A stretch of DNA of 64,000 bases from Owenia fusiformis (lineage: Eukaryota; Annelida; Polychaeta; Sabellida; Oweniidae): NCBI GenBank assembly GCA_903813345.2, contig CAIIXF020000008.1:9761278-9825277 (forward strand). The letters are read 5' to 3'. Within the stretch, counting starts at the first letter, position 1; each line of letters begins with the position of its first letter. Position numbers and translations under genes: made by a program. Positions 1 to 64,000 of the stretch are shown piece by piece. Under the pieces are notes generated by a model. The model saw nothing but the letters and a program-made list of their open reading frames with translations, did no database searches and was not told the DNA's origin.

Positions 1-553
1 TGCCAAAATTGCTGGCAACATTAGCACTGATGCGGTAATTATATAGCATAGAATAAAGTATAAAATAGATTAATGTTGCATTTACATGTTTTAGTGTTTT
101 ATGCTAAGAAGCAAAATAAATCTTATTTCCCAAAATATTTTCTAGGGGGAAAATTACTCAATCAGAGAATAAGTTTTCTATTTCCATAAATTGAAATATA
201 AAATCACTTTCTGTAAATTATTAGTATTATATTATGATAAATGCTAAATTCTGAATATCCAAATAACAGAACTTGAGTTCAATTAATGGAAATATTCAAT
301 CAAGTGTACATACATGTATGGTTAGAATATGATTAAAATAGTAATATAAAAATTCCATTTTTTAACTTTATGGAGTTTGCCCAGGATGGTCTGTGTATGT
401 TGTCCCAAACTCGCGATGATAGCAGGATAGATGCAGAAATATCCATTTTGCGAGGTTCACTTAATATATTCCTGCAGATTATGTACTTTAAACCTCAGTA
501 GGTATTGGATACATCAAATTTAGTAACCTAATGATAATCTGTTAAACTTTCAG
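1..553 (+). other. Dynein intron (partial), no feature recognised
   Basis: AT-rich sequence before the first visible acceptor (551-553). No coding similarity or repeat was recognised. Confidence 0.6.
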
Positions 554-3500
554 AGGAGGCAAGAATTATTACCTACAGAAGAATCCAGCTCTTTTGACCC
601 ATCTGCTTGGAAAGCTGTTTGTCTTTGCCTTCACCTGGGCCTTTGGAGGCAACTTTAAGGTATTTGAGAAGATTGATATGTCATTTCAATTAACTAATTT
701 ATTTCTTATACTATGACACTGAAAAGGGGGAGTTGAGGTGTGGGCAATTCTTCCAAAATTATGCAGATTTTCACCATTCTGGGCACTGTAAGTGAATTTG
801 GGCCAAAGTGGTCTAATATGAAACCCATGGAAGTCCTTAAAGGGTGACGCATATCGTTTAGCAAATCGAACGCTCGTTTCTGGTGTTGCTCACCGTTTAG
901 TATAAAAGGCCCGATCCCGGAATAATACTCAAGGGTTCACAGGTTCGAGGTCGTTGTGTCAACACCTCTAACTGTTATATAGCATAAGTATATTATAGAT
1001 CGTCACACCGTTATAAAAGGGTGATTTTTATTTTGACAAATCAATTCCACATTTATGGGTGAAGTTCAGGATCTTCTATTTGTGTACAATAAGGAAAAAT
1101 TGGCATCTAAATTTCCCCATAACGTAATAGCACACAGCTTGGCATATGAAATATCCTACAAATGAAACAAAGCAAGACAAACCGGTTTCTAATACAAGGA
1201 TTTATATTGGCTGTTGTACATGTATTCTTTGAACGCAATCACTCTTTGGATAACGTTTTCGAAATCATTATAAACGGATTACTTTATCTCAAAGACAATT
1301 TCAATAAACTGGATTTTACAGAACTCCCCTTATTTCTTAAAAATGGACTGATCCAGTTGATTCGCCTGGAGCCGCCATATTATTTTTATACGGGATGGTA
1401 ATCGGAACCCTTTAAAAAGTTAAACCTCCTTGGCAAAACCTGGCTACGTGTATTATAATATTGTTCTATAAGTTGAATAACATTCTTTGTCTGCTATCAT
1501 GACATCAGCAATTATATGAATACAATTATTTATAATAGAGCAACCTTACAAAGTTCATATTTAATACAATTGTTTCTTTATTGCTGTGACAACAGCACGA
1601 AGATGAGTATGATGAAGATACATCTATACGGCAACGTACCAACAAGGAACCCCAGATGAACATCACCAATGACTTTGACCACCTTGTACATGAGATGTTT
1701 GATATTGAACCTCCACTAGGTAAAATCTCTTAGATTTATATGATATAGATGCACACATGCTTGTTTGTTTTATTGTTTAGATTCACCATTCATGGTAAAA
1801 ATGTCACCCTGTGAAGTACATTTTTTTAGATTTGGGACCTGGTTTTGGTTTGTGAAACCAATAAGGAATTTTTCATTTGAAACAAGTTCCATGTTGTAAC
1901 ATGTTGTTTTTCTTATTCAAAGCTTTACCTGAAACCAATTATTGCATTCTAAATAAGAATTAACATTTTTAGTCTATTTCACTATTTGATAACAATAAAT
2001 ATTTGCAGTTTTTTAATTATTTAATTTTAATGTTGTGTATTATTTTGTTTGATTTAATATATAATTGCTTGCTTTAATAGACTAACAACTTTTATAATGA
2101 TTAAATGTTGTATTCTTTTTTATATAGTAAGAAAGTGTATTTTAATTTTATCATTTTTTTAACTTAATATAATTTTAGCACATTTTACAATTTGTAGTCT
2201 GCTTTTAGTTCACAATTTTCTTCGTAGATTACACATGTAGTTCCTTATAAACCCAGAAATATTATGAAGTTAAAGTTACAACTATTAAGGCACTACAAAT
2301 TAATTATCTGTTTAGCAATATTTAGTTTTCCTTCTAAAAATCGTACTGGTCATCAATTAGTGATATACCAACAAATTTTGAAAAAGTCAGGCATCTATTT
2401 TGTGATTTTAGAACAAAATTAGATAAAAATCCTGGTTGCTGAAAAACACTTTTGCTAAACAGATCATTAACTTGTATGAGCCTTAGCTTGTGTGATTTAA
2501 AAATGTTAACCCTTTAACTTCCACACTAGAAGATGACTTTGATATCGGCAGCAGATTTGATACATTGGTGCGATATATATTTGATGTTAAATCGCCAATT
2601 GGTAAGATCTGTTCAATATAATATTGCATGATATTATACAGCTATTTATGTATTTATATGCATTTGTATGTTTGTTACCTTAATGCCTGTATCTGTCTCT
2701 CCTTAAAGATCTTCTTTTCCATTTTTGTATCTATCATCTTCTATATTTAGTAGATTAACTCTGACAGCTATGTAGATATGTCTGTATGTAATATGGTTAT
2801 GATAGGCCAAGTGGAATGAGAATAATTTGAATGGTTATTAACTTTGACATTAAAAATAAATAAACCCGAAGTAGCCGGGATTGATTCAATATTTAAATGG
2901 TTCAGATAATCTGGATGCTGGTACCTAACATTTTGGTTGAAAAAATTTCAGTTTGGAATAAGTGTACACTTTTCAAGTGTAAACATCTGCTTCAATATTG
3001 TCAGATCCCAAATTCATGCCACTCTGCCTGCCCTCTAGCCAATTTTGATGCAGTAGTGTAAAACTTTTAGTCAGGTCAAATGCTATAGCAAAAATTGCCT
3101 TCATGCAATTGACTTACAATATCTGTAACATGTACAATGGAAAATGTAACATTCACTTCTGAATACTGAATTCTAGAACATATGTGTTTTTCATTTTAAA
3201 AGCTTACAATATCAGCTTTATATAGTCTGTCAGCATTTTGTGCAACTTCTCTTTTCCATTTTTTTTTCATGAATATCTGGAGGAATCCAAAGATGTCAGA
3301 AGTTCATTTTTGTAATTTTGTTTTCTTTAGTATTTAGGTACTTGTCATTGTGAAAACCGCACTCCCTTTGTCTTGATCTTTCCAAAGAGGAAACGACAGA
3401 TAAGAGGGGTCTGGAAAACCAGAATGGGTACTTGTTATTGATTAAAGTTAATGTACATTCTGATGGGTTTGTTATTGTACAAACCTGAAATAAACTAAAC

Positions 3501-6500
3501 ATGGACTTTTTTCAATAAGTTTTGAGCTGCTGGAGTACATGTCATTTGCCTTTAGTTTAGATCATTTTGAATGTTGCTTAACTCTGAAATACAATAAATA
3601 CAGCTTAGTAATAGTTTGCAATCTCTTTTGGTCTACTTTTGGCATTTAATGTTTTGGTAAAATAATAAGCATAAATGAAATTGCCTGTTTTAAATAGAAA
3701 ACTATAAAATGATGGTGGTTGGTTTACAATATGTTTGGTGGTGGCTACATGTGTTTATACTTTCGTACTTACTTTAATTATATATATACAGGGTGGGCCA
3801 AAAAAAACCACCCCCCTAGCCATTACTCCTGATAAATATTTATTTTTTAACATGTACACCAACAATGATATATCATTTTAAAGATAATTTAATTTGCAAC
3901 AAAATGATATATAATAGCACTATTTTCAACCACCCCATATCGAAATATAACCAATTATGTGACATAGGGGTCAAAAAACACCTTTTCAATTTTCATCAAT
4001 TTTGCGAACAAAAGCCTATTTCTACCAAATTTTACTGGTCAGTTAAAAATTGCAACATTGTCATGAGTCTTTCATAATTGTATATTATATATTGTTTTCA
4101 TTCAGTTTTTGAACCATGCATGCTCAATAAACATGTGTATGCTTATAAAACAAATTAATTTCTTCTTCAGTCTGTTCAAATATGGCCCAATAGACCCACC
4201 CCCCGGACCCATCCTCTGATCAGATTATTCGCTTAAGACGCGGAAGCCATTGGTTGATGGCATAATTGATGGATGTATGCGGAAGTACCATTCAACTACT
4301 AGTTATTCTTTCTTTTAGTTCCTCTACATCCCTGATAGGCATCTTTAAATACCAACTGTTCTAGATACCCCCAGGTGTGGTAATCAACATTATTGGCATC
4401 TGGACTGCCAGTAAGCCATTTGTCCGGGCTAGAGATGGTTTCATTTTGAGTCTCCAAAAACTCCAGGGTAGCATTGAACCTGTGTGATGAAGCACTTTCC
4501 TATCAGAAATTAAATTTCTATCACATGTTTTTTATATCCTTGAGGAGTCCTTTTTAACACCTCATGTCATTAACATTCAGAGTATATTTTTGCTCCTGGT
4601 TCAACAAAAACAGGGACTATACGGTCTTTCCTTTTTGGGAAACATCGAGTGGACACCACTACCCTTTCAGAAAAATGTCATCTCGATTTGAGTAGCCTTT
4701 TATCGCAAATGTCCCTATTCTTGCTTACTGATATATAGAGTCTATCCTGTTGATTACATGTATAGTACTTGGGGCATTTAGAACAGTTGGTCTATGAAGA
4801 TCACTAGCCTATCAGGGATGTAGACAAACTGAAAGAATGAATAATTACGAGTTCGATGGTACTTCCACAGGGATCCATCAATTATACGAATGGCTTTCGG
4901 TTCTTTAGCGAATAATCCAATCAGAGGATTGGTCCGGGGGGTGGGTCTATTGAGCCATATTTGGACAGATTTAAGAAGAAATTAATTTGTTTTATAAGCA
5001 TACACATGTTTATTGAGCATGAATGGTTCAAAACCTGAATGAAAACAATATATAATAGCCAATAATGAAAGACTGATGACAATGTTGCAATTTTTAACTG
5101 AACAGTAAAGGATGAGTCTGGGAATGAGTCTGGGTATCGACTTAGAAAATATTGAAAATTGTAATGTCTGAAAAAGCAACTCAATCACACATATTATTAA
5201 ACTTCAATATCTTATCCTTCTTCTGAGAGTACAAAAATATCAATTTGTATCACAATTAATGAAGAATATTGGCATCAAAGACAGTGCATATCACTTTGTC
5301 AGAATTGAAAAAAAAATCAATGGCAAATATTAAATGAATTATTTATACAAAAGGTTTGAAACATATCCTCCAAAACATTGCTTACTTTCTTTGTATAGAC
5401 ATTGAATGGCATTTCTGGATAAGTGAATTGGTGTTTATCTGGGTAATCAAGGGATTATAGTCACTCAAAGTTACTGAGCATCCAGTTTTGAGACTTCAAT
5501 TGTGTTGGTGAGGTTACACATATTTCAGTCAAATTCATGCTGAGCACAACATTCCGGTTTCAATTTTATAATCTCTATACATGACCCTGGTGATGAAGAG
5601 TCAGAATCAGTCAAAAAACCTAAACCGTAAAACTGTGCTCATTGTGAAAACTAAAAGTGAAGCAACTTTTTTTCTGATATTTCTTACATCAAATGGCAGC
5701 CATCTTGTTTTTCCCCCTTCAAATTAAACTGGCGGGAAATTCAAAAAATTGAAAAAAAATTTAATCCTTAAATATATTTCAAAAATATGATTTTCTTTTA
5801 AATTCTTCATGGGTCTTAGTTATTTCTTCTTTCCAAGTCATATATGTTGCCATTGATGTTTTTTTTCTATGATAATGACTATTTTCTTTTTGTTAAGATA
5901 CTTATTCTGACTCTCAGCAGGGGGTTAATTATGCATCAAAACTAGTGAAAAAGTAAATATACTTATCAAATATAACTAGGACAGTAATAAAAAACATATT
6001 TAACATACATTTGACTGAGGGACCAAAAGGGCATATACCCGGACACATCCTTTTGGGAGAAATAGGCTATTATTCGCAAAATCAATGAAAATTGAAAAGG
6101 TGTTTTTTCACCCCCATGTCACATAAATGGTTATATCTCGAGCCAGGGTTGTTGAAAATTGTTCTATTAAATATCATTTTGTTGCAAATTAAATTATCCT
6201 TAAAATGATATATCATTGTTGGTGTACATGTTAGAAAATAAATATTTATCAGGAGTAACGGCTAGGGGGGTGGGTTTTTTTGGCCCACCCTGTATATAAG
6301 GTTGAATCAAGGATGTATGGCTGGTTGTAAAATAATTAAATACTTATTTCTATTGCATGACAATTAAAAATACACGCGCAATTTACAAAGTAAGGAATCA
6401 TTGAGACTTAGATACACATACAATGAAACAATATAAAAATCAATATAACATATTTTGCAGACAATAAAATAGTTAAGTATTTTGTCTTTGATCATGATTT

Positions 6501-9500
6501 TAAGTTAAACATTGTTGAGCTGTAGTCACTACTGGGGCAATCTGTTTATCAGTTAATTTATATATTGATATGTTTTATTTTATATTCTCATCTTTCAATT
6601 CAATTTCTACAATGTTTTGTTATGTTTGAGTTATGACCAGACACACAGGGGAAATGTAATAAGAGAATATAAGAAAAGACTAATACTCAAGTATGTTTGT
6701 CCGCAGAAAACCAGTCATCGAAATCCTCATATAGGCCTACCTGAAAAATATTATACAAAAACAGGACAAACTCACTACATATTTTTAACTTCAATATTTA
6801 ATTACAGGTGTGCGCTTACCTGCCAGCAGCCGAACCATCTACAGCTTCTTTGTTGACATGGACTCTGGAAACTTCATAGCTTGGGACAACTTGGTCCCTA
6901 CTACACAGTCCCTTATAGATAAGGGGGCCACCATCACCATTGGAGATGCCATGGGGGTTAGTTCTGGGGGCCCCCAAAAGAGGTCAGCATCAGCTGATGC
7001 TGATATAGTTGCAACAGTGGATAATGTGAGGTATTCGTTCATAATGGGGCTGTTGGCACTGAACAAGAATCCTGTACTGTTGACAGGTAAGAAACAAAGG
7101 TTATTTGAATTACAGAATATCAAATGATGTGATTTAGTACCAATGTTAAGAAAATTCTAGCTAAGTTTCACCTTTATATATAATGTGTTTTGCTCTGTAT
7201 GATTTGAATATTACTAAGATGCTTATCCCAAAATAGATCAATAACTAGTTAGCAAATCTAAACTTTTATTGAAGTTTCCTCAGATAAAGTGGATGTTCAT
7301 TAGACCTCAGATAATGAATGTGTTTTCTTCATATAGGTGACTCTGGTGTTGGTAAATCATCTATTATCACAAGTCTACTGAGTAAGCTTTGCAAAGAGAA
7401 TGGGACATCCCTGAAACAGGGAACAATACTAGGCAATGTGCTGAACTACATGGACAAGAACAAGGCCATCATGGAGAATATCAGCTCCCTTGCTAAGTTT
7501 GCACAGGCTGATGATGACGGTAGGTTGATACCTTTTCCTCAATAGTGAACCGATTTCTCAGAATCTAGTTCAAAATGTGTACATTTTTGAATTTAGATAG
7601 ACGAGAATAAGGGCAGCTACTTTCATATTATTTAAGTTCAGCCATAGTTTCAGTGAAACTTCAATTTTTTTATCATAGATGAAACTGGTACAATTGCTTG
7701 ATTTTGCACTCCAAGTAAGTTTCAATTTTCTTGTCAAATGGTGAAAACCGACTATAACACACCATATGTATATATCTTTTAATTTATTACAGATGCTAGT
7801 AATATTGACTTGTTGATGGGTGCTGCAAAGACAAAGCACCAGACAGGCATTGTGAGCACAATGTTACAGTTCAGTGCACAGACAGCTGCCATCAGACTTC
7901 AACTACAACTGACCCTTAAACTCATCAAGAAGGGGAAAGATGTCCTGGGTGCACCCAAGGGCAAAAAGGTATATATGATACAGTATAGATGATTTGTTTG
8001 TTCATTGAAGGAAATGATTTCAAAAACTTTATTTTGGTTTACAAAACTATATTAAAACATAAACAGTTTTCAAAGTGTTCATATTGGCAGCTGTTCTGAC
8101 AATATTGGACCCGATCAGTCATAGAAAATGGGTTAAAAAGTGTTCACATATCAGGGTTTCTATTTTAGAGACATGTTTGTGCCAACTAACAGATAAAATA
8201 TTTTGAATTTATATTTTAGGTGCTGATATTTCTGGATGACATGAACATGCCAGCACCAGAGCAGTATGGGGCACAACCTCCCTTGGAGCTCCTGCGCCAG
8301 TTCCTTGACCTTGGTGGATTCTATGACACAACAAAACTCTCCTGGAAGGAGGTACTTGATGTGACTCCCATAGCTGCATGTGGTCCCCCTGGTGGTGGAC
8401 GCAATGTTCTCAGTCCTCGATTGTTGAAGCATTTCTGGTAAGTTTCTTTCTAAAAAGAGTCTTATACCTTATCTGTGTTCAGAAAAGCATGTATATGCTC
8501 ATCATTTACATTTCATATGAAGAGATTTAGTTAAATTCTCTGTTGAGAATTCTGAATATTTATCTACAATATTAGCTCTATTATATTTCAGCTTGAAAAT
8601 AATTGCTGGTCTATAAGCCCATTTTATGTAGTTTTGATATTTGTGTTCTGCTTTTCCAGCATATTGTCCTTACCCCAACCATCAACAAGATCTCTACAGC
8701 ATATATATCAGGTCCAGTTAGGAAGATACTTTGCTGATGGAGACTTTATGCCAGATGTAAAAGAGGCACTGTTTAGTGTTGTGTCAGCCAGTATTGCCAT
8801 CTATTACCGCATGTGTAACGCCATGAGACCAACCCCAGCAAAATCACATTATACATTCAATATAAGAGACTGTTCAAAGGTAAAGATACTTAAAGCTTAT
8901 TAGTAAAAAGCACTTCCATGGTAACAATATTCAACAATACTCAGTTTAGGAATTGGTGAATCTACAAATATATTCTATATTCATTCAGAACTCAATCAGT
9001 CTGCCTAATGTGTAAATTGTACTTTGATACTCCTAAAGATATTGACATTCCACAATCTTTTCAAAACTTAAGTACTAGTGTGGTTCACACAAATTCTTTA
9101 TATATTTTCCAGATTGATATACGTATAGATTTTACTCTCCCTTTATCACTCTTCCTCTGTTGATTGCAGGTAATCCAAGGCATGCTGCAGGCACATGAGG
9201 AGGTGATTGTAGGCAGGGAGACTGTAGCACAGTTGTATTGTCACGAGGCAACCAGAGTCTTCCATGATAGACTCGTCAGTGCTGAGGACAGACGAATATT
9301 TTACCAGTTTCTCTCAGATGTTTCTCATGATTATTTCAAAGTAGGTTCAATTATTATTTTATGTATGCTACTTTTTATGCCTCAGCAATTATGTTTCTGT
9401 GTCATCTTCATCTGTATATATGCTCCTTTAACAGTGGACCTTTTTATTACTGGATTTGTACCTGCATTTTCTAATAACGTGTGTCTTGGAGTTACTTACA

Positions 9501-12500
9501 GCTCTTACGCTTCATATTTTTAAGCCTATAGTGCTATATTTATTAAGTGGCAATTTATTTTACGATGTTATTGACTGCTGTTTAAATAATACATTTAAAA
9601 ATTATACGGTATGTGTTAATCAAACAAAGTGTTTAAAGGTATAAAAATATAGAAATTTTGAAGGATATCTCTTAAATGCATTCATGGTATTCAAAGTGTC
9701 AATCAAGTTAAAATATCAAAGCTGTTTTTTTTCAAAATTTTATAATTGTACATGTTAATTGCATAATTGAATATTCTAGAGTCGTATAGGAGAGGTAGGT
9801 GGCTACTAATAAACCTGTTATGTTCAACTTCACTAATAATTGTGAGGCAACATCTCATATATTTTGAATTAAATTCAACATTTATTTTTCTTGTTTAGAA
9901 GGTGGGTGGTAAGAGGATTATTAAAGGGGAAACAAAGGATATAGACATGTTCACTTTTGATATTTTTTCATAAAAGGGAATTTTGAAATTTTTGCTTCTT
10001 AAAATTACAATTAAAAAATTACAATTGCTTTCATGATTTCATTACATAAGTGAAATCTTGTTTTCATGTTTTAATTCTTGTTCTCATGTTTTAAATCTTT
10101 GATTTTAAAGACACATTGGGTGGCTCCAACATTTTATAATCTTTATCCTTTGGTGCCACTTTAAGCAAGAAGTGTGAAAATCACATTTTGAGTTAGACAG
10201 TCTATGAATATGTAGAGAATTTAGTACATTAGCAGTTTCACACAGTGATTGTTTGAAGATATCGCTGAAATATTTGTAGCTTATTGCTTTCTAAAATGAC
10301 CAACATTGCAAGATGGTTTCTCCATTATTCTATCATCACAACTAACTGGCAATATTATACCATATAAGATAATGGCTGTTGAAAATTTTTGTGCGTTATA
10401 TTTATATGAATAGTTGAATTGTTGAATACTAGTTACATGTAGTATATTGTTTTGTATTTGCCAGTCAGTCCATATTTCGTATGAGTTGTTTCAGATTTCA
10501 TATGCAATTGCAATAAAGGTAGTTAATTATACACCCATCAACTTGAAAATTAATCATAAATAAAGTGTATTTTAAAATGTCTCAGTGCTCTTTACGTTTA
10601 TATTTTTCTTAATCAAACAAAATGTTTTCCAAAAGTATGATATCACATGATTTCTATGGCTTTAAGCTGAACCAATTCATTGCTCCTATCATGGGCCTCA
10701 TATTACCTATACACAACTGCCTTAACTACAACTACATGACTACCTACGTGCAAACTCTGATGTGAACAGTGCAGCTTATAGTATATAATGCAATATGTAA
10801 TATGCAATATGAAAATGTTCAGAATTTCACTGCCAAAAACCATTGACTTCCTCAGGTAGGCTAGTGAGAAATATGTTTTTCAGTGAGATTGTGAACAACT
10901 TCAACTTTTTTGGATTTTATATGTGTTCTGCACATGTAGGTTTTGTAAAGCACATACACATTCTTTTGAATAGGTTATTAAAAGTATTTATTGTAGTTAG
11001 CATATATCTGATTCAATCAGAATCAATTTTTTATGTCTGCATTAGAGGCAAACATGAGATAATTGAATGTCTAAGATACAAAATCTGCCTAACATGATAG
11101 ATATCATTTAAGGGCACATTTTTTATTACATAGGATCTGTCATTGTATATCATATACTAATAGAGGTTGACGAAGAGTAGAGAAAGGGTCGTAGCTATTG
11201 AATACACATGTATAGTCTAGACATGTATTCAATAGAAACCCACACAGATCCAAAATACCACATGTTCCTACTGTATCAAGAATTATGATCTGGAAAAATT
11301 CTAAATTTAGCTCCATCCACAAATTGATCAGAACATAAAGATTACTAGATATAGTTTTAACTTTTTTGATGTTTGAACTGGAGTGATAAAATTTAAACCA
11401 TTTTGAAGTCATAAGTCTCCCTCTTATTTCAACATCATTTATAGATAAATGGTAAAAGAGGTCTTTAAACATTTTTAAATTGTGCTACACCTACTAGGAA
11501 TGAAATATTGGCATGAAACATTGTAGGTGAAGTGGACCCCTGAGCAAATGATGGAGGACCGTGTTATATTTGGTGACTTTATTGATATGGCTGAGGCAGA
11601 GGAGGATAGGATCTATAAACCCATAGGAGACATGGACAAACTGGCTACCATATTGGAGGAGTACCAGATCAGAAAAGATATGACTGGCTCGCAGGTGGGT
11701 TATCATTCTATTTGCCTCATTCACTGATATAATCTTCAAATTCAAATCAGGCATGAGGCACGGTGCTTGTGGTAAGATAATTGAATACTGGAAACTTTTT
11801 GTTACTTTATGCAAAATAAATATTATTTATACACAGTATTATTTCTATATTTTCAGTCATCAAGGGTGGTTTACTTCAGAGATGCTGTGGACCACATTAC
11901 TAGGGCAGCTAGGGTGTTTAGGCAACCTGGAGGTCACATGTTATTGGTATGCTTGTACTATCTATGCTCTGACTCCCTACTCTGAGCTACTGATAATACA
12001 GTAGTAATATAGTATACAAAGTAGTGATATAATGTAAGGGCATAATATCATTGGGATATATTAATGAAATTTTTGGAAAGACAAAATCACACACTGACCA
12101 GCCATGATTTGACTAGGATCTGAGGTATGTTATTCTCAGCCAGGATATACCTAAAATTCTTATGACATGACAAGCCCTGTCCCTAACTCAAAATCATTTT
12201 TAGGTTGGTCTTGATGGAACTGGCAAGAGAACAGCTGTGCAGCTAGCATGTACAATAGCTGACTGTGAATTGTTCAAGCTGACCCTATCCAGAGGCTACA
12301 ACATGCAAGACTTCCATGATGACCTCAAGAGCATTTACAGACTGGCAGGGGTTAAGGGATTAAACACAGTGTTCTTGCTCAATGATGGGGATATTGTACA
12401 GGTATCATGAATCATGAATTCTGGTTTTTACATAGGTTAATTCCCGATCAGAGTCCATATTAAATGAGCTTGGATGTTACTTCCTTTCCTTGTTAAATAA

Positions 12501-15500
12501 TGTCAATTCCTAGTTTAGAGAATATATCAAAACGGTAACTAACGAATTTTAAGCAGTCTTGTCATCGGCTTGGCAGGCTTGAAATTCTGCCCTTTGGAAA
12601 ACAATATCTAGAATATCATTTGAAGTATTCACTTAAATCATTGCTAATTGTAGGAGGCATTTCTCGAAGACATCAACTGTATTCTAAACTCTGGTGATGT
12701 CCCTGACTTGTTTGATAATGAGGAAATGGATGGAATAGCAATGGAGCTACGTCCTGCAGCGACACAGGCTGAGGTACCAGACACCAGGGTAGCTGTGCAT
12801 CAATTCTTTATACAGGTATGGTGCGATAAAAAAGTGATGCTTTTCTTACGATTTTTGAGATGATCATAGACATGATTGTTATCTTTTTAAAATATACGGT
12901 ATTTGTTTTCAGTACTTTTTATTCACATTGAACTGTATATGCAATATTTTAGTAACAAAAATATAAGTGCAAACACAACATGATTGTTTTTAAATACATG
13001 TATTGTTTTACTCTGATCTATATTGAAAAGTTGCAGATTATTGTGACAAAAATGTTTTCTTATATTGTAGAGGGTGCGCAATAATCTGCACGTGGTTCTG
13101 ACCATGAGCCCTGCAGGAAGTAAGTTCCGTCAACGTTGCCGCATGAACCCCGCCTTGATCAGTTGCTGTACTATAGACTGGTATGATGAGTGGTCAGAGG
13201 AGGCCATGCTCTCAGTCGCCAAGGTCTACTTTGAGAATGTGGAGTTTCAGACTTCAAGAGAACATGATGTCACTGTAAGTTGTACTGATTGTAAGATATG
13301 ATATCGTATGAAATGGTATAATATATGATATAATTTGATTAAGGATGTGAAATATGCTATATACATGTAAATAGAATTTTTCAAAGTAAGAATGATTTAT
13401 CTGTAGAGTTGCTCATTGCTCATATTATTCAAGTTGAAATAAATGTTGCAAATGTTTGTGGAAAAATGCACATTGTATTGGTATCAACAGAAGATGAGGC
13501 ATCACTGCTACAACACATCTTACGTATTGAATGTTTACTTATATTGCAGCAAGTGAAGATAGATGTTGCAAAAGTGTGTGTTGATATACATAATAGCATT
13601 GGTGAAACAGCTACTAGGTTCTGGGAGAAGATGAGGTGTCAATACTACAAGTCTGCATCTATATAAAAAAACACTTACATATTGAATGTTTACTTATATT
13701 GCAGCAAGTGAAGATAGATGTTGCAAAAGTTTGTGTTGATATACATAATAGCATTGGTGAAACAGCTACTAGGTTCTGGGAGGAGATGAGACGCCGTTAC
13801 TACACCACACCTAGCAGCTATATGGAGCTGATCAAAATCTACACCAACATGTTGAGAGATAATAGAAAGGAACTCATGGATAATAGGTCAGTCTTGAAAT
13901 AGGCAACAATATTCACTGAGTAGTTTTCTGTTTTTATGTCACTACCAACAGTGTTGAAATATTATTATAGTTTCCAACTTTTTTTGTGGACAGTGTTCAG
14001 CGTTTGGGGTCCGGCAGTCAATGTCTGTAACAAATGACAGGTGGTGACATTTTGCATGTTGGTGCCATGTTGTTTTTTTATTCGATTAATTTCAACATTC
14101 AATGAATTACATACTTTGCATTTTGATATGATCATGGACATTCTGTAAGTCTGTGATATGAATAGGAAATTGTTGGCATATTTCACCTGAAAATTGTATT
14201 GAAAAGGTATTGGTTATTTAAATTATACACTTTAGGTGAATCTATGGTTGGATATTTAACTTACCACCTATATTGTTGTATCCATTCTCCAGGCATCGGT
14301 TGCTAGTTGGGCTCTCTAAGCTGTCTGAGGCCAACTCCCTTGTGGGCACAATGCAGGAAGAACTTGTCAACCTTGGACCCAAGATAGAAGAGAAAGCAAA
14401 GGTAGGAAGGGAAAATGATTAATTTAGCTTAAAAAATTGTCTTTCAGAACTGGTAAAAACTGCTAGAAATTCTTATATGGATTGCATTATAAGCTGCAAT
14501 TTATATTATGTAAATGATACTCATATACAGTAATCTTATATGGTTTTAATAGCAGGATTTCTGTTCTACATCTTTGTGTACATATGAACACACATGTTTA
14601 ATTTATATGTAGAGGATGCAGTTTATGTTGCTCTGTTAACCTAGATTTGTACCATTGTAATCTGTATGAGGTTTATATATATATATATATCAATAGGACA
14701 CTGAAGTTCTACTAAAACAACTGTCCAAAGACCAAGAAGCTGTTGACCAGGTCAGAGATATAGTGGAGCAGGAAGAAAGTGTCATGAAGAAAGAAACTGA
14801 GATTGTACAAGATTACGCTGATGTAAGTACATTTAAATGGAAATACGCGATTACACATTGTTCTGAAAAGTCTAAATAATGAAGGTTAACCGCTAAATGA
14901 AAGCATGTACTTTATAATCTATGACTTATAAATTTTATGAGAAAATATCAAATTGGCATGATCTTTCTACTCTGATTTTGTTCCCCTATCCAAATATGAA
15001 AGATTGAGTTATGTAGAATTATCAGTTTAATAATGCTGTTTATATCTAAAGAATCCTTCATTAGAACACATGCTCCATGATTAATTTCACATTAATTTTA
15101 AGATCTCTATTTGATATCTGCTTGATGATATATATTCGTATATACTGGAAAAATGAAACATGAAATCTTCCAAAAGTGTTATTTAATATTGTTTTCCAGG
15201 AGTGTCAGCGTGATCTTGCCAGTGTACTTCCTGCTGTACAGATGGCCATAGAATCCTTAGATTCCCTTGACAAGGCTGATATCTCTGAGATAAGGTAAGA
15301 CCTGCTTTTGGTGTTCATAAAGGCCCTTAGCCAGGGGCTGTACAAGAAGTTCGAGCGACTCCCCCTCCCTGGCCAAAAATTCTTTCAAAACCATGCAGTT
15401 TTACCATTATGCACACTTTTCGAGTGATTTTGGGCCAAAGTTGTATAATGTGAACCCCTTCTGGAATTTTTTGAAAAGGGAACCCCCTTGGCAAAAGCTG

Positions 15501-18500
15501 GCTATGGACCTGCAGTATCTGTAAAAATTGTTACACTTTTGTAAATCCAAACAAGTGGTGACATTTTGTCTTCTTGTTAATGCCTTGTTTTCCCATCCCT
15601 GATCTAATCAGTAATTTGTAGGTTTTTGGATAATGCTTGTATTTAGAGTGTGTACTTTAATATAATAGGACAATGGTTGTATTTATAGGGTGTACCAGAA
15701 GATAATGTGATCATTTTTGTATTTACAGGGTGTACCAGAACCCACCTATATTGGTAATAAGTGTGATGTCAGCTGTATGCACTCTACTACAGCAGAAAAC
15801 AGACTGGGGCACTGCTAAACAAGTACTTGGAGATCAGGGATTTCTCAAAAAACTCATCAACTTTGATAAGAATTCTGTACCAGAAAAGGTAATTATCCGA
15901 GGACAAGTTGAAAATTGATATTTTTTTTACTTAATTTGGTTCTGAAATAACGTACACTGTACAATTGCTATTTCATGAATTGAATATATTCTCCATAATT
16001 TAACCCCAAAAGATAATGAAACTGTGATATTTCTTCCCTTAAAACACACCTTCATAAAACCTCATAATTTTATCAAAACTGAATTTTGTGAAATACATAC
16101 TTTTCAGGTATTCTTCAAGCTAAAGAAGTTCACTAAGAATGAAGACTTCAGTCCAGAGAAGGTTGGGACAGTGTCTGTGGCATGCAGGTCCATGTGTCAG
16201 TGGGTGTTAGCCTTGGAGCATTACCATGAGGTCTACAAGGTATGACATCCTGTTGCATCTTTGTCCCTTTTGGCAGTCTTTGGTTTATGCAGTGGTTTTG
16301 ATCTCATTTAAAATCAAATAATCAAATAATAATCTTAATTGTAGATGGCTAAGCCAAAACAAAAAAGAGTGGAAGAGGCCAGAGATGCTCTGAAACTTGC
16401 CCAAGACAACTTGGCTCAGAAACAAGCCAGCCTGGCTAAGATTACGGAACATCTACAGTTACTTCAGCAGCAGTACCAGGACAGTGTCAACCAGAGAGAG
16501 TCCTTGAAAGAGCGCAAGAAATTGACAGGCATGCGCCTTGAGAGGGCGTCAGTGCTTATCACTGCTTTGTCAGATGAGAAGGTATGGAGACGTCTCATGT
16601 GTGTAACAGTCACATTAAATTCTATATGAAATTGATATTGTTTGGTGGATGATTGGTTTGCATAAGGCTGTTTCATTATAAATAATTATGTTTTATTTGT
16701 ATATTTATTATTGATATTATTCATCATTATATAATTTGTATATCTAAAACTTATAAAGTGCCAAGTCAGTAGATGATCTTTATTACAAGCTACAATACCT
16801 AGTAGGGAATAGACTGGTATCATTAGGGGCTGGGACAAGGTTAGGGTTATTTATTGCTGTATATGCTATGTATGACACATTATGTACAATGCTTACATAA
16901 ATACTTATAAATAATATGTATCTCCTAATTAATTTAGGGCAATAAAGCTATACATACATACATATAGAACTATTTACTTTAGGTTCGATGGGCTGAGTCG
17001 GTAGATGATCTAGACTTCAAACTCCAAGGCCTGGTAGGGGATACTCTGGTATCATCAGGGACTGTGGCATACCTTGGTGCATTTACTGCAGCTTACAGAA
17101 AAGAGATGATGGAAAGTTGGGTGACACTTTGTAGGGAGAAACAGATACCAATCAGCAAGGAATATGATTATATTAAACATATGGTCAGCCCTAACCAGGT
17201 ATGTTCAATTTCAAGATTTGATTTTCTCAAATCACTAACACTTTTTATTAGATTAATTCTTAGAGTTTTTGACATCAACTTGCTTATATGTCTTTATTAA
17301 AATGTGGGAATTTTTCACGTTGATCGTAATGTATCTGTACATAAGGGAAAATGTGGAGTGGAATGAATAATAAATGTGATGCTAATTTAACACTGATTTA
17401 CACACTTTACCATCAACCAAGCCTCGAGGACTTTTTTACTAATTAGCTTTTGGTCCGAGGGGGTAGAAAATCAAGTTTTGAGCACATTGAAAACATTCGG
17501 AAACTGAAGAGTTGATATTAGTGCAGTTTCAATGTTTGATGGGGTTTATCAAACAGGGAATGGGGTCTAAGCCTGTGTTAGATAAGTTTTGCATAAAAAT
17601 GATATTTTGACCCAGCCTTTATTATACTCCGATCATCTTTCTATGTGTAGGTTCTGAAGTGGCAGACTGAAGGGCTTCCCCAAGATGGCCACTCTACAGA
17701 GAATGCAATAATTGTGAAGCGTGCAAGACGTTATCCACTGTTAATAGATCCCCAGGGACAGGCTAAGAAGTAAGAGAGATAATGTATAATATAACCAGTG
17801 ATTATCCCAATGAACGAAGTTCGGTAGGGATATAGTGAAGCCCTCCATCCGTCAGTCCATCCGTCTGCATGTCCAGCCAGAAGATAACTCAAATACTAGT
17901 GGACAGATTTTCTTTATATTTGGTTGAAAGATGTAAATTGGTAAATAGTTTTACGCAAAAATAATTTTTTCAAGATGGCCCCCGCTTTACAAATGGTGAA
18001 AAGTTTTCCCTAGAATCTTATGTTTTTCATTTTAAACCAAAGTTATAAATATTTTTGTTTGAAATTTTGGTAGTTTATTCCCAACATCTATCTATTTTGC
18101 ATAATTTCCATGTTTTTCACCCTGACCCCCGATAAAATTCAATATGACTGCCTAATGGGTGATTACGCAATAATTTCCTGATCTATTCAAAGTATGGCTA
18201 TATTATACTCAAATTGAAGGAAATTTAGAGTAGATCACAATTACTGTATTGTTTTTCTGATTCATGCCTCAGAAAATTCCAAATGGCTGCCAAGTGTTGG
18301 ATTTCGCAAAAAATTCCCAATCCTTTCAAAATATGGCTATAGTTAATTATATGTCTGTCTTATTATCTGCAAATCAAGGTTAGAGTAAATGGTACATATA
18401 ATATCAGACATATACAGATTAATGGAAATTTGTTCGTTGGGATTTGCTACTCCATGGAGTTGCTGCTTTCTAGTTGTTTTATTCATGTCAATTGTAGATT

Positions 18501-21500
18501 CTTTTTGGTGACATCATGGTCTGGTTTGCAGACCAACCATAATATACATATTACCTAAATGTGACATATACTGTACTAGTTGATATTTTCCATAAAATTA
18601 ATTACTAAATAGGTTCTAAAATTGTTATGTCTTTGACCAATATCTAACTGAACTAACTTAATTGTCACTATGACATCTCATACTCATGTATTGAATAACT
18701 ACATAAAATAATCGAGTGTTTTATGTTAGGTGGATTAAAGAGATGGAAGGTTCTAAGCTGAAGGTGCTCCAGGCCTCAGATCCCAAGTATATGCAGACAA
18801 TGGAGAGGGCTATCAGGGTAGGAGAGCCTGTACTCCTTGAGGTGAGTTCTTTAGTTCCTAGCAGCCATTTAGCCCTTAGTATATGTAAAATAAATATATA
18901 AAGGTGCGCCATGGCTCAGACTCATGCAGAGTATGGAGATGGCTATCCTGGAGGTACCATTTCTAAAAGTTTGATTTCTCTTGTTTATAAGAGCTTCATC
19001 TATGGGCTATGACTCTAAGGGTATCTAGAGGTGAACGCTTCATAAAATCAATTGAGATCTAACAATACAAGCTAACTCTGTAAATCATTGTATACAGTTC
19101 ACAGTTACAGTTTCACAGGAAACCATTTTTCGAAAAGAATAATATATTTTTGCAAATTACAAAGTTTACAAATTCCAGTTAACTGTATGCACCATGTTTT
19201 AATTGAAACAATAATAGAAGTTATAATGTTATTTCAGGATGTTACTGAGCACCTAGACCCGTCACTAACTCCCATCCTTGAGATGCAGACATTCCAACGT
19301 GGTGGAGGTGACATCATCAAATTAGGCGATACAGAGATAGAATTCAATCATAATTTCAAGTAAGTTGATGTTTTTTGAAATTATGATGTTTAAATGGTAA
19401 ATACATTATGATCATTGTTTAATAATACCCTACTTGACAACTTTAAAGTGCAAATATATTGAGTAAACATTTTATATTAATAAAAGCTGACTCTATTTTT
19501 CAGACTGTATATGACCAATTCTATGGGGAATCCACACTACCTGCCTGCTGTCTGTATTCAGGTGACCATCATCAACTTCACTGTCACATTTGATGGTCTA
19601 CAGGAGCAACTGCTATCTGCAGTAGTGAGACAAGTAAGACAGCCTGAATATACAAGATGTGTCAATCCTAAAAAATTGTCTACAAATAGTCTTCAAAGTT
19701 TACCTCTAGAATTCAATCTAACACTCAAATGATAGTGTCCTTTTTCATGTAAAATGTTTAAAATTTGGAAATTACCAATTTTGATAGTGTCAGCGGAGTT
19801 TGATAAGTTGATGTAAAGTTTAAATACATTGTTCATTTGGTCTCAACTGTCTGAAAGGCCTTTTATGAGAATATTTAATTTACAATTGTTAATTCCTTTA
19901 AATTTTCATTCATTAAAAGTTAACAACAGTAACTATTGAACGCTTCAATGAAAAATCAGTCTCTGGTAAAAAGCATGTACTGATTAAAGAGGCCGAGGTA
20001 CTGTTTACAGCTACTGTCTTTTTATTATTGCTTTTACCTGTTATGTTAGAGTTTACAGTTTGTTTTTATTTATTTATGTTATTGTTACTAATTCCATGCA
20101 TTTAATATAATTATTGTTTGTAAAATAGAACTCAGTATTCAAATTTTCTTTTATTAAATTGAACTTTTCAACTGTAAATCTTGAAATGACTATTATGATC
20201 AAAAATCTCAATGAACAGCACTTTCAAGGTTTACATTCTCATTTTACTTGTTTAGCTCCTCACCAGCTGTCTATAATAATATTTTCAGGTCCTATGTATT
20301 AAAATTTTCAATAGGATTTTTTCAGCAGGAATTGACATATTCTAATACTTCACATAACTACTATGCTTATTGTCAAATTATTATCAAAGATTCTGCTGTT
20401 ATCACATCATGACATTTTTGGTCTAATTTTAATGTGTTCATTTATATCTTTCTGCAATATTAGGAAAGACCTAAACTGGAGCAAGAACGAAGTATTCTGT
20501 TGGAGAGTATAGCTAATGACCTACAGTTACTCAGGGACCTTGAGGATAAATCATTAGAGCTATTGCAGAAAACTGAAGGTATTTTATAGAACAGAAATAT
20601 GGTATTGGCCCCAATGGTTGGGAGTACAGTAATACATGCAAACAAGTCAGTGGTTACTGTCTGTAACAAAGGGCATGTTGTGACATTTGCAGTTAATGCC
20701 TTGCATCGTAGTTCTAAGAAAAGTGGAATTAGTCACATTAAAACGATTATGTATATATGTATGTACTGAATGTAGGTTCACTATTGTTTTATTCCATGCA
20801 ATTTCAGGCCATATTCTAGATGACCAAGTATTGGTCCAAACCCTACAAAGGAGTAAGGTGATGTCTGGGGAGATCCACAAGCGTGTGCACCAATCAGAAG
20901 AGACTGAAAAGAAACTTAACATAGCCAGGAAACGTTACCTTCCTGTAAGTACAGAGTACTCTACACTTAATAGCTCAATGGTAGACCAGTCGCCGTGAGA
21001 GCGAGGGGTCATCGTTTCAATCCCCACTAGGGTTGACTGACTTTTTCACATCAGCTCTTAGCGCAGGATTTATTTTTGTGTTCATGATCCAATAACAACT
21101 TTTGCTGCATTTCTTGTTAATAAAAGAAATAGACATATAATATTGTTATGCATATGGCCTTCATATTTCCAATGGCTATAATAATCATAGTAACACCCAT
21201 TTGCAGATGTTCAAATAAGAAAGTAATCATTTGTAACATAGGGTATAGTTCTAGTAATTGCTGTTTTGCACAAATAAATTGTTCATTTTTCCATTTGCAG
21301 GTTGCCACACGTGGAGCAGTGCTATACTTTGTGATAGCTGACCTGGCTAACATAGACGTAATGTACCAGTTCTCACTCCACTGGTTCCGTACCATGTTCA
21401 GCTCATGTATTAGTGACCCCCTTGACTCTCAACCCCAGTCAGGAAGTAGCTCTCACCTCAGTGGAACTCTACGTCCCTCCTCGGCTAGAAGTAGTCCAGA

Positions 21501-24500
21501 ACTTTCATCAAATCGTATCCGGGAGTCTGCCATGCGTGAATCAAGTGCTGACCTTACTAAGCATTTAACAGAGATGATTGACAGGTTGACTATCACTGTA
21601 TATAAGACTGTATCAGTGGCACTGTTTGCCAACCATCAACTACTATTGTCACTAATGCTATGTGCTAACATTATGAGAGCTATAGCTAAATACACTACAG
21701 GATATGCAGGTAAATTATAGTAGATTGCTTCTCTGAATCATATCATCACCCTATCACTATTGAACATGATTCTAATTTTGATCTTAATGACCTTAATGGG
21801 TTTCATTGAGTTTTATTGGAGTTTAAGCTTTGACTAAGTTTGATTTAGAGTTATCTATTCAAATATGATTAGAAATCTAGTTGTATGACTTGGAGGGGAT
21901 AGATCCTTATTTATATAACTTAAAGATATTTGATTGAGGATATCAACACAGAAAAGTCAGCTAAGACTTATAGGGCTTTTTATGTTTCATATCAAGTGAC
22001 CGATGAAGAAAATTCTATTCACATTTTCTATGTGGATTCACATATATTCAGTGTCATTTGACTATTGATAACTTCTGCAAAGGCTGTAACTCAAGAATAC
22101 TAATTAACTACAAATTATTAGTATTACATTGGTATCCTACAGGTAAACCTGGCAAAATAACAGAGACTGAATGGACAGTTTTCCTGCAAGGACCAATCAT
22201 GTCTAAGATGTTAGATGAATCTCAGTTAGAAGAACATGATGGTGAGTATCCTACAGTATACTAATATACTGAAATATTTTAATTCCTAAATGTTTATTTT
22301 TGCTATACATAACTTTTGATAACTTGTTTGATTTATTAGAGACAGATTTGTTATAAATCCTTGAATAACCATTATTTTATTGTGGAATATGTTATTCTCA
22401 GTTAGAGGCCAAATACAATTGCCATTGTGTACTATGTAGGTGACCAACTTTCTATCAGTTTTTAAGATCCATGATTTGCTCATATATCCAGGGACTTAAC
22501 TTTTGGGACGATAATTTGTTGTTTTCAGGTCTTACTCCAATGCAGCGATTAGAGCTCCAATCCAGAGGTGGTGTGCCAGTCCCAAGGTTAACATGGATAG
22601 CTGACAATATGTGGCGTCAGTGTCAACACCTAGAGGTTTCCATTGATGTGTTCAAGGACCTCTGTAAGAGTATCATAAACAACAGGCCCCAATGGGAGGC
22701 ATTTGGCTCCTCTGATAGGCCTTACCATCTGATGGCTACAAAATATGAGAGGCCAGAAGGTGGGTAGTCTTGATATCCTGCTTTTAAGGAAAGCAGAGTG
22801 GGATAAATTTTGTTGCTGTTTTACTTATATATCAATGTACATTATGCAAGTCTATAAATCATAGTAACACCTGGTAAACCTTAATGTTAAGTTACCTTTG
22901 CTACATCTGAAATGTCTATTTTTAGTGAAATTATCTCCGACAAGGCATGAATATTTTCACTTTCGGAACCATTTGGCTAATGCCTGGGTCTATTTGCTCC
23001 GATTCATCGGCTGGCGCCCGGCCGATTGAGTATTTTGACCGAGGCATACATTAACACTACATTTCAATTCAACTGTTTTTTTGTCATAAAATGTACTTAT
23101 TGTATGTAACTTATTATAGGAGAGCTTCCTGACTTAGTGCCTGGCATACAGACAACAGGAACCACATTCCACTGGGAGATTCTCAGCGACTTCCAACGTC
23201 TCCTCCTTATCAAGATTCTACGTCCTGAAATGACAACAGCCACGATTCGTAGCTTTGTTGAAGAACAAATGGGAAGTCAGTTTGTATCTGCTGGACACTT
23301 TGACCTTAAGGAGATGTTTGAGAAATCCACTGCTAAAACACCACTCATCTTTATCCTTTCACCAGGTAACTGATTACATTTAGTTTGTATATTAAAGATG
23401 AGATATACACGTAGTTCACAAGAGTTTAATTAAAATGGAGTGTTTTTCCCATCATGAATTCCATTGCTTTACCAAAACAAGTTGCCATAGCAGCAGTAAC
23501 TTTTGACCAATCAATAATAAATACTGTTCTTTGTAAAAGCTGATCCAAAAAAACTAAAACTAATTCCACATATGTACATGTATAATCATGTGTTTTGTAT
23601 ATTGCTGAAAGATAATTTCAAATTTTTAAATTGCAGGTTCTGATCCTGGAGCCCAATTGTTGCGTTTCGCTAAAGATCTGCGGGGGTCTACACTTCACCT
23701 GGACATGATTTCTCTGGGGAGAGGACAGGGTCCCAAGGCTGAGGAACTGATCAATAAGGCTCAGATATTAAAGGGAAGGTGGCTGTTCCTACAGAATTGC
23801 CACCTTGCAGCTTCATGGATGCATCGCCTACAGGCTATTGTTGAAAAGTAAGTCAAAGATTGCTTAAACTTTTGTATTGAATAGTTTTGTCTTCCCTTGC
23901 TCATATACATTTTTATCTTTTATCGACTCTCTAGATATAACATTCAAGAGGCAATTTCCTCTTGAAAAACGAGACACAAAATCCATGACTACCCATGATG
24001 AAAATATTTTGTATAATATTGTGTCGTATAATACATATCCTTATCTTACATACAGGTTTAACATGCCAAACTCAGATGTGGATCCCCAGTTCAGACTGTT
24101 TCTAAGTTCAAAGCCAGATCCATGTTTCCCTATACCCATACTGCAAACAGGTCTAAAGGCAAGTCTCTTTAATTTATAATTCATGTCAAAGAAGAAAGTG
24201 AAGAATATATGTCATGTATATTTCCATATGTAATGTCATAAATAATGTTTTCTGACACAATTTAACTTAATTTTTCTTATTTTAATCTTACATCACCACC
24301 AGAAGTGGATGGTGTTTGGCAGTCAGTGTTTGGGAGTTGGTGTTTGGCATTCAGCATCTGTAACAAATGGCAGGTTGTGATATTGTTAATCCCCTGTTTA
24401 ATCATGCCATCAATATGTTATAACATTTCATGCCATCTGAACATCATGGTCATCAAGTAATGTGTGTTATAGATGACCGTTGAGGCTCCACAAGGACTCA

Positions 24501-27500
24501 AAGCAAAGCTACTCCAAGCATTCAGTCCAGGTGGAGCTGGTTCCATTAACGACAAGATGTACGATGATGCTGAGCAAAAAGTGGGATGGAAAAACCTCCT
24601 CTTTGGTCTCTGTATATTCAACGCTGTCATCAATGAGCGCAAGAAGTATGGGCCCCTTGGATGGAACATACCATATGAGTTTAATGACTCTGATCTAGAG
24701 GTAATATATATAACTTTTTTGACATATTATTGTATCTTTTCAAGATTACATAAACAGTAGTATGAATATTATTTAAAGTTTCTTGTCTAATTAAGTGAAT
24801 CATATCTAGAAGTATGCAATGATTTAAAATCTCATTAAAAGCTTAGACTTACTGTTACTGTACTCCCAGTATTTTTCGCGTGCGATTTAGTTTCGCGCTT
24901 TTCGCGGCCGGGATGTGTTAAAATCGCGAAAATTTATCTTCATGAAATTGTCAAATAAATCCCCTGGCATTTGTAAAATTTTGTATTAACCTGGGACTCC
25001 ATTGCATTTTGTGTTTTGTAAAATGTTTGTCATGTGTTTTGAGGCTATAAATGGGATACTAAGTAACAATGTCTGTTACATTGGCTTATTAGATCAAATA
25101 AACCCAAAAATTATGATGTAATAGTGGTTAAGGTGCAGCGTGTCGTTTACCAAGATGACATAGTAGTAGGTGTACTTAGTGAAATTTAATAGCCGCGAAA
25201 TTAAAACTCGCAAAAGTAACTGGGAGTACAGTATTAGAAGCAAATATGAGTCTTTATTGAGATGAATATTTGAAGCGAAGACTGCTCTATGATAATTTGG
25301 CCTAAATATGCTTGAAAACTTGTGAAGTTTAAAGTAATCACTCATGTAGAATGATGTTAATGTTAAGGGTTTACAAAATGACGGTGCAAAATGATGTACA
25401 GTGAAAACTGTTGTAGCGAACACCTCTCTCTAGTGAACACCTCTTCTCTGCACATACTCCACTGATGTCTGTATAAAATTGCCTGTCTGTAGTGAACACC
25501 TATCTATAGTGCAGTGAACACATTAAACATGGGTGCGCACAGTGAGAAGATTTTCTCTATGTGAATTCGTCATCATTCTAGGTGTGTGTGCTGGTGCTAG
25601 GGAACTTGTTTGGTAAACAGGAGAACATTCCCTGGGCTGCCCTGAAGTACCTGACTGGAGAAGTGTCCTATGGTGGAAGAGTTACAGATGACTGGGACAG
25701 GAGGACACTTCACAGCATGCTCAACAAGTTCTACTGCCCTGCTGCACTTGAGCCTGATTATAGCTATTCACCTGATGGGGTTTGTAACATGGAACATTTC
25801 TAAAATTTTAACTACAATATATAAAAACTAAATGCTCTGTTGGGGAAAGATCAAATTTTATTGCAAAAATTAATGAATTTACTGCTAAAAATTTTTTCTC
25901 TTTTATTAATTATCTACAAAGGCCAAATATTTAGAATACTAGTAAATTATAATTGTGACGAATTATTTTTTACTTTTAGATCTACCACCCTCTTCCCCAA
26001 ACATTCAGCTTCTCAGACACACGGATGTATGTTGAGGGTCTACCAAACTCTGATTCTCCAGAGCTGTTTGGTATGACAGAGAACTCAGAGAAGGCCTACT
26101 TAGAAGCACAGAGCTTCCAGTTAATTGATACTTTAGTTAGCATACAACCTAGGCTAACTCAATCTATCATGAGGTAAGTCCCTCTCCTCGGTTTTTCTCC
26201 ATAGCCCTCCTTGAAAATGATTATTAGACCTTTTGAAAAATAAATATATGCAATATTATCCTGTCTTATTGAAAAACACATACTTATAGACATTTCACAT
26301 GGTCGGTCACTATTTACCTGTTTGTTAATTCCAAAAAACTTGAAAATTAAATGAGTGTTATTTGTAATTGCTCTCTAGATCTGGAGGAAAAAGCAGTGAT
26401 ACTGTGGTCCTAGATATGGTGTTAGACATTTTACGAACTCTGCCAGAGATAGTTGAATATGGAGAGAATGAGCAAGGGAGACCAAGAAGAACAATTTCCA
26501 AAGCTGTGAAGGAATTTTCCACCAATGATAAAGAGAATGGTAAAAATCATTTAATGGTGGCAACCATTTATATTATTAACTCTATTGTTTTCATGCCTTC
26601 GGGGCAGATTTTACTCAGATATCTTTAAATGTCTGAAAGATTTTTGAAAAAATCTATAGCTCAATATTTCATATTGAACCCAAAATGTGTTTTGCAGTTT
26701 GCACATATAAGCTCCTTTTACATCATGAGCCACCAAATTGAATTCCCAGATCTGTCCCTGACCTCAAGCATATCATTGAAACTATGATCAACTTTCAGCT
26801 CAAACAAGCAAAGAGAGCAAACCATTGCTCAACTCAGCACTAGTGATAGTGCTGAGGCAGGAGATAGACAGGTTCAATTTGCTGCTGGGAGTCATACACA
26901 AGTCATTAAAGGCCCTCACTCTAGCTATTAAGGGAGAGATTGTCATGTCAGATGAACTGGAGGAAGCATATAATGCTATGCTCAAACAAAGGGTCCCAGC
27001 TAGATGGAAGGTATTTATTTTCATCATTTCTTTGTATTGTATTGATTCCTTTACCTAAGCATGACTCCAAATTTTATTTTCCTCAAGAAATCAACTTGTT
27101 TTTTATGTTACCACCAGAAGTGATGACTTATTGCTATAGTGTCCCCATTTTTCGTAAATGGCAGTTGGTGTTCGGCAGGCACTTGGCGGTGTCTGTAACA
27201 AATGGTAGGTGGTGACAAAATCCACGTAAAAGCCTTGTTTCAATTTTGTAATAGTTCTTTTTGATATAAGTATCAGTTATAAATAATATTTGGTTTCATG
27301 ATACATGTATTTATGTCAATATTTTACTTGTTTATCTCAAAATGATGAACATCACCATTTATACATTTTTAGCAAATGTCCTATGAGTCATGTAAGCCTC
27401 TCTTCCCATGGGTAAAAGACCTGGTTCAGAGAGTAGACATGTTCTATAATTGGTCGGAACTCGTCATCAACGCTTTAGAAAGACCAGCCAATCAGAAGGC

Positions 27501-29131
27501 AGCAGCGAAGACAGTAACAGACCCTGATGAACTTGATAAATTACGTGATCAACCCCGTAGTTTCTGGCTACCTGGTTTCTTCTTCCCACAAGGTGAATAA
27601 AGCTTACATAAGTTTTGAAATTTCAATGGAGCACAATGATCAGAGAGCTGCTGGGACCAGCTTGAAGTTTTCATATTTAGAGTTCCTGATAACTGGAATG
27701 TCAATTGCGATATCCAAAAGTGGAACGGAAATGTCTTCACTTCAAAATGTGCCCACTTCAGAGAGATATTAACATGAATAACGTCTACATGTTTTACTGT
27801 ACAGGGCAGTTCAGAGTCATATATACAGATGTCTCAGACATAATGATAAGTGTTATGCACCATTGTAAATATCATCCAAAGCTACATAGACCGATTATTG
27901 TGAATTGTAGTTTATTGAAATATTTGTGTTTATTGAAATATTTGTATTTGTAGGTTTCCTGACTGGGGTGTTACAAAACCATGCAAGGAAAATGGGTGTC
28001 TCTGTAGATTCTCTTTCATTTAACTTTGAGGTGATGTCACACAAGCTGGAAGGGGATGAGGATAGTTTGAATGAAGTCAAGAAGGGACTTGATGTCCAGA
28101 AGTTAGCATTTAAGGTGAGGTATAGGATAGGATGTGTGTGGTTTAAACTCTTATAATTATCCCAATGAACGAATCATTGGGTTTTGCTTCTCTGTGGTGT
28201 TGCAGTTTTCTGGTTGCTATCATCTTTGACATTATTGCTCAAATTCCTGAATAAGGGATTACTGTATTATAAGGCTAATGAGTCAAATTAATATATTTGA
28301 ATCTGTATACTAGTATCGTATTATGGTGCATCATTAGGTCTTCATTCTTATTGTTCAAAATTTAATGATGAACCACTTAATTATACTAAGTAACCAGTAG
28401 TGGTCTTGTAATTTTCTGTAAAGGCTGAAATAGTCAGTTGGACCTGATCAAAACTAACTGAGGTTTTGGCTGACACTACATTGAACCTTGATTATATAAC
28501 ATTCTATGACATGAACATTTCATTATTTGGAATTTTCCTTCAGGGTTCTGCTCCTCCTGATGATGGTGTCTTAGTGTTTGGTCTCTACATAGATGGCGCA
28601 AGGTGGGATGTGTCATCACACTCCTTACAAGATTCTCTACCTGGCCAGCGATATTGTAGACTTCCTGAAATACACTTCTTGCCAGTCCAGGTACAGCATC
28701 CTATAATTTTTTTACATTCATGTAATGATACAGTAGGTAAAGTTTAATATTTTTGTGAAGTATATGTATATATTTCAAACTGCCTGATATCATATGGATA
28801 TGATCATACAAATCATTCATATCTATATTTTCCATAAAAAATTGTATTTTGTTTGTTTATATTCTTTTAGATTAACACAGATCCAGTTCTGCCTACACCC
28901 ATGAATAAGGAAAGAGAAAATAAACCTGCGGAGTCTCCTAAAGATGACTCTGGAGTTACCTCAGTTAAAGCCTATGAGAGCCCTCTATACAGGACATCAA
29001 CACGTGCTGGAACTCTTTCTTCAGCTGGCCACTCAACAAACTTTGTCACAGCTGTTGAATTACCAACAATACATGACCCTGCATTCTGGGTAATGAGAGG
29101 TGTTGCATTGCTATGCCAGCTGGATGACTAA
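554..29131 (+). CDS. DNAH14: Axonemal dynein heavy chain, DNAH14-like (3' half, 42 exons)
   Basis: Dynein heavy chains are AAA+ motors that move cilia by ATP-driven stepping on microtubules. Forty-two exons with matching phases encode 2456 residues, from the end of AAA2 to the stop at 29129-29131; the N-terminal tail, linker, AAA1 and most of AAA2 lie left of the window. The order seen is AAA2 tail, AAA3 (Walker A GDSGVGKS, Walker [10 protein letters not shown]), AAA4 (GLDGTGKR), coiled-coil stalk with microtubule-binding domain, AAA5, AAA6 and C-terminal domain ending LLCQLDD. From memory of family sequences, the best match throughout is vertebrate DNAH14 (for example [22 protein letters not shown]-type AAA5 and KIEEKAK before the stalk) rather than DNAH1/3/6/7/12. 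All introns are GT-AG except one GC-AG. The subtype call is by recall, not by search. Confidence 0.85.
721..1450. repeat. Dispersed repeat interrupted by a TTAA-flanked insertion
   Basis: The halves 721-840 and 1412-1450 together match the repeat at 15322-15512 (shared: gggccaaag.tg.tataatgtgaaccc, then aaccccttggcaaaa.ctggcta). The intervening 571 bp is absent from the second copy. Confidence 0.6.
841..1411. mobile_element. piggyBac-like TTAA-flanked insertion, 571 bp
   Basis: Both sides carry TTAA (837-840 and 1412-1415). The ends are AGGGT and ACCCT inside the TTAA, which is the piggyBac target and a short inverted terminus. The insertion splits a repeat that is continuous elsewhere in the window (15322-15512). 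A 79-codon open frame at 1162-1401 has no recognisable transposase motif, so this looks non-autonomous. Confidence 0.5.
2530..2601 (+). other. Candidate 72-nt cassette exon in dynein intron 2
   Basis: A stretch bounded by a pyrimidine-rich AG acceptor (2528-2529) and a GTAAG donor (2602) encodes [20 protein letters not shown] followed by KSPIG. It repeats the tail of exon 2 ([17 protein letters not shown]) at the protein level: both share F-D-x-L-V, F-D and P-x-G at the same spacing. The exon is 72 nt, enters in phase 1 and leaves in phase 1, exactly as exon 2 ends, so it can be included or skipped without breaking the frame. The neighbouring intron shows no such coding similarity. Use in mRNA is inference. 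Confidence 0.6.
3789..6292. mobile_element. Long-TIR DNA element with TA target, 2.5 kb
   Basis: Terminal inverted repeats begin CAGGGTGGGCCAAAAAAA and end with the complement, with TA on each side (3787-3788 and 6293-6294). The outer arms, 3789-4060 and about 6050-6292, are inverted copies. Inner arms 4036-4400 and 4790-5105 continue the inversion, so the right arm contains about 940 bp (5106-6050) with no partner in the left arm. The TA target and CAGGGT end fit Tc1/mariner-type non-autonomous elements. No transposase frame is seen. Confidence 0.75.
7337..11694 (+). other. DNAH14: Dynein exons 4-9: AAA3 module
   Basis: Exons are 7337-7519, 7793-7968, 8220-8437, 8660-8879, 9170-9340 and 11527-11694. 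Exon 4 opens with the second half of the Walker A loop, giving GDSGVGKS across the splice. Exon 6 begins with the Walker B strand [11 protein letters not shown], with both acidic residues present, so AAA3 can plausibly bind and perhaps hydrolyse nucleotide. Exon 7 gives the [13 protein letters not shown] helix and exon 8 the [13 protein letters not shown] segment, both typical of the AAA3 small domain and the AAA3-AAA4 connection. Confidence 0.85.
9341..11526 (+). other. Intron 8 of the dynein gene (2.2 kb), no feature recognised
   Basis: This long intron holds AT-rich sequence. A 110-codon open frame on the minus strand (11140-11472) has no recognisable motif or splice support. No terminal inverted repeat was found by eye. 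Confidence 0.5.
11857..13886 (+). other. DNAH14: Dynein exons 10-14: AAA4 module
   Basis: Exons are 11857-11946, 12204-12401, 12654-12815, 13071-13274 and 13705-13886. Exon 10 reads [14 protein letters not shown] and exon 11 opens with the AAA4 Walker [10 protein letters not shown], which departs from the usual GVGGSGKQS of axonemal dyneins; DNAH14 is known to me to have a similar departure. The Walker B position reads FLLNDGDI, lacking the common D-S/T-Q-I. Exon 13 contains [20 protein letters not shown] and CTIDWYDEW, a strong family signature. Exon 14 ends in the helix leading to the stalk. Confidence 0.85.
13430..13704 (+). pseudogene. Two decayed tandem copies of dynein exon 14
   Basis: The segment 13550-13704 repeats exon 14 (13705 on) with a 155-bp period. 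It includes the same acceptor (ttatattgcag at 13539-13549) and nearly the same 110 nt of coding sequence, then reads into TAA at about 13664-13666 with no donor. An older copy at 13430-13500 still aligns (caagttgaaat...gttgcaaatgtttgtg) but has lost its acceptor. If the first copy were spliced in, the protein would stop early. Confidence 0.8.
13990..14085. repeat. Dispersed intronic repeat (GTCTGTAACAAATGRCAGG family), copy 1
   Basis: Shares the core tctgtaacaaatg.cagg(t)tggtgacatt with copies near 15550-15600, 20640-20705, 24300-24415 and 27110-27245, all in introns of this gene. No terminal structure was resolved. Confidence 0.6.
14293..16581 (+). other. DNAH14: Dynein exons 15-20: stalk and microtubule-binding domain
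   Basis: Exons are 14293-14401, 14697-14822, 15200-15294, 15729-15888, 16108-16239 and 16345-16581. Exons 15-17 give a charged heptad-like helix ([16 protein letters not shown], then [18 protein letters not shown]), the first strand of the stalk coiled coil. Exons 18 and 19 encode the small microtubule-binding domain ([17 protein letters not shown], then [20 protein letters not shown]). Exon 20 gives the return helix ([20 protein letters not shown]). Just left of exon 18, at 15683-15703, a second acceptor-like copy (tatttatagggtgtaccag) precedes the true one. Confidence 0.85.
15322..15600. repeat. Dispersed repeats in intron 17
   Basis: The stretch 15322-15512 is the intact version of the repeat at 721-840 plus 1412-1450. 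The stretch 15555-15600 is a partial copy of the tggtgacatt...ttaatgccttg repeat seen at 13990, 20640, 24300 and 27110. Confidence 0.55.
16757..16895 (+). pseudogene. Diverged copy of dynein exon 21 in intron 20
   Basis: About 90 nt upstream of exon 21 there is a copy that still reads [20 protein letters not shown] against [20 protein letters not shown] in the real exon. Similarity fades after about 35 codons. The frame stays open through a further stretch to TAA at about 16899. No good donor is seen, so it is probably a relic. Confidence 0.7.
16983..19633 (+). other. DNAH14: Dynein exons 21-25: AAA5 module
   Basis: Exons are 16983-17198, 17651-17769, 18730-18841, 19238-19359 and 19504-19633. 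Exon 21 covers the start of AAA5 ([19 protein letters not shown]). Exon 22 has the AAA5 loop [14 protein letters not shown] and the strand [15 protein letters not shown]. Exon 25 gives [15 protein letters not shown] and [18 protein letters not shown], hallmark dynein sequence. Confidence 0.85.
17800..18475. repeat. Dispersed repeat, CCAATGAACGAAGTTCGG family
   Basis: Begins ttatcccaatgaacgaagtt with a tccgtcagtccatccgtc run, and ends ttcgttgggatttgctactc. Related fragments lie at 28156-28215, 36270-36520 and 46513-46900. The interior repeats the phrases gataactcaaatact and caagatggc. It has no recognisable coding frame. Confidence 0.65.
20640..20705. repeat. Dispersed intronic repeat, copy 3
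   Basis: Contains ctgtctgtaacaaagggca and gttaatgccttgcat, matching the family at 13990-14085. Confidence 0.5.
20965..21040 (+). repeat. tRNA-derived SINE head (partial)
   Basis: The intronic segment has a box A-like TAGCTCAATGGTAGA and, about 35 nt on, a box B-like CGTTTCAATCCCC. The arms do not fold into a clean cloverleaf and the box B departs from GGTTCGANTCC, so this is more likely the promoter end of a tRNA-derived SINE than a functional tRNA. Confidence 0.45.
24300..24415. repeat. Dispersed intronic repeat, copy 4
   Basis: Contains accagaagtggatggtgtttggcag and catctgtaacaaatggcagg, matching the family at 13990-14085 and 27110-27245. Confidence 0.6.
24856..25233. mobile_element. MITE with TA target, 378 bp
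   Basis: A perfect 15-nt inverted terminus TACTGTACTCCCAGT occurs at 24856-24870 and 25219-25233; the outer TA is the probable target duplication. Subterminal sequence on both sides contains cgcgaaa motifs in inverted orientation. There is no coding capacity. It lies in intron 34 of the dynein gene. Confidence 0.8.
25393..25530. repeat. Repeat with iterated GTGAACACCT phrases
   Basis: Starts tacagtgaaaactgttgtag and repeats agtgaacacct several times. It is related in layout to 35152-35335 and to the ends of the element at 40517-41426. Confidence 0.5.
26379..29131 (+). other. DNAH14: Dynein exons 37-42: C-terminal domain and stop
   Basis: Exons are 26379-26539, 26799-27010, 27373-27592, 27954-28114, 28544-28690 and 28871-29131. 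They give the usual dynein C-terminal order: [20 protein letters not shown], then [20 protein letters not shown], then [13 protein letters not shown], then [20 protein letters not shown] and STNFV, ending ALLCQLDD. Full C-terminal domain length is kept, so the motor is not truncated. Confidence 0.88.
27110..27245. repeat. Dispersed intronic repeat, copy 5
   Basis: Contains caccagaagtgatgac, gtctgtaacaaatggtaggt and aaaagccttgtttcaattttg, the fullest version of the family also seen at 24300-24415. Confidence 0.6.
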
Positions 29132-30650
29132 TGTATCTGCTTAATAATGTATAAGCTATGTTGCTATGGCAACTGGATTATTATTACATTTTGGGTAATT
29201 ATTAATAAGCAGGAATTGTTTGGTTGTGTTGCTAACATCAACTTGATGGATAGTGTATCACATGTCATTAAAAAGTGATACTGCTTCTTTGAACTAAAAA
29301 CCAGGGCATTCTGGGTATTGAGTCTATTGACCATAGAGGTTGTGTTGCTATGCCAACTGCATGACTATAGTCATGTTGTTTGTAGAAATCAAAAGAGGTC
29401 TTCTATAATCCCTGCTAGCAAGGAAGAAAAAAAGTATGATTGACTGGTCACATGACATTACTGGTCATTAGTACTTTTCATTGTCCATGTTAGCAGGGAT
29501 TTAGGACTTTCCAGTTATTTCATATCATTTGACTTTGTAAGCCAACGAGCATCTAGAATACATATAGGGTATGTAATAAATAGAACGATTCAATGAATGT
29601 AAATGACAAAGATCGCTGTATTAAGATATGTAACATGCATCACCCTGTGAATATGTCATGTATGTGCCTATATTGTATTTATTACATGTACTTATATTGA
29701 TAAAACAGCTAAAATGTACACGATGATACATGTATCTTACATATAAATAGATAAACTATTTAAACTATGAACTAACTGATGCTTGTTATTATCACAAACA
29801 TGAGTATTGCATCTCTGAATTCGCATTCCTTGGAAAGAAGAAAATGTACATGTATTATAAAAGTATCAAGACTTCTGTCATATATTTCACTAAGCATTCT
29901 TTACATGAGATTGTCCCCATCAGCATTAGATGTGCTCATCTTACAATAGATAATAATGTTACATACAGCTTATGCCAAATGTAATATTACTTTTCAAACC
30001 ACTTGTTTTGTGTTTTGAAAATATAAGAAGGAACTTGAATGCTCCATAGGCCTAACCTGTAATGTAATCAAAAATTAGTTGAATGAAGGTGATACAGCAT
30101 TGCACCTTCAATATCAAGTTCAGTTCAAAGAAACATTCAAATTTGAAATGTAAACATTTATAAAATGTTATTCAAGATGTATTAATCCGCCCATATCAAA
30201 ATCAGTTAGCAATGAATAATGATTGTATTTGTATCATATTGTTTTGAAACTTATTAACATCATTTAGATGCCTAAAGTAATTATTGGTCAGCTTTGACTT
30301 TCTGTAAGTGAGTCCATAATAAAAGGTTGCACATTAAATCTGTATACACTGTATCTCATACACACTAATAACTCATTGTACATAAAATTGTAAATATATG
30401 GAGAAAACAATGTTATTTAATACCAATATTTCAAACAGTTTTTAATATGTCCTTTTAAGGATTTAATTTATGAATTTTCTGAGATAGTTATGTCTACACT
30501 ATTGATCCGTCCATATTTGGCATATTTACAATGCTTCAATGTATTTGTTGTTGTTGCAATTATAATTTATAGTTTGGCTTTGAAGTTTATGTAATATTTG
30601 TACAAATGTAAAATAAACTAAAGTAAATACATACTCTCATTTTTTGTTGT
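29132..30650 (+). other. Probable 3' UTR of the dynein gene
   Basis: AATAAA signals occur at 30318-30323 and 30612-30617; the second is followed by a T-rich run, a plausible poly(A) site. The first 250 nt contain two degenerate copies of the terminal coding segment (see findings). No other gene is seen. Confidence 0.5.
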
Positions 30651-32240
30651 TTATTAGATGAATAAACTATGGGATTCAATCCATACAAACCTCAATGTAT
30701 GCCTAGTATTTCAAGTTGGGGTAGGAGGGTTAAATTTTACCTACTTTTGTTTGGCTGATAACACTGCTTTGATTTTGCATTCTATTCCAAATGCATAGTT
30801 TTAAATCACCCAAAAAATGTAGAATTGTAAAATGAAAGGAAACATTCCATTTTATTGCGCTTTTTTAAATACACCAATGCTCATAGGTATTTGTAGAATA
30901 GGCTATAATAATGCTGTACAGAGACAAATGAGTGAAATGACCTTTGTGTAATTAATTCTGATGAATTGTTTCATATTTTTTCAAAACCATAATAAAGACA
31001 CCCTATTACCAAATCAAATCAATTTGCTTCTAAAGATGCCAAACAAATGTCCAAGGATGTAATAATTATGAGCAATGGTGTATACATCATACCTCAAAGG
31101 CAAAACACATTATTCTGCCTGGTTTTGTGACAGTTATTGTTTGCACTTTGAGTTATAACTTAAGACTACATGTACATATACAACCAATTCACTCATAGTC
31201 ACAGTACATACATGTACTTGATAACAGTACTTGAGATCTTGGAGTGTGAGTCTGAAGATTTGAAAGTTGCTTGGTCATTGATGTATAACTGAAGAGTCTG
31301 AAGACAGCTTGGAGAGCCAGTAAGTGTTCCAAAGAAAGTTAGCTTATTATTCCATCAGCACAAAAGAAGTCAAATTGTTTCTTACATGTTGACAGTAAAT
31401 TTTTCATAGTTCTAGCATGGGTATTAGTAACATTATCGGGTCGATAGCCCTTTATAATTCATAGGAGACAGGTTACCTGAAAAGGAAGATAGATATCATT
31501 ATCTCTTATCTTAGATAATTTTTGTAATGGTTCATTACAAAAAAATTGGAAAGGAAATGTCATCGAAGATAATAATTAGATCTATAAGCTAGTATCTCAG
31601 CTAGTATATAAGCTAGTAACTTATATAGGACTCAGATTATATTATTGCTTCTAGATGAGTCTGATATTGATAAAAGTGTCAGTGTGCGATAATCAATGTT
31701 GTTTTATAATAAGGTTTGTTTCACGGACATCTAATACGTTCTTCGAATTGCCCTGGAACTATATTTATTGTATTTGAAATCCCAGAATCTCCTTTCGCCA
31801 GAAACATTCTCTCTGACTGTGGTTTGTTTACTTTTAATATCTTCCGAGGGCGCCGCCATTTTGAATGTCATATGACTTGCGTAATTGAGCAGCAGTTTGA
31901 CTGAGTATTTAAAAATATAGTTCCAACAACTTTATGTTTATTTTTTCCATAAAGTATGGTTAACAGCATTCTCGAAACATAGGTACTAAGAAGAATGTAA
32001 TATTGAGTAATTAAGGGGTACACTGTAAGTATATGAAGTATTTCATGTTTTGCTTTATGAACACATTCACATTCAGATGCAAAACAACCAAAACAATTTT
32101 TTTTGTCTGTCAGAGTTGTTTGTTGAACTTGGTTTTACACCATAAAAGTATAAATTAAAGTTACACTTATGTCACCCCGAAATAGCCTGACAACGGTAAA
32201 GTCTAATGTTCCTGGGCCTATGGTGGTGACATTAGTATGT
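30651..32240. other. Intergenic DNA
   Basis: No gene was recognised. A GCCGCCATTTTG motif at 31852-31863 resembles a YY1 site of the kind found just downstream of some animal promoters. It could belong to the gene whose exons begin at 33764, but nothing else supports that. Confidence 0.35.
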
Positions 32241-32248
32241 ATCCAACA

Positions 32249-32794
32249 TTATCCCGTTCCCGGACTATGGTCCTGTACGGAGCCCATACATTTGCCTGTA
32301 CGATTACAACATGGGAGAATTTTTTACTGATCTTACACTTCAGATACCTACTTCAATAGATTCCTTGGTAATTTAGCATTCTTTTCGTGTAGTTGAATCC
32401 ACAATTGTCTGGGTTTATCGGCAGAACGAAGACATTTTCGTTTTTGATCGCAATATTTGCGTGTAACATTTAACCTTTTTCAACCGTCAAATTTCTCCAT
32501 ATTGGTACTTCCGGGCTACATCCGGGACAGCCAAACGGGGGATTCCCCGTTTAAATCCAACCGCCATTTTGAAAAGTGATGGAATCTCTCTCGATGAAAA
32601 AGAGAAAATGTTCTCGTTCTACCGATATACCCAGACAATCGGCGGTTCCAATATATTAGAAGTTACATCTTGAGTTCTATAATGCATTGAGGTAGGTATC
32701 TTAAGTGTAAGAGGCGTAGATAATTCTCCCAAGTTGTAATCGTACAGGCAAATGAATGCGATCAGTGCAGGACTATAGTCCGGGAACGGGATAA
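32249..32794. mobile_element. Foldback element with 8-bp target duplication, 546 bp
   Basis: The outer ends TTATCCCGTTCCCGG and CCGGGAACGGGATAA are perfect inverted repeats. The inverted arms extend inwards about 190 nt on each side (to about 32450 and from about 32600), with shared segments such as gattacaacatgggagaatt and its complement. The 8-bp ATCCAACA lies directly on both sides (32241-32248 and 32795-32802), a clean target duplication of the size seen in hAT-type elements. No coding frame. Confidence 0.85.
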
Positions 32795-32805
32795 ATCCAA
32801 CAGAC

Positions 32806-32896
32806 CATAGGCTAAGGGAAAAGTAATAGTAAGCTGTATATAGAAGAGACAGTCTCTTCTATATACAGCTTACTATTACTTTTCCCTTAGCCTATG
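32806..32896. mobile_element. 91-bp perfect palindrome with 8-bp flanking repeat
   Basis: Two 45-nt arms (32806-32850 and 32852-32896) are exact reverse complements around a single A at 32851. The 8-bp CAACAGAC stands immediately on both sides (32798-32805 and 32897-32904), so the palindrome looks like an insertion of its own, overlapping the target duplication of the element to its left. Confidence 0.85.
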
Positions 32897-32897
32897 C

Positions 32898-32924
32898 AAC
32901 AGACTGACTAGAAGTCAGTCTGTT
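32898..32924. repeat. Short hairpin, 12-bp arms
   Basis: AACAGACTGACT and its exact complement flank a 3-nt loop (32910-32912). It is the site into which the 91-bp palindrome inserted. Confidence 0.7.
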
Positions 32925-33763
32925 ATGATGTACTACTTTCCTGTGGAAATTGCAGTGAAATTTTTTGCACAAAATTATCAATTAGAGGAACCATTTCTTC
33001 AATAAAATAAACATTTCAAAATATCAATTAAATAGTAAGGTACAATGAAATGCAATAAAAAGTAACACAGCATATTGTCAAGTTGAAATAAAGCTAGTTG
33101 AAGTAACAAATGTGCAAATTAATTTTACCCAATCGGCCATTTTGAATAGCACTTCCTATGTAAACAAATATTTGGAATTACCAAACTTTAACATAGGTGC
33201 CTTATAGTCTGAATATAATTCAGACTAAATAGGATAAAGTCTTGTGGTGACATTAAGGATTGTTTGTTTCAATCTAATTATCTTCGAAGAAATTAATTCA
33301 ATCTGAAGTTTGAGTATACTGGGAATCAAAGCATAAATATCTTATCTAAATGTAAAGGCTTAACATCTATTGTTTTTTAAAAACTCCACAGCTTTTATAT
33401 TAACATAAAACGAAATTCCTGGGAATTTTATTTATATCTCCCACTCACCTCCGCATGTAATTTACCTATAACACTACTAAGTAAGGGATTAAACTCTTTA
33501 CTCTGAAGTATAACGACTACATGTAGATCATAATACATGTATAACCCACTATAGCTTGACAATGGCATACATTGTATTTAGGCAGTCAATTTTTGAATTT
33601 TTTTGGTATTGTGTCTGATCTTCTCATTTTATACCGACATCTTTATGAGGGAAAGTACATGTTGCTTGGGATCTTTGAAATATTCCATTGTCCCAGGCAA
33701 TTACTTGACACTTTTATGATCTGACATCATAAAATGTATTTTCTTCCACCCATTTAGGTGAGA
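32925..33763. other. Intergenic DNA, no feature recognised
   Basis: AT-rich sequence with a small inverted repeat near 33209-33229 (agtctgaat...attcagact). No coding similarity. Confidence 0.5.
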
Positions 33764-34863
33764 ATGGCAGCAGACCCAGGGAAAAAAGAAATCATAAATG
33801 CAATTGAGGACCTTGCAAAGGTCATAGAAGAAACACTTGAAAAAGTAAAGGCATTTGAAAATGGTAGGTAAGAAAAAGACCAACACATCTTTTTCAGAAA
33901 AAAGTTCTCAGTTTTATCATTTTATGTTTGGCTGGAGCAAATTATATGCAGTTTTTTAAAAGGCATTCAGATTAGTAGTATGTTAAAGGTTTTTGGATTA
34001 ATTCGAGTTTTTACAATTCAAAATATTCTCTGTAAATATTGATAGGTCCATTGAGGATAAAACTTTATTGCATAGCAATAATTGAAAAGAATATTTATTC
34101 ATTCAGCCCTATAAGAAAAATTATGTTTTTATTTAAATAGCAATTGCATAAAACTTAAAAGCATGTGATATTTTGTGAAACGTCACAGTAGAAGGCTAAT
34201 GTTTCAAATAAAATTAACATTGGGACATCTTCACATTTCAAAATTTTTAACATGAGAGTCAAATAAATGGGGAAAATGTGATTGAAAAAGTTTTCACATT
34301 GTGAGGTGTTCAGATATTCAAGTTTTACTTTATACAAAAACTTTATTTGATACTCTACATAATGTACATTTATTTAAAGCTGTATGTTCTAATTCTGAAA
34401 ATATTGAACTTTTTCAGAATCAGTAGATGATTTTGTAGAGAACAAACAGGGTAACCTACTGCCTCCTCTAGTGAAATATGCAGAATGTTTTAAAGCGTAT
34501 GTAGAATGTAATACTTATACTCTTCCTTTTAAAAATTGCTAACAGCTTAGTTTTTTTCTAATAAGTAGATCTAGCAAAATATTCCACAGAAACTGTCCAA
34601 GTGTTTTTGAAAGTGTTTTCAAAACCATATCAAGTTGTGATTTCTCTTGTTGTATATTTATTAAGTTATTTGGGCTCACACGATGACCCATTGGAATCAC
34701 TCACTCATCCATCTGTCTGTCTATGCATTAACAATATTTGGAAAAATGATAACTTCCACTTTTATTATCCGTTGCACGTTATGTGGTATATTTCACATTT
34801 TTACTTCAGATTAGGTGTGAAAACAAGACAACAACTAGATACATTAGTCAAACAGCATTTTAA
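33764..34863 (+). CDS. Unrecognised gene, three 5' coding exons
   Basis: I do not recognise the product. Three exons with consensus splice sites and matching phases join: 33764-33863, 34418-34496 and 34810-34863. The ATG at 33764 has a good context (A at -3, G at +4), and an acceptor (TTTAG) just before it suggests a 5' UTR exon upstream. The 77 residues read MAADPGKKEIINAIEDLAKV at the start, continue as a charged amphipathic helix, and include VENKQGNLLPPLVKYAECFK and TRQQLDTLVKQHFK. The last exon ends at a GTAAGT donor, so the gene continues, but I find no further exon before the transporter pseudogene at 35.7 kb. It could be a truncated copy. Confidence 0.5.
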
Positions 34864-35668
34864 GTAAGTAAATGTTTGCTTTTTACATTTTACTTGAATT
34901 AACATTAATCTAACAATTTGAAGTTTGTAGTAACTCATGATTAGTGACATTTATCAGTCAGTGACATGATTAATGTCCAACAATTGAAATCCCAAGCAAA
35001 TGTGTTTTAAACTAATTGTGTCCTTCATAATTAATTTTATCAATAGTACCTTATTTATCAATCATAATTACAGGTTGCTTTAAATGCTAGAACATGCACT
35101 GTTTATGTCAAAGCGAATAGAATTGCACCCAAAAAAATTCTATTTGCACCTACAGTAAAACTTGTATATCTGAACACCTGGCTAATCCGAACACCTTCCA
35201 ATTTGAACACTTTTTTTCGGTCCCATTTTTTCCTCCCATTGACTCCCATGTTAAATGAACCTTGAAATCTGAACACCTCCTAATCTGAACAGTGAACAAC
35301 CAGATATGAAAAAGTGGCCTGTCTAATCTGAACATTTTTATCAGAAATCAAATGTCTGGACATTTCAATAATAGCCACATATTGAGTCAATGTTATAGTT
35401 GTTATTTATCTTTACATATACATGTACAATGTAATCAAAGAACCAATACTGTCCTAATTAACTTATTTAGTCTCAGTGACATCCCTTATTTGTGGAAAAC
35501 AACAGGATGATTTGAAAAGGTGTGAATACAGGAGTTAATTGGTTTATCCTATTAGAAAAGAACTGAATGTTTTATGTTTGGATTAAGAGAAAGGTGTGAA
35601 TCAAGAAGATTATTGATTTATCATTATTGGAAATTACCTGGATGTTTTTGATTTGAGAAATCCATCAA
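34864..35668. other. Spacer with an iterated-GAACACCT repeat
   Basis: The stretch 35152-35335 starts tacagtaaaacttgtatatc and repeats (tc)tgaacacct about every 20 nt. It resembles the arms of the TA-flanked element at 40517-41426. The rest is AT-rich with nothing recognised. Confidence 0.5.
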
Positions 35669-37502
35669 ACCATCAAACTACCAACCATACATGGCGAGAA
35701 AAAGTGAATGAATCATAAGCCTGCCAGATAAATTAAAATGTTTGGCAAGTAAATCAGAGAAGAAACCACCAGTAAAACAAGCAAAAAGATTCATGAGATT
35801 AAAAATGGATGTTATTAAACTGGCAGTTTCTGAATTAATACTTGAGCATTTGTTGCCCATTGTAGTATTAGCAAATGTGGAATCATTCAGTTCACAGTTT
35901 TTGTCTTTGATTTTCGCAATAGGTACAGATTCATTGTACTGCAAATAGATATTCCAATACCTGAAAATTGTATGAATAGGACAGCAATTGCAAATATCCT
36001 AAATCCAACATGCCCTCGAAATCCTTGGTTATTATGTTTAGTGAATTTCTTGGAAGTATTATTTTCTCTTAGCTGCACTGGAACTATTGAATCATCACCT
36101 GCAAGTACAAATACATCATATAGGCTATAGAGGTATTGAAGATATATGATGCAAAAATGTGTAAATAATTAAAATGATTAACTCCTATTAACGCCTACGC
36201 TTTATTTCTGATTATGCATCAGCTTGAAAAGTAATTGATCTATTGTTTTTTTCTTGTGTTTTTTCAACAAAGTTCGGAGTTATATAGGGAACACCTCCGT
36301 CAGTCCATTCGGGCGATAACTCAAATACCGTTGGGCTGATTATTTTCATATTTTGTACACATATGCCCTATGGGGTAGTTGTTGTGTTCCAAAGTCAATT
36401 TTCAAAATGGCCATTTTCAAAATGACGATTTTGCTGTGAATGAAAAAGAAGTGGAAGGATTTTGTAAAAATGGCAGCCATGGCTGTTTTATGTGATTTGC
36501 TACATTTTTGCGTTACTGTTATCTAGTGAACATTGTTCTCACTTGTGGAATTATATGCTGCATTAATTGTTCCATTGACAGTTTCAAGTCTGTCTGTTTC
36601 TCCTAATGTTTCTTCTATTGTCTTTCTTGAACTCCATCTACCTTGTGGGCAGTCATCTGTGAATAGCCAAAACAGTTATAAGACATATTATTGCGGGAAT
36701 AGTCAAAGTTATCTTCCAAGCATTTGATTTCCCCACTCCAGTCAGTAGCACCAGTCTTAGCAACAGAGGCATTACGAGAAAAGCGACTCCTCCTCCCACA
36801 TTTCCCCAGCCAATTGCTAATGAATCTGCAGTACCAACAATATCAGAACTGAACAAACTGACTGTCCAAGAATTACATGGAACAATTGTCGCACCAAGAA
36901 TGCCAATAAAGAATCTAGTGATTATAAGTCCATTGGCAGTAGATATGAGGCCTGTTATTCCCAGCGAAATTCCCCCAGCCATGAGGAGTATAGCCATGAT
37001 ACGTCTTGGACCAAATCGATCAGTCAATGGACCTGCTGCAAGCCGCACCCCTATCACAGAGGCTACTGCAGCTATTCCTGAAAATAAACATACACATACG
37101 TCAAAATTGTCTCAATAATTCCTGATTATTACAAGTTGTGATATATCATTATGTCCACCAAGATAACTGGTAACATGATAGTTTTGGCTCCCAAGATTTC
37201 TCTTTGTTTCTAAATGGAAATAGTCCAACACATTACTTACCAGAATTTACAACATCTTCATCTGTCAAATTCAGATCTTCTTGGATATCTGGAACTAATG
37301 ACTGGACACAGAACCAACCTTAAAACGCAATGAAAGTGCCAAACCAGGATGCCTGGAAACCTCTCATGTGAGGTCGCTTACAACTAAATAACCAAAATTG
37401 TGTTGCTTTCTCATAATCATCTATCCTAAGATTCTTTTTGTTTTGACACTTTGCCCAGCAACCATTTTCATCTCTTGAATTTTCTTGAGCTTGTGAATCC
37501 AT
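35669..37502 (-). pseudogene. NNP-family nitrate transporter pseudogene
   Basis: This is a broken copy of the intact gene at 43998-46319, with the same exon layout: exon 1 37241-37502, exon 2 36543-37077, exon 3 36098 to about 35669. Four lesions are visible. Exon 1 has TAA where the intact copy has TTT (37320-37322, within GTFIAF*GWF). Exon 2 has a short deletion shifting frame near 36660. Exon 3 loses one base at about 35895 (LLRK, then out of frame). Homology also ends at about 35669, removing roughly the last 200 residues. The second intron carries an extra dispersed repeat (36270-36520) missing from the intact copy. The duplication includes some 5' flank (to about 37.69 kb). The copy lacks the first 14 or so residues of its sister. 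Confidence 0.88.
36270..36520. repeat. Dispersed repeat fragment inside the pseudogene intron
   Basis: Contains aaagttcggagttatatagg, cgtcagtccattcgg and gataactcaaataccg, matching the family at 17800-18475. It is absent from the matching intron at 44843-45291. Confidence 0.6.
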
Positions 37503-37750
37503 TCTTATATTTGTGTATAATCACAGCCCACCAAAGAGTGCCCACATACATGTAGGTATTAGAAGGAGGCCTGGACAGTGTGCTAAACTTTTCTTTCAAT
37601 TTGTATGTCCCAGGTTTAATACAGGACAGGGTAACACCAAAAAGTGGACCTGGAGTTCAAATAACCTTTTGATAATCCATAATTGAGACTCATAATTTGG
37701 CATTATTGTAGTTTACAAAACTTTCATGTAAATTTGACCATTACTACATG

Positions 37751-37874
37751 CAGGCCTGTCAACTTGGGAACACCTAACATGAGTGACTTGGTATCCATAT
37801 TATTACATCTTGCCAAATTTTGAACACCTCAAATTTTTCGCGCTCGCTATGCTCGCGTTTCAAACATCCATCGA

Positions 37875-37911
<37 letters not shown>

Positions 37912-38187
37912 AGGTGCGAAAAATTTTCGAACGGAATGCGTGACATGTACGTAATTCGCGTGAAAAGTCCGAACGAAATGCGTACATTTTTTTCCGGCGT
38001 TCGTATTTTTGCTGTGCAGACGATCTTTTTTTGAAATTTTTCTACAGAAATATTTTTGCTTGACAATTACCAGGTAAAATGCGTATTTGCGTGACATTTT
38101 CTGTCACGCAAAAATAACTGGCGTGACTTCAAATTCTTCAGCAAATGCGTGACAAATACGCAAATTGCGGGACAGTTGACAGGCCTG
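37751..38187. mobile_element. TIR element CAGGCCTGTCAAC, copy 1, with poly(G)
   Basis: The ends CAGGCCTGTCAAC and GTTGACAGGCCTG are perfect inverted repeats. TACATG flanks both sides (37745-37750 and 38188-38193), a 6-bp target duplication. The interior has inverted cgtgaca/tgtcacg motifs. A run of 35 G lies at 37876-37910. Copy 2 is at 47984-48365. Confidence 0.85.
37876..37910. repeat. Poly(G) homopolymer, 35 nt
   Basis: An uninterrupted G run inside the TIR element. The matching place in the second copy (near 48160) has no such run. Confidence 0.9.
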
Positions 38188-38611
38188 TACATGTCCTGCT
38201 AAACTGTACTATAGTACTGCTGATCTCAGAGATAATAAAATCTTTATTTGAAAAGTCTCTGGACCTACTTTTGGGCCACCCTGTACATATTAAGTAAATA
38301 TGAATATGAATTTGAATTGTGACTATTTTTGACATTATTTCTCCATGACATTGACTTCATGTTCATCCTAAGGGCAATATATTTTACAATGTTGAGTTCA
38401 TTCTAAAGATTCTTAAACTTAAACTAAATTTTAGAATTCCCTGTGATATTTCCTTATTGACTTATCCATATACTTTCATTCATACCATAGTTTCGTTCAT
38501 CCAAATTCTGTATCAATTCCCTGGATAAATTCACTTTTTCAACTATACTGCAGCTAATAAGATTGCCTTTTAGGTGAAAATTAATTGTATTTTTTCATAA
38601 TATTTATGTAA

Positions 38612-39560
38612 ATTTAGAAATGAAAAGCTGCAGACTAGTATGGACTGAATCACATGGACATAAAAAATATTTATTGATTTAGTTGTCAAAATATCAAATA
38701 GGCAAATGTGCAAACATGAGACTCATTCAAATATTATATGTGTATAGTGGCCAAAAAAATTACAGGACAAGGTTGTGCTTTTGGTATTCAAACATATAAA
38801 GTGGAAATAATTACCCCATTTAACAAAGTTCTGATTGATATAGAGAATGCCTCTGTCTGTGCTGGTAATAACTCAAATAACATTAGCCCGCTATTGTTTA
38901 TGCTGTTTTAAGTATTTTTGCTGTAGTTCAAAAAATTGTTGAGCGATTTTGTTGTTTTGAAAATGTCTGCCATTTTTACTAAATTATTTTATGTTTTTTA
39001 CTATTACTCAAAAAGTAATAGAGTGATTTTGTTCATATTTGATATGTGAATACTCATGATACTCATAAGCATGGCACACTGTTTTATGATACATTGCATT
39101 GGCTAGAAGGAACCATTTTGAAAATGGCTGCCATTTTTACGTGTATTATTTTACGTTTTTTACTATAATTCAAAAAGTGATAGCATGATTTTGTTCATAT
39201 TTGATATGTGAATACTCATAAGCCTGTTACACTGTCTTATAAAACTTTTGAAAAATGGCTGCCATTTACATGTACCTGTACATGTGTGCAATTTCGTTGA
39301 AATTTTATATGTGCTTACTTAGAAGCATATTACACTTTCTTATGACAATTTAGCTAGTGAGCAACCATTTTGAAAATGGAAGCCATTTTTGTATTATTTT
39401 ACGATTTTAGTTCTAACTGAAAAAGTTGAAGAAGAATTTTGTTTGAGGCATGACACATTTTCTTTTGAAAAAGGAGGCAGTTTGTACATGCTTATGTTAC
39501 ATTTTTGTTGTTGTTATATAAGTCAAACAGTATATACAAATATTTGATGGGATTTGCTAA
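38612..39560. repeat. Low-copy repeat, partner of 51634-52500
   Basis: Both copies share gaaatgaaaag...tggactgaatcacatg, then gtggaaataatta.ccca, agagaatgcctctgtctgt and a closing gggatttgct. In this copy the middle (about 38950-39480) is a degenerate tandem repeat built around gaaaatggctgccattttt and attttgttcatatttgatat. Confidence 0.65.
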
Positions 39561-42500
39561 GAGGAGGGAAACCCCAAGAACTTAAGCGATGACATATTAC
39601 ATCTCTTGCGTACTACCTTTGTTTGCACAAATTCCCAGCAGTTAGTTTTTGAATATAACACGTCGTTGTGATGATTTAAAAGCTATAGACAGGTTCCAAT
39701 TCAAATAATTCAAGTTTTTGAGGCATTTTTTAGAAAAACCTATTTTTACTAGATCAGTTTTTCATGCTGATAAAGATATTAAAAGCTCAAGCTCAACGGG
39801 GTGGTCACGACACTAAATTTTGGCATTTTTACCCCCCTAGGAAAATATTCTAGGGGGTACTATGAAACTAGTTCATAACTCAAAGGATATATGAGCTATT
39901 GTTCTGAGTTGTACACCATACATTGCTAGTACAAATATGAATACTATCCTAAAGTTATAGGTTGATACCCTTATTGGTCTCAGAAAAATACAAAAAACAG
40001 GAAAAAGATACGCAATTTTTGTCTTGCCAATTTTATATTTGTAGCTTCAAGCACAATATGACAGCTTTAACAGCTCATAGTAGTATTCTAAACACATTTT
40101 CAAGCTATGTGTGGTATTTTAATACATCTATTTTAGTTATGAAGTACTATTTTGTAATTTTGATATGATATTATAGTGCCCTACCCCTGGAAAATTGAAA
40201 AAAGTGGATGTGGTGAATTTTATCATTTTGCAGCATTAAGTTAGAAACGTGTATTGATAGACACCAAATCAATAAATTCATACCATCATCAAATGTTAGG
40301 TGACATTCTAATTCATTTATTACTAGAATATAGGACTTAAGATATTTTATATGCAAGTTTTCAATTTAGTACATGTATCATAATGAAATCTAGTGTAATC
40401 ACATACTAGAGAGGTTGGCATACAGTCTGGACATTGACATAAAGTCTAAACATTATCATCATCAATTGATCTCATTTGAGCAACTAGACTATGGTGGTCA
40501 TCATGCACAAGAAATGTACAGTAGAACCTGCTAAGTGGAACACCTCTGTAAGTGGAACACCTCCCAAGTGGAACGCCTTTTCAAAGTCCCGTTTTAAAAA
40601 CCCATTGACTTAATGTTAATTGAACCTCTGTAAGTGGAACACCTCCAAACTTGAACAGTGAACACCCCATATTGAAAAATTAACCTGATAAGTGGAACAC
40701 CTCCAAACTTGAACAGTGAACACCCCATATTGAAAAATTAATCTGCTCAGTGGAACAGTCAATTTCCATAGATTTCAATATTGATATATATAAACAGAAT
40801 TAATCTCCTTCAATGATATCTGGGTATGAAAACAGGTAATACTATGATAATTGGCAAATTAGGACTTTAATGGATATTAATGGATTAACCTCCTGTAGAG
40901 GTCAACATGTGATGCAACCAATAATTAATTTGATAATCAGCAAATTAGGATTTCATAAGATTATCATTCAGAAAATTGGATTAACCTCCTGTAGAACTGG
41001 ACACGTGATGCTACCACTAATTAATATCCCTTGCTGTTTGTTTCAAACTTAATAAGTAAGATTAAAAATGTCATTTAAAAACAATTGAATTATTAGCAGT
41101 AGGAACAAGTCTTTAAAACTTAATTGCCTAATCTTTGTACCCGAGACTGGCACAATTAAGAGGATTAAGAATGTCAGAAAACATTTTTGGCAGAATGAGG
41201 AGGATTAAGAATGTCAGATACCTTTTTGAGTAAAATAAATGGATTATTAATGGTATATACCTGCCCTGTAATGAAGGGAGAATCATATTTCCAATGATAC
41301 ATATAAATCCTATATTTGATCTTTTATGTTCCCTGCGAACCCAAAACCTCCATAAGTGGAACACCTTCTAAGTGGAACGCTTTTTGGCAGAACGGAGAGT
41401 GACCCACTTACACAGGTTCTACTGTATTTACATAATAATGTTATAAAGGAGCATGTAGGTTATCGCAAACAACTTCAGACAATTCTAACTTGAATTATGA
41501 ATATTTTTTGACCATAAACATGGGTATATCTTTTAGATCCATTCATTATCTTCAAGAAAAGTAAATATAATGATTGAAATCAGACCTAAGTGATATTAAA
41601 GGGAATGGCCCAATCAACATACTTTTTACTAAAAATGTTGACCTAATTTTTACCAAAGATGCAACCTTTAATTATATTGTTGAATGCATAATTAGAATAT
41701 GCTTTGAGACATGTTCTATTTCCTAAGAGGAAAAGTGGATTGCTCCAGTACAGGGACTTTAAAGACACCGAATTGTTAACATTGTTAAAATGATGGCATT
41801 TTTGGTGAAAATGAGGTCAACAACTTTGAAAAAATATATTGATGGGTTGATTGCTAGTGAAATATCTCGGAGTCCGATTGACTTAATTATCCCTGTATAC
41901 CTGTCTTCATGGTCAGAAAATAGTCATAATCAAAGATATAACTGTCTGAAATTGTTTGTGATTACTTACCTGAACCTTTCCAAGTCAAATCAGGAGTGAC
42001 AAAATTATTTCCACCAAATTTTTGACATGTCTTCAAATACAATAATATTTTCTTCATAAGATAGAGTGTCTCTTGTGAACTTTATTGATTGGCCTGAGAT
42101 CGTACCACATCTTTATGACATAGAAGCGAAATAGCCATATTGAACTTTAATGATGTTTGTTTAATTGTTGTTTGCCACTTTTCGACAATTGTCAAAATTT
42201 GGGGGCTTTGGGGGAGGGGTACAATTAGGTTAAAAAATTCACCTGATTCAGACTATCCTTAAATGAGCACTGATTCACCCTCAGAGTTTCATCATCATTG
42301 TCCAAATCTTAGGCCATATTTGTTGAGATATATGAATGTTCATTATTAAAATCTTGCCTTCCTTTGCAGTTGGAAAAGATTCGGCATTAGGTGTTATAAG
42401 TCCCAGAGCACGATAAATAAATAAAAATAACAACAAAATGACATAGAACTGATAGGCGTTTTCTCTTGTGCGTGTCAGCCATGGTCTACCAAATTGCTAT

Positions 42501-43840
42501 TCAGTAGGAAGAAACTCATTTTTCAGTTTCCATTTTAATTTCCTGACAAATAGAGCGATCATCTCAGGATTTTTTCTATGATCTATGTGTCGCCCTAGCA
42601 ACTTCTGTTTTAGAGAACAATAGAACAATAGAAAAGATTACTTTACCATAATTTTAATCATCCCACATTGTAGACATATTTAGAATTAAAAATATGAAGA
42701 GAATGACAAAACCTCTTAAAACACATTTCTTAGGAAACAAATAGTGTCGTTCTTGTTACTATGGCAACAGAGTTTTTTCTTTTTGTCATTTTTGTCATAC
42801 AGATTACCTATCATACCAGGACCAAATCCTGAAAATTTGAATTCAGTATCTTCATTAGTATCTTAGATATACAGGTTTCTTATAGTATCCCCTGCAGATT
42901 TTATCGGAGTATAAGGAAAATGCTCTGAAGAGGGTTGCCCAAGGATGCCACTTAACAGTATTTTTGAGGTCCCAACCCTCTATTCATGGGAATAGTTAAC
43001 CATTGTAAAGCTTCTCATGGTTAACTGACAGAATTGATTGTATCGTCAACTAAGAAGACAATAAAATGTTATAAAACCAGAAGAAAACCACACCAACTTT
43101 CTTCTATTTACCAGGGGTAGGGCACTATAAAGTCATATTAAAATTACAAAATAGTACTTCATCACTATAATAGATGTATTACAATATCACACATAGCTTG
43201 GGAATGTTGTTAGAATACTACTTTGAGCTGTTTAAGTTATCATATTTTGCTTGAAGCTACAAATATAAAATAAGCAAGAAAAAATGACAAAAATTGCATA
43301 TTTTTTTCTAATTAATTGTATTTTTCCGAAACCAACAAAGATATCAACCTATAACTTTAGGGTAGTATTCATCTCTGTACTAAGAATGTATGCTGTAGAA
43401 CTCAGAACAACAGTTTATATATCCTTTGAGTTATGAACTAGTTGCATAGTACCCCCTAGAATATTTTCCTAGGGGGGTAAAAACGCTAAAATTCATTGTC
43501 GTGACCACCCCGTTGAGCTGTCATCTTTTAATATCTTTATCAGCATGAAAAACTGATCCAGAAGAAATAGGTCTGTTGCTTTTTCTAAAAAATGCCTCAA
43601 AAACCCTTTCCCTTGAGATATTCTGAAATTGGAACCTGTCTACTATGATATTGGTTGACAAGCCAAAATTTAACATGATATTATTCGCGATTCGAAGCGT
43701 TATTAGAAAATTTTGAATCCACCATTTTTGTTTGTGGATTTGAACCAATCAGGACAGTGGGTCATCTCAATTGAGATTTACATTATAGACATACGTCATC
43801 TTTGAACCCTGGGGTTCCTCCCCCTCTTAGATTTGCTACA
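39545..43840. mobile_element. Large inverted-repeat element, about 4.3 kb
   Basis: The arms 39545-40200 and about 43107-43840 are reverse complements with moderate divergence. Shared blocks are the gctcaacggggtggtcacgac segment (about 39785 and 43495), the taggaaaatattctaggggg segment (about 39838 and 43455) and the gtgccctacccctgg segment (about 40175 and 43115). No target duplication was resolved. No transposase frame was recognised in the 2.9-kb interior, which holds a nested MITE. It appears to sit inside the low-copy repeat ending gggatttgct. Confidence 0.65.
40517..41426. mobile_element. MITE with TA target and TACAGTAGAACCTG ends, 910 bp
   Basis: A perfect 14-nt inverted end occurs at 40517-40530 and 41413-41426; the outermost TA is the probable target duplication. 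Both subterminal regions repeat aagtggaacacct. The end sequence resembles pogo/Tigger-type mariner MITEs. There is no transposase frame. It is nested inside the 4.3-kb inverted-repeat element. Confidence 0.8.
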
Positions 43841-43997
43841 CCTTGGTTGCTATTTCATTCATTAATTCATTTGTCTATTTTGTATGTAAAACTGCATGTA
43901 GCTATAAGCAATCAAACTTATGTTCTGAGATTTTATTCCTTTTTATTGTCGATGAACCAACATTTTTTCAGGATCTCGCTTGACTCAGAACATCCTG

Positions 43998-46319
43998 TCA
44001 AAGTTTTGTAAAATCATGCACATGTTTGTCACATCTCGTTTCATGAATATTATCCTTGAGTTCTTTTACAATATTCTCCTCACGGAACATTCCCTTGTTG
44101 AGACATGGATCCAACATGTTATATCCCCCAACGAACACTAATATTGTTAGCAGGGATGAACATAATGCAACTGAGCCCACAATTGTGTAGTACCTTGACA
44201 TGTTATCAAGACTATAACGCCAGAGAAGATTCCAACAGATGCTGCCAGATGTCGCTCCCATCGCTATAATACCACTGACCAATCCCACTCGCTTTGGCCA
44301 GATAAATGGTTCCAGTCCAAAGTTTGTACCTTGAGTATTCTGATAGCAAAAACTCCAGAGAATAAGAACAGCAATTGCAATGGGGAGATTCTCCATATGG
44401 CCAAATAAGATCATCAAACTACCATGCATGGCGAGAAAAAGTAAATGAATCATTAGCCTGCCAGATAAACTAAAACGTTTGGCTAGTAAATCAGAAAAGA
44501 AGCCACCAGTAAAACAAGCAAAAAGATTCATGAGATTAAAAATGGATGTTATTAAACTGGCAGTTTCTGAATTAATAATTGAGCATTTGTTGCCCACTCT
44601 GGACCTGGTAGTATTAGCAAATGTGGAATCATTCAGATCACAGTCATTGTCTTTGAATTTTCTCAATAGATACACATTCATTGTACTGTTAACAGATATT
44701 CCAACACCCGAAAATTGTATGAATAGAACAGCGATTGCAAAAATTCTAAATGCAATGTGCCCTCGAAATCCTGTGATATTCTGCTGAGTGAACTTTTTGG
44801 AAGTATTATCTTTTAACTTTACTGGAACTGTTGAACAGTCACCTGCAAGTGCAAATATATCATGTAGGCTATAGAGTTATTTTAAGATATACAATGCAGA
44901 AATGCATAAATAACTACTGTAGTTTGATAAAATTGAACAAGTTCAATTCAAGACTCCAGATGTTAATTTAAAAAATGATTTTGACATCTGATATTGATGA
45001 CAAAATGAGAAAGAAAATGTATATGTTCTATCCCTCATAGATTTAAAAGCAAAATTTGAACAGTAGTTTGTTAATTGCGAAAATTACAATTATGACCTAG
45101 ATTTTGACCTTGACCTTTGACACTCAAAATTTTGAGTTCACTGACTTTCAAAAATCCCTTTACCTTGTTTTAACTTATTTTGAAGTCAAAATAGTAACAT
45201 GCTATTTATTTTTGATCGATATATGTTCTTGTGTTTTATTTATTGCTGCTTGTGTTTCTTTCAATACTCTATCATTAAACATTGTACTCACTTTTGGAAT
45301 TATATGCTGGATTAACTGTCCCATTGGCAGTTTCAAGTCTATCTGTTTCTCCTATTGTCTTTCTTGATCTCCATCTACCTTGTGGACAGTCATCCGTGAA
45401 TAACCATAAAAGGACTGCACTAATTAGGCATATTATTGCTGGGATAATCAAAGTTATCTTCCAAGCATTTGATTTCCTCACTCCAATCAGTAGCACCAGT
45501 CTTAACAGCAGAGGCATTACGAGAAAGGCAACTCCTCCTCCCACATTTCCCCAGCCAGCTGCTAATGAATTTGCAGAACCAACAATATTGGAACTGAATA
45601 AACTGACTGCCCAAGAATGACATGGAACAATTGTAGCACCAAGAATGCCAATAAAGAATCTAGCAATCATAAGTCCAGTGGCGGTAGATGTAAGGCCTGT
45701 AATTCCAAGTGAAATTCCCCCAGCCATTAGGAGTATAGCCATGATACGTTTTGGCCCAAATCGATCAGTCAATGGACCTGTTGCAAGTCGCACCCCTATC
45801 ACAGAGGCTACTGCAGTTATTCCTGAAAAAAACATATGTATACATGTACTTCAAAATTGCCTCAGTAATTCGTGCTCATTACAAGTTGTGATATCATTAG
45901 GTCTAAGATAAGTACTGGTAACATGATAGTTTTGGATCACAATGTTTCTGTTATATTGATATTCCTCAGGCTTCTATTTCTAAACGAAAATACTCCCAAC
46001 ACAATCATTTACCAGAATTTGCAACTTCTTCATCTGTCAAATTCAGATCTTCTTGGATATCTGGAACTAATGACTGGACACAGAACCAACCAAAAAAGGC
46101 AATGAAAGTGCCAAACCAGGATGCTTGGAAACCTCTCATGTGAGGTCGCTTACAGCTAAATAACCAAAATTGTGTTGCTTTTTCATAATCATCTATGCTA
46201 AGATTCTCTCTGTTTTGACACTTCGCCCAGCAACCATTTTCATCTTTGGAATTTTCTTGAGCTCCTCGTTGACCCATTCTTATATCTGTGCTAGGTGTCC
46301 ATTTTGATTCTTTATCCAT
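43998..46319 (-). CDS. Nitrate/nitrite porter (NNP, NRT2-like) MFS transporter
   Basis: A 560-residue 12-helix-type major facilitator of the nitrate/nitrite porter family, expected in a membrane. Three exons on the minus strand join in frame: 46013-46319, 45292-45822 and 43998-44842 (stop 43998-44000). The start at 46319 has A at -3 and G at +4. The N-terminal exon reads RPHMRGFQASWFGTFIAFFG and LVPDIQEDLNLTDEEVANSG, the NRT2 arrangement. Exon 2 has the TM2 arginine motif VRLATGPLTDRFGPKR and the nitrate signature AAGWGNVGGGVAF. Exon 3 has ACFTGGFFSDLLAKRFSLSG and GTNFGLEPFIWPKRVGLVSG, but the second nitrate signature (usually GxGGN) reads AMGATSGS. Two AATAAA signals lie downstream (43932-43937, 43942-43947, complement). 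The family is clear; the substrate is not proven. Confidence 0.87.
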
Positions 46320-46994
46320 TCTGTGATATAAGAGCAGACCGAAGATTGATCCAGATTGGTATGAGAGTCTGGGTATGAGAGGAAAGTCAAAACAATGTGC
46401 TAAACTTCTCTCACAATTTATATGTCCCAGGTTTTATACATGACAATTAAGGTGACCCCAAAAAGTGTACATGCAGTATATTCAAAAAACTTTTTGAAAA
46501 TAGAGACTCATAATTATCCCAATGAACAAAGTTCAGCAGGGATATAGTGAAGCCCTCCATCCGTCCATAGTTTCCTGATCTCTTCTAGTTTTGCTTTACT
46601 ATACTCACATTGAAGGAATTTTAAAGTATATGTAGTTCACAACACAATAATGGTATTGTTTTTCTGATTTATTTCTCAGAAGAATCAAAATGTCTGTCTA
46701 ATGAAGGAATTTGCTTTAGTTCATTGATGATCTTTTCAAAGTATAACACTACATAATATCTCAAATATTGTATTGTCCATTTGATACTCCTAAATGGTCA
46801 CCCAAATGTTCAAACTGTTGGAAATTTTGATATACAGTACATGTATCTCCAAAATCTGCAAATCAGAGTGTAGAGCCTGTAGAGTAGCTGGTAAATACTA
46901 CATAACAATCCGAAAATGAGCTCATATCAGGAATCCACCCTAATCACTGGCCCCCAGATCAACCAATGCTAACTACTGCGACTATCACGTCTTA
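46320..46994. other. Upstream flank of the transporter gene with a repeat fragment
   Basis: The part 46320-46510 is also present 5' of the pseudogene (shared tatgtcccaggttt and ccaaaaagtg). A truncated copy of the CCAATGAACGAAGTT repeat lies at 46513-46900. No TATA box was identified. Confidence 0.5.
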
Positions 46995-47910
46995 GCGTAT
47001 AAACACTTATGAGTCATTCTAGATGAGCATTTGAATTTTGAAGCCCATTTACGGGATATCATAAAAACATGTAATATAATGTTAAATCTATTGAAACTTA
47101 GTAAGAACAAGATTCAAGCTAAACACATAGAGAGGATGTATCTATCATTTATTCTCCCTAACTTAGAGTATAGAAGTATATTATTTGAAAATCTACTAAG
47201 TATAATATTATGAAACTTGACCACGTTCATTATAAAGCAGCATTATCAGTAAGTGGTTGCATTCATGGAACATCTACTGTAAAGGTTTTGAAATGTCTAA
47301 ATTGGAATACCCTGTCTGAGCGGAGAAAGGAGAAACGATTATGTTTAATGTATGATGTTAGACAGATATTGGTTCCACCTTATGTTCAAAAAATATTTGA
47401 TAGTCATCAAAATAAGCAACATAATGTTAACCTAAGAAAGAGAATATAATATTTCAAAGTTAACTGCACATTCACAAAAGTCACCAATAACAAATTCCAT
47501 AAGAGAATGGGAAGCCATTCCAAATCATCTAAAAGGTTCACCATCAAGAGTTACTTTCAAAACCAATTTACATAAATATTCAGGGAAAATGAAGTAATTA
47601 ACAACCACAAACCCGAATCTTACAAGAAAAGAAGAAATTGTGTGATTTCATTTTTACTGGCCATCTTTTCCAACATAATTTTCAAGGCATTGACAGTCCC
47701 AAATGCATCTGTGGTTTTAAACAACAAACTACAAAGCATCTAATCTCCTAATATCCTCTGTTGAATGATGTAAGAGAGAAACTTAGGGGGGAACTCAGGA
47801 AAATGCCAGAAATGAACATTTTCTTTACAGGATACTCTATTGAGCAAAAGCAAAATATCTTAATGTATGGCAGAGATGGAGTAAGTTTAACATCCAATTT
47901 TCTTCAGTAT
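46995..47910 (+). pseudogene. LINE reverse-transcriptase C-terminal fragment, broken
   Basis: Translation in pieces gives the region after the reverse-transcriptase core of a non-LTR retrotransposon: VILDEHLNFEAHLRDII, then RMYLSFILPNLEYRSILFEN, then HYKAALSVSGCIHGTSTVKV, then IREWEAIPNHLKGSPSRVTF. Further on come CDFIFTGHLF and the knuckle-like CICGFKQQTTKHLI. Stops and frame changes fall at about 47011, 47213 and 47449, so it is dead. The catalytic core is missing. Clade not determined. Confidence 0.7.
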
Positions 47911-47983
47911 TGAAACATTTTACAACCTTTTTGTGTAAACATATTGCAATAATTATATAGTTTCCTGCCATACATACATACAT

Positions 47984-48365
47984 CAGGCCTGTCAACTTGG
48001 GGACACCTAACATGAGTGACTTGCAAATGTTGAACACCTTTGTTCAAATTTTGGACACCTTGGTCCAAATCTGAACATCTTGGCCACAATTTGAGCACCT
48101 TGTTTTCAATTTTATTGCATTTAATCAAATTTTGGACACCTCAATTTTTCACAAATTGCGTTCGGTTTTTTCCGACGTTCGTATTTTTGCCGTATCGTCA
48201 ACATATTTTGAAAAATTTTCTACAGAAATATTTTTGCGTGACAATTACCAGGTAAAATGCGTATTTGCGTGACATTTTCTGTCACGCAAAAAAAACTGGC
48301 GTGACTTCAAATTCTTCAGCAAATGCGTGACAAATACGCAAATTGCGGGACAGTTGACAGGCCTG
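47984..48365. mobile_element. TIR element CAGGCCTGTCAAC, copy 2
   Basis: Same perfect 13-nt ends as the element at 37751-38187. It is flanked by ATACAT on both sides (47978-47983 and 48366-48371). The last 130 nt are almost identical to copy 1. This copy has tandem ttgaacacctt.gttcaaat phrases in place of the poly(G). Confidence 0.85.
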
Positions 48366-48530
48366 ATACATGTTGCCATTTTTGTTGTTATTTTGCATAT
48401 ACTTTGTAATGCTGAGTGCAGCCTCTGCCCTGTCATTTTTAAGCTAATATTGTAAAGTAAAATAAAGAAACCAAAAACTAAAAAAATCACGTATTAGGAG
48501 AACTAACAGAATTGGTGTACCATGAGCCCC

Positions 48531-48740
48531 TAATTGACTAGAATATTTAAGAAATATAGACCGAAAAGCAGTGGTCATATTGTCGAATACACCCAGCAGG
48601 GCTAGGCACAAACATTTTCGAAAGCGTTTGTGCCTAGCCCTAAGGGGTGTATTCGAAGATATTACTCCTGCTATGAGGTCTATATTACGATTCGAACATG
48701 AAAACTCACCAAAATGTTTCGAATATTCATCATGGACCGC
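48531..48740. repeat. Foldback hairpin, about 200 nt
   Basis: GGGCTAGGCACAAAC (48599-48613) and its exact complement (48626-48640) form the core. The outer arms tgtcgaatacaccc/ggggtgtattcga and atatagacc/ggtctatat extend the fold with mismatches. No target duplication was resolved. Confidence 0.75.
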
Positions 48741-48844
48741 CATTACTACGACCCAACGTTATGACATCACACATTACGCGTATTACCAGGGGTATTGATC
48801 GCGAATATACCCGGCTGAAATGTTGACTTTGTTTACAGTTTATA

Positions 48845-49440
48845 CAGGGTGTCAAATAAGTTCTGTCCCCCCCCCTCTACAGCCAAAACCAAGATATATG
48901 GTACCAAGTGTGATCATTGGAAAGGTCTTAGAAAGTTACGTTGATTAGCATATATCCGACACATGTCAATCAATCTCACAAATTTTTACATTGTATCAAT
49001 TGAGGTGACCATAGGCCCAGAAACATGGCAATTTGGCATATTTTGCAGGATTTTAAGAATCGTCAAAAGACCTGAAGATGACTACATATGTAAATGGCAA
49101 TGAATTTAACCAATCTCTGGGTCGGGTTAGATGTGTAGAAAATAGAGGTGCAAGGAAAGTGGTGAAAACCTTTTTTGTAACAAGTGGAATGTGAAAAAGG
49201 TTAACTTTTTGACGTTTTTCTGAGGTCATATCCTTTTAATTTTGACGCAAAAAGCTGCTTAAATGAGGGTATGCTAAATATAAAGGACATCATGAAAATA
49301 TAGGTGAATTTCATCCAAAATACTTGAGAGTTGATGACTTAACATAACTTTAGATGATCTTTCCAATGGTATATCACACTAGGTACCTTCTATTAAGGTT
49401 TTAGCTGTAGCAGGGGGGACGGGACTTATTTGACACCCTG
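48845..49440. mobile_element. MITE with CAGGGTGTCAAATAAGT ends and TA target, 596 bp
   Basis: Perfect 17-nt inverted ends (48845-48861 and 49424-49440) are flanked by TA on both sides. The inverted similarity goes on for about 100 nt (ggtaccaagtgtgatcattgg against ccaatggtatatcacacta). It is non-coding, of Tc1/mariner-like type. Confidence 0.85.
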
Positions 49441-49442
49441 TA

Positions 49443-49960
49443 GAAGGCGTGAATAGAGTCATGTTCGAATGTCAAATAAAACCCTCTAGAAAGAGAGAGT
49501 TCTTACATTTTGGCGAGCACCCAAGAGACTTGTATCTAAACAATACTCTATATCTTACAAAAGATTTGTGAGATTTGCCAAGGTGAGCGAAGAGTCGAAA
49601 TGCACTGATGATTATTTTTTAATATAGCATTCCTCATTTTTTCTTAACTAGTTCAATCAATCTCGTATAACCAGTGTTGATCACCACATAAATACCAAAA
49701 TAGCTATGGTCAACTTGTCAATTGTTTCATGCTTGACATGTACCAGTGTTTTGCAAAATCCATAGATTACAGTACTCAATCTGCTTTGATTGATTTTACT
49801 GAACTAGTAAACCAATAATCAGAATCACATTACAGCATTGCAGCATTGCCTGCTCCTCAGATTCTCTCAAAATGGAGCTAAAGTATCGATAAGTCTGTTA
49901 TCACATAAAAGTACATGCTTATTTGATATACCAAAATAGTTATTATTATTATTATTAGCT
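49443..49960. other. Intergenic DNA, no feature recognised
   Basis: AT-rich sequence without coding similarity or clear repeat structure. Confidence 0.5.
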
Positions 49961-49969
49961 CATTAGCTC

Positions 49970-50001
49970 ACATGGTGAGCTTTTGCAATCGCTCACTTGT
50001 C

Positions 50002-50036
<35 letters not shown>

Positions 50037-51550
50037 CCGTCAACAATAGTGGCACGTTTTAAAACCTCTGTCAATAAGATTCCTGTTTTAAGTTATTTCT
50101 GTTCAACATCAATACAGAAAACTCCCCTATGACTCCTGGTTCAAAAGCTCGCCTATTTTCAAAATGGCCGCCATTTTTGTCTCGCGAAATTCACTTTTGA
50201 CTGGCACGTTTTAAAACCTCTGTCGATAGGATTCCTGTTTTAAGTTATTTCTGTTCAACATCAATACAGAAAACTCCCCTATGACTCCTGGTTCAAAAGC
50301 TCATCTATTTTCAAAATGGCGGCCTTTTTTGTCTCACGAAATTCACTTTTGACCCTTTTCAAATAATTTCAGGTGTCCTACATTGTAAAAATCTGTGTCA
50401 ATGTAAAGAGTAGATATATGAAATAATTTTGTTACAAAAAATCAGCGAAAAATTATATCTATTTTTTTATTTTCAGCCATTTTGGTTAACATTGATTTGT
50501 CCATCTGACTTGTGAAATCCACTTTTCCATCAACAACAGTGGCACGTTTTAAAACCTCTGTTGATAGGATTCCTGTTTTAAGTTATTTCTGTTCAACATC
50601 AATACAGAAAACTCCCCTATGACTCCTGGCTCAAAAGCTCACCTATTTTCAAAATGGCCGCCATTTTTGTCTCGCGAAATTCACTTTTGACCTATTTCCT
50701 AGCTTTACAAATAATTTTAAGTGTCCTACATTGTAAAAATCCATGTCAATGTAAAGAGTAGATGTATGAAATAATTTTGTTACAAAAAATCAGCGAAAAA
50801 TCATATCCATTTTTTTTATTTTCAGCCATTTTAGTTAACATTGATTTGTCCATCTGTCTCGCAAAATCCACTTTTGGACCATTTGCCTTAAACCTTCTGT
50901 CGATAGGATTCCTGTTTTAAGTTAATTTTGTTCAACATCAATACAAAAAACTCCTATGACTCTTGGTTCAAAAGCTCGCCCATTTTCAAAATGGTCACCA
51001 TTCTTGTCTCGCGAAATTCACTTTTGGCCCATTTCCTAGCTTTACAAATAATTTCAGCTGTCCTGCATTGTAAAAAGCCATGTCACTGTAAAGAGTAGTT
51101 GTATGAAATAATTTTGTTACAAAAAATCGGCAAAATATTATATCTCAGTTTTTTTTTATTTTCAGCCATTTTAGTTAACATTGATTCGTCCATCTGTCTC
51201 TCAGTCAGTCCAAAAAAGTGGCAAGTTTTAAACCTCTGTCAACACTTTTTAAATCCTCTGTAGATAGGATTCCCGATTTAAAATAATTTTGTTCAACATC
51301 AATAAAGAAAAAAAACCTGTGACTCCTGCTTCAAAATCTCGCCTAATTTCAAAATGGCCACCATTTTTGTCTCGGGAAATTCACTTTTGGCCCATTTCCT
51401 AGCTTTACAAATAAGTTCAGGTGTCCTGCATTGTAAAAAGCCATGTCTTTGTAAAGAGTAGTTGTATGAAATAATTTTGTCACAAAAAATCTGCAAAAAA
51501 TTATACCCGTCTTTTTATTTTCACTTTTGAGCAACACCATGTGAGCCCAG
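49970..51550. repeat. Tandem repeat array, about 340-bp units
   Basis: It opens with gctcacatggtgagc and (gtctgtccgtcc)n. The phrase gataggattcctgttttaag followed by gttcaacatcaatacagaaaa and caaaatggccgccattttt recurs starting near 50070, 50225, 50560, 50895 and 51255. The first step is about 155 bp; the rest are about 335-360 bp. It closes with gagcaacaccatgtgagcc, an inverted echo of the opening. No coding frame. Confidence 0.75.
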
Positions 51551-51633
51551 TACCCACGGTACTAATTTTTTTACTATACTGTATTAGTAACTCATAATCA
51601 AGTCGTGTGTATTGTGTGTATTGTATGTTTTGA

Positions 51634-52500
51634 AATGAAAAGTCAGACTAGAATGGACTGAATCACATGTCAAAAATATGAAATGGGCATACATAGACTA
51701 ATACAAAGGAAATAAGTATGTGTCTAGTGGCCGAGTCACGGGACAAGGTTATGCTTTTTTGTTATTCAAATAAATGTATAGTGGAAATAATTATCCCATT
51801 AAAAGTTCAGTGGGATCAGAGACATATAGAAATATGTTTTATATGTCTCTGGTGGGATAAAGAGAATGCCTCTGTCTGTCTGGGCAATAATTCAAATACC
51901 ATTGGCCTGATATTGTTTATGCTATTTTAAGTATTTTTGCTGTTGCTCAAAAAGTTGTAGACAGATTTTTGATATTATATGTGAATAATTAGAAGCATGA
52001 CACAGGCCATCCAACTGGCCTGCATTTTGCGTATTTGTCACACATTAGCTGAAGAAATTGAAGTCACGCCATCTTTTTTTGTGTGACAGAATATGTCACT
52101 CAAATACGCATTTTACCTGATAATTGTCATGAAAAAATATTTCTTTAGAAAAAAAAACAAACGCTGAAGAAAAATAAATGCATTTCGCTTGGAAATTTCA
52201 CAGGAATGCCGTATATGTCACGCATTTACCTCGAAAAAAGATAAAGATAAAACGATTTTGTTAAAGTTTTATGTTTGAAACAATACACATTTTCTTTTGG
52301 CAATTTGCCTTAAGCTCAATATGTTAGCCCTTTTGAAAAAGGATGCCATTTGTACATGTTTATTTTACATTTTTTGTCAGAAGTTAAACAGTTCTAGAAT
52401 GATTATGTTAATATATACATGTATATATAAATATTTAATGGGATTTGCTACAACATGGCTGGTTTATATTACTATATCCAAATTACACTTAAAAATTGGC
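51634..52500. repeat. Low-copy repeat, partner of 38612-39560
   Basis: Matches 38612-39560 at both ends. A small hairpin insertion (agagacatata...tatatgtctct, 51822-51853) and a reversed fragment of the CAGGCCTGTCAAC element (52003-52250) interrupt it. Confidence 0.65.
52003..52250. mobile_element. Fragment of the CAGGCCTGTCAAC element, reversed
   Basis: Reads cattttgcgtatttgtcac and gctgaagaaattgaagtcac, the complement of the right end of the two complete elements. The terminus is mutated (caggccatccaact). Confidence 0.7.
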
Positions 52501-52616
52501 TGAATGTCTCTTCTATACTAGTCTTGGCTATATCCATATTTTCTAGAAGTCAGTCAATTGATGTTGGCTTGATAGTCCTATATGGTCATATCTAAGCAAT
52601 TGCATTTTTATCGATC

Positions 52617-53990
52617 AGAAATAGCTTTGTGAGTTGATGATCACGAAATCTCATCAAAAAATGGGTAGTTTTTGAGGTCTGGATGTATAGAATTTGTGCT
52701 AAGACTTGTCCAAAGCATGCACTGGCTCCCATTATGGCATGGCATATGGTAGAAGAAGGGACCTAACTGCCTCTTATTTTGTTCATTTTGTCATTTCACT
52801 ATTAGTAATAGCCTTTTTGAGTTAATAATCAAGAAATCTCATCCAGAATGTGTAGTAATTGAGGTTTCCATGTGTAGAATTTCATTTCAAATCAGTGTGA
52901 GCACACTTCATCTATACCATACTATAGGCAATAGGCATGGTATATGCTAGGAGGAACTTTAAATTATACTCATCATTTTGATTGATTGTCTATTTTCACT
53001 ATAAAGAATAGCCTTTATGAGTTGATAATGAAGAAATGTTTTCCAGAATATAAGAGTTCTTGGGATCAATCACCATGCAACATGTAGAATTGTGTTAAAT
53101 AGTCTATGGTATGGTAGAAGAAGTGCCCAATGGCTCATATTTCTTTTAATTGTCTTTTTATTTCACATTTGGAAAGAAGTCTTTGTGGGGTGATGACTAT
53201 AAAGAAATGTTAACAACAAATGGATGATTTTAGGATTTGATGTAGGCTGGTACAGAAATATTGTGATATAGATTGTCTATAAAGTATTTATCCTCTGACT
53301 GTGAGCATACATGATGTATGACAGAATTAAGAAAGTACTTCATTGCTCATAATTCTTTCTAATTTACACTTCACTAATATTAGAAAGCATTCTTAAGTTG
53401 TAAGTAAGAAAGCTGGTCTAGAATGGGTGATTTTTGAGGACTTCACATAATAATTTTGTTAAAATTATCTCAAACATGTATTGGCTGCCTGAATATGTTA
53501 GACGAAGAGACTTAATTGCTCACATTATTTCTCCTATGTCTCCAGTCTTTTTTGACCACTAGAACTAGCTTCTTTGGTATCTGATAATCAAGAGATCTTA
53601 TCCACAATGGCTGTTTTTAACGGGATTTATAATAGAAGTTTGTTTTGAATTGTCTAAAGCAGGACATTTGCTGCCTGGCATGCATGACACTGTCTGTATA
53701 AGCCTATAGACATCATGAATGGTATATATTTTATGGTAGAATAAGGGACTTGATTGCTCATATTCCTACCCATTCCAGTTGTCTATACTACTTTTACTAT
53801 TAGAAATAGCCTAGCCTTTTTGAGTGATGAGGAAGAAACATTAACAAAATAGGGAATATTTGAGGGATTGATACGTTGAACCTTGTTAAAATTGCATAAG
53901 TGATGAAGTAGGACATGTAGAAGATGGGCATTCATAGGCTAATTCTATTCCTATCAGAAGTGACTTAGCTATGTGAAGTTGTTGCAGAAT
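52617..53990. repeat. Seven degenerate tandem repeats (about 197 bp) in the histone spacer
   Basis: Copies begin at about 52617, 52804, 53005, 53175, 53382, 53561 and 53802. Each has a version of agaaatagcctttttgagtt, then aatcaagaaatctcatcca, a gtagaattttgtt.aaattgtc phrase and tggtagaagaagggactt. Spacings run 170-241 and average 198 bp. The same array is in unit 2 from about 58953. Confidence 0.75.
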
Positions 53991-54093
53991 CGTGGAAAAA
54001 TTCAGTGATAGCCATTCCCGAAGACAATACAAGCACAATTTGAAAGAGACCCTAGATAACACACTAGACATGCACACAACTATTCATAATTAT

Positions 54094-54543
54094 CTAAATT
54101 TCTCTTTTGTAAGATAATGGTGGTCCTGAGAAGGACCTTGTGGTTGTTGTTTGAAGTTGTCGCCGCTTATGCTTTGCTGGCCTTGCTCTTCTTGGGGAGA
54201 AGTACAGCCTGGATGTTGGGGAGGACACCTCCTGGGCGATGGTGACACCTCCGAGAAGTTTGTTCAATTCCTCGTCGTTGCGGACAGCCAACTGAAGATG
54301 ACGGGGGATGATTCTGCTTTTCTTGTTGTCACGGGCAGCGTTACCGGCCAACTCCAAGATCTCAGCAGCTAAGTACTCGAGAACGGCAGCCAAGTAGACT
54401 GGGGCACCAGCTCCCACACGCTTGGCGTAGTTTCCTTTGCGAAGAAGACGATGGATTCTTCCAACTGGGAACTGAAGTCCAGCCCTGGTGGATCGGCTCT
54501 TTGCCTTTCCCTTTGCTTTTCCTCCTTTACCGCGTCCAGACAT
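54094..54543 (-). CDS. H2A: Histone H2A, unit 1 (frameshifted as assembled)
   Basis: Core histone, intronless, read from 54543. Residues up to LLGGVTIAQ are identical to the copy at 60525-60902. A single missing T (ctcctggg here, ctccttggg in unit 2, near 54230) then shifts the frame, and the open frame runs past the normal stop (54167-54169) into the 3' stem-loop. The rest of the gene, the stop and the stem-loop are intact in the shifted frame. Because similar one-base losses occur all along this unit, a sequence error is more likely than a real mutation. It is divergently paired with H2B. Confidence 0.85.
54122..54137 (-). terminator. Histone 3' stem-loop of H2A, unit 1
   Basis: On the minus strand it reads GGTCC-TTCTCA-GGACC followed by ACCA, the stem-loop that binds SLBP. 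A purine-rich CAAAAGAGA downstream element (complement of about 54101-54110) follows, the likely U7 site. There is no poly(A) signal. Confidence 0.93.
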
Positions 54544-54839
54544 GATCGATTGTGTGATTGCTTCGAAAGTTCAAAGTAAAATGATCGAAAAAATCCAAAT
54601 TCCCTTTTATACTCCTAGAGTGGATTCAGACTGCAGAAAAACTGGCCACTCGCGAAGCTGGTATCTCGCTATTGGTTGAATTTTAGAGCGCTTAAAAATC
54701 GGCCAATCAGCGACGACTAGTATCGTTGAAAGTCGAGTTTTTCTGCAGCCAGAATCCACTAATTTGCATACGGTTTTCATATAAATACATTTCGCTCCGA
54801 CCTGGCCATTTATTACTCGAGAAATCTCAGTACTTCAAA
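54544..54839. promoter_or_regulatory. Divergent H2A-H2B promoter, unit 1
   Basis: It is nearly symmetrical. TATA for H2A is at 54605-54611 (complement) and for H2B at 54780-54787. CCAAT boxes point each way (54671-54675 complement, 54703-54707). The shared element GTGGATTCAGACTGCAG lies at 54620-54636 and, inverted, at 54743-54759. A perfect ATTTGCAT octamer sits at 54762-54769, the well-known H2B promoter site. Confidence 0.88.
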
Positions 54840-55277
54840 ATGGCACCCAAAGCAGCAAGCAAAGGAAGCAAGAAGGCGGTCAAGTCTAAAAGACCAGCCG
54901 GAGGAGACAAGAAACGCCGAAGGAAGAGGAGAGAATCCTACAGCATCTACGTGTACAAAGTCATGAAGCAAGTGCACCCCGACACTGGAATTTCCAGCAA
55001 GGCCATGAGCATCATGAACAGCTTCGTCAACGACATCTTCGAGCGTATCGCCGGGGAAGCATCTCGTCTCGCCCACTACAACAAGCGATCCACCATCACC
55101 AGCAGAGAGGTACAGACCGCCGTACGTCTCCTTTTGCCCGGTGAGTGGCTAAGCACGCCGTCAGCGAGGGCACCAAAGCCGTCACCAAGTACACCAGCTC
55201 CAAATAAACTGTCTCAGTTTATACCTAAAACACAAGGTCCTCTCAGGACCACCTTTTACTTACAAAAGAGATATTAG
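54840..55277 (+). CDS. H2B: Histone H2B, unit 1 (frameshifted as assembled)
   Basis: Intronless core histone starting [14 protein letters not shown], identical to unit 2 (61201-61569) up to LLLPGE. One T is missing near 55146 (gagtggc here, gagttggc in unit 2), so the last 23 residues are read out of frame and the open frame extends to 55277 instead of stopping at 55205-55207. The in-frame ATG at 54726 gives a longer open frame but lies in the promoter, upstream of the TATA box. The frameshift is probably a sequence error. Confidence 0.85.
55236..55250 (+). terminator. Histone 3' stem-loop of H2B, unit 1
   Basis: GGTCC-TCTCA-GGACC with ACC after it. The loop is one T shorter than in every other copy here, again at a doubled base. 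Downstream CAAAAGAGA at about 55262. Confidence 0.9.
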
Positions 55278-56335
55278 CATTTATGAATTATTATTATTTA
55301 TCTATAGGCTAAGAGGCCGAAGTAGGCCTATCATATTATTATTATTTTGTCACGTCCGTCTGGAATAGCGTTATGAAGGCTTATGTGTGCTGGGACCAAC
55401 ACAAAAAGATGTTAGTCCCAGGTGTGTGTGTGTGTGAATGAGGAAATATGTAGGCCTATGTTTGGCATGCCCCGACATCAGTTTTCACTGATAGGTCTCA
55501 ATATAGCCCAGGACTAGTATGCTTACAATATATTGCTCGCGACAGTGTCTATGTTTATTTCATTGATATTTCACTTTAGTTTAAAAGCCCCTGTAGCCTA
55601 CCCCGACTCAGAAATTCACAAACTAATATTCCGACTTATACTGTCGTGTGAATGATTCTTTTAGCCCGGTTCACCCATTTTTCTTGGGTAGGCCTATCGT
55701 CGGAAAGCTATCGTTGCTAGCTGGATGGGGGTGCCATCAATTTAGAAATCCGTTAAGAAACAACGGAGCTAGAGACGGAAAACCAGTGACATTTCTAAAA
55801 GTCAGTTTAGAGTCGAAAAGGTGGATTGGCGCTGCAGGAAACCGACCAATCAGAATGCTAGATTTCTCAGTATTCTTAAGTGAATCTTCAGATTCTCAGA
55901 AACGACTTCACGCTCGAATTTCACCTATCTATCGCTAACGGATCGCTTTGACATTGATACCATCGGGAAGCTGGTATCGCCAGCTTCACGGTGACATTAT
56001 TCTCTCAGAAATCGACCGAGAAACGGCGGAGAAAATGACCGATAAGTGCCATTTCTAAAACGTCGAGTTTGGAGACCTAAAAGTGGATTGGCGCTGCAGG
56101 AAAGTCGACCAATCAGAACGCAGCATTTCTTATGTGAAACTTGAAATTCGAGAAATCGTCTTTACCCTCAATTTTAGCCATTTTTTCGCAATCTGACCAC
56201 TACCAAAGTGGTACCATCAGAAAGCTATCGTTACTAGCTAAAGGGTGGTCTTATTTATTTAGAAATCCACCGACAGACGGTTGAGTTATGGACCGATACG
56301 TGCCATTTCTTAAACAGCCAGTTTAGATCAGAAAA

Positions 56336-56350
<15 letters not shown>
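55278..56350 (+). repeat. H2B-H4 spacer with three tandem promoter-like modules
   Basis: From about 55690 the spacer repeats a module of about 257 bp: a ccatttctaaa.c..cagttt.ga segment, then aaaaGTGGATT..G.CTGCAG, then in the first two modules CCAAT (55846-55850, 56109-56113). The element occurs at 55821-55837, 56083-56099 and 56336-56350. Only the last module is followed by the H4 octamer, TATA and gene. The first 400 nt of the spacer contain a short GT run (about 55421-55434) and no gene. Confidence 0.7.
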
Positions 56351-56838
<488 letters not shown>

Positions 56839-56865
56839 ACAACCCATCGACAACAACAAACACAA

Positions 56866-56881
56866 GGTCCTTCTCAGGACC
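56866..56881 (+). terminator. Histone 3' stem-loop of H4, unit 1
   Basis: GGTCC-TTCTCA-GGACC followed by ACC, 28 nt after the stop. A purine-rich AAGGGAGAAA follows at about 56893. Confidence 0.95.
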
Positions 56882-56904
56882 ACCTTTCTTACAAGGGAGA
56901 AATT

Positions 56905-57484
56905 TTTAAGTTTATGAATAGAGCTCTAACATTAAAATTAGATCTACGACTTGTTTGTGTGTGTGTGTGTGTATTGTAACTTACTATGTATGGATGTGAA
57001 TGAATGATATTTGAAATGGTAGATCGTAGAGCTACTTTGACTGCCTGCCTGCAAATGCATAGCCCAGTTATAATGCCCAGGTCAAAATGTATTATAATAG
57101 GGTTTATGTGTTAGATGTTCATAGTCTGATAGCCTCTATATTGTCTTCCCCGTAGAATCAGGTGAACAGTCCCGTCAAATGCTGGATATCTGGCCGATGA
57201 ATGCGTGTTGAAAGACTAATAACGTTCAGTTGAAAATTACCCCCTACATGCATTTTCTCGAAAACACACGGTCGCTTTGAACGCCGTTTTTCACCTAAAG
57301 TTCGACGTCTGATCTCCGTAAATCATATCTTATTAGATAGAACTTTCAATTATCTTCAAGATGAGTACCGACATGGCGACGTTAGTCTTTAGGAAATGAG
57401 GAAAATTAGCAATTTTCTAAGAGTGGTAGGGCAAAAAATCATTTTCGTTTCAACATTTTGTTTTGCGACACTTTGGCCTAAAAA
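56905..57484. other. H4-H3 spacer, unit 1
   Basis: It contains a GT microsatellite (about 56953-56971) and no gene. The same sequence is in unit 2 (63270-63850). Confidence 0.7.
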
Positions 57485-58107
<623 letters not shown>

Positions 58108-58134
58108 GAAGCCGACTTCTCTCAACACACACAA

Positions 58135-58150
58135 GGTCCTTCTCAGGACC
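58135..58150 (+). terminator. Histone 3' stem-loop of H3, unit 1
   Basis: GGTCC-TTCTCA-GGACC then ACC, 28 nt after the stop. CAAAAGAGA follows at about 58162. Confidence 0.95.
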
Positions 58151-58169
58151 ACCTTTTACTTTCAAAAGA

Positions 58170-58834
58170 GACATAGATGTTTATGAATTAATTGTAGCCT
58201 AAGCTTGCCGTTGTGTGATTGTGTACCGTGTGTGTGTTTGTGGTTTGAAAATTATAAACTTAATTCACAGGCTATAACGAGAGTTATAGAAAGCAACCTA
58301 AATATCCGTCTAGCATTCTTATCTGCCCTAGTTGTCAAGATGTTTCAAAGATCAAGGCTAGGTTAGAGGAACAGTGGTTGTGCTAGGCTGCCCGATTGTG
58401 TTATGATAGACAGTTGTTCTTGCATGTGGTAGGGTATGCACATTCGTGATGCTTTAATCAATAGTTATGATACGCGATGCACTGCCACTGATGTACGTGC
58501 CAGCGATTCCATGACACACCATGGTGCAATGTGGGGGGGGGAGAGATGGTTGGTTCGATGTTACAATAACTATCATGTTGATGTTTTGGCTGCCTTAAAG
58601 TACATTTTCGATTTACCTGACATCTTTCTTTAAAGAGTGAAGCTCACTATTATTACAGGGAATCAACCAGGCTGTTGGATGCAGATGGATGGCTTGGGGA
58701 AGTTTTGTCAGGAGTTTGATTGTTTTTACCTGTTTGTCTTGTGAATGAACAGCATACAACAAGATTAATTATTAGGTCTAGACCCAAACAAACAATAGGC
58801 AAACAATGTAGTGACAAGGCAGTTTAATTTGAGC
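58170..58834. other. H3-to-next-unit spacer
   Basis: No gene is seen; in particular there is no H1. Short open frames (such as 58436-58633) have no histone-like lysine content. A run of eight G occurs near 58532-58539. Confidence 0.65.
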
Positions 58835-60479
58835 TGAATGTCTCTTCTTATACTAGTCTTGGCTATATCCATATTTCTAGAAGTCAGTCAATTGATGTTG
58901 GCTTGATAGTCACTATATGGTCATATCTAAGCAATTGCATGTTTTATCGATCAGAAATAGTCTTTGTGAGTTGATGATCACGAAATCTCATCAAAAAATG
59001 GGTAGTTTTTGAGGTCTGGATGTATAGAATTGTGCTAAGACTTGTCCAAAGCATGCACTGGCTCCCAGTATGGCATGGCATATGGTAGAAGAAGGGACCT
59101 AACTGCTCTTATTTATGTTCATTTGTCTATTTTCACTATTAGGAATAGCCTTTTTGAGTTAATAATCAAGAAATCTCATCCAGAATGTGTAGTAATTGAG
59201 GTTTCCATGTGTAGAATTTCATTTCAAATCAGTGTGAGCACACTTCATCTATACCAATACTATAGGCAATAGGCATGGTATATGCTAGGAGGAACTTTAA
59301 ATTATACTCATCATTTGGATTGATTGTCTATTTTCACTATAAAGAATAGCCTTTATGAGTTGATAATGAAGAAATGTTTTCCAGAATGATAAGAAGTTCT
59401 TGAGGATTCAATCACCATGCAACAAGTGTAGAATTGTGTTTAAATAGTCTATGGTATGGTAGAAGAAGTGACCCAATGGCTCATATTTCTTTTAAATTGT
59501 CTTTTTATTTCACAATTTGGAAAGAAGTCTTTGTGGGGTGATGACTATAAAGAAATGTTAACACTAAATGGATGGATTTTAGGATTTGATGTAGGCTGGC
59601 TACAGAATAATATTGTGATATAGATTGTCTATAAAGTATTTATCCTCTGACTGTGAGCATACATGATGTATGACAGAATTAAGAAAGTACTTCATTGCTC
59701 ATAATTCTTCTAATTTTACACTTCACTAATATTAGAAAAGCATTCTTAAGTTGGTAAGTAAGAAAGCTGGTCTAGAATGGGTGATTTTTGAGGACTTCAC
59801 ATAAAGAATTTTGTTAAAATTATCTCAAACATGTATTGGCTGCCTGAATATGTTAGACGAAGAGACTTAATTGCTCACATTATTTCTCCTATTTCTCCAG
59901 TCTTTTTTGACCACTAGAAATAGCTTCTTTGGTATCTGATAATCAAGAGATCTTATCCACAATGGCTGTTTTTAACGGGATTTATAAATAGAAGTTTGTT
60001 TTGAATTGTCTAAAGCAGGACATTTGCTGCCTGGCATGCATGACACTGTCTGTATAAGCCTATAGACATCATGAATGGTATATATTTTATGGTAGAATAA
60101 GGGACTTGATTGCTCATATTCCTACCCATTCCAGTTGTCTATACTACTTTTACTATTAGAAATAGCCTAGCCTTTTGAGTTGATGAGGAAGAAACATTAA
60201 CAAAATAGGGAATATTTGAGGGATTGATACGTTGAACCTTGTTAAAATTGCATAAGTGATGAAGTAGGACATGTAGAAGATGGGCATTCATAGGCTAATT
60301 CTATTCCCTATCAGAAGTGACTTAGCTATGTGAAGTTGTTGCAGAATCGTGGAAAAATTCAGTGATAGCCATTCCCGAAGACAATACAAGCACAATTTGA
60401 AAGAGACCCTAGATAAACACACTAGACATGCACACAACTATTCATAATTATCTAAATTTCTCTTTTGTAAGATAATGGT

Positions 60480-60495
60480 GGTCCTGAGAAGGACC
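60480..60495 (-). terminator. Histone 3' stem-loop of H2A, unit 2
   Basis: Minus-strand GGTCC-TTCTCA-GGACC with a downstream CAAAAGAGA complement. Confidence 0.94.
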
Positions 60496-60524
60496 TTGTG
60501 GTTGTTGTTTGAAGTTGTCGCCGC

Positions 60525-60902
60525 TTATGCTTTGCTGGCCTTGCTCTTCTTGGGGAGAAGTACAGCCTGGATGTTGGGGAGGACACCTCCTTGGGCGATG
60601 GTGACACCTCCGAGAAGTTTGTTCAATTCCTCGTCGTTGCGGACAGCCAACTGAAGATGACGGGGGATGATTCTGCTTTTCTTGTTGTCACGGGCAGCGT
60701 TACCGGCCAACTCCAAGATCTCAGCAGCTAAGTACTCGAGAACGGCAGCCAAGTAGACTGGGGCACCAGCTCCCACACGCTTGGCGTAGTTTCCTTTGCG
60801 AAGAAGACGATGGATTCTTCCAACTGGGAACTGAAGTCCAGCCCTGGTGGATCGGCTCTTTGCCTTTCCCTTTGCTTTTCCTCCTTTACCGCGTCCAGAC
60901 AT
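60525..60902 (-). CDS. H2A: Histone H2A, unit 2
   Basis: Intact core H2A of 125 residues, [20 protein letters not shown] to [11 protein letters not shown]. The acidic-patch stretch ([20 protein letters not shown] and NDEELNKLL) is complete. The tail has no SQ(E/D) motif near its end, so it is canonical and not H2A.X, and it is not H2A.Z. It reads from 60902 leftwards and shares a 298-nt divergent promoter with H2B. Confidence 0.97.
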
Positions 60903-61200
60903 GATCGATTGTGTGATTGCTTCGAAAGTTCAAAGTAAAATGATCGAAAAAATCCAAATTCCCTTTTATACTCCTAGAGTGGATTCAGACTGCAGAAAAA
61001 CTGGCCACTTCGCGAAGCTGGTATCTCGCTATTGGTTGAATTTTAGAGCGCTTAAAAATCGGCCAATCAGCGACGACTAGTATCGTTGAAAGTCGAGTTT
61101 TTTCTGCAGCCAGAATCCACTAATTTGCATACGGTTTTCATATAAATACATTTCGCTCCGACCTGGCCATTTATTACTCGAGAAATCTCAGTACTTCAAA
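60903..61200. promoter_or_regulatory. Divergent H2A-H2B promoter, unit 2
   Basis: Same layout as unit 1: shared element at 60979-60995 and, inverted, 61104-61120; octamer ATTTGCAT at 61123-61130; TATA boxes for each gene; two opposed CCAAT boxes. Confidence 0.88.
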
Positions 61201-61569
61201 ATGGCACCCAAAGCAGCAAGCAAAGGAAGCAAGAAGGCGGTCAAGTCTAAAAGACCAGCCGGAGGAGACAAGAAACGCCGAAGGAAGAGGAGAGAATCCT
61301 ACAGCATCTACGTGTACAAAGTCATGAAGCAAGTGCACCCCGACACTGGAATTTCCAGCAAGGCCATGAGCATCATGAACAGCTTCGTCAACGACATCTT
61401 CGAGCGTATCGCCGGGGAAGCATCTCGTCTCGCCCACTACAACAAGCGATCCACCATCACCAGCAGAGAGGTACAGACCGCCGTACGTCTCCTTTTGCCC
61501 GGTGAGTTGGCTAAGCACGCCGTCAGCGAGGGCACCAAAGCCGTCACCAAGTACACCAGCTCCAAATAA
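61201..61569 (+). CDS. H2B: Histone H2B, unit 2
   Basis: Intact core H2B of 122 residues, [20 protein letters not shown] to [12 protein letters not shown], with a basic tail ([20 protein letters not shown]). The C-terminal AVTKYTSSK contains the lysine usually ubiquitinated in animals. [10 protein letters not shown] carries G where many molluscs have A. The start is fixed by the TATA box and by the paired copy. Confidence 0.97.
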
Positions 61570-61597
61570 ACTGTCTCAGTTTATACCTAAAACACAA

Positions 61598-61613
61598 GGT
61601 CCTTCTCAGGACC
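61598..61613 (+). terminator. Histone 3' stem-loop of H2B, unit 2
   Basis: GGTCC-TTCTCA-GGACC with the normal six-base loop, unlike the five-base loop of unit 1. Confidence 0.95.
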
Positions 61614-61639
61614 ACCTTTTACTTACAAAGAGATATTAG

Positions 61640-63203
<1,564 letters not shown>

Positions 63204-63230
63204 ACAACCCATCGACAACAACAAACACAA

Positions 63231-63246
63231 GGTCCTTCTCAGGACC
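63231..63246 (+). terminator. Histone 3' stem-loop of H4, unit 2
   Basis: GGTCC-TTCTCA-GGACC followed by ACC, 28 nt after the stop. Confidence 0.95.
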
Positions 63247-63850
63247 ACCTTTTCTTACAAGGGAGAAATTTTTAAGTTTATGAATAGAGCTCTAACATTA
63301 AAATTAGATCTACGACTTGTTTGTGTGTGTGTGTGTGTATTGTAACTTACTATGTATGGATGTGAATGAATGATATTTGAAATGGTAGATCGTAGAGCTA
63401 CTTTGACTGCCTGCCTGCAAATGCATAGCCCAGTTATAATGCCCAGGTCAAAATGTATTATAATAGGGTTTATGTGTTAGATGTTCATAGTCTGATAGCC
63501 TCTATATTGTCTTCCCCGTAGAATCAGGTGAACAGTCCCGTCAAATGCTGGATATCTGGCCGATGAATGCGTGTTGAAAGACTAATAACGTTCAGTTGAA
63601 AATTACCCCCTACATGCATTTTCTCGAAAACACACGGTCGCTTTGAACGCCGTTTTTCACCTAAAGTTCGACGTCTGATCTCCGTAAATCATATCTTATT
63701 AGATAGAACTTTCAATTATCTTCAAGATGAGTACCGACATGGCGACGTTAGTCTTTAGGAAATGAGGAAAATTAGCAATTTTCTAAGAGTGGTAGGGCAA
63801 AAAATCATTTTCGTTTCAACATTTTGTTTTGCGACACTTTGGCCTAAAAA

Positions 63851-64000
63851 GTGGATTCAGGCTGCAGAGAAATCACAAATGTTAGTCGCTTGTGATTGGC
63901 CCAAAAAGCGCCTTCTCCTAATGAACCAATCGCGCAATAGCCCGCCCAGAAAGTAACCAATCAGCGAAGACCAGTATAGTCGGACCCTAGCCCATATACC
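63851..64000 (+). promoter_or_regulatory. H3 promoter, unit 2 (partial)
   Basis: Shared element GTGGATTCAGGCTGCAG at 63851-63867, then the same three CCAAT boxes. The window ends in the TATA-like CATATACC, just before the expected H3 gene. Confidence 0.8.

What the first reader, a model, noticed from the sequence alone, without database searches (positions are those of the whole stretch)
43998..46319. An NRT2/NarK-type nitrate porter in an animal genome
Seen: a three-exon, 560-aa gene with the NNP order of motifs, including AAGWGNVGGG and VRLATGPLTDRFGP, split by spliceosomal introns and next to animal genes, so it is not a bacterial contaminant. Known: NNP porters are described mainly in bacteria, fungi, algae and plants; animals are usually said to handle nitrate with unrelated carriers. 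Inferred: this lineage may take up or export nitrate/nitrite, or a related anion, by a little-studied route, by old retention or by gene transfer.
Basis: partly seen in the sequence, partly recalled or inferred. Interest (0 to 1): 0.75.

Follow-up and report, generated by a model that had tools for sequence, protein, structure and literature searches.

The report
Animal nitrate-porter relative with lost pocket
This animal genome carries a small family of nitrate-porter genes of the kind known from plants and fungi, and the one pointed out is an odd member whose nitrate-gripping residues have been swapped or deleted, so it probably carries something else.

Summary
The gene is real: minus strand, three GT-AG exons (46319-46013, 45822-45292, 44842-43998), 560 aa. 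It is an animal gene, one of seven family loci found in the genome: six open, one broken copy beside it. The six open models share both intron positions and phase 1. By descent they are NRT2/NNP: NarK is the best curated model for 6 of 6, though under its cut-off in 6 of 6, and they group with fungal and plant NRT2 (those two sequences recalled). But 'nitrate porter' does not fit this gene. Four paralogues keep all eight NarK site residues; the window gene keeps four: Phe147 is Ile, Tyr263 is Phe, Phe267 is deleted, Arg305 is Cys. NarK Y263F and R305K each abolish activity; the two Phe are not critical (PMC4432589, passages). The window gene and its sister have been under purifying selection as a pair (omega 0.23), less clearly so on the window branch alone. 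No nitrite reductase was found. Reading: an animal NRT2 family with a re-tooled, probably non-nitrate branch; substrate unknown.

The parts
46013..46319 (-). exon 1 (residues 1-102 and first base of codon 103), RPHMRxF motif and TM1, Phe75 = NarK F49
45823..46012 (-). intron 1, GT-AG, phase 1
45292..45822 (-). exon 2 with GVRLATGPLTDRFGP and NS1 AAGWGNVGGG
44843..45291 (-). intron 2, GT-AG, phase 1
43998..44842 (-). exon 3 with stop codon; C-terminal half, ends TKL
45788..45790 (-). Arg114 codon, equals NarK R89 (TM2), kept
45629..45631 (-). Ile167 codon at the NarK F147 position, substituted
45545..45547 (-). Asn195 codon, equals NarK N175 (NS1), kept
44712..44714 (-). Phe323 codon at the NarK Y263 position; a 9-base in-frame gap that removes the F267 position follows one codon downstream
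44514..44516 (-). Cys389 codon at the NarK R305 / CrnA R368 position (TM8), substituted
44250..44252 (-). Thr477 codon where the 13 bacterial and 2 recalled NRT2-type rows have Asn in NS2 (NarK itself has Ala)
37239..37514 (-). broken neighbouring copy, exon 1 piece with an in-frame stop
36538..37081 (-). broken neighbouring copy, exon 2 in two frames
35684..36096 (-). broken neighbouring copy, exon 3 pieces in two frames, ends at the residue 420 equivalent; carries the same TM7 gap and TM8 Cys

Best explanation
The gene is a derived member of a six-gene animal NRT2 (nitrate/nitrite porter) family. Four paralogues keep the complete nitrate site and probably move nitrate or nitrite. In the branch to which the window gene, its sister on the same chromosome and the broken neighbour belong, the C-terminal half of the site was dismantled before those copies split: the TM8 arginine became Cys, the TM7 tyrosine Phe, the TM7 stacking Phe was deleted; in the N-half the TM4 stacking Phe became Ile. 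I think it most likely still works as an alternating-access carrier in the cell membrane, with one arginine (Arg114) left in the site, for a substrate other than nitrate. Shown: gene structure, descent, residue changes, purifying selection on the pair. Inferred: membrane location, that transport persists, and that the substrate changed.
For: Family: TIGR00886 is the best NCBIfam model for 6 of 6 genes (C2 274.5, C9 271, C5 268.5, C12 263.8, window 209.2, C8b 187.4 bits; next model at most 73.9). Descent: six models with both introns at the same places and phase 1; tree with recalled CrnA (98/97) and NRT2.1 (94/99). Residues: 8 of 8 NarK site positions kept in each of C2, C5, C9, C12 and in 13 of 13 bacterial rows; 4 of 8 in the window gene, 3 of 8 in C8b; the TM7 gap is in 3 of 3 copies of the branch and the TM8 Cys too, so not a read error. 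Function of the lost residues: NarK Y263F and R305K completely abolished complementation (PMC4432589, passages); the TM2 and TM8 arginines are needed in NrtA and NarK2 (PMC4635503, PMC3445494, passages). Selection: pair omega 0.229, both halves below 1; window branch 0.31-0.38 when the broken copy splits it. Surface look: TM7-8 loop of 32-40 residues with two Cys and at least one N-glycosylation sequon in 6 of 6, against 10-14 residues with no Cys pair and no sequon in 16 of 16 other rows.
Against: No transcript, localisation or transport data. The same NarK paper calls the F147 and F267 stacking important but not critical, and recalled plant NRT2.1 has Met at F267, so only the TM7 Tyr and TM8 Arg carry the argument; in NrtA, Lys for Arg reduced but did not end activity (PMC3445494, passage). 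The Ala at NS2 G408 is in all six animal genes, the complete ones too. The window branch omega is 0.65 and not distinguishable from 1 in the three-sequence test (2dlnL 0.16), 2dlnL is only 3.27 under one of three topologies, and the value is close to that of the broken copy (0.38-0.40), so recent loss of function is possible. The sister C8b has lost a further site residue (Thr195) and its last 11 residues by an earlier stop.
Confidence: 0.55

Rival explanations
1. The window gene is a working nitrate/nitrite porter; the altered site still binds nitrate through Arg114 and other contacts.
For: TM2 Arg, NS1 motif and NS1 Asn are kept; descent from NRT2; two of the four lost residues (F147, F267) are not critical in NarK.
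Against: TM8 Arg and TM7 Tyr lost, whose single replacements abolish NarK activity; the four other paralogues keep all eight, so the loss is specific to this branch.
Confidence: 0.12
2. The window gene is a decaying duplicate: the branch lost its site, one copy is already broken, another is shortened, and this one is on the same path.
For: Broken neighbour; C8b shortened and NS1 altered; window branch omega 0.65 in one analysis and near that of the broken copy in the other.
Against: Whole reading frame and splice sites intact; pair omega 0.229, 2dlnL 80.7 against 1; branch omega 0.31, 2dlnL 12.1, under the best topology.
Confidence: 0.25
3. The protein no longer transports but acts as a sensor or as a partner subunit of the complete paralogues.
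For: Loss of the site with the rest of the protein conserved in the pair; transporter-derived sensors are known in other MFS families (recalled).
Against: No domain added, no direct evidence.
Confidence: 0.08
4. Bacterial contaminant or recent transfer from a bacterium.
For: The relatives reachable by the searches here are bacterial, at 34% (C9) to 38% (C2) identity; no eukaryotic collection could be searched.
Against: Introns, contig size, seven loci on five contigs, animal genes around; own genes group with recalled fungal and plant NRT2, and a clade with SAR202 or with the ten assimilatory bacterial rows is rejected (AU p 0.00034, 0.0238).
Confidence: 0.02

Closest known systems
Eukaryotic NRT2 nitrate transporters (plant NRT2.1, fungal CrnA/NrtA)
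   Same: Motif order, TM2 Arg, NS1, tree position with both (the two sequences were recalled, CrnA checked only at R87 and R368)
   Different: Window gene lacks the TM8 Arg, TM7 Tyr, TM4 Phe and NS2 Asn; the animal family has a long TM7-8 loop with a Cys pair and sequons; no nitrite reductase found in the genome
Escherichia coli NarK (PDB 4jr9, 4u4v)
   Same: F49, R89, N175, G268 equivalents kept
   Different: F147, Y263, F267, R305 equivalents not kept in the window gene; pairwise BLAST match not significant (E 0.27); PDB search with the window gene or the six-row profile found nothing at the limits used
Bacterial assimilatory porters (SAR202, Niveispirillum, Spirosoma, Hymenobacter and others)
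   Same: 26-31% identity to the window gene where the match spans over 400 residues; five of the loci sit beside nirB, nirD, nitrate reductase or a nitrite/sulphite reductase ORF
   Different: They keep the whole site (13 of 13 rows) and lack the long loop; genes uninterrupted
Sialin (SLC17A5), a carrier named for animal nitrate
   Same: Anion carrier of the MFS (recalled)
   Different: Another MFS family (recalled); seen here only as an acoel H+/nitrate transporter in one passage of PMC11091193. Not compared.

Membership tests
NNP (nitrate/nitrite porter) family, window gene | Major facilitator domain | tested here: met
   PF07690 E 5.1e-32, 111.6 bits over a cut-off of 33.4
NNP (nitrate/nitrite porter) family, window gene | Curated NarK-family model TIGR00886 | tested here: inconclusive
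   Best model, 209.2 bits, cut-off 311.7; the five paralogues are also below it, 187.4-274.5 bits
NNP (nitrate/nitrite porter) family, window gene | Arg in TM2 (NarK R89) | tested here: met
   Arg114
NNP (nitrate/nitrite porter) family, window gene | Nitrate signature 1 with Asn (NarK N175) | tested here: met
   AAGWGNVGGG, Asn195; not met in sister C8b (Thr195)
NNP (nitrate/nitrite porter) family, window gene | Arg in TM8 (NarK R305) | tested here: not met
   Cys389
NNP (nitrate/nitrite porter) family, window gene | TM7 Tyr (NarK Y263), called strictly conserved with R305 and G268 in PMC4432589 | tested here: not met
   Phe323; the F267 position is also deleted
NNP (nitrate/nitrite porter) family, window gene | Nitrate signature 2 in TM11 | tested here: not met
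   GIIAMGATSGS: NS2 Asn is Thr (also in C8b, C12), one Gly is Ala (also in C8b); the Ala at G408 is shared by all six animal genes; NarK itself lacks the Asn
NNP family, paralogues C2, C5, C9, C12 | All eight NarK site residues F49, R89, F147, N175, Y263, F267, G268, R305 | tested here: met
   4 of 4 genes, 8 of 8 each; all four have Ala at NS2 G408 and C12 has Thr for the NS2 Asn
Eukaryotic NRT2 clade | Tree position with fungal and plant NRT2 | tested here: met
   Own six with CrnA 98/97, then NRT2.1 94/99; rests on two recalled long-branch rows; unresolved when NarK and outgroups are in
Nitrate assimilation pathway | Nitrite reductase and nitrate reductase in the same genome | tested here: not met
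   No NIR_SIR match; one Oxidored_molyb locus only, which I take to be sulfite oxidase (not tested). A missing match in this genome does not prove absence
NNP family | Transport of nitrate or nitrite | not testable with these tools
   -

The most novel reading that the evidence does not exclude
Animals, or at least this lineage, own an old eukaryotic NRT2 family uncoupled from nitrate assimilation. Complete members move nitrate or nitrite for another purpose, such as nitrite/NO balance or excretion, and one branch was re-tooled into a one-arginine carrier with a new substrate.
Probability: 0.35. Interest if true: 0.78.

Novelty: new variant of a known kind. Interest (0 to 1): 0.62.

Why it matters
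A survey of eukaryotic genomes reports nitrate-assimilation genes, NRT2 included, only in phototrophs and fungus-like osmotrophs (PMC6400420, sections 6 and 20; how many animals it sampled I did not see), a 2026 paper repeats this for the pathway (PMC13345962, passages), and an older one mentions a bacteria-like nrt2 in Nematostella (PMC2040219, one passage). Six NRT2-type genes in an animal, four with the whole nitrate site and no nitrite reductase found, would mean that animals can take up or release nitrate or nitrite by a route outside these accounts. The window gene adds a natural experiment: a close paralogue in which half of the nitrate site has been replaced while the branch stayed under constraint, so the two can be compared directly by expression and by swapping residues.

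Tried and rejected
Bacterial contamination and recent bacterial transfer: rejected on introns, contig context and tree. Another MFS family: rejected; the NarK model leads in 6 of 6 and three MFS genes of the same genome fall far outside. Read or assembly error behind the site changes: rejected, three copies share the TM7 gap and TM8 Cys. PDB search by sequence with the window gene (E up to 0.01) and with the six-row profile (E up to 0.001) gave no match, so comparison with a solved structure rests on the alignment to NarK. Viral contigs: 25 stretches fitted a pattern, none a relative. Genome contigs: 177 stretches fitted, 5 loci are relatives. Chloroflexota: 1 of 201 genomes, the centre itself, has a match at E 1e-40. 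The first tree with NarK and three outgroup rows left the deep order open, so a second was built without these four rows (one search was a failed script of the same tree). Species not identified: no cox1 match in the assembly; size resembles the annelid Owenia fusiformis (498 Mb here; 505.8 Mb and 12 chromosomes in PMC9977687, passages), which is a guess. Hydropathy counts (10-14 peaks) were too crude to use. A C-terminal [ST]-x-[LV] in five of six open genes (TKL three times, SKL, SNV) might be a PDZ ligand; not tested. Paper searches aimed at animal NRT2; the titles and abstract starts listed (15 of 17, 15 of 484, 15 of 866, the full list in the others) show no study of an animal NRT2. Only open-licence papers are held. 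I recall that automatic annotations name such proteins in some marine invertebrates.

Full report
OBSERVATION. On the minus strand the three exons 46319-46013, 45822-45292 and 44842-43998 join at GT-AG sites to a 560-aa open frame that ends at a stop codon. Both introns are in phase 1. The product matches Pfam MFS_1 (E 5.1e-32); its best curated model is the NarK family TIGR00886 (E 9.2e-62, 209.2 bits), far ahead of the next (58.4 bits) but below that model's cut-off of 311.7.

IT IS AN ANIMAL GENE AND ONE OF A FAMILY. The window is C8:9761278-9825277 of a 498-Mb genome. Wnt matches, 42 at about twelve places on six contigs and none in the 14 control genomes (which are prokaryotes), show an animal; none is on C8 itself, but C5 and C9 carry both Wnt and a paralogue. 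On C8 the neighbours are dynein heavy-chain exons on the left (4 of 8 ORFs tested matched dynein domains, one of them below its cut-off) and core histones on the right. Searching the genome with the window protein gave 23 matches and with paralogue C9 22; both sets fall into the same seven loci. Six give complete open models of three exons, with splice sites that I placed by homology and GT/AG: both introns phase 1 at the same two places in the window gene, C8b (C8, 17.97 Mb), C12, C2, C9 and C5. Two of these models (C2, C9) join exons across introns of about 7.3 and 8.0 kb whose middles were not fetched, and no transcript was seen. The seventh locus is the broken copy next to the window gene, on the same strand, with a stop in exon 1, frame changes and no match after residue 420.

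FAMILY. TIGR00886 is the best model for 6 of 6 genes: C2 274.5, C9 271, C5 268.5, C12 263.8, window 209.2, C8b 187.4 bits, all below the cut-off; the next model reaches at most 73.9. The nearest relatives that could be searched are bacterial nitrate-assimilation porters. Of eight plasmid loci fetched, three have annotated neighbours nirB, nirD or nitrate reductase, four have no annotated feature in the stretch and one lies beside another nitrate/nitrite transporter. In the two SAR202-type loci a 512-aa ORF follows; the one tested is a nitrite/sulphite reductase (L011) and that of L010 begins alike. In a tree of 21 rows the six genes form one group (100/99), joined by recalled fungal CrnA (98/97) and then recalled plant NRT2.1 (94/99), apart from 13 bacterial rows. 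Trees that hold the six with SAR202, or with ten bacterial assimilatory rows, are rejected (AU p 0.00034 and 0.0238). The earlier 25-row tree with NarK and three outgroup MFS genes of the same genome kept the six together at only 74/100 and left the deep order open.

THE NITRATE SITE. In NarK nitrate is held by F49, R89, F147, N175, Y263, F267 and R305, with G268 as a hinge in TM7; Y263F and R305K completely abolished complementation, R89K was rescued at the highest induction, and the F147 and F267 stacking is called important but not critical; Y263, R305 and G268 are called strictly conserved in the family (PMC4432589, passages). The TM2 and TM8 arginines are also needed in NrtA and NarK2; Lys for Arg reduced but did not end NrtA activity (PMC4635503, PMC3445494, passages). 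My NarK sequence was identical to PDB entry 4jr9 over 463 residues. Aligned to it, C2, C5, C9 and C12 keep 8 of 8 positions, as do 13 of 13 bacterial rows and recalled CrnA; recalled NRT2.1 keeps 7 (Met at F267). The window gene keeps F75, R114, N195 and G325 and has Ile167, Phe323, a gap and Cys389 at the other four; C8b has the same four changes plus Thr195. The NS2 Asn is Thr in the window gene, C8b and C12 (NarK has Ala there), and the Ala at NS2 G408 is shared by all six animal genes. The 9-base TM7 gap and the TM8 Cys are also in the broken copy, so these changes predate the split of the three and are no read error. Of 25 columns invariant in the 16 non-animal rows the window gene differs at 5 (F147, Y263 and R305 among them), C8b at 5, C12 at 1, C2 at 2, C9 at 1 and C5 at 2; the one difference common to all six is G408.

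IS IT STILL WORKING? Between the window gene and C8b omega is 0.229 over 542 codons (dS 0.315), and 1 is rejected over the whole and in each half, the middle loop left out of the halves (2dlnL 80.7, 55.1, 30.1). Split by branch the picture is weaker. With C12 alone as outgroup the window branch has omega 0.65, not distinguishable from 1 (2dlnL 0.16), C8b 0.15; letting the window branch differ from the rest gains 2dlnL 3.9. With the broken copy added, the window branch is 0.31, 0.32 or 0.38 under the three topologies (2dlnL against 1: 12.1, 11.8, 3.3; the first topology is best by 0.8 lnL), the broken copy 0.38-0.40 and C8b 0.19. So the branch has been constrained for most of its time since losing the site, but the window gene's own constraint is not much tighter than that measured for a copy now broken.

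ANIMAL-TYPE ADDITIONS. All six have a TM7-TM8 loop of 32-40 residues by the same alignment cut that gives 10-14 in the other 16 rows; 6 of 6 carry two Cys and at least one N-glycosylation sequon there, 0 of 16 others a Cys pair or a sequon. In NNP topology (recalled) that loop faces outside, which suggests a surface protein with a disulphide-bridged, glycosylated loop. Five of six end in TKL, SKL or SNV on otherwise unlike tails, a possible PDZ ligand.

CONTEXT. No nitrite/sulphite reductase domain was found in the genome, while the same search rang in 11 of 14 controls; one locus has the Oxidored_molyb domain. A missing match in this genome does not prove absence. If true, the family does not serve nitrate assimilation.

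READING. The complete paralogues are the candidates for nitrate or nitrite transport. The window gene most likely is a carrier whose site has been rebuilt around a single arginine; its substrate cannot be told from sequence. In strict terms the window gene is a descendant of the NNP family that fails tested defining features (TM8 Arg, TM7 Tyr, NS2); the four paralogues meet the eight-residue test.

NOVELTY. The survey of 172 eukaryotic genomes found NRT2 and its partners only in autotrophs and fungus-like osmotrophs (PMC6400420, sections 6, 20 and 28); a 2026 paper repeats it for the pathway (PMC13345962, passages). A 2007 paper mentions a bacteria-like nrt2 in Nematostella (PMC2040219, passage). 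The listings show no study of an animal NRT2, the last two and being cut lists; the library lacks most subscription papers. I recall automatic annotations of this kind in marine invertebrates, so the family itself may be visible in databases though not described in what I could read.

Noticed in passing
window 35684-37514 (-): Broken tandem copy of the same family with a stop and frame changes, sharing the site changes.
   Followed up: yes
window 6789-28747 (+): Exons of a dynein heavy chain: AAA_7 (below cut-off), stalk, AAA_lid_11 and Dynein_C matches in 4 of 8 ORFs tested.
   Followed up: partly
window 54094-55277 and 60525-61569: Two histone units; the C-termini of the H2A and H2B frames of the first differ from those of the second as if the frame had shifted. 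Assembly indels or decayed copies.
   Followed up: no
window 61593-61639 (+): Only one histone 3' stem-loop reaches the Rfam gathering score although at least two histone units are present.
   Followed up: no
L023, L024, L025 (G000 C1 2.91 Mb, C3 4.10 Mb, C12 1.84 Mb): MFS genes of 482-511 aa in one open frame without introns; the two tested also match Pfam NFD4_C (L023) or Nodulin-like (L024), families that I recall from plants and microbes.
   Followed up: partly
L010, L011: SAR202/Dehalococcoidia nitrate-porter relatives followed by a nitrite/sulphite reductase ORF; 1 of 201 Chloroflexota genomes searched has a match at E 1e-40.
   Followed up: partly
C-termini of five of six open genes: [ST]-x-[LV] ending on unlike tails, possible PDZ ligand.
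   Followed up: no
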